Shown here: positions 1-45,254 of the stretch, piece after piece
How positions within the stretch are numbered: the first letter of the stretch is position 1
Layout of the letters: the number at the start of each line of letters is the position of its first letter
Source of the DNA: Xylanibacter rarus
GTDB taxonomy: Bacteria > Bacteroidota > Bacteroidia > Bacteroidales > Bacteroidaceae
DNA length: 45,254 nt
NCBI RefSeq assembly: GCF_001275135.1
Contig: NZ_LFQU01000026.1
Location: 1 to 45,254, forward strand
Direction of reading: 5' to 3'
Made by a program: the position numbers and the translations under genes
Notes under the pieces: generated by a model
Database searches by the model: none
Told to the model about the DNA's origin: nothing
What the model saw: the letters and a program-made list of their open reading frames with translations, nothing else

Positions 1-38
1 AAACAATATTTCCCCAATTCCGCCGTTCTATATCTTAA

Positions 39-1532
39 ATGGATAAAGACGAAAGTAAAGACAGCTACGGACATGTGCTGAAATATACTGGAATATTCGG
101 CGGCGTACAGGGACTCAACATCATCATCGGCCTTGTACGCAACAAGATTACGGCCCTGCTGCTCGGCCCTGCCGGCATGGGACTGGCGTCGCTGCTCAAC
201 TCTTCGGTCAACTTTATCTCGCAGGCCACCAACCTCGGAATATCCTTCAGTGCGATAAAGCACATATCAGAACTCTACGATCAGGGCGACACAGAAGGCA
301 TGGAGCGCTTCATCAGGATTGTCAGGGCATGGAGCCTCGTGGCTGCACTGCTCGGCATGCTCGTGTGCATAGCCGCCGGACCGCTGCTCAACAGCCTCGC
401 CTTCTCGTGGGGCGACCACACGCTCCACTTCATGCTGCTCTCGCCTGCCGTGGCGCTGATGGCCATAACGGGCGGCGAGACGGCCATACTGAAGGCCACA
501 CGACGGCTAAGGGCGCTCGCCGTGGTGCAGATATGGTCGGTCATAGCCTCGCTGCTGATATCCGTGCCCATATACTGGATGTTCAGATGGACCGGCATCG
601 TGCCCGTGATAATACTCATGGCGCTTGCCACGATGATAATAACGGTGGTGTATTCTTACAGGGCTTATCCGCTGCGGCTCAGCGGAACCAAGGGCCTGCT
701 GGGCGAAGGCATGGAGATGGTAAGGCTGGGCATAGCCTTCATCATGTCGGGCATAATGGCAAGCGGAGCCGAGATGCTGCTGCGCGCGCTGCTCAACGCC
801 GAAGCCGACCTCGACATAGTGGGACTATACAACGCGGGATTCGTGCTTACGATAACCTACTCGGGCATGGTGTTCTCGGCGATGGAGACCGACTACTTTC
901 CGCGCCTGTCGGCCGTCAACCACGACAACCAGGCCATGAAGCTCACGGCCAACCGACAGATAGAGGTGTCGCTGCTCATCGTGGCACCGATGCTCACGCT
1001 GCTCATCGTGGCTCTGCCGCTGGTGGTGCCGATGCTCTACAGCAGCAAGTTTACGCCCGTGGTGCCCATGGCTCAGATAGCCGTCATGTCGATGTACCTC
1101 AGGGCCATAACGCTGCCCATAGCCTACATGACGCTCGCCAAGAGCCACTCTAAGGCCTTCTTCGTGCTCGAAACGCTGTCGGCAGCCATGCAGGTGGCAG
1201 CCGTGATGGGCGGATACCGCCTGATGGGACTGACGGGCACGGGCGCCGGACTGCTCGTATCGTATCTCTTCGAGCTGACGCTGATATACACCTATGCCCA
1301 CACACGCTACGCCTACCGCCCCTCGAAAGGCGTATGCACCTATGCCGCCATACATCTGCCGATAGGCATAGCGGCATATCTTTCAACACTTATCGGCAAC
1401 ACTCTGCTGAGCGCCTGCCTCGGCATAATGCTCACCATGGTCAGCACAGCCGCCTCGCTCTTTATCATATATAAAAAGACGTCGCTTTGGAACAGCTTGA
1501 AGGAACGGCTGAAAAAACTTCACAAGAGATAG
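39..1532 (+). CDS. Wzx-type polysaccharide flippase (O-antigen translocase family)
   Basis: This 497-residue, strongly hydrophobic protein has about 12 predicted membrane helices and a short Lys-rich C-terminus. The N-terminus (GGVQGLNIIIGLVRNKI, then LLGPAGMGLASLLNS) is the typical first-helix region of MATE/Wzx-superfamily lipid-linked oligosaccharide flippases. Such proteins move undecaprenyl-diphosphate-linked repeat units across the inner membrane for O-antigen or exopolysaccharide assembly. The ATG at 39 sits after an AT-rich leader with no clear ribosome site. Glycosyltransferases lie 2-7 kb downstream, so a surface-polysaccharide role fits, but the exported sugar cannot be told. A teichuronic-acid or enterobacterial-common-antigen type exporter is an alternative within the same superfamily. 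Confidence 0.85.
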   Translation: MDKDESKDSYGHVLKYTGIFGGVQGLNIIIGLVRNKITALLLGPAGMGLASLLNSSVNFISQATNLGISFSAIKHISELYDQGDTEGMERFIRIVRAWSLVAALLGMLVCIAAGPLLNSLAFSWGDHTLHFMLLSPAVALMAITGGETAILKATRRLRALAVVQIWSVIASLLISVPIYWMFRWTGIVPVIILMALATMIITVVYSYRAYPLRLSGTKGLLGEGMEMVRLGIAFIMSGIMASGAEMLLRALLNAEADLDIVGLYNAGFVLTITYSGMVFSAMETDYFPRLSAVNHDNQAMKLTANRQIEVSLLIVAPMLTLLIVALPLVVPMLYSSKFTPVVPMAQIAVMSMYLRAITLPIAYMTLAKSHSKAFFVLETLSAAMQVAAVMGGYRLMGLTGTGAGLLVSYLFELTLIYTYAHTRYAYRPSKGVCTYAAIHLPIGIAAYLSTLIGNTLLSACLGIMLTMVSTAASLFIIYKKTSLWNSLKERLKKLHKR

Positions 1533-1667
1533 GCACATCAGAAAAACACACCGAAAAGAATAAGCATAACGGCACTTTTCAACAAGATTTCAACATATCA
1601 TAAAAGCGTGAGCCTAAGGCCGTTACAAAACTTATCAACAAAATAAATACCATTTATCAACAAGCCG

Positions 1668-1799
1668 AAAGCACATCTTTCAGCACACGAAAAGCCACAT
1701 ATCGCAATGCAAAAAGCCACCTGTTGCAAGGCAAAAGACGGCATATCACAACACGAAAAACGCATAAAGCAACACCAAAACCGGGATAAAGCCACGCCA
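1668..1799. repeat. Six degenerate 22-bp tandem units at the edge of the putative origin
   Basis: Six consecutive 22-bp units start at 1668, 1690, 1712, 1734, 1756 and 1778. Each begins AAA(A/G) and most have GCA or CACA near position 15-18. They resemble the better-preserved 22-bp arrays at 20586, 27757 and 44551. Units become more degenerate to the right. The exact period is read directly; common ancestry with the other arrays is inferred. Confidence 0.55.
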
Positions 1800-2037
1800 C
1801 AGACCGAAAACAACGCAGAAAACGCCATGAAAACAAGCACAAACGCCACAGCGGACAAAGAACACCGAGACACTGTTGAAAACCCTGTTGATAACCATGT
1901 GGAAAACCGTTGGAAAAATATGTGGATATCAACACGCCACGCAGGCACGACATTATACACGTGTATATCAACACCTTTATACAGACAAAATAAGCAAGTT
2001 TTCAACAGATAAATGGCGAAAAAAGATATAAACTTAT

Positions 2038-2045
2038 TAAATTTG
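2038..2045 (+). promoter_or_regulatory. Possible -7 element for nadA
   Basis: TAAATTTG matches the Bacteroidetes -7 consensus TAnnTTTG and is followed by GCAG. It lies about 270 bp before the nadA start and inside the DnaA-box region. No clear -33 TTTG was seen, so the assignment is weak. Confidence 0.35.
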
Positions 2046-2318
2046 CAGTCTGACAGGAGAATTGTGGATAAGATGCCTTAACGCCTGACAGTCAGACAGA
2101 AGATATTAATGGCACATGTTGAAAACACATAACCACGGGTTGATAACGAAATAAGCAAACTTTCAGCCCTAAAGTTTTGAACAAATCAACGGCATATCAT
2201 ACAACTCATTCTCTTTTTTAAAAAAGGAAAACAAAGGATAAGAATAATTATGTGGGTGTGGAAACCTGAGGGTAACCTGAAAGCAGGACAAGCACACACG
2301 GCAAAAGAAACAAACACT

Positions 2319-3308
2319 ATGGTTAAAGAAGAATGGACAGAGAAGGGCTACATAGATGAGCCTGCTGACAACGGCACCGACCTGGCCGCCGAGATAAGAA
2401 GAATGTGCAAGGAGAAAGACGCCATAATACTGGCCCATTACTACACCGACGGATCGGTGCAGAAGGTGGCCGACTTCATTGGCGACTCGCTGGCCCTGGC
2501 GCGCAAGGCTGCCAAGACCGACGCCAAGATTATCGTGATGTGCGGCGTTCACTTCATGGCAGAGACGTGCAAGATACTTTGCCCCGAAAAGCTGGTGATC
2601 TGTCCTGACCTCAACGCCGGATGCTCGCTGGCCGACTCATGCCGCGCCGAAGACCTCAAGAAGTTTAAGCAGGAGCACCCGGGCTACACCGTGGTGAGCT
2701 ATGTCAACACTACGGCTGCCGTGAAGGCGCTGACCGACGTGGTGGTTACGAGCGGCAACGCGAAGAAGATAGTAGACCAGCTGCCGAAGGACGAGAAGAT
2801 TATCTTCGGACCCGACCACAACCTGGGCAGCTACATCAACGCCGTTACGGGCCGCGAGATGCTGCTCTGGAACGGCGGATGCCATGTGCATGAGCGCTTC
2901 TCGCCTCAGGCCATCGTTGAGATGAAGAAGGAACACCCCGACGCCATCGTGCTGGTTCACCCCGAGTGCAAGGGTCCCGTAGTGAAGCTTGCCGACGTGG
3001 TAGGCTCAACGGCAGTGCTGCTCGACTATGCCGTGGCACATCCCGACAAGGAGTATATCGTGGCAACAGAGCCGGGCATACTGTTCGAGATGCAGCGCCA
3101 GTGCCCCGACACGGTGTTCCTGCCCGTGCCTCCCGAAGTGAGCGAAGGCTCCGCAGGCTGCTCTTGCAACGAGTGTGAATACATGAAGATGAACACTCTG
3201 CTCAAAGTTTACAACGCCCTTAAATATGAATGGCCCAGCGTAGACGTTCCTGCCGACATAGCAGTCGAGGCAGTGAAGCCGATAAACCGCATGCTGGAGA
3301 TGAGCTAG
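2319..3308 (+). CDS. nadA: Quinolinate synthase NadA
   Basis: NadA condenses iminoaspartate with dihydroxyacetone phosphate to make quinolinate in de novo NAD synthesis, using an oxygen-sensitive [4Fe-4S] cluster. The 329-residue product has the three expected cluster cysteines in order: MCGVHFMAET, HPECKGP and the Cys-rich GCSCNECEYM near the C-terminus. It also has the substrate-site AHYYTDGSVQ and GPDHNLGSYI segments. The reading frame extends 23 codons upstream (to 2250), but that extension is low-complexity and unlike NadA, so the ATG at 2319 (MVKEEW) was chosen. No nadB or nadC lies beside it, so it appears monocistronic. It begins about 170 bp to the right of the last DnaA-like box. 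Confidence 0.95.
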   Translation: MVKEEWTEKGYIDEPADNGTDLAAEIRRMCKEKDAIILAHYYTDGSVQKVADFIGDSLALARKAAKTDAKIIVMCGVHFMAETCKILCPEKLVICPDLNAGCSLADSCRAEDLKKFKQEHPGYTVVSYVNTTAAVKALTDVVVTSGNAKKIVDQLPKDEKIIFGPDHNLGSYINAVTGREMLLWNGGCHVHERFSPQAIVEMKKEHPDAIVLVHPECKGPVVKLADVVGSTAVLLDYAVAHPDKEYIVATEPGILFEMQRQCPDTVFLPVPPEVSEGSAGCSCNECEYMKMNTLLKVYNALKYEWPSVDVPADIAVEAVKPINRMLEMS

Positions 3309-3319
3309 AGACTGTTCAT

Positions 3320-3502
3320 AATTAAAAATTAAAAAGTAAAAATTAAAAGGCTGGGAAGAATGAAGGGATAATAAAAAGCGGAAAACTTTAGCCGGCTATT
3401 TCATGCAAGCCGCAAAGCCGTTAGTTTCCTGACATTCCGTTCTTTCCCGCCTTTTAATTTTTGCTCCTTAATTTTTTAATTTTTACTTTTTAATTTTTAA
3501 TT
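3320..3502. repeat. MITE-like element with 25-bp perfect terminal inverted repeats
   Basis: Positions 3320-3344 and 3478-3502 are perfect reverse complements, made of AATTAAAAA-type AT-rich sequence. Pairing continues imperfectly inward (AAAAGGC.GGGAAGAA at 3345-3360 against TTCTTTCCCGCCTTTT at 3440-3455). The core of about 80 bp has no reading frame. It fills the space between nadA and the next gene and could end nadA transcription as well as being a small non-autonomous element. Confidence 0.7.
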
Positions 3503-3513
3503 CCAAAAAATCC

Positions 3514-4644
3514 GTGCGTATATTATTAATTGGTGAGGCAAGCTATCTGCACAACACTTTGAAGAAGGGACTTATTGAAGACGGTCATCAGGTGGTGCTG
3601 ATGTCTGACGGTAACAACTGGCACAACTCTCCGAGGGACATCGACCTGAAAAGAGACATGCGCTGGGGAAAGCTGAGCGGACTGAAAGTGCTGTGGCAGC
3701 TCTTGAGGCATTATAAATGTCTTGTGGGCAACGACATCGTGCAGATACACAACTATCAGTTTGTGCCGCTGAAGATGGGGTGGAACAGACATCTTATCAG
3801 CTTTCTTAAACGGCATAACAGGTATATGGTCAAGGGCTGCTTCGGCGACGACCCCGTGGTATTAGACAGTCAGGCTGAAGGAGTACCCGAATATTCGGAT
3901 ACATACTGGGACGGACGGCCGCAGAACGTTGAGCTTAACAAGGAGCGCACAGCCGAGATGAATATGGTGCCGGTGCGCCATTGCAGCGGCTTTGCCAACC
4001 GCGAGTCTGACGCTCTTGTGGCGTGCCTTTACGAATATTATCTGTGCTACCGCTCATGGCTCAGCCACGGCAAGCTGCACTATATACCTCTGCCCATAGA
4101 GATTCCTGAGGGAGCACGCGCAAAGCATATCGCCGACGGCCGTAAGCTGAAGGTGCTTGTGGGCATACAGCCCAAGCGCGACTATCTTAAAGGTGCCGCT
4201 TATATAGGGCGGCTGGTTGAGCAGGTGGCAAAGGAGAACGACGGACTGATTGAGGTTAATACGGTTGAGGGCGTGCCCTACGACGAATATTGCCGTATGC
4301 TCAGTGAGACCGACGTGCTGGTGGATCAGCTCTACAGCTACACGCCGTCGATGAATTCGCTGGCTGCCATGGCGCGTGGAACAGTGGTGATAGGCGGCGG
4401 CGAGGAAGAGTTCTATAAGTTTATCGGCGAGGACGAGCTGCGGCCTATAATAAATGTAAGGCCGGGGCGCGACGAAGACAATCTGAACACGCTGCGCCGG
4501 ACGCTGACCGACCGCAAGTTGCTGGAGAAGATGTCGCAGCAGAGCATTGATTTCGTAAAGAAGTATCACGACTACCGCAAAGTGGCGCGACAGTATGAGC
4601 ATCTGTATGAACGGCTGCTTGCCGGAGAATTTGATATCTATTAA
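3514..4644 (+). CDS. Glycosyltransferase, GT-B fold (family 4-like)
   Basis: This 376-residue protein starts MRILLIGEASYLHNTLKKGLIEDGHQVVLMSDG, the N-terminal Rossmann half of GT-B enzymes with a Gly-rich first loop. The C-terminal half (LVDQLYSYTPSMNSLAAMARGTVVIGGGEEEFY) has the position of the nucleotide-sugar site. The usual E-x7-E motif of family 4 is absent: the equivalent segment reads SMNSLAAMARG. Donor and acceptor cannot be assigned. The start is GTG at 3514, and no in-frame ATG precedes the conserved MRILLIG segment. It is transcribed alone and converges on the glycosyltransferase operon from the right, with a strong shared terminator between them. Confidence 0.8.
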   Translation: MRILLIGEASYLHNTLKKGLIEDGHQVVLMSDGNNWHNSPRDIDLKRDMRWGKLSGLKVLWQLLRHYKCLVGNDIVQIHNYQFVPLKMGWNRHLISFLKRHNRYMVKGCFGDDPVVLDSQAEGVPEYSDTYWDGRPQNVELNKERTAEMNMVPVRHCSGFANRESDALVACLYEYYLCYRSWLSHGKLHYIPLPIEIPEGARAKHIADGRKLKVLVGIQPKRDYLKGAAYIGRLVEQVAKENDGLIEVNTVEGVPYDEYCRMLSETDVLVDQLYSYTPSMNSLAAMARGTVVIGGGEEEFYKFIGEDELRPIINVRPGRDEDNLNTLRRTLTDRKLLEKMSQQSIDFVKKYHDYRKVARQYEHLYERLLAGEFDIY

Positions 4645-4712
4645 AAAGATACATCAAGCCCAAACCAATGCACACAGACTGAGGTTTTCAGCCGGATTTG
4701 GGATAAATAATA

Positions 4713-4758
4713 AAAAATAAGCTGACAGAACCGTGTTGTTGTCTGTCAGCTTATTTTT
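4713..4758. terminator. Bidirectional intrinsic terminator
   Basis: A 17-bp perfect stem (4713-4729 with 4742-4758, core AATAAGCTGACAGA) and a 12-nt loop is flanked by an A-run on the left and a T-run on the right. It can stop transcription from both strands, which fits the converging genes ending at 4644 and 4849. Confidence 0.9.
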
Positions 4759-4848
4759 GTTTATATCCTGTGTCTGTAAATAATATTCTTTTGTTCAGAT
4801 TAAATCGGCTTGTCATTATTTATGCCTTATTTCTTGCCTAAAAGCGTC

Positions 4849-5940
4849 TTATTTCTTGTCGCAAAGCGAGCCAATCAGCTCTTTCCATTTGTTCATGATG
4901 TTGTCTCGGTCAAACTTGTTGATTGTGAGCCTCGCATTTGCCCCATATTTTGCCCTGAGAGCCTCGTCGCCAGCCATGCGGATAATTGCCCGCGTGAGAG
5001 CCTCTGAGTCGTTCTGAGGCACTATAATGCCGTTGTAGCCGTCTTCTGCGATGTCTCTCGCGCCGTAGATATAGTCAACCGTCACGCAGGGCAGTCCGCA
5101 GGACTGTCCTTCGGCAAGCACGAGCGACAGCCCTTCGTATCGCGAGGTTACAATCTGCATGCTGTGGCTTGCGTAAGCCTCGTTCATGTCTTCGCACCTT
5201 CCGCGCAGCACCACCCTATCGTCGAGTCCGCACCTTGTTATCTGTCGTTGCAGTTCGTCGTGCAGCGAGCCTTCGCCGTAGATGTCGAGTTGCCAGTCGG
5301 GGCATGCCTTGGCCACATTCTTCCAGCAGTCTATCAGCAGGTCGAAGCCCTTAACGTGTTCGAGTCTGCCCACGGCTATCGCCTTTTTCACGCCATAGTC
5401 GGCCACATATTTGTCGGGCGTGTTCACAAAGTTTGGTATCACCTCCACCCTCTTTGCCGCCTTATATTCGCGTGCGTCGTCGGCTGTAAGGCACACCACG
5501 GCGTCGGCCTTTCGCTCCATTAGCCCGAACATACGGCTGTAAGGCGTGAACCTGCGTGCCGAGTGCGACTCAAATATCTTTTTTGACTTTATATTGCAAA
5601 GCGGCAAAAGCAGTGCGCTAAGCGTGGTTGCAAAGAATATTATGTCAGGGTTAAGTTCTGAAAGTGTGCTGTTTAACTTTATTGCCGCATCAGCTAATGT
5701 CTTTATTCGATTAACGGTTCTTGTTATAGTGTTATTACTTTTCTTTGCCATCGGAACATCAAGAAACAGCAGCCTGACGTTCTTGTTGAGGTTATATGTT
5801 TGGCGTGGTGTGTCGCGATATATAGAAACGATGGTTACTTCGTTTCCCCATTCTTCCGACATTATGTTTGCCTTCTCGGATATTATGCGCTCAACACCGC
5901 CACCTATATAGAAATCTTCAATAATATATGCTATTTTCAT
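4849..5940 (-). CDS. Glycosyltransferase family 4
   Basis: This 363-residue GT-B enzyme starts MKIAYIIEDFYIGGGVERIISEKA, with the GGGVER acceptor loop of family 4 retaining transferases. The C-terminal donor domain has AVGRLEHVKGFDLLIDCW, YGEGSLHDEL and the E-x7-E motif in SRYEGLSLVLAEGQSCGLP. The ATG overlaps the stop of the upstream transferase by 4 bp (ATGA), indicating translational coupling. It is the last gene of a three-gene operon ending at the terminator at 4713-4758. The donor sugar is not predictable. The N-terminal third is noticeably richer in AT than the C-terminal part. Confidence 0.9.
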   Translation of the reverse strand: MKIAYIIEDFYIGGGVERIISEKANIMSEEWGNEVTIVSIYRDTPRQTYNLNKNVRLLFLDVPMAKKSNNTITRTVNRIKTLADAAIKLNSTLSELNPDIIFFATTLSALLLPLCNIKSKKIFESHSARRFTPYSRMFGLMERKADAVVCLTADDAREYKAAKRVEVIPNFVNTPDKYVADYGVKKAIAVGRLEHVKGFDLLIDCWKNVAKACPDWQLDIYGEGSLHDELQRQITRCGLDDRVVLRGRCEDMNEAYASHSMQIVTSRYEGLSLVLAEGQSCGLPCVTVDYIYGARDIAEDGYNGIIVPQNDSEALTRAIIRMAGDEALRAKYGANARLTINKFDRDNIMNKWKELIGSLCDKK

Positions 5941-6848
5941 TGTCTTGAAATTAGTTTGAAAATTTTACAAGATAGTTTCAGACCAAATAAATTTAGCATT
6001 ACGGCTTTTATCCAGTCCTTGTTTCCTGCATAACTTTTAATCTGTATCCGTTGTGGCCAGAGTAATATTTTTCCTGTTTTTCTGTAAGAGTAAAGTTGCG
6101 ATGTCAGCATGTTGAGATAAAGCCTGTGCCAGCGCTTTTCCCGTGTGTTGAGGTTTAATTCCTTTGTCAGGCTTATTTGCGCTTCAAGCAGAGACGTAAG
6201 TCCGTTGAGGGCTTCTTTGGCAGCTATTCCGCTTTTGTTCCAGCAATAGTTGTACATGCCTTTGTCTGTTGTGGCTATAACGGGGTTGAGCTTTATAAGG
6301 CTTGCAATGTTATATACGTCTTCATAAATTTTTCCTTTTGGGAAACGCACATTGCTGAAAAGCTCTTTCCTGTATATCTTGTTCCATGCCCAGCAGTGTT
6401 CAAGGCCATTTGTCGACAGCCAGTCAAGGGCATTGTCGTATACAGTAGTACCGGGATTAAACATCCGTTCGTTTTTGCATCCGGGATTTTGCAGCACAGG
6501 ATATTCCAATATGTCGTATTCCTTATGTCCGTCTAATATAGGCATAAGTTTGGCATAAGTATTATTTTCTACAAAATCGTCGCTGTCGACAAATGTTATG
6601 TAATCTCCCGTTGACCGGCTTATTCCATAGTTGCGCGCGTCAGAAAGTCCTCCGTTAGGTTTATGAAAAACTTTTATGTTATTGTTTAGTGATGCTGCCT
6701 TGTCAGCCAGATTTCCGCTGTTGTCGGTCGAGCCGTCGTCAATTATAAGTATTTCATAATTGTCGATGCCCTGTGACAGCACGCTGTCGATGCAGCGCCG
6801 GAATGTCTTTTCTACGTTATATACCGGAATAATAATGCTTAATTTCAT
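5937..6848 (-). CDS. Glycosyltransferase family 2 (GT-A)
   Basis: This 303-residue protein has the N-terminal GT-A domain: MKLSIIIPVYNVEKTFRRCIDSVLSQ, IIDDGSTDNS, KPNGGLSDARNYGI, and the DxD-type metal site in FVDSDDFVE. The WAWNKIYRKELF and YEDVYN segments are usual for WbbL- or WcaA-like sugar transferases. It overlaps both neighbours by 4 bp, so the three transferases are translated in series. It probably adds one sugar to a surface glycan at the cytoplasmic face of the membrane. The gene is AT-rich compared with the housekeeping genes nearby, as surface-polysaccharide genes often are. Confidence 0.9.
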   Translation of the reverse strand: MKLSIIIPVYNVEKTFRRCIDSVLSQGIDNYEILIIDDGSTDNSGNLADKAASLNNNIKVFHKPNGGLSDARNYGISRSTGDYITFVDSDDFVENNTYAKLMPILDGHKEYDILEYPVLQNPGCKNERMFNPGTTVYDNALDWLSTNGLEHCWAWNKIYRKELFSNVRFPKGKIYEDVYNIASLIKLNPVIATTDKGMYNYCWNKSGIAAKEALNGLTSLLEAQISLTKELNLNTREKRWHRLYLNMLTSQLYSYRKTGKILLWPQRIQIKSYAGNKDWIKAVMLNLFGLKLSCKIFKLISRQ

Positions 6849-7555
6849 GAAAAAATGAATTTAAAAGACAGACATTTTATCACCGTCCATCTTATCATCA
6901 GCATCCGGAATAATGAATTTCCGCTCTTTACTGATGCTGTGAATGAACTGTTTCTGCCGTGACAACGAAACTGAATAAGTTTGTTTGGGATAAACTTTAC
7001 ATTGAATCTGTAGGCGGCAATGTTGCCTATCCAGATGTCGTGCATAGGTATGTCTTTCGGAAATGGTAGAGATGCCTTGAGCACCCTCTTTGTAAAGGCC
7101 ATGCAGCAGCCCATATAACCGTTTTTAATAAGGGTGTTATAAATGCGTGACTGCTTGGTGTTGTGTACTTTATAATATGATTTTTCAATAATGTTGAGAT
7201 TCTCGTCTACCATTTCTGCATCACTTATCACGCAGTCGTAATGTTTGAGATACTGCATGCAAATGCTTATTTTATTATCTTTCCAGACATCGTCTTGATC
7301 TGATAGAAATATATATCCGCCTTTGGCATGCATCAATGCGTTTTCAAAGTTTGATGTGGGTGATTTTTTTTCAGGACCTTTAATCAGCTTTATCCTTTTG
7401 TCGTCGATTTCTTTTATAATGTCTATGGTTGAATCGGTAGATTCGTTGTCAGATATAATGATTTCGTCTTCGTTACCGAGTTGATTTATTATCGAGCTGA
7501 TTTGCTCTCTGATAAATCTCTCACCGTTGTATGTGGCTATGCAGACTGAAATCAT
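6845..7555 (-). CDS. Glycosyltransferase family 2 (GT-A, rhamnosyltransferase-like)
   Basis: This 236-residue protein has a GT-A core: MISVCIATYNGERFIREQISSI, IIISDNESTDST and FLSDQDDVW with a DQDD metal-binding site. The GCCMAFTKRVL and HDIWIGNIAA segments are typical of RfaG/RgpF-associated family 2 rhamnosyltransferases, though the sugar is not proven. A TTG at 7567 would add four residues, but the ATG at 7555 begins directly at the conserved ISVCIATYNGE strand and is preferred. It is first in the glycosyltransferase operon, 75 bp after the PorZ-like gene on the same strand, and overlaps the next gene by 4 bp. Confidence 0.87.
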   Translation of the reverse strand: MISVCIATYNGERFIREQISSIINQLGNEDEIIISDNESTDSTIDIIKEIDDKRIKLIKGPEKKSPTSNFENALMHAKGGYIFLSDQDDVWKDNKISICMQYLKHYDCVISDAEMVDENLNIIEKSYYKVHNTKQSRIYNTLIKNGYMGCCMAFTKRVLKASLPFPKDIPMHDIWIGNIAAYRFNVKFIPNKLIQFRCHGRNSSFTASVKSGNSLFRMLMIRWTVIKCLSFKFIFS

Positions 7556-7630
7556 TTTATGCGACAAAAATTATCTTTATTATTATGTTTTATAATGAAA
7601 ACGTTTATCTGTTTTTGTTTTATACATCCG

Positions 7631-9754
7631 TCAGTTCACTATGGCAATCTTGCACACGGTGCCCTTGTCGCCCGACGATGTGGCCGTCTGAACCATATAC
7701 ACGCCCGATGCCACACGCTTGCCGTTGAGGTCGCAGCCGTCCCATGTGTATGATCCGCCCGTGCTTCTTCCCTTGTTTACCAGTGCTCCGCTCGACGTTA
7801 CTATCTTCACGTCGGCGTCGTAGGTAAGGCCTGTGATGGTTATCAGGCCCGTGTAGTCGGGTCTCACGGGATTGGGATATGCGTAGACGTTGTCCTTGGT
7901 CATCTCGTCTGTCGGCTCTGTTGCGTCGCTCTGATAAGAGCATAAGCCCTTGTCTGTGGCGAAATACACGCGGCCCGTGTTGCCGTCGATGGCTATGTCC
8001 TGCACAAGGTTTGACGGCAGCGGCGAGTTGTCCGTGGTGAAGTGGCTTATCTGCGTGTTGTTGTCGTCGCTGATGAGGAACACTCCGTTAGAGTTGGTGC
8101 CTATCCATTTGCGGTTGCCGCCGTCGATGGCTATGGCGCGCACGTCGATGCCCGATAGCAGATAGTCGGCATAGTTGGTGCCGTCGTTGCGCGGCACTTT
8201 ATGTTGCGTGAAGTAAGTGGAGCCGTTCTGTATGGCGCTTGCCGAGAGATAAACAGGTCCGGCGTTGGTGCCTACCCATACGTTTCCTTCCCTGTCTTCA
8301 ACCGGACTGAATATGTAGTTTGCGCCGAGGCTTGTTCCGTCTTGGTTTATTATGCTCGGTCCGTATTTTGTCAGCACGTCGTTGGCATAGTCGTATGAGT
8401 AAAGTATGGTGTTGTTGTAATAGTTGTTGACAAACCACATCTTGCCGTTGGTATTGCTGATAAAGGCTTTTTCAAGGTCAAAACTATTTTCTGGTGAAAA
8501 TTCTGAATGTTGGTATGTTGTCCATTTGCCGTCTGTCTTGGAAATGCTTTTAATACTGTTTCCAACTTGGGAGTTGAGTATCCACAGATTACCGGCAGCA
8601 TCATATTTAACTGAACTTACAATTGTGTAATCTTTTGACACCGGATTTACAGCTGATTTTAAGTCGCTGTTGTCATAATTGTAGTGCTTCACGAACTTGC
8701 CGTCCTGAAACTCATACATGCCGCTCTTGGCGCCCACCATGACGTGTCCGCTTATTGTTGGGTCGAAGTCGAGGCACAGCACGTCAACGTAGCTGTGGCC
8801 TATCTTGTCGGTTGTAACCTTTTCAAACTCCGACCAGCTGTCGCCGTTCCACACGTGAACTTCGCCCGGTCGGTTGCCGTCGGTCTCCTGCGACCACAGG
8901 CCGCCCACGCCGTAGAGGCTTCCGTTGTTGATGTATATGCGGTAGAAGTTGTTGGATGCGGGGCCGTCGGGTGCAACGCCTTCGGTTACATACACGGGCA
9001 CGTTGTCGCTGTTTATCTTATATCCTGTTAGCTTTCCGTCTTCGGTCTTGGTCCACCATGTGCCGTCGGTCTGGTCGTACACCTTTGTGCGGTCTATGTT
9101 CTGCGCCACATAGTCGCCCGTGCGGCTCCAGTTGCCTTTGTCGAGCAGGTTGTCCTGCATGTTGCCGCGGTAGATGCCCTGCGTGCTCGATGCAGCATAG
9201 ATGTAGTTGCCCTCGATGTAGCAGTAGTCAACCTGGAATCCGAGCTGATACGAGTCGGCAATGCTTCCGTTGCTGACGTTCATCTTCACTATGCCGAAGG
9301 CTGTCGACAGATAGGCGTATTGGTTATATATATAAATGTTGTTTATTGTCTTGTCGTAGGTAGCTTCCTTCATGTAGAGGTCGGGCACGTTGATCACATT
9401 GCCGTTTCTTGAAAGCAGGTCGATGTTAGAGTTTGTGTAGGTAACGATAAGTCTGCCGGCCGATTTTGACCATGCTATGTGCGATATCTCGATGTCCGAC
9501 AGCATATTTGTCTTGTCGTAGGTGGCAACAAGTCCGTCTGCGGGGTTATACGAAAACAGACTGTTGGATGCCAGCACGTACACCTCCTTGCCCGTGGGCT
9601 CTATTTCTGTTATGTTGCCGTAGCTTGGATAGAGGGTCCAGCCGTCTGTGCTGCCGCCGCTTATTGCATTGGCCGGCACTGATAATAGCAGAAAAAGGCA
9701 CGGCAGACAGCATGACATGATATGTCTGAGGATATGGGTGTTTATTTTTCGCAT
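7631..9754 (-). CDS. porZ: PorZ-like type IX secretion component
   Basis: In Porphyromonas gingivalis PorZ is a surface part of the T9SS attachment complex: it binds anionic LPS and feeds the PorU sortase. This 707-residue product has a signal peptide (hydrophobic LPCLFLLLSVPANA), then GGSTDGWTLYPSYGNITEI, a hallmark opening of PorZ-type propellers. Many propeller blades follow (for example YDKTNMLSDIEISHI, VWVGTNAGPVYL, KWIGTNSNGVFLISDDN), and the end is an Ig-like C-terminal domain with YPNPVRPDYTG and GVYMVQ. Length is close to the P. gingivalis protein. The frame opens 33 codons further upstream, but ATG 9754 places the signal peptide correctly. Other two-component-type propeller proteins are the main alternative. 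It lies between rdgB and the glycosyltransferases. Confidence 0.8.
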   Translation of the reverse strand: MRKINTHILRHIMSCCLPCLFLLLSVPANAISGGSTDGWTLYPSYGNITEIEPTGKEVYVLASNSLFSYNPADGLVATYDKTNMLSDIEISHIAWSKSAGRLIVTYTNSNIDLLSRNGNVINVPDLYMKEATYDKTINNIYIYNQYAYLSTAFGIVKMNVSNGSIADSYQLGFQVDYCYIEGNYIYAASSTQGIYRGNMQDNLLDKGNWSRTGDYVAQNIDRTKVYDQTDGTWWTKTEDGKLTGYKINSDNVPVYVTEGVAPDGPASNNFYRIYINNGSLYGVGGLWSQETDGNRPGEVHVWNGDSWSEFEKVTTDKIGHSYVDVLCLDFDPTISGHVMVGAKSGMYEFQDGKFVKHYNYDNSDLKSAVNPVSKDYTIVSSVKYDAAGNLWILNSQVGNSIKSISKTDGKWTTYQHSEFSPENSFDLEKAFISNTNGKMWFVNNYYNNTILYSYDYANDVLTKYGPSIINQDGTSLGANYIFSPVEDREGNVWVGTNAGPVYLSASAIQNGSTYFTQHKVPRNDGTNYADYLLSGIDVRAIAIDGGNRKWIGTNSNGVFLISDDNNTQISHFTTDNSPLPSNLVQDIAIDGNTGRVYFATDKGLCSYQSDATEPTDEMTKDNVYAYPNPVRPDYTGLITITGLTYDADVKIVTSSGALVNKGRSTGGSYTWDGCDLNGKRVASGVYMVQTATSSGDKGTVCKIAIVN

Positions 9755-9860
9755 AATTGTTTTGTTTACAGCTTGTGGCTTGTTGCTCAATGATATAACG
9801 CCGGCAGGTAAGATTTGTTTTATAAAATGCCAAAATTCTTCGTTCAGCGGCATTGCCGTT

Positions 9861-9900
9861 GCGCCGCCAGAGCGCTTTGCGCAGCGCTTTCCGGCGGCGG
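9861..9900. repeat. GC-rich inverted repeat between rdgB and porZ
   Basis: CGCCGCC near 9861 pairs with GGCGGCG near 9894, with GCGCT/AGCGC sub-repeats inside. It lies in the 170-bp gap just downstream of rdgB. There is no strong T-run, so it may attenuate rather than fully terminate. Confidence 0.45.
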
Positions 9901-9924
9901 TGATGATAATATAAAGGCAGGCGG

Positions 9925-10524
9925 CTATCTGTTGCCGCTTGCCTGTTTAAGATATTCTACAAGTTTCTGCACGGCCCTGGCGCGGTGAGATATCTTGTTC
10001 TTTATCTCGTGGCCCAGTTCGGCAAATGTCTTGTCGTAGCCTTCGGGGCGGAATATGGGGTCGTAGCCGAAGCCCTCTCCTCCCCTCTTCTCGCGTATTA
10101 TGTCGCCTTCTGCCACGCCTTCAAACAGCTTCACGCCGTCGTCGCCGCTGCCCGTTATCAGGGCTATCACCGTGCGGAAGCGCGCCTTGCGGTTGTCGTT
10201 GTCGCCGAGCTTCTGCATCAGTTTTGCCATGTTTGCCTCGCTGTCGTGACCTTCGCCGCCGGCATATCGTGCCGAGTAGACTCCCGGCTCTCCGCCCAGC
10301 GCGTCCACCTCGAGTCCGGTGTCGTCGGCAAAGCAGCTCATGCCGTATTTGTCAAACACGTAGCGGGCTTTCTGCAGGGCGTTTCCCTCCAGCGTGTCTG
10401 CCGTCTCGGGTATGTCCTCGTGGCAGTTGATGTCGGCCAGCGACATCACTTCTATCTTGTCGCCGAGCATGTCTCTTATCTCGGCCAGCTTGTTCTTGTT
10501 GTTTGTTGCGAAAACTATTTTCAT
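9925..10524 (-). CDS. rdgB: XTP/dITP diphosphatase (RdgB/HAM1)
   Basis: This house-cleaning enzyme hydrolyses dITP, ITP and XTP to monophosphates so they are not built into DNA or RNA. The 199-residue product has the family's complete set of motifs: [12 protein letters not shown] at the N-terminus, the catalytic [25 protein letters not shown] block, the GFGYDPIF loop and the terminal SHRARA motif. The length is normal. It is 46 bp downstream of the YitT gene on the same strand and probably shares a transcript with it. No oddities are seen. Confidence 0.96.
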
Positions 10525-10570
10525 CTTTTCTTTATTGTTTCTCTGTGCGCCCGGCAGCGGCCTTTTGCCG

Positions 10571-11515
10571 TCACTTGCCGTTTAGCGTATTGTCTTTCAT
10601 CTTCTTGGGCACTTTCACCTTTATTTGGTCGAAGCCCTCGCCGTATACGCCTATCACGGAGCTCTGGCTCACAAAGGCGTTGGGGTCGATTACCTTTATC
10701 AGTCGGAATATCGTCACGCTCTCGTTCTTCTTTGCCAGCAGACAGAGCACCTTGGTCTCCTTGCCCGTATACCATCCGTGACCGTCGAGTATGGTTATCG
10801 TGTGGTCGGTGGTGGTGGCTATGGCGTTGGCTATCTCCTGATATTTCTTTGAGAATATCATGAACTGCACCGACTGGCGCTGCCAGTTCATCACGTAGTC
10901 GAGCATGGTGCACTCGATGAACATGGTGCAGAAGCCGAACACCACCTTCTGGCAGCGTAACTGCACGGGACCGAACGTGTCGATAAACAGACAGCTGCCT
11001 ATGATGCACACGTCGATTAGCAGGATTACGCGGCCGAGCGATATGTTGCGGTACTTGTTGACCGAGGCCGCTATGATGTCGGTGCCGCCCGTAGAGCCGT
11101 TGTTGAGGAACACTATGGCCAGGGCCGTGCCGGTCATCATACATCCGATGACGAGCGACATGAAGTCGTTGCCGTCGCCCAGCAGCTTGTAGAACGTGCC
11201 GTCGGGCTGGATGACAACTCTCTGGGCCACGTCGAGCAGGAACGTCAGCATGAACGTGGCGTAGATGGTCTTCATCAGGAAACGCCAGCCCAGTATCTTC
11301 AGCGCGGCCACGATGAGCACGGCGTTGATTATGAAGAATGTGTACTGAACGGGGAACTTCGTGGCGTAGAACACCACGGCGCCGATTCCCGCTATACCTC
11401 CCGTAACTATCTCGTAAGGCAGGAGGAACACCGTGAAGGCGAACGTGTAGAGCATCAGCCCGAGGGTGATGTTGAAGTAGTCTTTGGCTTCACGAATTAA
11501 TATTTGCTTCTGCAT
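10571..11515 (-). CDS. YitT-family membrane protein with DUF2179 domain
   Basis: This 314-residue protein has five or six predicted N-terminal transmembrane segments (including [26 protein letters not shown] and [14 protein letters not shown], both characteristic of YitT). A soluble C-terminal DUF2179 domain of about 80 residues follows, with [25 protein letters not shown] and a [14 protein letters not shown] end. The biochemical role of the family is not established. It is located between leuS and rdgB and is 193 bp from leuS, which could hold a separate promoter although none matching the consensus was found. Confidence 0.9.
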
Positions 11516-11708
11516 GGCTTGTGATTTTTTAAGGTGAAAGTGTGTTTCTTTTTAATTATGTTGACATAACGGTTTTATCATGAGCGCGTCGGCTCCTGTG
11601 AGTGAGTCAGGCCGGCTCAGGAGCCGGGCTCTGCTGTGTTGCCCGGCCTTTGCCGCCTGTGTGTGTCCTGTTATTTTGCTGTTTGCCTTAGTGATATGGG
11701 TGCGGCTG

Positions 11709-14564
11709 TTATTTAACAACCACGTTGACCATTCTCTTCGGCACGATGATAACCTTTACTATCTGCTTGCCGTCGATGTATTTTGCCGTTCTCGGGTCGG
11801 CCATCACAGCCTGCTCTATGGCTGCGTTGTCGGCGTCGGCTGCAAACTGCATCTCGAAGCGGCGCTTGCCGTTGAAGGCTATACCCATCTGAACGGTGCT
11901 CTCAACGAGGTATTTCTCGTTGTATTCGGGCCAGCATGCGTCGAATATGCTGCCGCTGTTGCCCAGTGCTTGCCACAGCTCTTCGGCTATGTGCGGAGCA
12001 AACGGAGCTATCAGGCCTACCACGTCGGTCAGCAATGCCTGGTTGTGGCATTTGAGCTGATGCAGCTCGTTGACGCAAATCATGAAGGCAGATATGCTGG
12101 TGTTGTAGCTGAACTGCTCGATGTCTTGCGTAACCTTCTTGATGAGCTTGTGGACAGACTTATACTGCTCCGGCGTAGGCTCGCTCTGGTCGGGCAGGAA
12201 CTCGCCCGTGCGCTGATCGTAGAACAGTGCCCAGAACTTCTTCAGGAAGCGGTGGCAGCCGTCTATTCCGTTGGTGTCCCAAGGCTTGCTCTGCTCTACC
12301 GGACCGAGGAACATCTCATAGAGACGCAGCGTGTCGGCTCCGTATTTGTCGACAATCATGTCGGGGTTGACAACGTTGAACATCGACTTTGACATCTTCT
12401 CTATAGCCCATCCGCACACATACTTGCCGTCTTCGAGTATGAATTCGGCGTCGTTGTATTCGGGGCGCCATGCCTTGAATGCCTCTGTGTCGAGCACGTC
12501 GCCGTGAACGATGTTTACGTCAACGTGTATAGGCGTTACGTCATACTTGTCTTTCAGTCCGAGACTCACGAAGAGCGGCTTCTTAGAGTGGTCGTCGCTG
12601 TTTACGCGGTAAACGAAGTTAGAGCGTCCCTGAATCATACCCTGGTTGACGAGCTTCTTGTAAGGCTCCTCCTGGCACGACACTCCGAGGTCGAACAGGA
12701 ACTTGTTCCAGAAGCGTGAGTATATCAGGTGGCCCGTGGCGTGCTCTGTTCCGCCCACATACAGGTCAACGTTCTGCCAGTAGTGGTCGGCCTCCTCGCC
12801 CACGAGGGCGTTGTCGTTGTGCGGGTCCATGTAGCGCAGATAGTAGGCTGATGAGCCTGCAAAGCCCGGCATGGTGTTGAGCTCGAGCGGGAATATTGTC
12901 TTGTTGTCTATCAGACTCTTGTCCACAACCTCGTTCTTCTCTGTGTCCCAAGCCCATTTCTTAGCGTGTCCGAGCGGCGGCTCGCCTGTCTCTGTAGGCT
13001 TATACTGGTCAATCTCGGGCAGCTCGAGCGGCAGCTTGTCTTCTGAAATCATGTAAGGCATGCCGTCCTTATAGTAAACCGGGAACGGCTCGCCCCAGTA
13101 GCGCTGGCGTGAGAAGATGGCGTCGCGCAGACGGTAGTTCACCTTCACGCGGCCCATGTTGTGAGAAGTTACAAACTCCTTGGTCTTCTTTATAGCCTCC
13201 TTTACGCTCAGGCCGTTGAGCGAGAATCCGTCGAGAGTCTCCACTCCGCTCTTAGGCGAGTTGCATACGGTGCCCTCCTTGGCGTCGAAGCTCTCCTCGC
13301 TTACGTCGCATCCCTCTATGAGCGGACGTATCTCCAGTCCGAAATGCTTGGCGAAGGCATAGTCGCGCGAGTCGTGCGCAGGCACAGCCATGATGGCTCC
13401 TGTGCCGTATCCTGCCAGCACATAGTCAGAAATCCAGATAGGAATGTTCTCGCCCGTGAACGGATTGATGGCGTAAGAGCCTGAGAACACGCCCGTAACA
13501 GAGCGGTCGCTGATGCGCTCGCGCTCGGTGCGCTTCTTTGTGCGTTCTATATATGCGTCCACCTCAGCTTTCTGCTCAGGTGTGGTAAGTTTCTCTACGA
13601 GTTCGCTTTCAGGTGCCAGCACCATGAACGTTACGCCGAATATTGTGTCGGCACGTGTGGTGAAGATGGTGAAGTCCCAGTCCTGTCCTGCCACCTTAAA
13701 CTGCATCTCTGTTCCTTCAGAACGGCCGATCCAGTTGCGCTGAGTCTCCTTCAGCGACTCTGTCCAGTCTACAGTGTCGAGTCCGTCGAGCAGGCGCTGT
13801 GCATAGGCGCTTACGCGCAGACACCACTGCATCATCTTCTTCTGAACAACGGGATATCCGCCGCGCACGCTCACGCCGTCTACCACCTCGTCGTTGGCAA
13901 GCACGGTGCCCAGTCCGGCACACCAGTTAACCATCGTCTCGCCCAGATAGGCTATGCGGTAGTTCATCAGCACTTGCTGCTGCTCCTTCTCGCTCATGGC
14001 GTTCCATTCGGCTGCCGTGAAGCTCATCTCCTCGCTCTGTGCCACGTCGAGTCCCTCGGTGCCCTTCTGGCTGAAGTGCTCTATGAGCTTCTCTATAGGC
14101 TGTGCCTTCTGGCAAGTGTTGCAGTAGAACGAGTTGAACATCTTCTGGAATGCCCACTGTGTCCATTTGTAATATTTAGGCTCGCAGGTGCGCACCTCGC
14201 GGTTCCAGTCGAACGAGAATCCTATCTTGTCCAGCTGGCTGCGGTATCTGCTTATGTTTTCGGCCGTAGTTATGGCCGGATGCTGTCCTGTTTGTATGGC
14301 ATACTGCTCGGCGGGCAGTCCGTAGGCGTCGTATCCCATGGGGTTGAGCACGTTATATCCCATCAGCCTCTTGTAGCGGGCGTAGATGTCGCTGGCTATG
14401 TATCCCAGCGGATGTCCCACGTGCAGTCCTGCTCCCGATGGATAAGGAAACATGTTGAGCACATAGAATTTCTCTCTGCTCTTGTCTTCAGTAACCTGGT
14501 AGGTCTTCATCTCGGCCCACTGTTTCTGCCATTTCTTCTCAATCTCTCTGAAATTGTATTCCAT
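11709..14564 (-). CDS. leuS: Leucyl-tRNA synthetase
   Basis: LeuS charges tRNA-Leu with leucine. The 951-residue class Ia synthetase has the HIGH motif as HVGH (residues 48-51, in [17 protein letters not shown]) and KMSKS near residues 722-726 ([12 protein letters not shown]). The inserted editing domain is intact, with TTRADTIFG and the conserved catalytic Asp in [12 protein letters not shown], so it should clear mischarged tRNA. The tRNA-binding anticodon and C-terminal domains complete the protein, and the length is usual for Bacteroidetes. It starts only 21 bp after the stop of the AlbA_2-type gene. Read-through from that gene's promoter is possible, and no separate leuS promoter was recognised. 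Confidence 0.98.
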
Positions 14565-14585
14565 TGTTCCGTATCGTTGTTTTTT

Positions 14586-16391
14586 TTATTCTTCTGTTGC
14601 TTTATATTTTTGTTCGGGATGGTTAGGTGTCTGTGCATAAAGTCTTTTCAACTTATTTTTCCTAATCATTTCCGGTATTATCTTATTTTTAAGATAACTG
14701 GATTTTTTCCCAGTTCTTAAAGCTATTTCTTCCAAAGAAATGTATTCTTTTGCTTTTTCTGTTATTAACCGCTCAAGTTCATCTCTTTTTAGATGTGTAT
14801 TAGTATTGTCAACCTTTTCTTCCGGGGTGTCAACCTTTTCTTCTGAGGTGTCAACCTTTTCTTCTGAGGTGTCAACCTTTTCTTCTGAGGTGTCAACCTT
14901 TTTATTAATATAATATTTTGTTCCCCTGCCGTTTCCTTCAGATATTAAAAGTTTATTGTTACATAAATCTTTAAGTAACTTTGTTATATCTGTACGATGT
15001 AGGGTGAGCAATTCTTTAAGCCTGTCATTTGTTATTACATTTTCTGTCAAGCAAGTTGATAAAGTCAAAAGTTTGTCATATCCAATATGTTCTATATCAC
15101 TGCCGAAGATGTTTTTAAGTTCTTTTATGTTCTGTTCGGGCAGAAGACTTTCCATTGGAAGTAACAGCAATACTTTATCAGGTCGCTGTTTTTCTGTAAT
15201 ATATGGCTTCTTCCAGTTTTCTTCTTTCCAGCCTGTAAGAATTTTATCAACTCCACTTCCTGCTTTTTCTGCTGATCCAATGAGCATGAACATCTTTTGT
15301 ATTGACTTGTTCCTGCAAACGCTTTCTCCTCCATCATAATATTGAGTGATTGAAATTAGCATGTTGCCTGGGTTTGAAAACACAAACATGTTCTTTCTTT
15401 TTTCAATGATGATACTTCCCTCTTCTGAATAGTCAGAATGGACAAGTGCATTGGTCAAGGCTTCCCTTATGGCTACTTTTGTAGGAGAGTCTTCTACTCT
15501 TACATTATTTTTCAATTTGAAAGGTCTTGGCAGGTCTTCTGTCAGCTTTGGCATTACCTTTCTATAAAATTGAAATAGATTGGCTTCCCATGTTCCGTCA
15601 GGACATATTCTGTCTGTCCATCTCATTATTGTAGAGTTGTCAGGGATATTCCTATAGTCAGGAAAAAAGTTTGGTGCACATTCATTATCTGTTATACTGT
15701 CATATTTACCGAACATAAGAAGTCCTGCAAGTGTGAACCCTTCTTCACCTGTCACTCTGTCCTTACGGTATGCTCCTAACTTTTTCAGGAGATCCATGTC
15801 GTCAAGTGTAAGCCATGGGTGTGTAGGATTTATCGTTCCAAACAAATTTCTGTATTGTCTGACGGAATTGTTGTCAATATCGTCGATTGTGAATCCTTTT
15901 AGAATTTTGCTGTCTCTTGGCGATGAATCGTCGGCATCGGCAAACATTCTCCTTACCTCCTGCTCGGTACATTTATAGTCGCCTTCGTCATTTCTTTTAA
16001 ATGTTCCGTTATATGGGTTGGTTGTTCTGTACACAGGTCTTTGTGTTCTTGCAGCCCGAGGTATATGGAAGAGAATAATGCTGTTGCCTTTATATTTCTC
16101 TATCTTAATGTCATCTTCTTTTAGAAGACTTGCGCTTACGTGTGTCTTGTTATTTGCGCAGTCCCAGAATATTTTTATATACTGACGTATCTTTTCGTCT
16201 GTCAGTCCGTCGAATATGAATTTTCCTTTTTTCTCCTTTACGCCAAGTACAATGGTTCCACCTTGTGTATTGGCAAAGGATGAATATGTATCCCAAAAAC
16301 TGCCAGGAAAACCACCCTCTGCGCTTTTATATTCCAGATCGTAGCTTTCTTTTTCGTCAAGCAGTGAAGAGATAAATAAATCGAAATCCAT
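14586..16391 (-). CDS. AlbA_2 / GHKL ATP-binding transcriptional regulator
   Basis: This 601-residue protein starts with a Schlafen-type AlbA_2 domain (ESYDLEYKSAEGGFPGSFWDTYSSFANTQGG, then TIVLGVKE). A central GHKL-type ATPase half-site has the N-box REALTNALVHSDY, the FSNPG loop and GSAEKAGSGVDKIL. A linker of VDTSEEK heptads (residues about 496-527) precedes a C-terminal winged-helix-like tail (LEEIALRTGKKSSYLKNKII). Such proteins are usually annotated as putative ATP-dependent regulators; their function is largely unknown, and defence or toxin-like roles have been proposed. The gene is AT-rich against its GC-rich neighbours and sits in front of leuS with a 21-bp gap, suggesting insertion. 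Confidence 0.85.
   Translation of the reverse strand: MDFDLFISSLLDEKESYDLEYKSAEGGFPGSFWDTYSSFANTQGGTIVLGVKEKKGKFIFDGLTDEKIRQYIKIFWDCANNKTHVSASLLKEDDIKIEKYKGNSIILFHIPRAARTQRPVYRTTNPYNGTFKRNDEGDYKCTEQEVRRMFADADDSSPRDSKILKGFTIDDIDNNSVRQYRNLFGTINPTHPWLTLDDMDLLKKLGAYRKDRVTGEEGFTLAGLLMFGKYDSITDNECAPNFFPDYRNIPDNSTIMRWTDRICPDGTWEANLFQFYRKVMPKLTEDLPRPFKLKNNVRVEDSPTKVAIREALTNALVHSDYSEEGSIIIEKRKNMFVFSNPGNMLISITQYYDGGESVCRNKSIQKMFMLIGSAEKAGSGVDKILTGWKEENWKKPYITEKQRPDKVLLLLPMESLLPEQNIKELKNIFGSDIEHIGYDKLLTLSTCLTENVITNDRLKELLTLHRTDITKLLKDLCNNKLLISEGNGRGTKYYINKKVDTSEEKVDTSEEKVDTSEEKVDTPEEKVDNTNTHLKRDELERLITEKAKEYISLEEIALRTGKKSSYLKNKIIPEMIRKNKLKRLYAQTPNHPEQKYKATEE
14808..14903. repeat. 21-bp in-frame tandem repeat in the AlbA_2 gene
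   Basis: Unit starts fall exactly 21 bp apart at 14808, 14829, 14850, 14871 and 14892 (the last partial). Each full unit encodes the heptapeptide VDTSEEK (one copy VDTPEEK). The copies are almost identical, so copy number probably varies by replication slippage without breaking the frame. Confidence 0.95.
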
Positions 16392-16477
16392 ATTTTTATA
16401 TATAAAAAGATATTCCTGCTTAGCAATATCACGTCATATTGGATTTGCTGTCAGGCATGACACATAATTATAATATG

Positions 16478-16485
16478 CAAAGATA
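16478..16485 (-). promoter_or_regulatory. -7 promoter element of the AlbA_2 gene
   Basis: On the minus strand this reads TATCTTTG, a match to TAnnTTTG followed by CAT. It lies about 85 bp before the ATG at 16391 and could also drive leuS. Confidence 0.6.
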
Positions 16486-16554
16486 ATGCAAAAATTCGAT
16501 TGTACGAAATAAAATTGTTTTTATTATATTTTGTAAACTATGTTGCAAATTGAA

Positions 16555-16605
16555 CATCATCCGCCCCATATCCTTCTCGTAAAGGGATATATGGGACGGA
16601 TGATG
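16555..16605. terminator. Hairpin downstream of the BACON-like gene
   Basis: CATCATCCGCCCCATATCC (16555-16573) pairs with 16585-16605 with one mismatch and a short bulge around an 11-nt loop. It lies 58 bp after the stop of the minus-strand lipoprotein gene. No long U-run follows, so it is terminator-like only. Confidence 0.6.
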
Positions 16606-16662
16606 TGTGTTCAGCCGCCGTTGCGTCCTGTAGTGTCTGCGTTGTGCGTGTTGCCTGCGGCG

Positions 16663-17769
16663 TCATTGTGCCGGCTGCGTGCCGTATAGAGTGTCTCCTG
16701 CGTCGCCTGCCGTAATCACCACTTTGAAGGTTCTTTCCTTTCCTGTATTGTTTGGTTGTGCCGTTACATACAGATTTTCGCCGTCGCGCTTCACGGTCAG
16801 CCATTCGTAAGTTTTTTCAAATTTGCCCGTGTCTGCGCAGTTTTCTTTTTCATCCAATGTGGCATAATAGATATTATCGTTAATGTAAGTGCAGTGTATT
16901 ATCCATGCAATGTCTTTGTCTGTCGTGCATGTCTGTGTGCCGCCTTCTGCCGGTATCGTAACTTGTTTTGGCTTTAGGTTTATGGGGGTGCCTCCTCCTG
17001 TCATCAGTTCTTCCTGCGTGCCTTCTATGCAGTCGTGGTAGTCGCCTGCCTGAACATAAATCTTGAAGGTTCTTTCTTCTCCGTAGTTCATGTCTGCCGA
17101 TATGTTCAGCGTCCAGTCGTCCACGCTTACGTTGAGCCAGTCGCACTTTTTGTTGAACTTGCCCGTCTGATACATGTTTCTGTTCTCTGTGTTGTCGTAG
17201 TAGGAATTATACAGCGTCTCTCCGTCAACCTCTATTGATGTTATCCACCAGTGTTTTCCTTCGGTAGTTACAGTAGCAGGGTCTCCTGCCCCGTTGAGCG
17301 TTACGGTCTTGGTCGACAGGCCTATAATGTCGTCCCACCAGCCTGTAATCATTTCTTCCTGCACGCCCGTGATGGTGGCCGTGCTGTCGGCTGTGGCAAG
17401 GACAATCTTGAATGTGCGTTCTTTATATACGTTATCGTCTACAGCCACTTCGATGCTACTGCCGTTGCGTTTCATGCTGACCCACTGGCATCGCGCTTCA
17501 TATGCTCCGCCTCCTGCCATCAGCTGCTTCTCCTCGGCAGTAGGTTTCAGTGTGTCTTCCTCTGTCGTAATCTCTTCTATCCACCAGCCTTCGCTGCTGC
17601 CTATGTTTACAGTTGCAGTGTCTGCATTCAGTTCAAATGTCAGGGTGGTATCGTTCAGCTCCACGGTTCTGGTCTGTTCCGGATTAATAGGCTTTTGGGG
17701 GTCGTTGTCGTCGTTTGAGCATGCCGTGAAACAGATTACTGCCATGAGCATAAATATCAGTTTTTTCAT
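16663..17769 (-). CDS. Lipoprotein with three BACON-like repeats
   Basis: This 368-residue protein has a lipoprotein signal (MKKLIFMLMAVICFTAC, lipobox FTAC, then SNDDND, the acidic +2/+3 pattern of surface lipoproteins in Bacteroidetes). Three Ig-like repeats of about 105 residues follow. Each ends in a matching pair of motifs: KERTFKIVLATA..GVQEE, EERTFKIYVQAG..GTQEE and KERTFKVVITAG..GTQPA. This is the BACON-type fold, usually linked to carbohydrate or mucin binding in the gut and oral Bacteroidetes. No SusC/SusD pair or glycoside hydrolase is nearby, so the ligand cannot be inferred. The gene is single, with a promoter at about 17890 and a hairpin after it. Confidence 0.75.
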   Translation of the reverse strand: MKKLIFMLMAVICFTACSNDDNDPQKPINPEQTRTVELNDTTLTFELNADTATVNIGSSEGWWIEEITTEEDTLKPTAEEKQLMAGGGAYEARCQWVSMKRNGSSIEVAVDDNVYKERTFKIVLATADSTATITGVQEEMITGWWDDIIGLSTKTVTLNGAGDPATVTTEGKHWWITSIEVDGETLYNSYYDNTENRNMYQTGKFNKKCDWLNVSVDDWTLNISADMNYGEERTFKIYVQAGDYHDCIEGTQEELMTGGGTPINLKPKQVTIPAEGGTQTCTTDKDIAWIIHCTYINDNIYYATLDEKENCADTGKFEKTYEWLTVKRDGENLYVTAQPNNTGKERTFKVVITAGDAGDTLYGTQPAQ

Positions 17770-17886
17770 AAGCGATAAGTTTAACAGGTTAATTTTGTGT
17801 AATGATTTTTGTCTCTTAGATTTTGGCGTCCATCATTTTCCCATAGGCATCAAGGTTTATGTGTTATATGTTTGAGTTTAATTTGC

Positions 17887-17894
17887 CAAATATA
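17887..17894 (-). promoter_or_regulatory. -7 promoter element of the BACON-like gene
   Basis: The minus strand reads TATATTTG followed by GC, matching TAnnTTTG, about 118 bp before the ATG at 17769. The same GCCAAATATA string recurs in the palindrome at 17959-17975. Confidence 0.5.
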
Positions 17895-17958
17895 ATGAAA
17901 GACGAGTGCAATGCAAAACAAAAACACTCTTTTGAGTTTGTATTGCCGAGCCGCCTCT

Positions 17959-17975
17959 TATATTTGGCAAATATA
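17959..17975. promoter_or_regulatory. 17-bp palindrome carrying -7 elements on both strands
   Basis: TATATTTGGCAAATATA is a perfect palindrome around one centre base and creates a TATATTTG -7 element on each strand. It lies about 65 bp upstream of the single -7 element at 17887 and might be an operator or a second promoter. Confidence 0.4.
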
Positions 17976-18055
17976 GCGATTTATTTTTACATTATGTGGC
18001 TTTTGTGATAAAAAGTACACATATTTTATGTATATATATTGAATAAACATAAAAT

Positions 18056-18079
18056 CCGGCAGACTGAAATGCCTGCCGG
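18056..18079 (-). terminator. Terminator after the smalltalk gene
   Basis: CCGGCAG (18056-18062) pairs with CTGCCGG (18073-18079). On the minus strand the stem is followed by ATTTTATG. It lies 35 bp beyond the stop of the 33-residue gene. Confidence 0.65.
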
Positions 18080-18113
18080 ACCGGTTGGTTGATTTTGATT
18101 AACTGCATCATTT

Positions 18114-18215
18114 TCAGATTGCCGCGTTCACTCCGAACACGCCCAGGATGGCTGTTGCCACTGCCACTATCACCTTCAGAATTATCGAAATGTTGTTCTT
18201 GTCTTTTGTTCCCAT
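18114..18215 (-). CDS. Smalltalk-family small membrane protein
   Basis: This 33-residue reading frame encodes a charged start (MGTKDKNN) and one hydrophobic helix (ISIILKVIVAVATAILGVFG) ending VNAAI. The length, the sequence style and the place just downstream of an HU-HIG gene match the Bacteroidetes 'smalltalk' family, whose function is unknown. It is too short for usual gene finders. A terminator follows at 18056-18079. A MITE-like element occupies the space between it and the HU-like gene, so co-transcription may be altered here. Confidence 0.8.
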   Translation of the reverse strand: MGTKDKNNISIILKVIVAVATAILGVFGVNAAI

Positions 18216-18240
18216 TGTCTGTTTTGTTTTTGTAAGTTTT

Positions 18241-18442
18241 TTAATCCAAATCGGTCATCAGATCGCATATTACTTTATCAATTTTGTGCATTGATGCTTT
18301 CAGTCAGTCTTTTTGTTTCTATTGGCGTCTTTTTGTCAGATTTTTCTTGACATAGCCCGCTATGCCTGCTAAAAATATAACGAAAATCCGCTCAATATAA
18401 AGCTAAGTCCCGACCGAATCCTAATGACCGTTTTGGGTTTAA
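18241..18442. mobile_element. MITE-like element between the smalltalk and HU-HIG genes
   Basis: The left end (TTAATCCAAATCGGTCATCAG, 18240-18261) and the reverse complement of the right end (18414-18442, CCGAATCCTAATGACCG then TTTTGGGTTTAA) agree at most positions, giving imperfect terminal inverted repeats of about 25 bp. The core has no coding capacity. A related end with the same internal TTTTGTGCATT sequence occurs at 25791-25848. Confidence 0.6.
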
Positions 18443-18488
18443 TTTATGTGTGTTACGTTCATCGTCTGCATTCATTCATGCCCTGCTG

Positions 18489-18935
18489 CTACACGGCTTC
18501 CACGTCGTCGAGGGCGTCGCTCACAGCGTTCTTGGGCAGCTCCTGCACCTTGCAGCCCGTAAGCAGTGCGCGGGTGCGGGTCTTGTTCTTGTCAATCTTG
18601 GTCTCGGGCTGAAACAGCACGTGCACCGACTTGACGTTGCCGCTTGCCGTAAAGTCCTTCACGGTGTCGGCCGGACTGGTGTGCATGCCTATCTTGAATG
18701 TGCCGAGGCGGTCGAGCTTCACGCGGTGCGACATCTGCAGATGCTTCTGCATCGTCTCCACCAGCTCGCTCAGTACGGCCACGATGTCGGCTCTCTTCAC
18801 CGTACAGTTGGCCTGCATCTCGTCTGCCAGGTCGTCTATTGTAACTGTGCCCGTGTGCACGGCGCGTGCATACCACTTGCCCTTGTTAGCCGAACCTTCT
18901 CTGTTTTCCTGATACAACTTATAAAAAACTGCCAT
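18489..18935 (-). CDS. HU-family (HU-HIG) DNA-binding protein
   Basis: This 148-residue protein has the Bacteroidetes HU-like form: MAVFYKLYQ at the start, a helical middle (TIDDLADEMQANCTVKRADIVAVLSELVETMQKHL) and a beta arm (VKLDRLGTFKIGM..PADTVKDF). A basic segment and an acidic tail (DALDDVEAV) follow. HU-HIG proteins are longer than classical HU and often sit beside smalltalk and cell-wall amidase or peptidase genes, as here (M15 peptidase at 20699). It probably binds DNA in the nucleoid, but a specialised role cannot be excluded. Transcription likely starts from the promoter at 19115-19145, giving a leader of about 170 nt. Confidence 0.88.
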   Translation of the reverse strand: MAVFYKLYQENREGSANKGKWYARAVHTGTVTIDDLADEMQANCTVKRADIVAVLSELVETMQKHLQMSHRVKLDRLGTFKIGMHTSPADTVKDFTASGNVKSVHVLFQPETKIDKNKTRTRALLTGCKVQELPKNAVSDALDDVEAV

Positions 18936-19114
18936 AATCTTTTTTCCTTTCTTTTTTAATGGTTAATAATCTGTGTGTGTTTCTCTCTGCATTAAGAAGC
19001 TTCTTTGTGTCGGTTGTGTCTTTCATGCTGCCCGGCGCCGTTTCGGCGACTGATGGTTGCCGGCTGTCCATGCAGTCCTTAGAGGTGCCTGCGGCTTCAT
19101 GTCGTTCACGTTTG

Positions 19115-19145
19115 CAAAGATACACTTTCTGATCAGCGATGTCAA
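19115..19145 (-). promoter_or_regulatory. Promoter of the HU-HIG gene
   Basis: On the minus strand a TTG (19143-19145) lies 20 nt before TATCTTTG (19115-19122), a good Bacteroidetes -33/-7 pair. The predicted 5' leader is long; I saw no riboswitch-like structure in it. Confidence 0.6.
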
Positions 19146-19448
19146 GTTTTACCACGATAGACTGTATGCTCAACTGCTGTTAGTATGTTTTCATGATCAG
19201 TTTCGATGCTTCGTTTCCTGCTGACAGTCAGGCGCTTACGCCCGCAAGGCTACCCTTCGTGCTTATGATGCTTTCGGCTCGCCGGGCTGTTCGTGCCTTG
19301 GCTGATTGCCGTCGTAGGCCGTGCTTTGCGCTACAGCTTGTGTTGATGCTTGCTGTTTGGTTAAAATAAGTTTTCGGGATATGCGTATATTGAAAAATAC
19401 ATTAAAAAAACAGTTTCCCGATAGGTGGTTTTCAGCATTTCCGTGTGA

Positions 19449-19456
19449 TATCTTTG
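19449..19456 (+). promoter_or_regulatory. -7 promoter element of the PAP2 gene
   Basis: TATCTTTG matches TAnnTTTG and lies 54 bp before the ATG at 19511. The rest of the 19150-19440 stretch holds no gene that I can support. Confidence 0.6.
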
Positions 19457-19510
19457 CCGGTTTATGCCATCGGCCATGACATTGCTTGACACACCGGAAA
19501 AATTAACAAA

Positions 19511-20293
19511 ATGATGAAAAGTAAAGAAACGTTCAACTTCAGAATCATCCTCATTATGCTGCTGCTCTGTGCTGCTTCAGGCGTCAGTGCTGCCGACAGC
19601 CTTAGCTGCGATGTGCAGCGGCGTTGCACCTTCGACGACGGCCACAGGCTCAGGGCTGTCGACATAGTGGTGCCTGCCGCCCTCGTCGGCGTGTCGGCGC
19701 TGTATATCGAGAACGGATGGATGGTCAGGCAGAAGCGTGCCGTGAGATACGCCCTCTTGCCGAAGGACAGGCGCAAGATGCATGCTGACGACTATGTGCA
19801 GTATTCGCCCGTGGTGGCTGTCTACGGACTCAACCTTGCAGGCGTGCGCGGCCGCCACTCGTTCAAGGACCGCACCATCATGCTTGCCATGTCGTATGCC
19901 ACGATGGGCATCATCGTCAACACCATGAAGCTGGCCATAAGCGAGCGACGCCCCGACGTAAGCACGCGCAACTCTTTTCCGTCGGGACACACCGCCACGG
20001 CCTTCATGGGCGCGCAGTTTCTTTATGAAGAATACAAGTCGGTGTCGCCCCTTATAGCCTGGTCGGGTTTTGTGGTGGCTCCGCTCACGGCCTATCTGCG
20101 CGTCTACAACGACCGCCACTGGATAAACGACGTTGTGGCGGGTGCGTGCATAGGCATCGTAAGCACCAAACTGGCCTACAGGCTCTATCCCCTGCTGTTC
20201 CGCAAGTCGTCCTGCCGCCGCTCCACGGCTCTTGCCGCCCTGCCCTACTACGACGGCCGCAGCGTTGGCGTGAGCATGAACATGACGTTTTAG
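19511..20293 (+). CDS. PAP2-family membrane phosphatase
   Basis: This 260-residue protein has a signal peptide (LIMLLLCAASGVSA) and the three PAP2 motifs. They are K-x6-RP (KLAISERRP), PSGH (SFPSGHTATAF) and a third motif with the catalytic His and Asp (RVYNDRHWINDVVAG). Family members remove phosphate from lipids such as undecaprenyl diphosphate, phosphatidic acid or lipid A. The catalytic side faces the periplasm. In Bacteroidetes close relatives include lipid A phosphatases, but the substrate cannot be told here. It is transcribed alone and away from the HU-HIG gene, with its own promoter. The first of two adjacent ATGs was used. Confidence 0.9.
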   Translation: MMKSKETFNFRIILIMLLLCAASGVSAADSLSCDVQRRCTFDDGHRLRAVDIVVPAALVGVSALYIENGWMVRQKRAVRYALLPKDRRKMHADDYVQYSPVVAVYGLNLAGVRGRHSFKDRTIMLAMSYATMGIIVNTMKLAISERRPDVSTRNSFPSGHTATAFMGAQFLYEEYKSVSPLIAWSGFVVAPLTAYLRVYNDRHWINDVVAGACIGIVSTKLAYRLYPLLFRKSSCRRSTALAALPYYDGRSVGVSMNMTF

Positions 20294-20585
20294 TTTCATA
20301 CCTATCCGGCCGCATTACGTTCATGGCATTTGCAGTGTTTTTCCTTTCTGTTTCCCGTGTTTGCCATGTTCGTTTTGCGGCATATATTTGCCTCGTATGC
20401 GTATGTTGATTATAATAACATGGTCATGTATACAGGCAGATAGTTGATGCCGTTTTCCCGGCGATAATCCTTGGTGTATTTCACACATAGGTGCCCATAA
20501 TTCCGCCTTCCACCAAATTTTTTCTGCGCGAAATGTCGATATCCACCAAATCTTTTATAAATATACGCTATGCCGTGCATAACAG

Positions 20586-20673
20586 AAAGGCCGCCTTTCG
20601 GAGCGTGAAAGACGGCCTTTTGCAGGATGAAAGATAACTTTTTGCAGCACGAAAGGCTGCCTTTTGCAATGTG
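20586..20673. repeat. Four 22-bp palindromic tandem units
   Basis: Units start at 20586, 20608, 20630 and 20652. Consensus is AAAGnCnGCCTTTTGCAnnnnG, and each unit contains its own small palindrome (for example AAAGGC.GCCTTT). The array lies between the convergent PAP2 and M15 peptidase genes, so it could also act as a terminator region. The remainder of 20294-20585 shows nothing recognisable. Confidence 0.85.
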
Positions 20674-20698
20674 CTGGGTGTCAGCGCGTTGCGTGGGC

Positions 20699-21148
20699 TC
20701 ATGCCGCCTTGTAGAAAGGTATGGCCTGGCGGCGGTTTTGGCCCTTGCCGGCCTTGTAGGATACGTGCAGCCAGCATGCCCCGTTGCTCATCGAGTGTTC
20801 AAAGAGCAGCTGGTCGAAGTCGAGGTTGGCGGTTATGTAGGCATACATCTTGCGCCCCGTCTCCATGCCCGATATGTGTATGTCGGCAGCCTCGCCCCTC
20901 ATGTGCTGCGAGGTGTCTGCCCCGCCCACTATGGCGTTGAGTCGCTCGGAGCGGAATCCGCTCGTTATGCGTATCACGCCGAATCGCCTGCGCAGCGGCT
21001 CCAGCACGTTCAGGCAGAGCTGCCTGAGGCGTTCGGTCTGTTCTCTGTCGGGCGTATTGTCTATGCGGTGTCTTACTGCCGCGCCCGAGCGGCACATCTC
21101 CTCCAGCGTGAAGTGTTCCGACAGTCTTGTCTGTGTGTTCTTGTCCAT
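20699..21148 (-). CDS. M15-family zinc peptidase (D,D-carboxypeptidase-like)
   Basis: This compact 149-residue protein has the Peptidase_M15_3 zinc site: SQHMRGEAADIHI supplies His82 and Asp89, and WLHVSY supplies His128. It also has the substrate loop ITSGFRSERLN. The family cleaves D-Ala-containing peptidoglycan stems and is used by both cells and phages. No signal peptide is visible, which fits phage-derived endolysins or holin-dependent release. It follows the RteC-like gene by 61 bp on the same strand. In Bacteroidetes this kind of protein commonly occurs near HU-HIG and smalltalk genes, both of which are 2 kb away here. Confidence 0.87.
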   Translation of the reverse strand: MDKNTQTRLSEHFTLEEMCRSGAAVRHRIDNTPDREQTERLRQLCLNVLEPLRRRFGVIRITSGFRSERLNAIVGGADTSQHMRGEAADIHISGMETGRKMYAYITANLDFDQLLFEHSMSNGACWLHVSYKAGKGQNRRQAIPFYKAA

Positions 21149-21209
21149 TGTCTTGTGTTTTATGGTCTGTTAATGTTTTTCATGGTTACCTTGCCGTTGC
21201 GTTGTCTGT

Positions 21210-21635
21210 TCAGCGCATGCATCTTATCATTGCGTAGAGCGGGTTGCGCGAGTGCCTGCAGTACATCAGCCAGCAGTAGCGGCTGAAGAACGACTTCTGC
21301 TTCACGCCCTTCCTCTCCCTTGCGTTATACACCATGGCGTAGGGATTCTTCGGCATGGGCACGTGCAGCACGGTGCATGCCCTGCGCGCCATCTCGCTGA
21401 AGCTGTAGGGGCGGCCCAGCCTGTCTACGGGGCTTTCGGCCATGTAGACGTCGTAGACCAGCTCCATCAGGTCGGTCTTGCTCTCCGTCCAGTACAGGTT
21501 TTCGGCCGGGTTGCGTGTCAGCAGCTGGCCCAGCTGCTGCGCCATTATGCGCCTTGCGCTGTCGCGCTGTTCCTTGCTCAGCATGTCGGCAAAGTCTTTC
21601 TGTCTCTCTTCGTTCAGGTTAATACTTACAATCAT
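21210..21635 (-). CDS. RteC C-terminal-like protein, function unknown
   Basis: This 141-residue soluble protein has a segment WTESKTDLMELVYDVYMAESP. A conserved-looking C-terminal part (FSEMARRACTVLHVPMPKNPYAMVYNARERKGVKQKSFFSRYCWLM) follows. This pattern (W-x-x-S-K-x-x-L-x-E-L near the middle, then an R-x-R-K and F near the end) resembles the C-terminal domain of RteC, a regulator of Bacteroides conjugative transposons. The similarity is judged by eye and is distant, and no conjugation genes are nearby. It is 61 bp upstream of the M15 peptidase and is probably co-transcribed with it. A plausible promoter is at 21771-21778. Confidence 0.6.
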   Translation of the reverse strand: MIVSINLNEERQKDFADMLSKEQRDSARRIMAQQLGQLLTRNPAENLYWTESKTDLMELVYDVYMAESPVDRLGRPYSFSEMARRACTVLHVPMPKNPYAMVYNARERKGVKQKSFFSRYCWLMYCRHSRNPLYAMIRCMR

Positions 21636-21770
21636 TTCTAAAATCAGTTTTAAAGGTCTGTTGTATATGTGCCCTCTGCCCTGCCCCGCGGTAGCTTGCG
21701 TGGCGGCGCCGGGCCTGTGTTATCTCATGAAACAATCTCTCCTTGTCGGGCTAAGGTCCTGTTCCGGGGG

Positions 21771-21778
21771 CAAAATTA
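21771..21778 (-). promoter_or_regulatory. -7 promoter element of the RteC-like gene
   Basis: The minus strand reads TAATTTTG, a match to TAnnTTTG, about 136 bp before the ATG at 21635. The -33 region is not clear. Confidence 0.4.
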
Positions 21779-21954
21779 TGCCGCTTTTGTGCAATATATG
21801 TTCGCAATGCGATATAAAAACATTAAAAAAGTTTTATTTCCTGCCTCCTCTGCCCTGCCCTTCAGGCACGGCAGTCGTGCCCGTCCGTGCCGTGTGCGTG
21901 GGCAAATCCCGCTCAATTGTAGGGAAAATCCGATGCTGTTGTAGGGTAAACTGC

Positions 21955-21985
21955 TTGCATTTTAGCCCAAATTTCACTATCTTTG
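21955..21985 (+). promoter_or_regulatory. Promoter of the Tyr/Ser-rich secreted protein gene
   Basis: TTG (21955-21957) is followed after 20 nt by TATCTTTG (21978-21985), a textbook Bacteroidetes promoter. It is about 58 bp before the ATG at 22043. Confidence 0.75.
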
Positions 21986-22042
21986 TTCTCAGAACATTTG
22001 TTTGATACTGCTGATTGTCTAACATTTTAAAAATTGACGGTT

Positions 22043-22858
22043 ATGAAACGATTACTTACATCCTTCATCATAATGATGATAACCACGGTTACGTTGCAGG
22101 CAATGACATATACGCAGGCCCGTGAGGAGGCCCTGTTCCTGACAGACAAGATGGCATACGAACTGGGACTTTATGAGAGCCAGTATGACGCCGTGTATGA
22201 AATAAATCTCGACTATCTCATGGCGCTCAACTATCAGGACGACCTTTACTCTACGTGCTGGACGCGCCGCAACCTCGACCTGAGCTATGTGCTCACCGCG
22301 GCACAGTATAACCTGTATATGTCAAGGACATATTTCTACCGTCCGGTCTATTGGAGCTCGGGCTTCAGATACAGCATCTACACACGCTACACCGACCGCT
22401 CTTACTATTATTACAGCCGCCCAAGCGTCTACACCACCTACCGCGGAGGCCACAGCTGGCGCAGCAACGGCGGCAAGAGCTGGTATAAGGGCCGCACATA
22501 CAGCAGCGCTCACAAGCTGACGCCGGTAAGGACGGGCACCACAAACCACTCGGGCCACAGCGTGACGACAACCCCGAAGCCCTCTAAACCGACTAATCAG
22601 GGCCACACGGTTACGGCCCCCAAGCCTTCTACGGGCACCGCGTCGCACGGCCGTCCCACTACTAACAAGAAGCCTACAACCTCAGCCGGCAAGCCCGCTA
22701 CGAGCCGTCCGTCGAGAGGTACGGGCACATCGGGCAGCACAACTGTAAAGCCTTCAGGCTCGTTCAGCGGTACAAAGCCCGTAAGAAGCACAGGAAGCAA
22801 GCCATCGACAACAACGCAGAAAACCACTCCGACAAAGGGCTTCAGCGGAAAAAGATGA
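22043..22858 (+). CDS. Secreted protein with Tyr/Ser/Thr/Gly-rich tail, unknown
   Basis: This 271-residue product has a signal peptide (MKRLLTSFIIMMITTVTLQA). A folded-looking part of about 90 residues comes next (TQAREEALFLTDKMAYELGLYESQYDAVYEINLDYL), whose helices resemble the Spy/CpxP-like periplasmic pattern only loosely. A Tyr/Arg-rich stretch (RYTDRSYYYYSRPSVYTTYRGG) and a long Pro/Ser/Thr/Gly/Lys-rich, basic, low-complexity tail complete it. The tail looks disordered and could be O-glycosylated or bind the cell wall; neither is shown. The TTG at 22034 would add three residues, but ATG 22043 begins the signal peptide. It is a single gene, with a promoter at 21955 and a long hairpin after it. 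I do not recognise the family. Confidence 0.7.
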   Translation: MKRLLTSFIIMMITTVTLQAMTYTQAREEALFLTDKMAYELGLYESQYDAVYEINLDYLMALNYQDDLYSTCWTRRNLDLSYVLTAAQYNLYMSRTYFYRPVYWSSGFRYSIYTRYTDRSYYYYSRPSVYTTYRGGHSWRSNGGKSWYKGRTYSSAHKLTPVRTGTTNHSGHSVTTTPKPSKPTNQGHTVTAPKPSTGTASHGRPTTNKKPTTSAGKPATSRPSRGTGTSGSTTVKPSGSFSGTKPVRSTGSKPSTTTQKTTPTKGFSGKR

Positions 22859-22891
22859 CAACAAACTTATAAGAAATAGAAAATTGGGATT

Positions 22892-22956
22892 TGAAAACTG
22901 GGAATTGGAAGAGATTAAGAACAGCCGCTTAATTGTCTTTCAATTCTCAGTTTTCA
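22892..22956 (+). terminator. Long-stem terminator-like hairpin
   Basis: TGAAAACTGGGAATTGGAAG (22892-22911) pairs with 22937-22956 at 18 of 20 positions. A GATTAAG/CTTAAT inner stem lies around an 8-nt loop, and GCTGTTTTTCC follows. It lies 33 bp after the stop at 22858. Its length suggests a repeat element that doubles as a terminator. Confidence 0.65.
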
Positions 22957-23000
22957 GCTGTTTTTCCTTTTCTGTCAGTCAGAAATTGGAAAAAAATTAG

Positions 23001-23008
23001 TAAGTTTG
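23001..23008 (+). promoter_or_regulatory. -7 promoter element of mutS
   Basis: TAAGTTTG matches TAnnTTTG and is followed by CAGC, 66 bp before the ATG at 23075. The -33 element is unclear. Confidence 0.5.
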
Positions 23009-23074
23009 CAGCTTGAAAATAACCCATAGTGCCTGACTTACAGACCAGAACAGGCAGGCTATCCACAACAGATC

Positions 23075-25702
23075 ATGGCAAAGAAAGACAACGAACTAAC
23101 CCCGATGATGAAGCAGTTTATGTCGCTGAAGGCAAAGCACCCCGACGCGCTGCTGCTGTTTCGTTGCGGAGACTTTTATGAGACATACCTTCAGGACGCC
23201 GTAGACGCCAGCAAGATACTGGGCATAACGCTCACCAGGCGCAACAACGGAGGCTCGAAAGACCCTACGGAGATGGCCGGATTTCCGCATCATGCGCTCG
23301 ACACGTATCTGCCAAAGCTCGTAAGGGCGGGCAGGAGAGTGGCCATATGCGACCAGCTGGAGGACCCCAAGCTCACCAAGAAGCTCGTTAAGCGAGGCAT
23401 AACCGAACTGGTTACGCCCGGAGTGGCCATGACCGACAACGTGCTTAACTACAAGGAAAACAACTTTCTGGCAGCCGTCAACTTCGGCAAGACGGCCTGC
23501 GGAGTGGCGTTTCTCGACATATCTACCGGCGAATTCCTCACGGGCGAAGGCTCCTACGACTATGTAGAGAAGCTGCTCGTAAACTTCTCACCTAAGGAAG
23601 TGCTCTTTGAGCGCGGCCGCAGGGCAGAGTTTGAACGCTGGTTCGGCAACAAGTTCTTCACCTTCGAGCTCGACGACTGGGTTTTCACCGAGCAGTCGGC
23701 CAACCAGAAGCTGCTGAGCCACTTCGACGTAAAGTCGCTCAAGGGCTTCGGCGTGGAGCATCTCAGGAGTGGAGTGGTGGCGAGCGGAGCCATACTTCAG
23801 TATCTCGAGATGACGCAGCACACGCACATTGGCCACATAACGTCGCTCTCGCGCATTGAGGAAGAGCGCTACGTAAGGCTCGACAAGTTCACCATACGCT
23901 CGCTCGAGCTGCTGCACCCCATGCAGGACGACGGCTCGTCGCTGCTCGACGTGATAGACCGCACCGTGTCGCCGATGGGCGCCCGCATGCTGAAGCGCTG
24001 GGTGGTGTTCCCCCTGAGAGATGCCCGCGTGATAGAAGACAGGCTCGACGTGGTTGAATATTTCTTCCGCCATCCCGAATTTAAAGACCTTCTCGACAGT
24101 CAGCTCCACCGCATTGGCGACCTTGAGCGCATCATATCAAAGGTTGCCGTGGGCCGTGTGTCGCCGCGCGAGGTGGTGCAGCTCAAGACAGCCCTGCAGG
24201 CCCTGGTGCCCGTAAGGCGTGCATGTCTTGAGGCAGACAACGCCGTGCTGCGCCGCATAGGCGACCAGATGGCGCTGTGCGAGGGCCTGCGCGACCGCAT
24301 TGAGCGCGAGGTGAACGAAGATTCGCCGCAGCTCGTCAGCAAGGGCGGCGTGATAAAGAACGGCGTAAGCAGCGAACTCGACGAACTGCGCAACATAGCC
24401 TACAGCGGCAAAGACTATCTGCTGAAGATACAGGAGCGCGAAACCGAGCTTACGGGCATATCGTCGCTGAAGATAGGCTACAACAACGTGTTCGGCTATT
24501 ACCTCGAGGTGCGCAACATCTACAAGGACAAGGTGCCGGAGGAGTGGGTGAGAAAGCAGACGCTTGCCAACGCCGAGCGCTATATAACGCAGGAGTTGAA
24601 GGAATATGAGGAGAAGATTCTGGGTGCCGAAGACAAGATATTGCAGCTCGAGAGTAAGTTGTTCTCCGAGCTGGTGCTGTCGATGCAGGAGTATATCCCC
24701 GCCATACAGACCGACGCCTCGCTCATAGCCCGTATCGACTGTCTGCTGTCTTTCGCCAAGACTGCCGCCGAGCACGGCTACATCCGACCTGCCATTGATG
24801 CCGACAACATTGTGCTCGACATACATCAGGGACGCCACCCGGTGATAGAGACGCAGCTGCCCGTGGGCGAGAGCTACGTGCCCAACGACATATATCTCGA
24901 CGACAAGAAGCAGCAGATAATAATAATCACAGGTCCGAACATGGCCGGAAAGTCGGCTCTGCTGCGTCAGACGGCACTGATAGTGCTGCTGGCCCAGATA
25001 GGATGTTTCGTGCCGGCAGAGAGCGCGAGGATAGGCCTGGTGGACAAGATATTCACACGTGTGGGAGCGTCGGACAACATATCGCTGGGCGAGTCGACCT
25101 TCATGGTTGAGATGACCGAGGCAGCCAACATCCTCAACAACGTTACTCCGCGCTCGCTGGTGCTCTTCGACGAGCTTGGCCGAGGCACGTCCACATACGA
25201 CGGAATAAGCATAGCGTGGGCCATTGTGGAGTATCTCCACGAGCATCCCAAGGCTCAGGCGCGCACGCTCTTTGCCACTCACTATCACGAACTCAACGAG
25301 ATGGAGAAAAACTTTGCCCGCATAAAGAACTTCAACGTAAGTGTAAGAGAGTCGGGCGGCAAGGTTATCTTCCTGAGAAAGCTCGAGCCGGGCGGCTCAG
25401 AGCACTCGTTCGGTATACACGTGGCGCAGATAGCCGGCATGCCAAAGAGCATCGTGAAGAGGGCAGAGACCATACTGAAGGAGCTTGAGGCCGACAACGC
25501 CCAGGTGGGCGGAGTGGGCAAGCCGTCGGCAGAGAAGATAAACATGAGCCGGCAGGGCATGCAGCTCAGCTTCTTCCAGCTCGACGATCCAGTGCTGTGC
25601 CAGGTGCGCGACGAGATACTGGGGCTCGACATCAACAACCTGACGCCCGTGGAGGCGCTCAACAAACTGAACGACATAAAGCGCATAGTTACAGGCAAAT
25701 AG
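23075..25702 (+). CDS. mutS: DNA mismatch repair protein MutS
   Basis: MutS recognises mismatches and small loops and starts methyl-independent repair with MutL. The 875-residue protein has the mismatch-reading Phe-x-Glu in [11 protein letters not shown] near residue 32. Connector, lever and clamp domains follow. The C-terminal ABC ATPase has Walker A GPNMAGKS (about residues 620-627), [10 protein letters not shown], Walker [15 protein letters not shown] and ATHYHEL. All key residues are present and the length is normal. The start ATG at 23075 follows GATC with no Shine-Dalgarno sequence, as is usual in this phylum. It is transcribed alone. Confidence 0.98.
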
Positions 25703-25790
25703 GGCAGGGCAGGGCTGCCGCCGTGGCGCGGTGCGAGCTGTCGTGGCGGCAGAAAACTAACCCCCAACAGGTCATCATACAGCACATGGT

Positions 25791-25848
25791 TTTATCACTT
25801 TTGTGCATTCAGGCTTTCATACCGAATCATAATAGCCGATTTGGGTTA
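25791..25848. repeat. Solo end related to the 18241-18442 MITE-like element
   Basis: TTTTGTGCATT with a nearby GCTTTCA, then CCGAATCATAATAGCCGATT followed by TGGGTTAA, matches the internal and terminal parts of the 18241-18442 element (about 23 of 28 positions at the terminus). No partner end was seen nearby. A weaker relative occurs at 40111-40143. Nothing else recognisable lies between mutS and 26238. Confidence 0.5.
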
Positions 25849-26238
25849 AAGACAAGGCGCCGCATGGCAGCCCATCAGACATTTTAAGTCTATGACTGTC
25901 GGCATGAATGAATGTCGTAAGTCATCAACATATACGCACACTGATAATAAGTTCTGCGCCGTGATTTAAATCAGAATACAATACAAAGGAGAACATTTCT
26001 CCGTGGAGAATAAAGACAAAAGAAAGGATAGCATAATCAGAAAGGAGAACAGAATAGTTGCAGGGGACAGCACTACAGCCGTAAAAGACAAAATATGCCG
26101 GCAGAAGACATAATACAATTGGTTACAGCGGACAAAATACACCGGCCACAGAACACCCGACACACCGGCAATAAGCTCAACATCAGGCGTCCACATACCC
26201 CTCAAGTCAAATCAAAATTGGCTGACGCCGAACTTCGT

Positions 26239-26266
26239 TTCTCCATTCTCCATTCTCAATTCTCCA
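26239..26266. repeat. 7-bp tandem repeat (4 copies) before the fusion gene
   Basis: Four units of TTCTCCA (third unit TTCTCAA) run directly together and end 32 bp before the ATG at 26299. The reverse strand reads TGGAGAA. Copy-number change could alter promoter spacing or the leader. Confidence 0.85.
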
Positions 26267-26298
26267 TTAGAACAGATTTGTTTTCAAGTCAAAATATT

Positions 26299-27636
26299 AT
26301 GCAGAAAAAGACAATATTTCTAACAAGGCGTTACATCCTTTTTATCATTTCGGTGTTTATCAACGCCTACGGCATTGCCTTCATCACAAAGGCTCTGCTG
26401 GGCACGTCGCCCATAACGAGCGTCAACTACGTGCTGAGTATGTTCACGCCACTTACCATGGGCCAGTGGACCATCATCGTAAACCTTCTTTTCGTGGCCA
26501 CAGAGCCGCTCATGATGAGCCGCTCACAGCTGCGCGCCGACCTCCGCATGTATCTCATACAGATACCCGTTACGCTCTGTTTCGGCACGTTTATCGACAT
26601 ATCCATGTCGTCGCTGTCGTGGCTTCAGCCCGAGGCATATCCCATGCAGCTGCTCAGCATGCTCGCCGGATGCGTCATTCTGGCGTGCGGCATAACGCTC
26701 GAGGTTAAGGCCGACGTGGCAATGGTGGCGGGCGAGTTCTTCGTCAGGGTGCTGGCAAGGCGCATAGGCGGCGACTTCGGCTACGTCAAACTGGGCTTCG
26801 ACGTGGGCAACGTCATCCTTGCCTGCGTGTTCTCGATGCTCTTCATAGGCGGCATACACGGCGTGCGCGAGGGCACGGTGGCTGCGGCGCTGCTCGTGGG
26901 GCCGATAGTTCACTTCCTCACACCGTTCTGCCGCGTGCTCAACGGCGTGCTGGGCTACTCTGAGCAGACCGAAGGCAAGGCTGCCGCAGCGCCTGCCGAC
27001 GTGGTGGTTACCATAGCCCGCGAGTTTGGCAGCGGCGGCCACATGCTGGGCGAGATGCTGGCGTCGAGACTCGGCGTAAGGCTCTACGACCGCGAGTTCA
27101 TAAAGATGGCGGCAAAGAGCAGCGGCATCAACGAAGACTACATAAGGCGCAACGAGCAGACCATACCGTCGTTCTGGCTGAAGTGCATACTGTCGCAGGG
27201 CTACGGCACGCAGGCGGGCAGGGGACTGTCTGACGACGACGTGCTCTTCCTTGCCGAGAGCAAGATAGTGCAGCAGCTGGCCGACAAGGAGCCGTGCGTA
27301 ATCGTGGGGCGCTGCGCCGACTTTGTGCTGAAGGGCCGTCCGGGCGTGGTGCGCGTGTTCTGCTATTGCGACCGTGACACGGCCATCGACCGATGCACGT
27401 CTGAATACGGCCTGGACAAAGTTAAGGCGGAGGCCGAGATAAAGAGGCTCAATAAGGCCCGCGGCACTCACTATGAATATTACACGGGTCAGCGCTGGGA
27501 CGATCCGCGCAACTACGACCTGATGATAAACACAGGCTCGATGACGTTAGACCAGGCGTGCGACATCATCGTGCGCATGTATGCCAACGCCAAGGCAGGT
27601 ATGAAGGCTGCCGTGGCAGGCCGTACTGAGGCCTGA
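26299..27636 (+). CDS. YczE/YitT-like membrane domain fused to cytidylate-kinase-like domain
   Basis: The 445-residue protein has two parts. Residues 1 to about 215 form five or six membrane helices with the YczE/YitT-like pattern (INAYGIAFITKALLGTSPITSVNYVLS, then FVATEPLMM). From about residue 236 there is a Cytidylate_kin2-type domain with a P-loop VTIAREFGSGGHMLGEML and RLGVRLYDREFIKMAA. VGRCADFVL and YYTGQRWDDPRNYDLMINTG complete it. The kinase half may phosphorylate a nucleotide or another small substrate; no target is known. The frame is open for 68 codons upstream, but those lack membrane or domain character, so ATG 26299 was used. It is a monocistronic gene. Confidence 0.85.
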   Translation: MQKKTIFLTRRYILFIISVFINAYGIAFITKALLGTSPITSVNYVLSMFTPLTMGQWTIIVNLLFVATEPLMMSRSQLRADLRMYLIQIPVTLCFGTFIDISMSSLSWLQPEAYPMQLLSMLAGCVILACGITLEVKADVAMVAGEFFVRVLARRIGGDFGYVKLGFDVGNVILACVFSMLFIGGIHGVREGTVAAALLVGPIVHFLTPFCRVLNGVLGYSEQTEGKAAAAPADVVVTIAREFGSGGHMLGEMLASRLGVRLYDREFIKMAAKSSGINEDYIRRNEQTIPSFWLKCILSQGYGTQAGRGLSDDDVLFLAESKIVQQLADKEPCVIVGRCADFVLKGRPGVVRVFCYCDRDTAIDRCTSEYGLDKVKAEAEIKRLNKARGTHYEYYTGQRWDDPRNYDLMINTGSMTLDQACDIIVRMYANAKAGMKAAVAGRTEA

Positions 27637-27756
27637 CGCTGCCGTGGCTCATACCCTATGGCGTGCCCGTCGGCGGCATGGTATGCATCAGTCTGCCGCC
27701 GACGCTGGCGTGCGTCGCCCTGTATTGTATAACGCATTGAGTTTCAATGTATTATA

Positions 27757-27845
27757 AAAGGCCGTCTTTCGGCCTCTGATATGTGCTCTTTTGCCGTGCA
27801 GAAGATATGCTTTTGCCGTGCGAAAGGGCACATATCGTTTTTTGG
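27757..27845. repeat. 22-bp palindromic repeat array, second well-kept copy
   Basis: Units of 22, 23, 21 and about 22 bp start at 27757, 27779, 27802 and 27823. They follow the AAAGGC..CTTTTGC pattern seen at 20586 (for example AAAGGCCGTCTTTCGGCC). They lie in the gene-free stretch after the fusion gene. The rest of 27637-28074 holds only the BspA-like gene's promoter. Confidence 0.7.
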
Positions 27846-27989
27846 CGGTTCGTAGCAGGTGTTTTATTTCCGCAAAATATCCCCAAAACCTGCCGCCGGC
27901 ATTAAGGGTGGGTTGATGCCATACAAGGCGTTGGTCGACACAAAATGCTGTTTTTTCGGGCAGGGCCTTTCGGTTTGTTGTTTTTTTCT

Positions 27990-27997
27990 TATTTTTG
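27990..27997 (+). promoter_or_regulatory. -7 promoter element of the BspA-like gene
   Basis: TATTTTTG matches TAnnTTTG and is followed by CACG, 78 bp before the ATG at 28075. A TTTG at 27974 is at a non-standard distance. Confidence 0.5.
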
Positions 27998-28074
27998 CAC
28001 GGAGAAACGATCGGCTATTTTTACAAATAAAACAAGTGAACACATACATTTCTTGAACATTAAAAAAACTATTT

Positions 28075-29937
28075 ATGAAGAAAATTATCCTTACATGTCT
28101 GGCGGCGGCGATGACCCTGGCAGGCAGCGCACAGGAGACGGCTACAATCGACGGAATAACTTATCTGCTTGACGGCGACAAGGCGTCTGTTATGCAGCAG
28201 AAGGGACTCACGGGCGACATCGTGATACCTGAGACAGTGTGGTACGAAGGGGATGTCTATACCGTTACTACCGTGCAGAGCAACGCCTTCAGCGGAAACG
28301 ACATTACGGGAGTTGTGCTTCCCAACACTGTTACCGTGATGGGCTCGTCGTGCTTCTCGTCGTGTTCTAAGCTTGTATCGGCAGATCTGCCCGACAACAT
28401 AACTTCGCTGGGTGGCAGCAGCTTCTCTTTCTGTTACTCTCTTAAGTCGGTAGACCTGCCCGAAAATCTCGTATCGCTCGGCGATATGTGCTTTGAGCGT
28501 TGCTACATGCTTGAGGCGATTGAGCTGCCGGCAGGAGTTACATCGCTGGGCAGCGCATGTTTCTCAGGCTGCGACAGGCTTAAGACAATCAGTCTGCCCA
28601 AGGGCATCACGGAGCTTGGCTATCAGTGCTTCTACGCCTGCAAGAGCCTCACGTCGGTAATTCTGCCGGCAAGTCTGACCACTATGGGCGAGAGCTGCTT
28701 CCACAGCTGCTCGTCGCTTGGATCGGTGAAGTTTGAGGGAAGCCTGACGGAGCTGAAGAAGAGATGCTTCTATCATTGCACTTCGCTCGAGTCGATAGAC
28801 ATCCCGCAGGGTGTGAGGGAGCTTGGCGAGGAGTGTTTCTCGGGCTGCACTTCGCTCACGTCGGTCAGTCTGCCCGACGGCATCACCGACTTAAGGAGCA
28901 GTTGCTTCTCAGGCTGCACCGCACTTCAGGCAATAACATTGCCCAACAGCATAGACAACATAGAGAGCAGATGCTTCGAGAGCTGCTCCGCTTTAGAGTC
29001 GATAGTCGTGCCGAGCGGCGTAACGAGGCTCTACGAAGAATGTTTCAGCTACTGCTCAAAGCTGGCTTCGGTAACCCTGCCGGAGAGTATCGAGAAGCTG
29101 TATGAATACTGCTTCAGCAACTGCACCTCGCTCAGCGGAATCACTCTGCCTGCCGGACTTAAGAACATTGGCGCCGGATGCTTCCGCAATTGCAGCGGAC
29201 TGACCTCGATACTGCTGCCAAGGAGCGTAGAGACGCTGGGCAGCGGCAGCTTCTCGGACTGCACCTATCTTGCCGACGTAACCTGCCAGTGGGACGACCC
29301 TGACGAGGTGAGCACGAGCAATTTCGTGTTCGGCGACATATATACAGAGTGCCGCCTGCACGTACCTACAGGCACCACGGCGCTCTATAAGGTCAAGGAG
29401 CCGTGGAGCGGGTTTAAGTTTATCATAGAGGAAGACGGACAGGTGGTTGACCCCGTTAGGTGCGCCACGCCGACAATAGCCTATGCCGACAACTCGCTGA
29501 CGTTCGGATGCGCCACCGAAGGGGCGGAATATCATTACACGATAAGCGCGTCTGACGCCGTTGAAGGAGCCTACTCGGCCGACGGCAAGGTGGCTCTCGG
29601 CGCGGCATACGACATAACCGTGTATGCATCGGCACACGGCTATCTTAACAGCGAGGAGGCAAAGGCTGTGCTGTGCTTCATCGACGCCACGCTGAACACT
29701 GCCGGAATAAACCTTGGCGAGCGCCGCGGCGTAGTGGTAAGCTCGCATGGCGGCAGCATCACCGTAAGCGGACTTGCCGACGGCGAGCAGGTTGCGCTCT
29801 ACAGCGTGGGCGGCATGATGCTCTCGGCAGGCAAGGCGTCGGCAGGCAGCATAACGCTCAGCGCAGGCCGCACGGACGGCGTCGTGCTGGTGAAGATAGC
29901 CGACCGCAGCATTAAGATCAGCGTGAACAGACAGTAA
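28075..29937 (+). CDS. BspA-like leucine-rich-repeat surface protein
   Basis: The 620-residue protein has a signal peptide (MKKIILTCLAAAMTLAGSAQ) and then 14 LRR_5-type repeats of about 23 residues, each close to LPxxVTxLGxxCFxxCxxL. The fixed Cys pair in nearly every repeat is notable. After the repeats (about residue 410 on) there is a fibronectin/CHB_HEX-like domain (CATPTIAYADNSLTFGC). A beta-rich C-terminal domain (VALYSVGGMMLSAG..GVVLVKIADRSIKISV) resembles a short T9SS sorting domain but lacks the usual YPNP. BspA-type proteins bind fibronectin or other host proteins and mediate co-aggregation. Ligand unknown; regulation not visible beyond one promoter. Confidence 0.88.
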   Translation: MKKIILTCLAAAMTLAGSAQETATIDGITYLLDGDKASVMQQKGLTGDIVIPETVWYEGDVYTVTTVQSNAFSGNDITGVVLPNTVTVMGSSCFSSCSKLVSADLPDNITSLGGSSFSFCYSLKSVDLPENLVSLGDMCFERCYMLEAIELPAGVTSLGSACFSGCDRLKTISLPKGITELGYQCFYACKSLTSVILPASLTTMGESCFHSCSSLGSVKFEGSLTELKKRCFYHCTSLESIDIPQGVRELGEECFSGCTSLTSVSLPDGITDLRSSCFSGCTALQAITLPNSIDNIESRCFESCSALESIVVPSGVTRLYEECFSYCSKLASVTLPESIEKLYEYCFSNCTSLSGITLPAGLKNIGAGCFRNCSGLTSILLPRSVETLGSGSFSDCTYLADVTCQWDDPDEVSTSNFVFGDIYTECRLHVPTGTTALYKVKEPWSGFKFIIEEDGQVVDPVRCATPTIAYADNSLTFGCATEGAEYHYTISASDAVEGAYSADGKVALGAAYDITVYASAHGYLNSEEAKAVLCFIDATLNTAGINLGERRGVVVSSHGGSITVSGLADGEQVALYSVGGMMLSAGKASAGSITLSAGRTDGVVLVKIADRSIKISVNRQ

Positions 29938-30123
29938 AGCCACGTCAGGCCTGGCACGGCCTGTGCTCGGATTATTCATACTGCAATCGAGGTCAGGCGC
30001 ATGTCAGGCGTCAGGCTTCGATTGTGTTGCATGTATGCAAGGGCGCCTGCGGCATCTGTCAGCGCATGGCAGGCAGCGGCACGTAGAGGAAAAAGAGATA
30101 AAGCAAACATAAATTATACAGAA

Positions 30124-30609
30124 ATGATACGTTACGTTGAGGAAAATGACATTCAGGAGATAACCGCGCTCTACAACAGATACATCGTAGAGGGCGTTGA
30201 GACATTTGAGACCGAGACGCTCACCGAAGAGCAGATGGCCGAAAGGGTGGGGCACATATCGGCAAGCTGCCCTTATCTCGTGGCTGAGGAAGACGGCCGC
30301 GTGGCAGGAATATGCTATGCCCATCCGTGGAAGGAGCGCGCCGCCTACTGCAACACTTACGAGACGACGATATATCTCTCGCCCGACTTCACCCGCCGCG
30401 GCCTCGGCACCGCCCTGATGCACCGCCTGATAGACGAGTGCCGCCGGCGCGGATACAAGGTGCTGATAGCCTGCATAACTGGCTGCAACGAGGCGAGCAT
30501 AGAGCTTCACCGCAAGCTGGGCTTCAGTCAGGCGTCGCATTTTCACGATGTAGGCTACAAGCTGGGGCGCTGGCTCGACGTGGTGGACTTTGAGCTGAAA
30601 CTTGATTAA
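30124..30609 (+). CDS. GNAT N-acetyltransferase (Pat/MnaT-like)
   Basis: This 161-residue acetyl-CoA-dependent transferase has the opening MIRYVEENDIQEITALYNRYI..TFETETLTEEQM of the phosphinothricin/methionine-sulfone acetyltransferase group. It has the acetyl-CoA loop RRGLGTALMHRLIDEC and the terminal GFSQASHFHDVGYKLGRWLDVVDFEL. It likely acetylates an amino-acid-like small molecule such as methionine sulfone or sulfoximine. The frame is open upstream to 30001, but only the part from ATG 30124 matches the family. It follows the BspA-like gene by 186 bp and is separate from it functionally. Confidence 0.9.
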   Translation: MIRYVEENDIQEITALYNRYIVEGVETFETETLTEEQMAERVGHISASCPYLVAEEDGRVAGICYAHPWKERAAYCNTYETTIYLSPDFTRRGLGTALMHRLIDECRRRGYKVLIACITGCNEASIELHRKLGFSQASHFHDVGYKLGRWLDVVDFELKLD

Positions 30610-30853
30610 TCCTTGGCTGTTTATATGCATTATATGTCAGCATGGCATCATTGTTGCGCGTCAGCATCATGAAGTCATGCTGACATTCTTTTATAACGCC
30701 ATTTTAAGCCCGCGTGAGCCGTTTTCTCATTCACATCCCTACATCTTCACACCGAACACAAAAAAAACGCGTCAGAACGGATTTTATGTCCGGCAGAAAA
30801 TCCCTTTTGTTATGTTTCTTGGCTTGAACGTAATGGGCAATAAAAAAGAAATT

Positions 30854-30880
30854 AGGGGAAATTTTCCGCAAATTTCCCCT
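30854..30880 (-). terminator. Hairpin after fic (copy 1 of a 27-bp duplicate)
   Basis: Arms AGGGGAAATTT and AAATTTCCCCT enclose TCCGC. Pairing extends outward to a 17-bp stem. On the minus strand a T-rich run (TTTCTTTTTTATT) follows, so it fits an intrinsic terminator 13 bp past the fic stop codon. Confidence 0.8.
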
Positions 30881-30893
30881 AATTTCCCTTGTT

Positions 30894-32216
30894 TTACTCT
30901 GTATTTCCCTTACTTAATTCATTTATTCTCTCCTCAAAGTTGTCGGCTCTGACATATCCCGTCATTCTGTTGTTGAGCTTAATCTCGCTCATTATTCCCA
31001 TTTGTACAAGAGCCTGGAGGTCTGTTCTTGCCGTCTTGTCGGTTACGGCAAACTGCGTTGCTATCTCCTTGGCGGTTATTATGTTGTCGCCGTTTTTATA
31101 CAGCTCCTTTATTATCCTTGCCTGTCTTAGGTTTATGCCGTTCATGCCGCTTAGGGCTGTCATGCTTTCGCGCTCGCTTATCTTGCGCTGCAGGTAGAGT
31201 TTAAGTTCCTCGTATGCTTTCTTCATCGTTATCAGATTATACTGTATGAAGTAAGACAGGTCGTTGCCGTCGGCCTCGGTGTATAGGAACGCCTTTTCGT
31301 ATTGTGCCTTGTTCCGGTAGATAATTCTCGATATTGAGAGATACTCCGTGAGCCAGTAGCCCTTCTTCATCATGTACCAGTAGACCAGCGAGCGCGCCGT
31401 GCGCCCGTTGCCGTCTACAAAGGGATGTATGAAGGCAAGCATGAAGTGGATTATTATTCCCTTGATAATCGGATGTATAAAGTTGTCGGGGGCGTCAGTG
31501 TTGGCAAAGTCGCACAGCTCCCTCAGCATGCTTTCCACCTCGTCGTGCGGCGGCGGTGTGTGGGCTATCTCGCCCGTTATGCCGTTCATCACCACTATGT
31601 CGTCGGTCTGCCTAAGGCTTCCTTCATATCCGCCGTTGTCGAGAGTGTCGGCAGATATGTATCTGTGTATCTCGAGAATCCTTTCGAGCGAGAAGTCGTC
31701 GTGCCTGTGTTCGGCAAGATAGTTTATCGTGGCATAGTTGTTGACAATCATCTTCTGACTCTTGTCGCGCGGTTTCTGTTTCTTCCGCAGCATCTCTTTC
31801 GCCACCTTGCGTGTGGTCGACGCTCCCTCCATCTGGCTCGACGCTATAGCCTCTTCCATAACGGAGCTTACGAGATAGAAGTTCTTGTCGCTCTCGGGTA
31901 TTATGCTGTCGGTGCCGAGGTTGCCGCCTATGTTCATGTCAAACTCGTGCATCATGGCGAGCATGTGTTCTGTAACGGTGAAGCTGAACGTGTAGCGTCC
32001 GAAGCTTATCTGCTTTGAGTTGAGCATCCGCTGCAGTTTTACGGCATGCCACAGCGCCTTGCTGCTGATGCCTTTTGGCGCGAGATATTTCACCTTGTCC
32101 CAATAATCATACCCGTTGCTGATCTTTTTCAGCAGCGGCATGTGGCTCTTGTCGGTAAGCAGCTTCATGGCTTCCGTCAGGTCGTTTTGGGTAATTTCGG
32201 GTGTTTTCTCAATCAT
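30894..32216 (-). CDS. Fic-family protein, class II, with winged helix
   Basis: Fic proteins transfer AMP (or other nucleotide parts) from a nucleotide to protein hydroxyls. This 440-residue copy has the full active site HPFVDGNGRTAR at residues 264-275. Upstream of it lies an inhibitory helix motif SSQMEG (126-131, pattern S/T-x3-E-G), placing it in the self-inhibited class II. A C-terminal winged-helix-like region (ITAKEIATQFAVTDKTARTDLQALVQMG) probably binds DNA, so it may regulate its own expression. No antitoxin gene is adjacent. The start at 32216 (MIEKTPEIT) was preferred to 32291 because the upstream codons overlap the promoter and a hairpin. It lies between lgt and the GNAT gene and is flanked by identical 27-bp hairpins. 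Confidence 0.93.
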   Translation of the reverse strand: MIEKTPEITQNDLTEAMKLLTDKSHMPLLKKISNGYDYWDKVKYLAPKGISSKALWHAVKLQRMLNSKQISFGRYTFSFTVTEHMLAMMHEFDMNIGGNLGTDSIIPESDKNFYLVSSVMEEAIASSQMEGASTTRKVAKEMLRKKQKPRDKSQKMIVNNYATINYLAEHRHDDFSLERILEIHRYISADTLDNGGYEGSLRQTDDIVVMNGITGEIAHTPPPHDEVESMLRELCDFANTDAPDNFIHPIIKGIIIHFMLAFIHPFVDGNGRTARSLVYWYMMKKGYWLTEYLSISRIIYRNKAQYEKAFLYTEADGNDLSYFIQYNLITMKKAYEELKLYLQRKISERESMTALSGMNGINLRQARIIKELYKNGDNIITAKEIATQFAVTDKTARTDLQALVQMGIMSEIKLNNRMTGYVRADNFEERINELSKGNTE

Positions 32217-32236
32217 TTGCGTCGTTATCTTTTGCG

Positions 32237-32244
32237 CAAATATA
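32237..32244 (-). promoter_or_regulatory. -7 promoter element of fic
   Basis: The minus strand reads TATATTTG followed by CGC, matching TAnnTTTG, 20 bp before the ATG at 32216. The hairpin at 32274-32300 lies just upstream. Confidence 0.55.
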
Positions 32245-32273
32245 TGATTAATTTCGCATAAATACATAAAAAT

Positions 32274-32300
32274 AGGGGAAATTTTCCGCAAATTTCCCCT
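32274..32300 (-). terminator. Hairpin after lgt (copy 2 of the 27-bp duplicate)
   Basis: The 27 bases are identical to 30854-30880. The outer stem differs at one base pair, yet pairing is kept (16-bp stem). On the minus strand it is followed by ATTTTTATG. It lies about 50 bp past the lgt stop and about 30 bp upstream of the fic -7 element, so it could act as terminator, operator or both. Confidence 0.75.
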
Positions 32301-32350
32301 ATTTTCCTCTATTTGTTTCCTTTCCGGCCGTTAAGCCGTAGGATATCGGT

Positions 32351-33199
32351 CTATTTCTCAATGCCCAGTTTCTGCATCCATTTTCCGCCCTTCATGCAGA
32401 GCAGTCCGACGATTACGAACGGTATGCTGAGCAGCTGTCCCATGTTGAGCAGCATCGAAGCCTCAAACTCTTCCTGTATGTCCTTTGTGAACTCGATGAA
32501 GAATCGTGCCGTGAAGATGAGCGTTATGCAGAGTCCGAAGAAGAATCCTGTGCCCACACGCTGCGGCTTCTTGCGGTAGAAATACCATCCTACGAAGAAG
32601 AAAATGGCGTAGGCTATAGCCTCGTAGAGCTGTCCCGGATGGCGCGGAGTCATGTCGACGCGCTCGAAGATGAATGCCCAGGGCACGTCGGTTGTCTTGC
32701 CTATGATTTCAGAGTTCATGAGGTTGCCCAGTCGGATAAAGCATGCCGTTACGGGAGTTGCTATCGCCACGTTGTCGAGCACTCGCCAGATGTTGACCTT
32801 TGTGCGGCGCACGTAGAGCCAAAGGGCGATGATAAGTCCGATGGTTCCGCCGTGGCTTGCCAGTCCTTCATATCCGGTGAACTTCCACGAGCCGTCGGCC
32901 ATGAAGTGTATTGGCAGTATCATCTCCACTATATGCTTGCCGCTCGACAGAAAATAGTCGGGCTCATAAAACAGACAGTGGCCCAGACGGGCGCCTATCA
33001 GTATGCCCACGAAGCAGTAGATGAACAGCGGATCGAACAGCTCCGGCTTTATCTTCTGCTCCTTGTAGAGCCTCTTCACGATGAAATATGCCGACGCAAG
33101 GCCCAGGAGCCAGCACAGCGAATACCAGCGTATGGACATCGGCCCGAGATGAAATGCCACCAGGTTGGGGTTCCACAGGATGTAGAGTAGGTTGTTCAT
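32351..33199 (-). CDS. lgt: Prolipoprotein diacylglyceryl transferase
   Basis: Lgt transfers diacylglycerol from phosphatidylglycerol to the lipobox cysteine, the first step of lipoprotein maturation in the inner membrane. The 282-residue protein has seven or so membrane segments and the family signature [13 protein letters not shown]. It also has [16 protein letters not shown], the [13 protein letters not shown] loop and the RHPGQLYEA motif that precedes the last helices. The length is normal. It is preceded by ychF on the same strand across a 229-bp gap filled by an inverted-repeat element, and is followed by a strong hairpin. Lipoproteins such as the BACON-like protein in this window would depend on it. 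Confidence 0.96.
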
Positions 33200-33223
33200 T
33201 TTATAGGTAATATTTATGTAGTT

Positions 33224-33403
33224 AGAGTAGTTAAAGGAGTTATCGCAGGCTTGGGCCTGCCGGTAGTTAAAGTCATTAGCCTTGCCTGTTGAGCAGAGCC
33301 TGTGCAGTTAACGTTCTTATGGTATGCAGGTTTAAAGGCATTTGACTTTAACTCCTGAGCGACCATAGGGAGCGGTAACTGCTTTAACTCCTTTAACTAC
33401 TCT
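33224..33403. repeat. MITE-like inverted-repeat element between ychF and lgt
   Basis: AGAGTAGTTAAAGGAGTTA (33224-33242) is the exact reverse complement of 33385-33403. Inside are a GCAGGC/GCCTGC hairpin (33246-33261) and an AGTTAAAGTC/GACTTTAACT pair. The 180-bp element has no reading frame. It fills most of the gap, so ychF and lgt are probably not simply co-transcribed. Confidence 0.75.
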
Positions 33404-33428
33404 TTCAAGCCTCTTTTGCTCTTAAAAT

Positions 33429-34529
33429 TTATACATTAAACCTGAAGTGCATGATGTCGCCGTCCTGCACAACATAGTCTTTGCCCTCGATGCCCAGTTT
33501 GCCGGCTTCGCGCACTGCAGCCTCAGAGCCGTATTTGATGTAGTCGTCATACTTTATCACCTCGGCGCGGATAAAGCCCTTCTCGAAGTCGGTGTGGATT
33601 ACACCGGCACACTGAGGAGCCTTCCAGCCCTTGTGATATGTCCATGCCTTGACCTCCATCTCGCCTGCGGTGATGAATGTCTCGAGGTTAAGCAGGGCGT
33701 AGGCTTTCTTTATCAGACGGTTTACGCCGCTCTCTTCAAGGCCCAGCTCGTCGAGGAACATCTGCTTGTCTTCGTATGTCTCAAGGCTTGCTATGTCTTC
33801 CTCTGTCTTGCCTGCTATCACGAGCACCTCGGCGCCTTCGGCCTTTGCCACCTCCTCAACGCGGCGGCTGTAGTCGTTGCCGGTCTTGGCAGATGCCTCG
33901 TCGACGTTGCAAACATACAGCACGGGCTTAGCCGTCAGCAGGAACAGGTTGCGTGCGGCGTCCTGCTCTTCCTTGCTGTCAAACTCAACCACGCGTGCGT
34001 TCTTGCCCTGTTCGAGCACTTCTTTGTATGCCTCGAGCACCCCTACTTCTATTTTTGCCTCCTTGTTTCCGGCGGCTGCCACCTTCTGCTGCCTGCTCAG
34101 GCGTCCCTCTATGGTCTCGAGGTCCTTCAGCTGCAGCTCGGTGTCAATGATTTCCTTGTCGCGTATGGGGTCTATGCTGCCGTCAACGTGAGTGATGTTG
34201 TCGTCGTCGAAGCAGCGCAGCACGTGTATGATGGCGTCGGTTTCGCGTATGTTTCCGAGGAACTTGTTGCCCAGACCTTCGCCCTTGCTGGCACCCTTTA
34301 CGAGTCCGGCAATGTCCACAATCTCGCAGGTTGCGGGCACGATGCGTCCCGGATGAACTATCTCGGCGAGCTTTGTCAGGCGTTCGTCGGGCACGGTTAT
34401 CACGCCGACGTTAGGTTCGATGGTGCAAAAAGGAAAGTTGGCTGCCTGTGCCTTTGCGCTCGACAGGCAGTTGAAAATCGTAGACTTGCCCACATTAGGC
34501 AGTCCTACTATACCACATTTTAATGACAT
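33429..34529 (-). CDS. ychF: Redox-regulated ATPase YchF (Obg family)
   Basis: YchF/OLA1 is a translation-associated P-loop nucleotidase that prefers ATP. The 366-residue protein has G1 GLPNVGKS at residues 9-16 and G3 [17 protein letters not shown]. The altered G4 CNVDE, in place of NKxD, marks YchF and explains ATP preference. A coiled-coil insertion and a C-terminal TGS domain ([34 protein letters not shown]) complete it. The length is normal. A promoter lies at 34557-34564. Confidence 0.97.
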
Positions 34530-34556
34530 GTCTTATAAACGTTTATATTCCGGGCG

Positions 34557-34564
34557 CAAAGTTA
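34557..34564 (-). promoter_or_regulatory. -7 promoter element of ychF
   Basis: The minus strand reads TAACTTTG followed by CGCC, matching TAnnTTTG, 27 bp before the ATG at 34529. The stretch 34565-34820 shows no gene. Confidence 0.6.
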
Positions 34565-34828
34565 TAACAAAAAAGTGATATAACTGTCATTGTGGCGGCA
34601 TAATTAATGTTATGATTTGTTGCGTGGCTGTCTGCCTCCGGCTTTATGTTGCCGCCGTTCTGGCTGCATTATCTCCGGCATGGCCCGCCGCACAGGCAGA
34701 AAAAGCATACGCCGTACGGCGCAATGTCATACGTCGTTAAGGCCTTGTTAAGGCGGCAGGATAGGGCTTAATTTACGGCAAAAAGACAAAAATAGCGGAT
34801 AAAGTGGCCACGTTTTGATTAATAATTC

Positions 34829-34836
34829 GTACCTTT
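34829..34836 (+). promoter_or_regulatory. -7 promoter element of the TPR-HTH regulator
   Basis: TACCTTTG followed by AAAC matches TAnnTTTG, 89 bp before the ATG at 34926. Confidence 0.5.
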
Positions 34837-34925
34837 GAAACCGGCCTTGTCTGATATTATGCTTCGAGTATTGCGGCTCTCTATGCATACAAGTCTTACG
34901 CCATGGCCTGCCGTCATGCAGCGTG

Positions 34926-36872
34926 ATGCTGACATGGGCGGTATTTCTGAGTGATGTTTTGCCGCTGAAATTAATTTTATCTGTTATGCGCTTGATGTAT
35001 ACCCAATACGGCAGACCTGCCTTATGTCTGCCTTTCCTTTTAGCCTGTGTCATTGAATGTTGCTCTGCGGCATGCCGCGGTGTGCGTTGCGTGGCTCTAC
35101 GCGCCGCTGTGGCAGCATTGCTGTTGTCGTGTGTGTGTCCTGCGGTGGCAGGCAGGGCAGAAAAGAATGCGCTGAAGGAGCGGTGGACGGCATATCTGAA
35201 AGAGTATGTGCAGAATACTCCATCCAGCAAATTTTATATGAACGAGATCAACAAGATTAACCGCAGCAATGCCGACTCGCTGAAGCCTGCGCAGCTGGCA
35301 GCAAGCTATTATCCAATGTGCATGATGTTCACCGAGAAGGGCGACTTTCTGGCTGAGGTGCTCTTTGCCAGGATGGTGTTCAACGAGGTGAAGAAGACGG
35401 CTTCAAAGAAGACCGACTTCCTGATAATGGCAAAGTATGCCAACTCGGCCGGAATAGGCTACACGATGCTCGGATTTCATGAGGAAGGCCGCAAGATGTT
35501 CGACCGGGGTTCTGCCATAGCCCGTAAGTACGGTTTTAGGAATCTATTGTCGCAGATATATACTAATCAGGCACAATTATATTATGATACGGGTGACTAT
35601 GCCAAGGCTCTGAGGATGCTGATAAGTCTGAAGAGCCTGGCAGGGGCAAGCAGCATACTGTATAACAACATGGCGCTGGTCTACTGCGGACAGAAGGACA
35701 TGCCCACGGCCATTGCCTGCCTCGACAGTGCGATACAGTGTGCCGCCGGCAACAGAGATTTGCTGTCGCGCGTTTATATCAACAAGGGCGGACTACTCAC
35801 CGAGATGGGTAAATATAAAGAGGCTGAGAAGGCTCTTATGATGGCAGAGAAGACGCTGCCGGGCGAAAAATTTATGGTGTCAGAGCTGATGATAAGGCTC
35901 AACTTCGTGCAGCTTTATATAGCCATGGGGCAGAAGCATAAGGCTCTCAGCGAGATTGAATATATCGAGGAGAAGGTGATGCCGAAGCAGTCGGACGCCA
36001 TAAAGGGCAAGTATCTCAAGGAGATAGCCACTCTCTACATGAAGCTCAACTATTACGAAAGGGCGTCGAGATGCCTGCAGGAGAGCATGAAACTCAACGA
36101 CTCGCTCAACTTTGACAACCAGAAGAGGCAGCTCTTCCAGATGATGACATGGTATGACATAGCACAGCTGCGCAACGACAACATGGAGCTGAAGATGAAG
36201 TATGATTTTGCCAACATCAAGCTGCGCAACAGTATGATAATAGTTGTGGCCACCATACTCGTGGCCGTGTTGCTGTCGGTGCTCGTGGTTGTCAGCATAA
36301 AGAAACGCAAGAACGAGCAGAGGCAGAGCGCTATAATACTCGAGCAGGAAAAGAAGCTGAGGATGCTTGAGCAGAAAGAGCACGAATGGGAGAAAAAGAG
36401 AATGGAGAGCGAAATAGGAAAGAAGAGCCGCGAGCTGACGACATTCTCGATAGACCTTTCGTCGATAGACAATCTGCACAAGAACATCTGCGAGGAGCTG
36501 GCCGAGCTGAGCAAGGACATAGCCGAGGAAGACACGCGCAAGCGCGTCAACGGCATATCGCTGAAGCTGCGCCAGCAGACCGCCAATAGGCTCAACGAGG
36601 GCTTCAAGACATACTTCAACGAGGTGTCGCCGCTCTTCGACGCCAAGCTCAAGGAGGCTCACCCTAACCTTACGCTGAACGACTGCCGCCTGTGTGCCTA
36701 CATATACATGGGACTGACCTCGAAGGAGATATCGCAGATAACGTTCCGCGAGGTTGAGTCGGTAGAGAAGAGCCGCAACAGGCTAAGAAAGAAGATAAGC
36801 CTCGGCAGCGACGTGTCGATACGCGGATATCTGCAGTCGATAATTGACGACGGGCAAGACAGCGCGTCATGA
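34926..36872 (+). CDS. TPR - transmembrane - coiled coil - LuxR-like HTH regulator
   Basis: The product of up to 648 residues begins with a Cys-rich hydrophobic leader (probably a signal or first membrane segment, ending about LLLSCVCPAVAG). It then has five to six TPR-like helical pairs outside the cytoplasm and one clear membrane helix (NSMIIVVATILVAVLLSVLVVVSI). A long coiled coil (EQEKKLRMLEQKEHEWEKKRME) and a C-terminal LuxR/GerE-like helix-turn-helix follow (LTLNDCRLCAYIYMGLTSKEISQITFREVESVEKSRNRLRKK). This layout is found in Bacteroidetes membrane-bound regulators thought to pass a periplasmic signal to DNA; the signal is unknown. The start is uncertain: ATGs at 34926, 34986 and 34995, or a GTG near 35092 directly before the second hydrophobic stretch, are all possible. 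It is a single gene. Confidence 0.78.
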   Translation: MLTWAVFLSDVLPLKLILSVMRLMYTQYGRPALCLPFLLACVIECCSAACRGVRCVALRAAVAALLLSCVCPAVAGRAEKNALKERWTAYLKEYVQNTPSSKFYMNEINKINRSNADSLKPAQLAASYYPMCMMFTEKGDFLAEVLFARMVFNEVKKTASKKTDFLIMAKYANSAGIGYTMLGFHEEGRKMFDRGSAIARKYGFRNLLSQIYTNQAQLYYDTGDYAKALRMLISLKSLAGASSILYNNMALVYCGQKDMPTAIACLDSAIQCAAGNRDLLSRVYINKGGLLTEMGKYKEAEKALMMAEKTLPGEKFMVSELMIRLNFVQLYIAMGQKHKALSEIEYIEEKVMPKQSDAIKGKYLKEIATLYMKLNYYERASRCLQESMKLNDSLNFDNQKRQLFQMMTWYDIAQLRNDNMELKMKYDFANIKLRNSMIIVVATILVAVLLSVLVVVSIKKRKNEQRQSAIILEQEKKLRMLEQKEHEWEKKRMESEIGKKSRELTTFSIDLSSIDNLHKNICEELAELSKDIAEEDTRKRVNGISLKLRQQTANRLNEGFKTYFNEVSPLFDAKLKEAHPNLTLNDCRLCAYIYMGLTSKEISQITFREVESVEKSRNRLRKKISLGSDVSIRGYLQSIIDDGQDSAS

Positions 36873-37177
36873 TATATATGGGCAATAGGATGCCTGATAT
36901 ATATTTATCCTTATTCTTTATCCAACCCCGGCATCATCATATCAACAGCCGCCACGCGTCACTCCGATGCGCATGCTGCCGGCTGCCGGTGTCTTTATGT
37001 GTGACTGTAGGTATGGCAGAAGTGTCCGGCAAATATTTTCCCGGTGTGGCGTATGGGGTTAAACATTCAGGGGTAAATGCCTTGCCGGGATAGCTGCCTG
37101 CAGGCTGTGCATCTTTGTGGCGGTGACGGCTGTTAAGATAATATTTTTTATGCTATGAAGCCGTGTCATAAAAAGAC

Positions 37178-37226
37178 GGGGCGCCGGCCTTGATGTTTCA
37201 CAACAGTTATGTCATGCCGGCGCCCC
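37178..37226. terminator. GC-rich hairpin between convergent genes
   Basis: GGGGCGCCGGC (37178-37188) pairs with 37216-37226 around a 27-nt loop, in the gap between the regulator (+) and the T9SS cargo gene (-). It lies 51 bp after the minus-strand stop. The stretch 36873-37177 shows no gene. Confidence 0.65.
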
Positions 37227-37277
37227 ATTCAATAATGCCGTGCCCATACGTGATTCAGATTAAGCACGGCACACTAA

Positions 37278-39605
37278 TCAGTGAGTGATGTGCATTTTTC
37301 TTACTGTCTTGTTCTTTCCGTTATCTACCACGAGGATATACATGCCCTCGGGCACGTCGGTTACGTTCATTGTGGCTGTTGTGCCGCTCTCTGCAGCTGT
37401 CTTGACCACGTTGCCCGTCAGTCCGTAGAGGCTAATCTTCACGTTTTCTGCCGAGTTGAGGTCGATGTGTATCATGTCTGATACCGGGTTAGGATATATC
37501 CTCACGCTGTTGTCGGCTGCTGTCTCGCCGAGGCTGATGTCTGTGCCTTCAGCATTAAGGTCGATGACACAAGCGCCGAAATCATAGTCCTTGCGGATAT
37601 AACAAAGCAGATATTGTCCGTTATCAGATAAATCTGAAACTCCGTAAATTCTATACCCCTCTAAGTCTGTGTTATATTTCTCTGTTATCCAGTCGTTGAG
37701 GTCGCGCATGCCGTCTTCTTTGGTCCAGATGAACGGCACACCCCATATCTCTATGCCGGGCATTGTGGTCTGGAACGTACCGAAGGCCATCGATCCGTCG
37801 TTAGATATGCTGCTTACATAACCATAATAACCCTCTTTAGCCGGTGTGTTTTCGAGTATACCTAATCTCATCACGCCTGTTTCTTCGCTCCAGATATAAG
37901 GTTCTGCCATTTTTTGATCTTCAGCTGTCTCGTAATATGAAGCATCATTGCCATATCCGCCAACCCATTTGCCGTTGGGAGAAACGCATGAGCACATCTG
38001 CATTATGTTCTTGTAGTCAGCAAGGCCGACTTCCTTGTCCTTGAACAATATAATGCCGTCACCCCAAACTCCGTTTTCCTTCTTCCATACAGATGATGTC
38101 CACATGCCGTCAATGTCCTGATAGCCTACGGCTACTGTGCCGTCTGCGTTCAGTGCATCAACACGTGCGTTTGATGCTTTTTCCTGATATAGTCCGGGCA
38201 ATTCAATCAGTTTGCCGTCTTCTTCGTTCCATACTGCAGCGGCTGCTACGTTTTTGAATTTGAACGAGTCAGCATTTCTTATTACGTAAGCGTTTCCTCC
38301 AACACTTTTTCCGTCTCCAGATACACAATATCCACTACTTCCACTTTCACCCATTGGTGAGAAAAAACCGAGAGGAGTCCATTCGTCGGCGTTTCTGTCA
38401 TAGCGTGCCATTTCGCGGATTTGTGTTTCCGTAGCCTCTGACTGACGGAAATAGAATGTGCTCGAAGTACCGCATGTATATAATTCTTTACCGTTATATA
38501 TGATGCTGTTTACTGTTCCTTCAGTGTCGGCCAGGTCAGTGTTTATCTGCTCCCATGTCTTGCCGTTGTCGGCTGAATATATTATGGCCTCGCCCTTGCC
38601 TGTCACGTAGACATCGTCGCCGTTCCATACGGCAGAGAGCCATGTGCCGCTTGCATAGGCTTCAATTTCAGTCCATGTGGTTCCGCCGTCTGTTGTTACG
38701 GCTATGATATTGTCGCCTACTACTATTCCTTTCTCCGTGTCAGCGAAACTTACAGCCTTTAGCGCCTTGCCAAGGTCGCCGCACTGTGTCCATTCGCCTG
38801 CGCCTTCAGATGTGTATATGCGTCCCTCCTCGGTAACCATGTAGAACTTCTTGTCTGATGCATGGCATATAGCTGTGGGATGTCCTTCCCAGCCTGTAGC
38901 CGCGCTCCACGTCTCTGCGCCATTCTCCGAATAGTAAAGCGCTCCGCTGCCGTCAGCCAGAACTGCTGCTGCTGCACCATAGAACTCGCCGCTGAAGTCT
39001 ACAGCCACAAACTTGTCTACATCGTCGTCCTTGCCCGGATGCTCATATTCATCAGCCCACCATGAGCCAGAGCTAATAGTAGTTTGATAAAATCCGTTGT
39101 CACCTGCAATTATTCCAACATAATCGTTAAGGAAACATATTGTATTTATAGGTGAATCCATATTAGTAGGATTCCATCTTGTATTGAATCCTGTGTTTCT
39201 GATGACAATACCCTTATTGTCTTCGGTTTTGCCAACGGCAATGTATCCTCCGTTTATGTTTACGATATCCGTAAATGTGTATTTATCTACATATGACTTT
39301 CGTTGAAGTTCTGTTATAGGTTTTATAGTTGTTCTGACTATACCGGAAACATAATTTCCGTCAGCAGATATTATTCCGTTTCCTGATGATCCGGGGCCGT
39401 TTGAAGTACTACCGATCTCTGTCATGTTTCCGTCCTGTGATGACCATAAATAATATGGCATGGCCTGTCCGTAGGTTCCGCTTACTGTTCCGTCGTTGGA
39501 AATGCTTAACGGTGTGAAGTTGTTTTTTTGCATTTTAATCTGAGCAAACGACGGGGCAGAAGCTAATAATGTTGCAACTGCAGCGAAAAGTACTTGCTTT
39601 TTCAT
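37278..39605 (-). CDS. T9SS cargo protein with HAF and BNR/YCF48-like repeats
   Basis: The 775-residue protein has a signal peptide (MKKQVLFAAVATLLASAPSFAQ). HAF-like repeats sit at both ends (for example ISNDGTVSGTYG, VSPNGKWVGGYG, ISNDGSMAFGTF), around a central region of BNR/YCF48-like beta-propeller repeats (SENGAETWSA, TTDGGTTWTEI, SADNGKTWEQI). A type A T9SS sorting domain (VRIYPNPVSDMIHID..GMYILVVDNGKNKTVRKMHI) ends it. It should be exported through the T9SS and anchored or released at the surface; its function is unknown. It shares promoter layout and HAF-like repeats with the gene ending at 42536, suggesting paralogues. Confidence 0.82.
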   Translation of the reverse strand: MKKQVLFAAVATLLASAPSFAQIKMQKNNFTPLSISNDGTVSGTYGQAMPYYLWSSQDGNMTEIGSTSNGPGSSGNGIISADGNYVSGIVRTTIKPITELQRKSYVDKYTFTDIVNINGGYIAVGKTEDNKGIVIRNTGFNTRWNPTNMDSPINTICFLNDYVGIIAGDNGFYQTTISSGSWWADEYEHPGKDDDVDKFVAVDFSGEFYGAAAAVLADGSGALYYSENGAETWSAATGWEGHPTAICHASDKKFYMVTEEGRIYTSEGAGEWTQCGDLGKALKAVSFADTEKGIVVGDNIIAVTTDGGTTWTEIEAYASGTWLSAVWNGDDVYVTGKGEAIIYSADNGKTWEQINTDLADTEGTVNSIIYNGKELYTCGTSSTFYFRQSEATETQIREMARYDRNADEWTPLGFFSPMGESGSSGYCVSGDGKSVGGNAYVIRNADSFKFKNVAAAAVWNEEDGKLIELPGLYQEKASNARVDALNADGTVAVGYQDIDGMWTSSVWKKENGVWGDGIILFKDKEVGLADYKNIMQMCSCVSPNGKWVGGYGNDASYYETAEDQKMAEPYIWSEETGVMRLGILENTPAKEGYYGYVSSISNDGSMAFGTFQTTMPGIEIWGVPFIWTKEDGMRDLNDWITEKYNTDLEGYRIYGVSDLSDNGQYLLCYIRKDYDFGACVIDLNAEGTDISLGETAADNSVRIYPNPVSDMIHIDLNSAENVKISLYGLTGNVVKTAAESGTTATMNVTDVPEGMYILVVDNGKNKTVRKMHITH

Positions 39606-39673
39606 AGTTCGTAATTATTAAAGGGTTAATACTCTTCTTGTTTAATACATATGTTAAATCATGATTTACACCG

Positions 39674-39733
39674 CAAAATTATCGAAATCAAGCATAAATG
39701 TCAAGTTTTTCTACCCTGACAAAGCCCTGACAA
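39674..39733 (-). promoter_or_regulatory. Promoter with tandem TTGTCAGGG site (cargo gene 1)
   Basis: On the minus strand, two TTGTCAGGG repeats (39725-39733 and 39714-39722, 11 bp apart) are followed by TTGACA (39699-39704), a 17-nt spacer, and TAATTTTG (39674-39681). The ATG at 39605 is about 69 bp further. The same arrangement recurs at 44198-44257. From 39734 to 40295 I see no gene I can support. Confidence 0.75.
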
Positions 39734-40110
39734 CTTATGATTTTTTCTTATTTTAGGCTGTTTTCATGTTTAAATGTGGCTTTTTTATAGAAAAACATGT
39801 GTTTTTGTTATTTTTTGATTCTCTTTGCTGCTTATCTATCTATGAGGAGTCATTTATGCTTGGTTTTATGTAGAATATTTTGGATTTGCGGGTTTTGTGC
39901 CATTCTTCTCCTGTTTTATGGTGTGTTATTGGCTATGTCTGTTCCTATGGAAGGATATCTGATGATTTGTATTAACATCAAAAATAGTTTTACTCTGTGA
40001 ATTTGGAGAAAGTTGGTCAGCGTATGATTTAATTTAGAAAGAAGATTTTTGTTTTCGTCAGTTTATATGTTTTCTATTATTTTTTGTTATGATTGTATAA
40101 AGGGCTATAC

Positions 40111-40143
40111 GTTCAATATAAATGAATCCTAACGTGGCTTGGG
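40111..40143 (+). repeat. Weak relative of the MITE-like terminus
   Basis: TTCAATATAAATGAATCCTAACG followed by GGCTTGGG resembles the right end of the 18241-18442 element (CTCAATATAAA, then GAATCCTAATGACCG and TTTTGGG) with an internal deletion. The similarity is partial and may be chance. Confidence 0.3.
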
Positions 40144-40295
40144 ATAGAGCATCGTACCTTTTGATATCTTGTTAGAGTGAAGACGTACAGAAAGCGCCTC
40201 CCGTAGCTGCTGAAGGCAGTCTGCGTGCTGCGGCAAGACTCATGATCTGATGCCTGCATTATGCAGCCTGACGGCTCTGCTGACGCTATTATATG

Positions 40296-40338
40296 ACAAA
40301 GCCCCTATGCGCCGCGTTGTGCGCATAGGGGGCTTTGT
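40296..40338 (-). terminator. Terminator of the Omp28-like gene
   Basis: ACAAAGCCCCTATGCGC (40296-40312) pairs with 40321-40338 (one bulged G) around an 8-nt loop. It lies about 60 bp past the minus-strand stop at 40400. There is no gene on the other side. Confidence 0.8.
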
Positions 40339-40399
40339 TATGGCGGCAGCTGCCTGAGGCTTTTGTCCCGTCAGCTGCCTGATGTGCTTTTGAAGAAAA

Positions 40400-42334
40400 T
40401 TACTTAACGATAACTTTTATTGTTCTGCCGTCAGACATCTTTACGATGTTCAGACCCTTCACAGGCTTGCTTATCTTGCGGCCGTCTACAGTGTAGCGCT
40501 CAACCTCTACGCCAGTGCCCTTGTCTGTTATCGGGGCTTCGATGCCGGCTGTGATGCTTTCGCCAAGCTTACATGTCTCGGCGTTGTTGATCCATACGTC
40601 GCTCATGGCTGAATTATCTGTTACCGGACGGTTGATGAATGCCACTACGTGCATGTTTTCGGGCTTCCATGAGCTGTCGAGAGTGATAGTGTACTTGTTG
40701 CTGTATGTGTTGCCGTCCCAGTTGATGGCGCTGCCGAATGCATCTGACAAAGCCTTGCGCATAACGTTGTCGTGTATTTCGTCTCTGCTGCCGCCTGTCT
40801 GGGCTGCCTGTATGCCGTCTTCTGTGAGGAACACTGACAGAGCTGCGTCTTCGCCTACGTAGTCTTTAAACTCGCTGACGCCACTACCGTAAACCTCAAC
40901 GCTCAGTTCTCTTGTGCTTTCGTTGTATTCAGTCTTGATGTTGATGTTTGCGAATGCCGGCACGCTGTTAGAGTTTTCAACCACCTGATTGAGCATCTCG
41001 GCAGCCAGGTCTACATACTGTGAGTTGTATCCGAGTCCGAGAGTCAGTGTCTGATCAGCGTTCAGCTCCATGCTGGGCTCATAGTATCTGTTGAACATTC
41101 CTGACGGGTTGCCGCTCATGTTGAACATGTCTGATATGGCAAGTGCATCGTCGCAGATCATCGGGTCGCCGGCTGCAGGTATCTTGTTGTGGTGTGCCAC
41201 GATGATGATGTCGCCGCGCATGTCTGAAAGCTTCTGGAGAACGGGGTCTGCCAGCGGGCAGTATGTACATTTTGTTGAAGTGAACTGCTCAACGAGGTTC
41301 TTCTGTCTCAGCATGCTTTCGGCATATACGCTGACGTCCATGCCGGCAATGTCGTCCTCGGTGTACTCTGTAGGAGCCTGTCCGTTTATCTTTGTCACCT
41401 TAACGGCCAGTGTGTGCTTGCCTGATGCAGCGTCTGCAGGTATTGTGGCGTTGCCGTTCACGGTCTGCGGGCTGTTTGTCAGCGCAACGGGTGTTTCGGC
41501 TGTAGCTATCACGTTGTTGTCAAGCATCACGTCGATGGTGTATGCAGACGGGATGTTGTTTCCGTTGTTCTTTATTCTGTAGCTGTAGGCTATATTCTGT
41601 CCTGCCTGCACGAATTTTGATGATGTGAATGAGCTTATGGTGATGTCTTCGTCGGGGAAGCTTCCGCCCTTAACAACGGCCTGTATGCAGAAGTTGCCGT
41701 ACTGTGTGCCGAAGTTGTACCATCCTTCGCCGCCCTCTCCGAGGTTTCCGTACATGAGGCATCCGCCGTCAACAGCTCCGCCCGGGTTTACGTCCTGGTC
41801 TACTACCAGCGGATATTTTCCAGGCACTGATGTGAAGTCGTAGCAGATGAGATAGTCCACACCGTCTTCTACGGCTACAGGTGTTGTGAGCGTAACGTCG
41901 TTCCATCCCTTCTGGGTGCTGGCTACGGCCTCTTCCGACATGAGTGTCATCTCACCGCTTTCGAGCGCAACCTTGTATACGCTTACTTTAGATGCTCCGA
42001 TGAGCTCGCCGAGAGCGAAGCGCACTTTGGTTATCTGTCCGCCAACGAAGTGGCCTATCTGTGCCTTGGTGAACTCAACGCCGGCTTTAAACTGGCCGCT
42101 GCCGTTCAGTCCGAGGGCGTTTGTGCCCATCTCGTCTGAGTCATAGTAGCCCATTATTCTCTCGTCTGCGTCCATCGCTATGCGGTTGGGACCCATTGCC
42201 GGAGCCATGTGCTTGTTAATTACGGCTGTGTGTTGTCTTGTTACTGTGATGCTTCCGTCTGGTGTGAGCATCTGTGCGTTGACTGTCGTGAGCGACAGCA
42301 GCAGTGCAATCAGTGTAAAAAATGTTTTTCTCAT
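40400..42334 (-). CDS. Omp28-like secreted protein with C-terminal sorting-type domain
   Basis: The 644-residue protein has a signal peptide (MRKTFFTLIALLLSLTTVNAQ), then a jelly-roll-like region (VRFALGELIGASKVSVYKVALESGEMTL) and Ig-like segments. An Omp28/thioredoxin-like domain follows, with LVEQFTSTKCTYCPLADPVLQKL and IIVAHHNKIPAAGDPM. The CxxC (CTYC) could be redox active or structural. The end (VERYTVDGRKISKPVKGLNIVKMSDGRTIKVIV) is the short sorting-type tail common in Prevotella. The upstream extension to 42418 lacks a signal peptide, so ATG 42334 was used. Omp28 proteins are outer-membrane or secreted proteins of unclear role. It is 202 bp downstream of the second HAF cargo gene. Confidence 0.85.
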   Translation of the reverse strand: MRKTFFTLIALLLSLTTVNAQMLTPDGSITVTRQHTAVINKHMAPAMGPNRIAMDADERIMGYYDSDEMGTNALGLNGSGQFKAGVEFTKAQIGHFVGGQITKVRFALGELIGASKVSVYKVALESGEMTLMSEEAVASTQKGWNDVTLTTPVAVEDGVDYLICYDFTSVPGKYPLVVDQDVNPGGAVDGGCLMYGNLGEGGEGWYNFGTQYGNFCIQAVVKGGSFPDEDITISSFTSSKFVQAGQNIAYSYRIKNNGNNIPSAYTIDVMLDNNVIATAETPVALTNSPQTVNGNATIPADAASGKHTLAVKVTKINGQAPTEYTEDDIAGMDVSVYAESMLRQKNLVEQFTSTKCTYCPLADPVLQKLSDMRGDIIIVAHHNKIPAAGDPMICDDALAISDMFNMSGNPSGMFNRYYEPSMELNADQTLTLGLGYNSQYVDLAAEMLNQVVENSNSVPAFANINIKTEYNESTRELSVEVYGSGVSEFKDYVGEDAALSVFLTEDGIQAAQTGGSRDEIHDNVMRKALSDAFGSAINWDGNTYSNKYTITLDSSWKPENMHVVAFINRPVTDNSAMSDVWINNAETCKLGESITAGIEAPITDKGTGVEVERYTVDGRKISKPVKGLNIVKMSDGRTIKVIVK

Positions 42335-42384
42335 AACGTGATGATTATGGTTAATGATTTTGATAATTTGCCGTTTCAGACTTC

Positions 42385-42392
42385 CAAAGATA
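42385..42392 (-). promoter_or_regulatory. -7 promoter element of the Omp28-like gene
   Basis: The minus strand reads TATCTTTG followed by GAAG, 51 bp before the ATG at 42334. No TTGTCAGGG repeats are present here, unlike at the two HAF cargo genes. Confidence 0.6.
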
Positions 42393-42423
42393 GCATTCTT
42401 TATTGACTTTTGGTGCATAAAAT

Positions 42424-42469
42424 AGGGGATAAAAAGGTGGACAATGATGTTAAATAATGTTTATCCCCT
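42424..42469. repeat. 10-bp inverted repeat upstream of the Omp28-like gene
   Basis: AGGGGATAAA (42424-42433) pairs with TTTATCCCCT (42460-42469) around 26 nt. It lies upstream of the -7 element and might be an operator or a weak hairpin. Confidence 0.45.
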
Positions 42470-42489
42470 GATAATCAGATGTTTACAGA

Positions 42490-42524
42490 CATGCACCGCA
42501 GCTGTAATTTTGCTGCGGCGCATG
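42490..42524 (-). terminator. Hairpin after the second HAF cargo gene
   Basis: CATGCACCGCAGC (42490-42502) pairs with GCTGCGGCGCATG (42512-42524) with one mismatch. It lies just past the minus-strand stop at 42536. No long U-run follows. Confidence 0.6.
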
Positions 42525-42535
42525 CTCTTCTACTC

Positions 42536-44065
42536 TCATTTTACTACAACCTTTCGGCCGTTGATAATATATATACCCCTTTTCAGATTGTTTCTTACCT
42601 CGTTGTACTCGCCTTCTGCCACGATGCGTCCCTGCATGTCGTATGCCTTAACGTGGCTGTTGCCATCCTGCTCAATGCCGGTTATGCCTGTAGGCGTTCC
42701 GTCGAGCTTGATCAACCAACTGTCGTATATGCCTGCCGCACCAAAATATCCTGATATTACACGACCGTCGCCACTGCATATAGCTATACCAGTTTCTTTG
42801 TCAGATAGCCAGTCGGCAGCTTCTGTTTCACCTTTGGACCTAAGCCAGTCAATTAGAGTAACTTTTTCTTTGCTGTTGGCAGGATAGACATATGCCGTGC
42901 CAGCGTCGGATACGAAGAAGTCTCCGTCATTGGTTACACAGTAGCCTGACAAACCGTCTTTATAGTCATATAGTTCAGAAGTTTTGCCAACTGTCAGCAG
43001 TGCTGCGTCTCCAATAGTCCCTTCCCATCCTTTCTTACAAGTCGTGGCATAATATTTTCCGTTTGTTGACAGCCATACACCATTCATTGTGTAGAAGTTA
43101 GGTGTTACATGTTCGTAGTAGAAGCTTCGGAAGTTCATGAGTTTTTGTGAATATTCATCGCTAAGTGTCAAATAGCTATCCCATGCTTCGTTATACATAT
43201 TAAGGTTTTCTTCTGTCATGTAATATTTTGGGTCGGGATAATATGTCGGCCTTTGGGTTGATTCGCCAATGGTGTAGGCCCACAACGAGTCGGCGTATTC
43301 TGTTGAGTCCTGTTTGTATGCTCCGGCTTCTTCTTGGCTCAAATAATCGTAATAACTTGGTACGATAGGTTCTTCTGTCGGAAACTCAGGAAATTCTGTA
43401 CCCTCTTCGCATAAGCCTTTGTCATACACTTCATAGGTCCATGTGCCGTCTTCAGCTTTTTTGTATATCATCGGCAGACATTCGTTGTCTTGTCTTACAA
43501 GCTGCGCACCGATTACAGTGCCGTCTTCTGAAATGCAGTTTGGCAGAATGTATTGTGGTGCAACTCCAGTGAAGTCTTTCTCCGGATAAGGCAATTTTTC
43601 GTAATCTGCATATGTACCGTCGCTGTTCATTGTCCATATAACGGGTTCAATAGTAGTATTTCCGAATCCGTTGCTGTTGCCAATGTATCCCACTATATAT
43701 TTCCGTGAGTTTGTTATGGCGTTGGCTGATGAATATGTGTCGCCTTTTTTTACAGGTAGCTGTTTCCATTCTTTTTTCTCAATGTCTAATATTGAAGGCG
43801 CGCCGTCAATATTACCAACTAAAAATCCGTCATTGGTTACCATGTTGCCCATTCCGAGGGTGTAGCCTGTTACTCCGTCGCAGTATTCCTGCAGTTCGTC
43901 GGTCTCAGTATTTAGTATTCCTATGTAGCCATTATCTACGGATAACATCCATTTGCCGTTCTCGCTCATTGCGTGATAGCGTAATCCTGGAATTTCCTTC
44001 ATTATCTGTGCTGACATGAAACATGTGCTCAGCATCGTCATTGCTAGGAATAATAATTTCTTCAT
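42536..44065 (-). CDS. HAF-repeat secreted protein with C-terminal sorting-type domain
   Basis: The 509-residue protein has a signal peptide (MKKLLFLAMTMLSTCFMSAQ) and HAF-like repeats (MSENGKWMLSVDNG, VTNDGFLVGNIDG, CISEDGTVIGAQL, GDGRVISGYFGAAG). An acidic, Tyr-rich central insertion (about residues 225-330, for example YYDYLSQEEAGAYKQDSTEYADSLW) interrupts them. The C-terminal tail (GITGIEQDGNSHVKAYDMQGRIVAEG..RGIYIINGRKVVV) is a short T9SS-type sorting domain. It appears paralogous to the protein at 37278-39605 but lacks the BNR repeats. ATG 44065 begins the signal peptide and was preferred to 44089. Function unknown. Confidence 0.78.
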   Translation of the reverse strand: MKKLLFLAMTMLSTCFMSAQIMKEIPGLRYHAMSENGKWMLSVDNGYIGILNTETDELQEYCDGVTGYTLGMGNMVTNDGFLVGNIDGAPSILDIEKKEWKQLPVKKGDTYSSANAITNSRKYIVGYIGNSNGFGNTTIEPVIWTMNSDGTYADYEKLPYPEKDFTGVAPQYILPNCISEDGTVIGAQLVRQDNECLPMIYKKAEDGTWTYEVYDKGLCEEGTEFPEFPTEEPIVPSYYDYLSQEEAGAYKQDSTEYADSLWAYTIGESTQRPTYYPDPKYYMTEENLNMYNEAWDSYLTLSDEYSQKLMNFRSFYYEHVTPNFYTMNGVWLSTNGKYYATTCKKGWEGTIGDAALLTVGKTSELYDYKDGLSGYCVTNDGDFFVSDAGTAYVYPANSKEKVTLIDWLRSKGETEAADWLSDKETGIAICSGDGRVISGYFGAAGIYDSWLIKLDGTPTGITGIEQDGNSHVKAYDMQGRIVAEGEYNEVRNNLKRGIYIINGRKVVVK

Positions 44066-44197
44066 AATCGTTCTTTTTTTAAGGTTCATGTAGGTTTGTT
44101 ACTGATTTTTACCCTATCCGGACTATGGGTGTTTTTTTGTATAAATTTCATTGTTTTGTTGTGTTGCCCGATTTTGATTCAGGCGTTATTCACATCG

Positions 44198-44257
44198 CAA
44201 AATTATTTAATTCACATATCACTTCCAAGCTTTTCTACCCTGACAAAGCCCTGACAA
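44198..44257 (-). promoter_or_regulatory. Promoter with tandem TTGTCAGGG site (cargo gene 2)
   Basis: Two TTGTCAGGG repeats (44249-44257 and 44238-44246, 11 bp apart) precede TTGGAA (44223-44228), a 17-nt spacer and TAATTTTG (44198-44205). Every spacing equals that at 39674-39733. The ATG at 44065 is about 133 bp further. Confidence 0.75.
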
Positions 44258-44550
44258 TCCTCGATTTTTCTTGATTTATGCCTGTTTTTATGTCTAAAAT
44301 CATGTTTTTAGCCTGAATCATGCATGATGTGGGCGATAAAATTCATATTGTCGCGCTGATGTTTGAGATGGCAGCGCCAGCTGTTACGCGTTCGCTTTTT
44401 GTAGGTTGCTGCCGGCATGGAAAAGCCGCGGGACAGATTTATGGCAAAAATCTGTAAGCAAAACGCCCTGCTTTGCTTAACGTGCAGTCTCGGTATGGCG
44501 TCGTGCGACATAAACAGTAAGCAAAACCTTGTCTGCTGCTTTCAGACTGT

Positions 44551-44615
44551 TAACCTATCGTTTTCGAGTCGTAAACGGCCCACTTTTGCATCGAAAGTGG
44601 CCCGTTTTTTATCGG
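44551..44615 (+). repeat. 22-bp repeat array, fourth locus, with terminator-like hairpin
   Basis: Three units start at 44551, 44573 and 44594 (22, 21, 22 bp). The last two form GGCCCACTTT/AAAGTGGCC, followed by CGTTTTTT, a terminator-like shape on the plus strand with no gene before it. Apart from this, 44258-44640 shows nothing I can assign. Confidence 0.55.
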
Positions 44616-44647
44616 CAAACAGCAGGTTAATAGTTTGAATTAAGAAG

Positions 44648-44892
44648 GAATGTTTTTCGGATCACAGATCCTTATATTCTATGCTGTCGGATAGCATATC
44701 CGACAGAACAATAGCCTTGTTGTTTCTGTCCAACTTGTTGGTGTTAACTCAGCCGTCCAATGTCTCCACCTTTGTCAGCCAACGATATAAATCTACAATG
44801 CAAATGTGCCGGCGGATCTGCGCTCCGCCGGAAATAAATATCAGGATTTTCAATCCGCTATCTTCCTTTTTCTATTCAACTATAGCATGATG
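44648..44892. repeat. Structured direct repeat, copy 1
   Basis: This copy holds three hairpins: CTGTCGGATA/TATCCGACAG (around 44684-44706), CCAACTTGTTGG (about 44730) and CCGGCGGA/TCCGCCGG (about 44809-44831). It ends TAGCATGATG. The last 109 bp (44784-44892) match 45142-45250 with only a few differences. Small reading frames here are not convincing. Confidence 0.8.
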
Positions 44893-44962
44893 CAGATAGA
44901 TGTGTAGAAAACAAATCTGAATGTTTTTCGGATCTCGGTGCAGGCTGATTATGGAAAAAATC

Positions 44963-45250
44963 GGAATGCTTTTCGGATCACAAATTAGCTGCGCTGACCT
45001 TCGGTTCTTATATTCTATGCTGTCGAATTTTTCGCTTTGCTCAACAACTCGTGCATATCCGACAGAACAATAGTCTTGTTGTTCCGGCCAACTTGTTGGC
45101 GCTGACTCAGCCATTCAATGTCTACACATTTAGCAATCAACTATATAAATCTACAATGCAAATGTGCCGGCGGATCTGCGCTCCGCCGGAAATAAGTATC
45201 AGGATTTTCAATCCGCTATCTTCCTTTTTCTATTCAACGATAGCATGATG
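44963..45250. repeat. Structured direct repeat, copy 2
   Basis: This has the same order of blocks as copy 1, but the first hairpin loop has gained about 25 nt (TTCGCTTTGCTCAACAAC) and the start is longer. The CCGGCGGA hairpin and the 3' block are conserved. A further GAATGTTTTTCGGATC start occurs at 44919, so a third, truncated copy may lie between the two. The array may continue beyond the window. Confidence 0.8.
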
Positions 45251-45254
45251 TATA

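Follow-up and report, generated by a model that had tools for sequence, protein, structure and literature searches.

Does the 786-bp gap that separates a polysaccharide biosynthesis flippase gene from nadA contain the origin at which this bacterium starts to replicate its chromosome (oriC)? The question was raised by an earlier note on the sequence, in which a cluster of DnaA-like boxes in this gap was read as the chromosome origin. The window analysed here is the whole stretch of 45,254 nucleotides and constitutes contig C26 of a 3.79-Mb draft genome in 85 contigs. We conclude that the gap is very probably the oriC of a Prevotella-type bacterium: the earlier reading is supported both by the position of the element on the floor of the GC skew in relatives and by the conservation of its boxes.

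The intergenic region and its DnaA boxes

The flippase and nadA genes named in the earlier note were both confirmed by Pfam matches (Table 1), and its description of the gap as free of genes also stands: the two longest open reading frames overlapping the interior have no Pfam match above the cut-off (one has a sub-threshold match, E 0.048), and a coding gap was rejected. A nadA riboswitch or other RNA was rejected as well; the Rfam match to Mu-gpT-DE is only a sub-threshold one (E 0.0023, with 25.5 bits where the cut-off is 49) and is attributed to chance. The gap is rich in A (43% over 1533-2250), and its left half is poorly conserved among the 30 nadA loci that were compared (30 of the 147 genomes with a nadA match among 200 searched). 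Part of the A-rich left spacer (1667-1746) matches contigs C1, C2 and C4 at 76-78% identity and is possibly a dispersed repeat.

Beyond nadA, the next spacer carries an AT-rich inverted pair (3318-3360 and 3467-3500) with matches on C2, C4, C6 and C60. It is followed at 3514-7567 by glycosyltransferase-like genes, one with a Pfam match just under the cut-off and the others recognised by eye, which suggests that a polysaccharide cluster adjoins the origin.

Table 1. Features of the proposed origin and its two neighbouring genes (positions in the window).
Feature	Position	Strand	Evidence or remark
Flippase for polysaccharide biosynthesis, left neighbour	39..1532	+	Pfam PF13440 (Polysacc_synt_3), E 9.9e-15
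Proposed oriC, entire intergenic region	1533..2318	.	17 DnaA-box-like 9-mers (at most two mismatches), as many in 0 of 1000 shuffles; no protein family above cut-off
Left outlying DnaA boxes at 1576 (TTTTCAACA), 1632 (TTATCAACA) and 1654 (TTATCAACA)	1576..1662	+	In the poorly conserved part
Phased DnaA array at 1874, 1886, 1898, 1909 (weak) and 1921	1874..1929	-	Boxes read as 5'-TTWTCMACA-3' type on the - strand
DnaA box TTTTCAACA, -23 from core, pointing inward	1999..2007	+	TTTTCMAC between -35 and -8 in 76 of 109 loci
Core AAAGATATAAACTTATTAAATTTGC, AT-rich and conserved; candidate unwinding element	2022..2046	+	Contains TAAATTTG (2038-2045)
Perfect DnaA box (TTATCCACA on - strand), +41 from core, pointing inward	2063..2071	-	A box recurs at +40/+41
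Right DnaA boxes at 2117 (TTTTCAACA) and 2138 (TTATCAACC)	2117..2146	-	Offset +94 recurs in 13 of 100 loci
nadA, quinolinate synthase, right neighbour	2319..3308	+	Pfam PF02445 (NadA), E 7.3e-119

DnaA boxes are far more numerous in this non-coding region than expected by chance. When the gap (1533-2318) was compared with 1000 dinucleotide-preserving shuffles of itself, 9 boxes of the TTWTCMACA type were observed (shuffles: mean 0.08, largest 2), 6 boxes with at most one mismatch (mean 0.23, largest 2) and 17 with at most two (mean 2.52, largest 10), and no shuffle reached any of these three counts. A cluster with boxes in both orientations, as previously described, is indeed present: 15 matches with at most two mismatches start within 1568-2250 (at 1576, 1632, 1654, 1874, 1886, 1898, 1921, 1926, 1953, 1965, 1977, 1999, 2063, 2117 and 2138). 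The box at 2063, TGTGGATAA, had been recorded as perfect and is so; it is the only perfect TTATCCACA box within the whole window.

The phased array of four strong boxes and one weak box in a single orientation (1874-1929) was likewise recovered where the earlier note had placed it. The strong 9-mers are TGTTGAAAA (1874), TGTTGATAA (1886), TGTGGAAAA (1898) and TGTGGATAT (1921), and the weak one, GTTGGAAAA at about 1909, has three mismatches as read by eye. A pattern of two boxes 12 bp apart, with one mismatch allowed, was searched for in 16 whole genomes. The present genome has two matches, both exact and both in the gap (1874 and 1886), and no other 12-bp array was found at this tolerance in the 3.79-Mb draft. 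Over the 16 genomes there are 38 matches, including 14 exact ones in 11 genomes; in 10 of these 11 all exact matches lie beside the conserved core described below, and the eleventh genome (G075) has no core match at one mismatch or fewer. It is mainly the exact matches that carry weight, because those with one mismatch occur at scattered positions in addition to the origin, and because the reversed pattern, serving as a control, also finds matches (10 in G084, one in each of G024, G061 and G195).

A conserved core between inward-pointing boxes

Alignment of the 30 nadA loci revealed a highly conserved AAAAAGATATAAACTTatTAa-TTTGCA, followed by tTGTgGATAA approximately 40 bp from the start of the stretch. 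The corresponding core in the gap is AAAGATATAAACTTATTAnnTTTGC (2022-2046). DnaA boxes usually point into this core from both sides, as do those at 1999 (+) and 2063 (-) in the window.

The distribution of the core was determined with a 19-mer, one mismatch being allowed, in 198 genomes of the genus. It was found in 98 of them, and the reversed pattern, used as a control, gave 3 matches in the same 198. The element is single-copy: the core occurs once in the present genome, where the array too is found here alone, and 95 of the 98 genomes have the core at one place only. At this tolerance the core is absent from 100 of the 198, G117 among them, and has therefore diverged in many lineages. A few matches may be due to chance, such as that in G299 (L184), which has almost no boxes around it and looks like a chance match. 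As an exact 25-mer the core occurs at no fewer than 119 places in the named genome collection. The titles among the matches listed name Prevotella, Prevotellaceae or split or close genera in 76 of 80 cases (we take Segatella, Hoylesella, Leyella, Xylanibacter and Marseilla to be genera split from or close to Prevotella); of the others, two are Bacteroidales, one is Bacteroidaceae and one is Bacillota. This last contig (L279) carries the core exactly and is perhaps misbinned. Presence of the core, together with the genus searches, indicates that the present organism belongs to the Prevotella group.

Box geometry around the core recurs in relatives. Among the 119 listed core loci, 100 have 400 bp on both sides, and these contain a mean of 4.67 strict boxes per 800 bp around the core (range 1-9), compared with 0.107 outside. 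A box is located at +40 from the core in 77 of the 100 and at +41 in 10, and two same-direction boxes 11-13 bp apart lie no more than 220 bp upstream of the core in 65. With a looser flank limit, which admits 109 loci, the upstream TTTTCMAC motif (Table 1) is absent in 33, and a box between +25 and +62 is present in 95 and absent in 14. Comparison of the region upstream of nadA among relatives had been suggested as a check on the earlier reading: relaxed boxes are present there in all 30 genus loci, the present one included, and boxes are conserved around the core in the 100 loci as well.

The earlier description of a stretch beside the boxes as AT-rich is fair in kind and overstated if taken as extreme: the 50-bp windows examined between 1990 and 2020 rank in the bottom 1.6-6.6% of the window for stability, and the lowest stability in the gap occurs away from the core, in a stretch that begins at 2200 (0.7%). 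By predicted stability, an easily melted AT-rich element (the core) thus lies by the boxes, with the stretch at 2200 less stable still. The Bacteroidetes -7 promoter motif is TAnnTTTG, and we take TAAATTTG in the core (2038-2045) to resemble it. A possible -33 element, TTTG or TTG at roughly the expected distance, was seen in 58 of the 109 core loci, a count made without a control; because this element is not clear, promoter activity of the core remains a suggestion.

GC skew, dnaA and the link to nadA

The minimum of the cumulative GC skew, proposed in the earlier note as a check, was sought in relatives. Skew was calculated from sampled 20-kb stretches and detrended in five genomes: G024, G045 and G117, which are single-contig relatives with nadA, G016, in which nadA was not found, and G084, in which nadA has moved. 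The element (in G024, G045 and G016) or nadA (in G117) lies at the very bottom, at a height of 0.00 of the skew amplitude, and the height of dnaA is 0.48 in G024, 0.39 in G045, 0.40 in G117 and 0.21 in G016. In G045, the most densely sampled, the minimum is at 2.771 Mb and the element at 2.764 Mb. The G117 record ends 0.2 kb past the nadA start, so that the gap spans the record ends; in this record of 3.455 Mb the minimum is computed at 3.404 Mb. In the dense profile of G024, local minima of almost equal depth occur near 1.44, 1.50 and 1.52 Mb. In G016 the detrended curve has its computed minimum at 0.42 Mb and then stays level as far as the element (0.66 Mb). The skew of G084 is too weak to be decisive, with only a lean toward the element: its minimum is at 0.47 Mb, with heights of 0.22 for the element, 0.76 for dnaA and 0.80 for nadA.

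As the earlier note had observed, dnaA is not in the window; it is located on contig C1. In G024, G045, G117 and G016, dnaA is separated from the element or nadA by 0.70-1.24 Mb, the shorter way round, and the dnaA loci of 14 genomes (L040-L053) have 0-3 strict boxes in 2.6-3.5 kb. An origin at dnaA was rejected, since the skew is not lowest there and the dnaA loci are without box clusters.

nadA is the gene downstream of the core in 106 of the 119 listed loci (DUF3108 in 7, contig end too early in 5, unassigned in 1), and the left neighbour is a glycosyltransferase family 9 gene in 16. Core and nadA positions were also compared in 40 genomes, namely those up to G199 with a core match (G044 is represented by one of its three core/nadA pairs, and G052 and G195 each by one of two core places). 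In 32 of them nadA follows the core at a distance of 213-2246 bp (median 232); in six it is elsewhere (G010, G017, G084, G124, G132 and G146), and in two (G003 and G016) a search at E<=1e-60 did not find it. In G044, perhaps a mixed assembly, nadA is present three times (at L025 and two other locations; 74-77% identity to the query), and the three contigs concerned also bear three core places.

This proximity, together with the promoter-like motif within the core, would also be expected of a datA- or DARS-like regulatory region of nadA that titrates DnaA or is controlled by it, with the origin being elsewhere. Such a region is very unlikely in view of the eight genomes in which core and nadA are not linked: the seven that were read (L167, L175, L180, L185, L186, L188 and L189; G003 was left out) all retain the upstream box at -148 or -147 and another at +40. 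Furthermore, in G016 the element lies on the floor of the skew despite the failure to find nadA in that genome, and no second 12-bp array was found in the present genome. Because the core and its boxes are retained in genomes whose nadA is elsewhere or was not found, we regard the gap as an origin and not merely a nadA control region; judging from these sequences, the origin follows its own core element and not nadA. In two relatives assembled in two contigs, G146 and G132 (L185, L186; L042, L045), the core and an exact array are on C1 and dnaA and nadA are on C2, and on that C2 the 12-bp array was not found at one mismatch or fewer.

Evenly spaced repeats in the same direction are also reminiscent of iterons, and core and dnaA are on different large contigs in some relatives, as might be seen if the gap were the origin of an integrated plasmid, a conjugative element or a second replicon. 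We consider this highly improbable: the repeats consist of DnaA-box sequences, the neighbourhood as far as tested comprises three genes (a flippase, nadA and a glycosyltransferase-like gene), and the element keeps its place before nadA in the great majority of the listed loci (the 106 given above). Chance clustering in an A-rich spacer with a poorly conserved left half, the least credible explanation, is refuted by the shuffle counts and by the box enrichment around the core in relatives, where array and core are both conserved.

Proposed initiation and comparison with known origins

In the DnaA paradigm, DnaA is loaded, forms a filament and opens AT-rich DNA, onto which the helicase is loaded; the mechanism that we infer for this chromosomal origin is based on it. 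DnaA-ATP would bind the strong boxes and fill the 12-bp phased array as a directional filament, and the inward boxes at 1999 and 2063 would place DnaA on both sides of the core. The core would then melt first and receive the helicase, with forks leaving both ways. Transcription from the promoter-like TAAATTTG, directed toward nadA, may aid melting; a coupling between the origin and nadA transcription is speculative. The melting site could instead be near 2200, because stability within the gap is lowest there.

E. coli oriC has TTATCCACA-type DnaA boxes by an AT-rich melting region and does not adjoin dnaA, and the element in the window is similar in all of these respects. It differs in its 12-bp same-orientation array, approximately 90-150 bp from the core, and in its inward flanking boxes. 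B. subtilis oriC also has a box array beside an AT-rich melting region; in contrast to the element described here, it flanks dnaA, and it has a DnaA-trio unwinding system. A trio of this type (a 3'-GAT-5' run by a DnaA box) was rejected for the core: none of 109 loci has a TAGTAG run, on either strand, at a distance of 60 bp or less from the core, and a relaxed (TA[GA])x3 was found near it in 2 of 109, on one strand.

Origins distant from dnaA are already known in this group: on chromosome I of Prevotella intermedia OMA14, the oriC predicted by Ori-Finder lies away from dnaA at a GC-skew transition, and according to its authors Bacteroidetes oriC are commonly far from dnaA; they also state that the start of replication on the second P. 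intermedia chromosome is not known (PMC4755523). The chromosome I oriC and the element in the window are alike in having multiple DnaA boxes, a skew transition and a position not near dnaA; the passages of that paper concerning this oriC give coordinates alone, with no neighbouring gene, array spacing or conserved core (PMC4755523). What is new here is the architecture of the core and the link to nadA. In titles and the openings of abstracts, we found no description of a nadA-linked Prevotella origin, its core or its geometry; DoriC may list it.

Prevotella is an abundant genus of the gut, rumen and mouth that is hard to manipulate. The core and array provide a sequence handle for locating the Prevotella origin even in fragmented genomes, and the location of the origin is needed both for growth-rate estimates from read depth and for chromosome maps. 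The element is a case of origin architecture being kept while the neighbouring gene changes, and it offers a compact, well-delimited sequence on which DNA opening by DnaA can be studied in Bacteroidota.

Outside the genus, the stretch before nadA was examined in a family set of 28 loci from other genera (57 of 61 genomes matched and 30 loci were returned; L400, of the genus itself, was dropped and L114 was moved to the order set) and in an order set of 30 loci from 30 families (52 of 60 genomes matched, 30 loci returned). Several family loci come from one genus and are thus non-independent. In G419, a single-contig genome of another genus, nadA is located at 3.205 Mb and dnaA at 4.039 Mb. In the 500 bp before nadA (414 in L128), the family set has 37 relaxed boxes compared with 4.7 expected from shuffles (largest pooled shuffle 11), and the order set has 49 compared with 6.9 (largest pooled shuffle 14); the first 500 bp of nadA itself contain 1 and 2 boxes, respectively. 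The Prevotella core is unrecognisable in the 30 order loci, with best matches upstream of 14-20 of 28 versus 16-20 in the gene or downstream and with L116 and L128 out of register.

From these sequence counts, a nadA-linked origin throughout the Bacteroidales is possible. A more specific proposal, which we put forward as a doubtful one, is that the Bacteroidales origin would be anchored at the nadA promoter and not at dnaA, with the promoter-like core acting as the melting element between inward boxes and firing coupled to transcription of nadA, a gene of NAD synthesis. Taken singly, loci without a box number 6 of 28 in the family set (four of the five from genus g70, plus the only locus from each of g61 and g69) and 9 of 30 in the order set, and those that stand out (no more than 5 of 100 shuffles) number 13 of 28 and 15 of 30, respectively.
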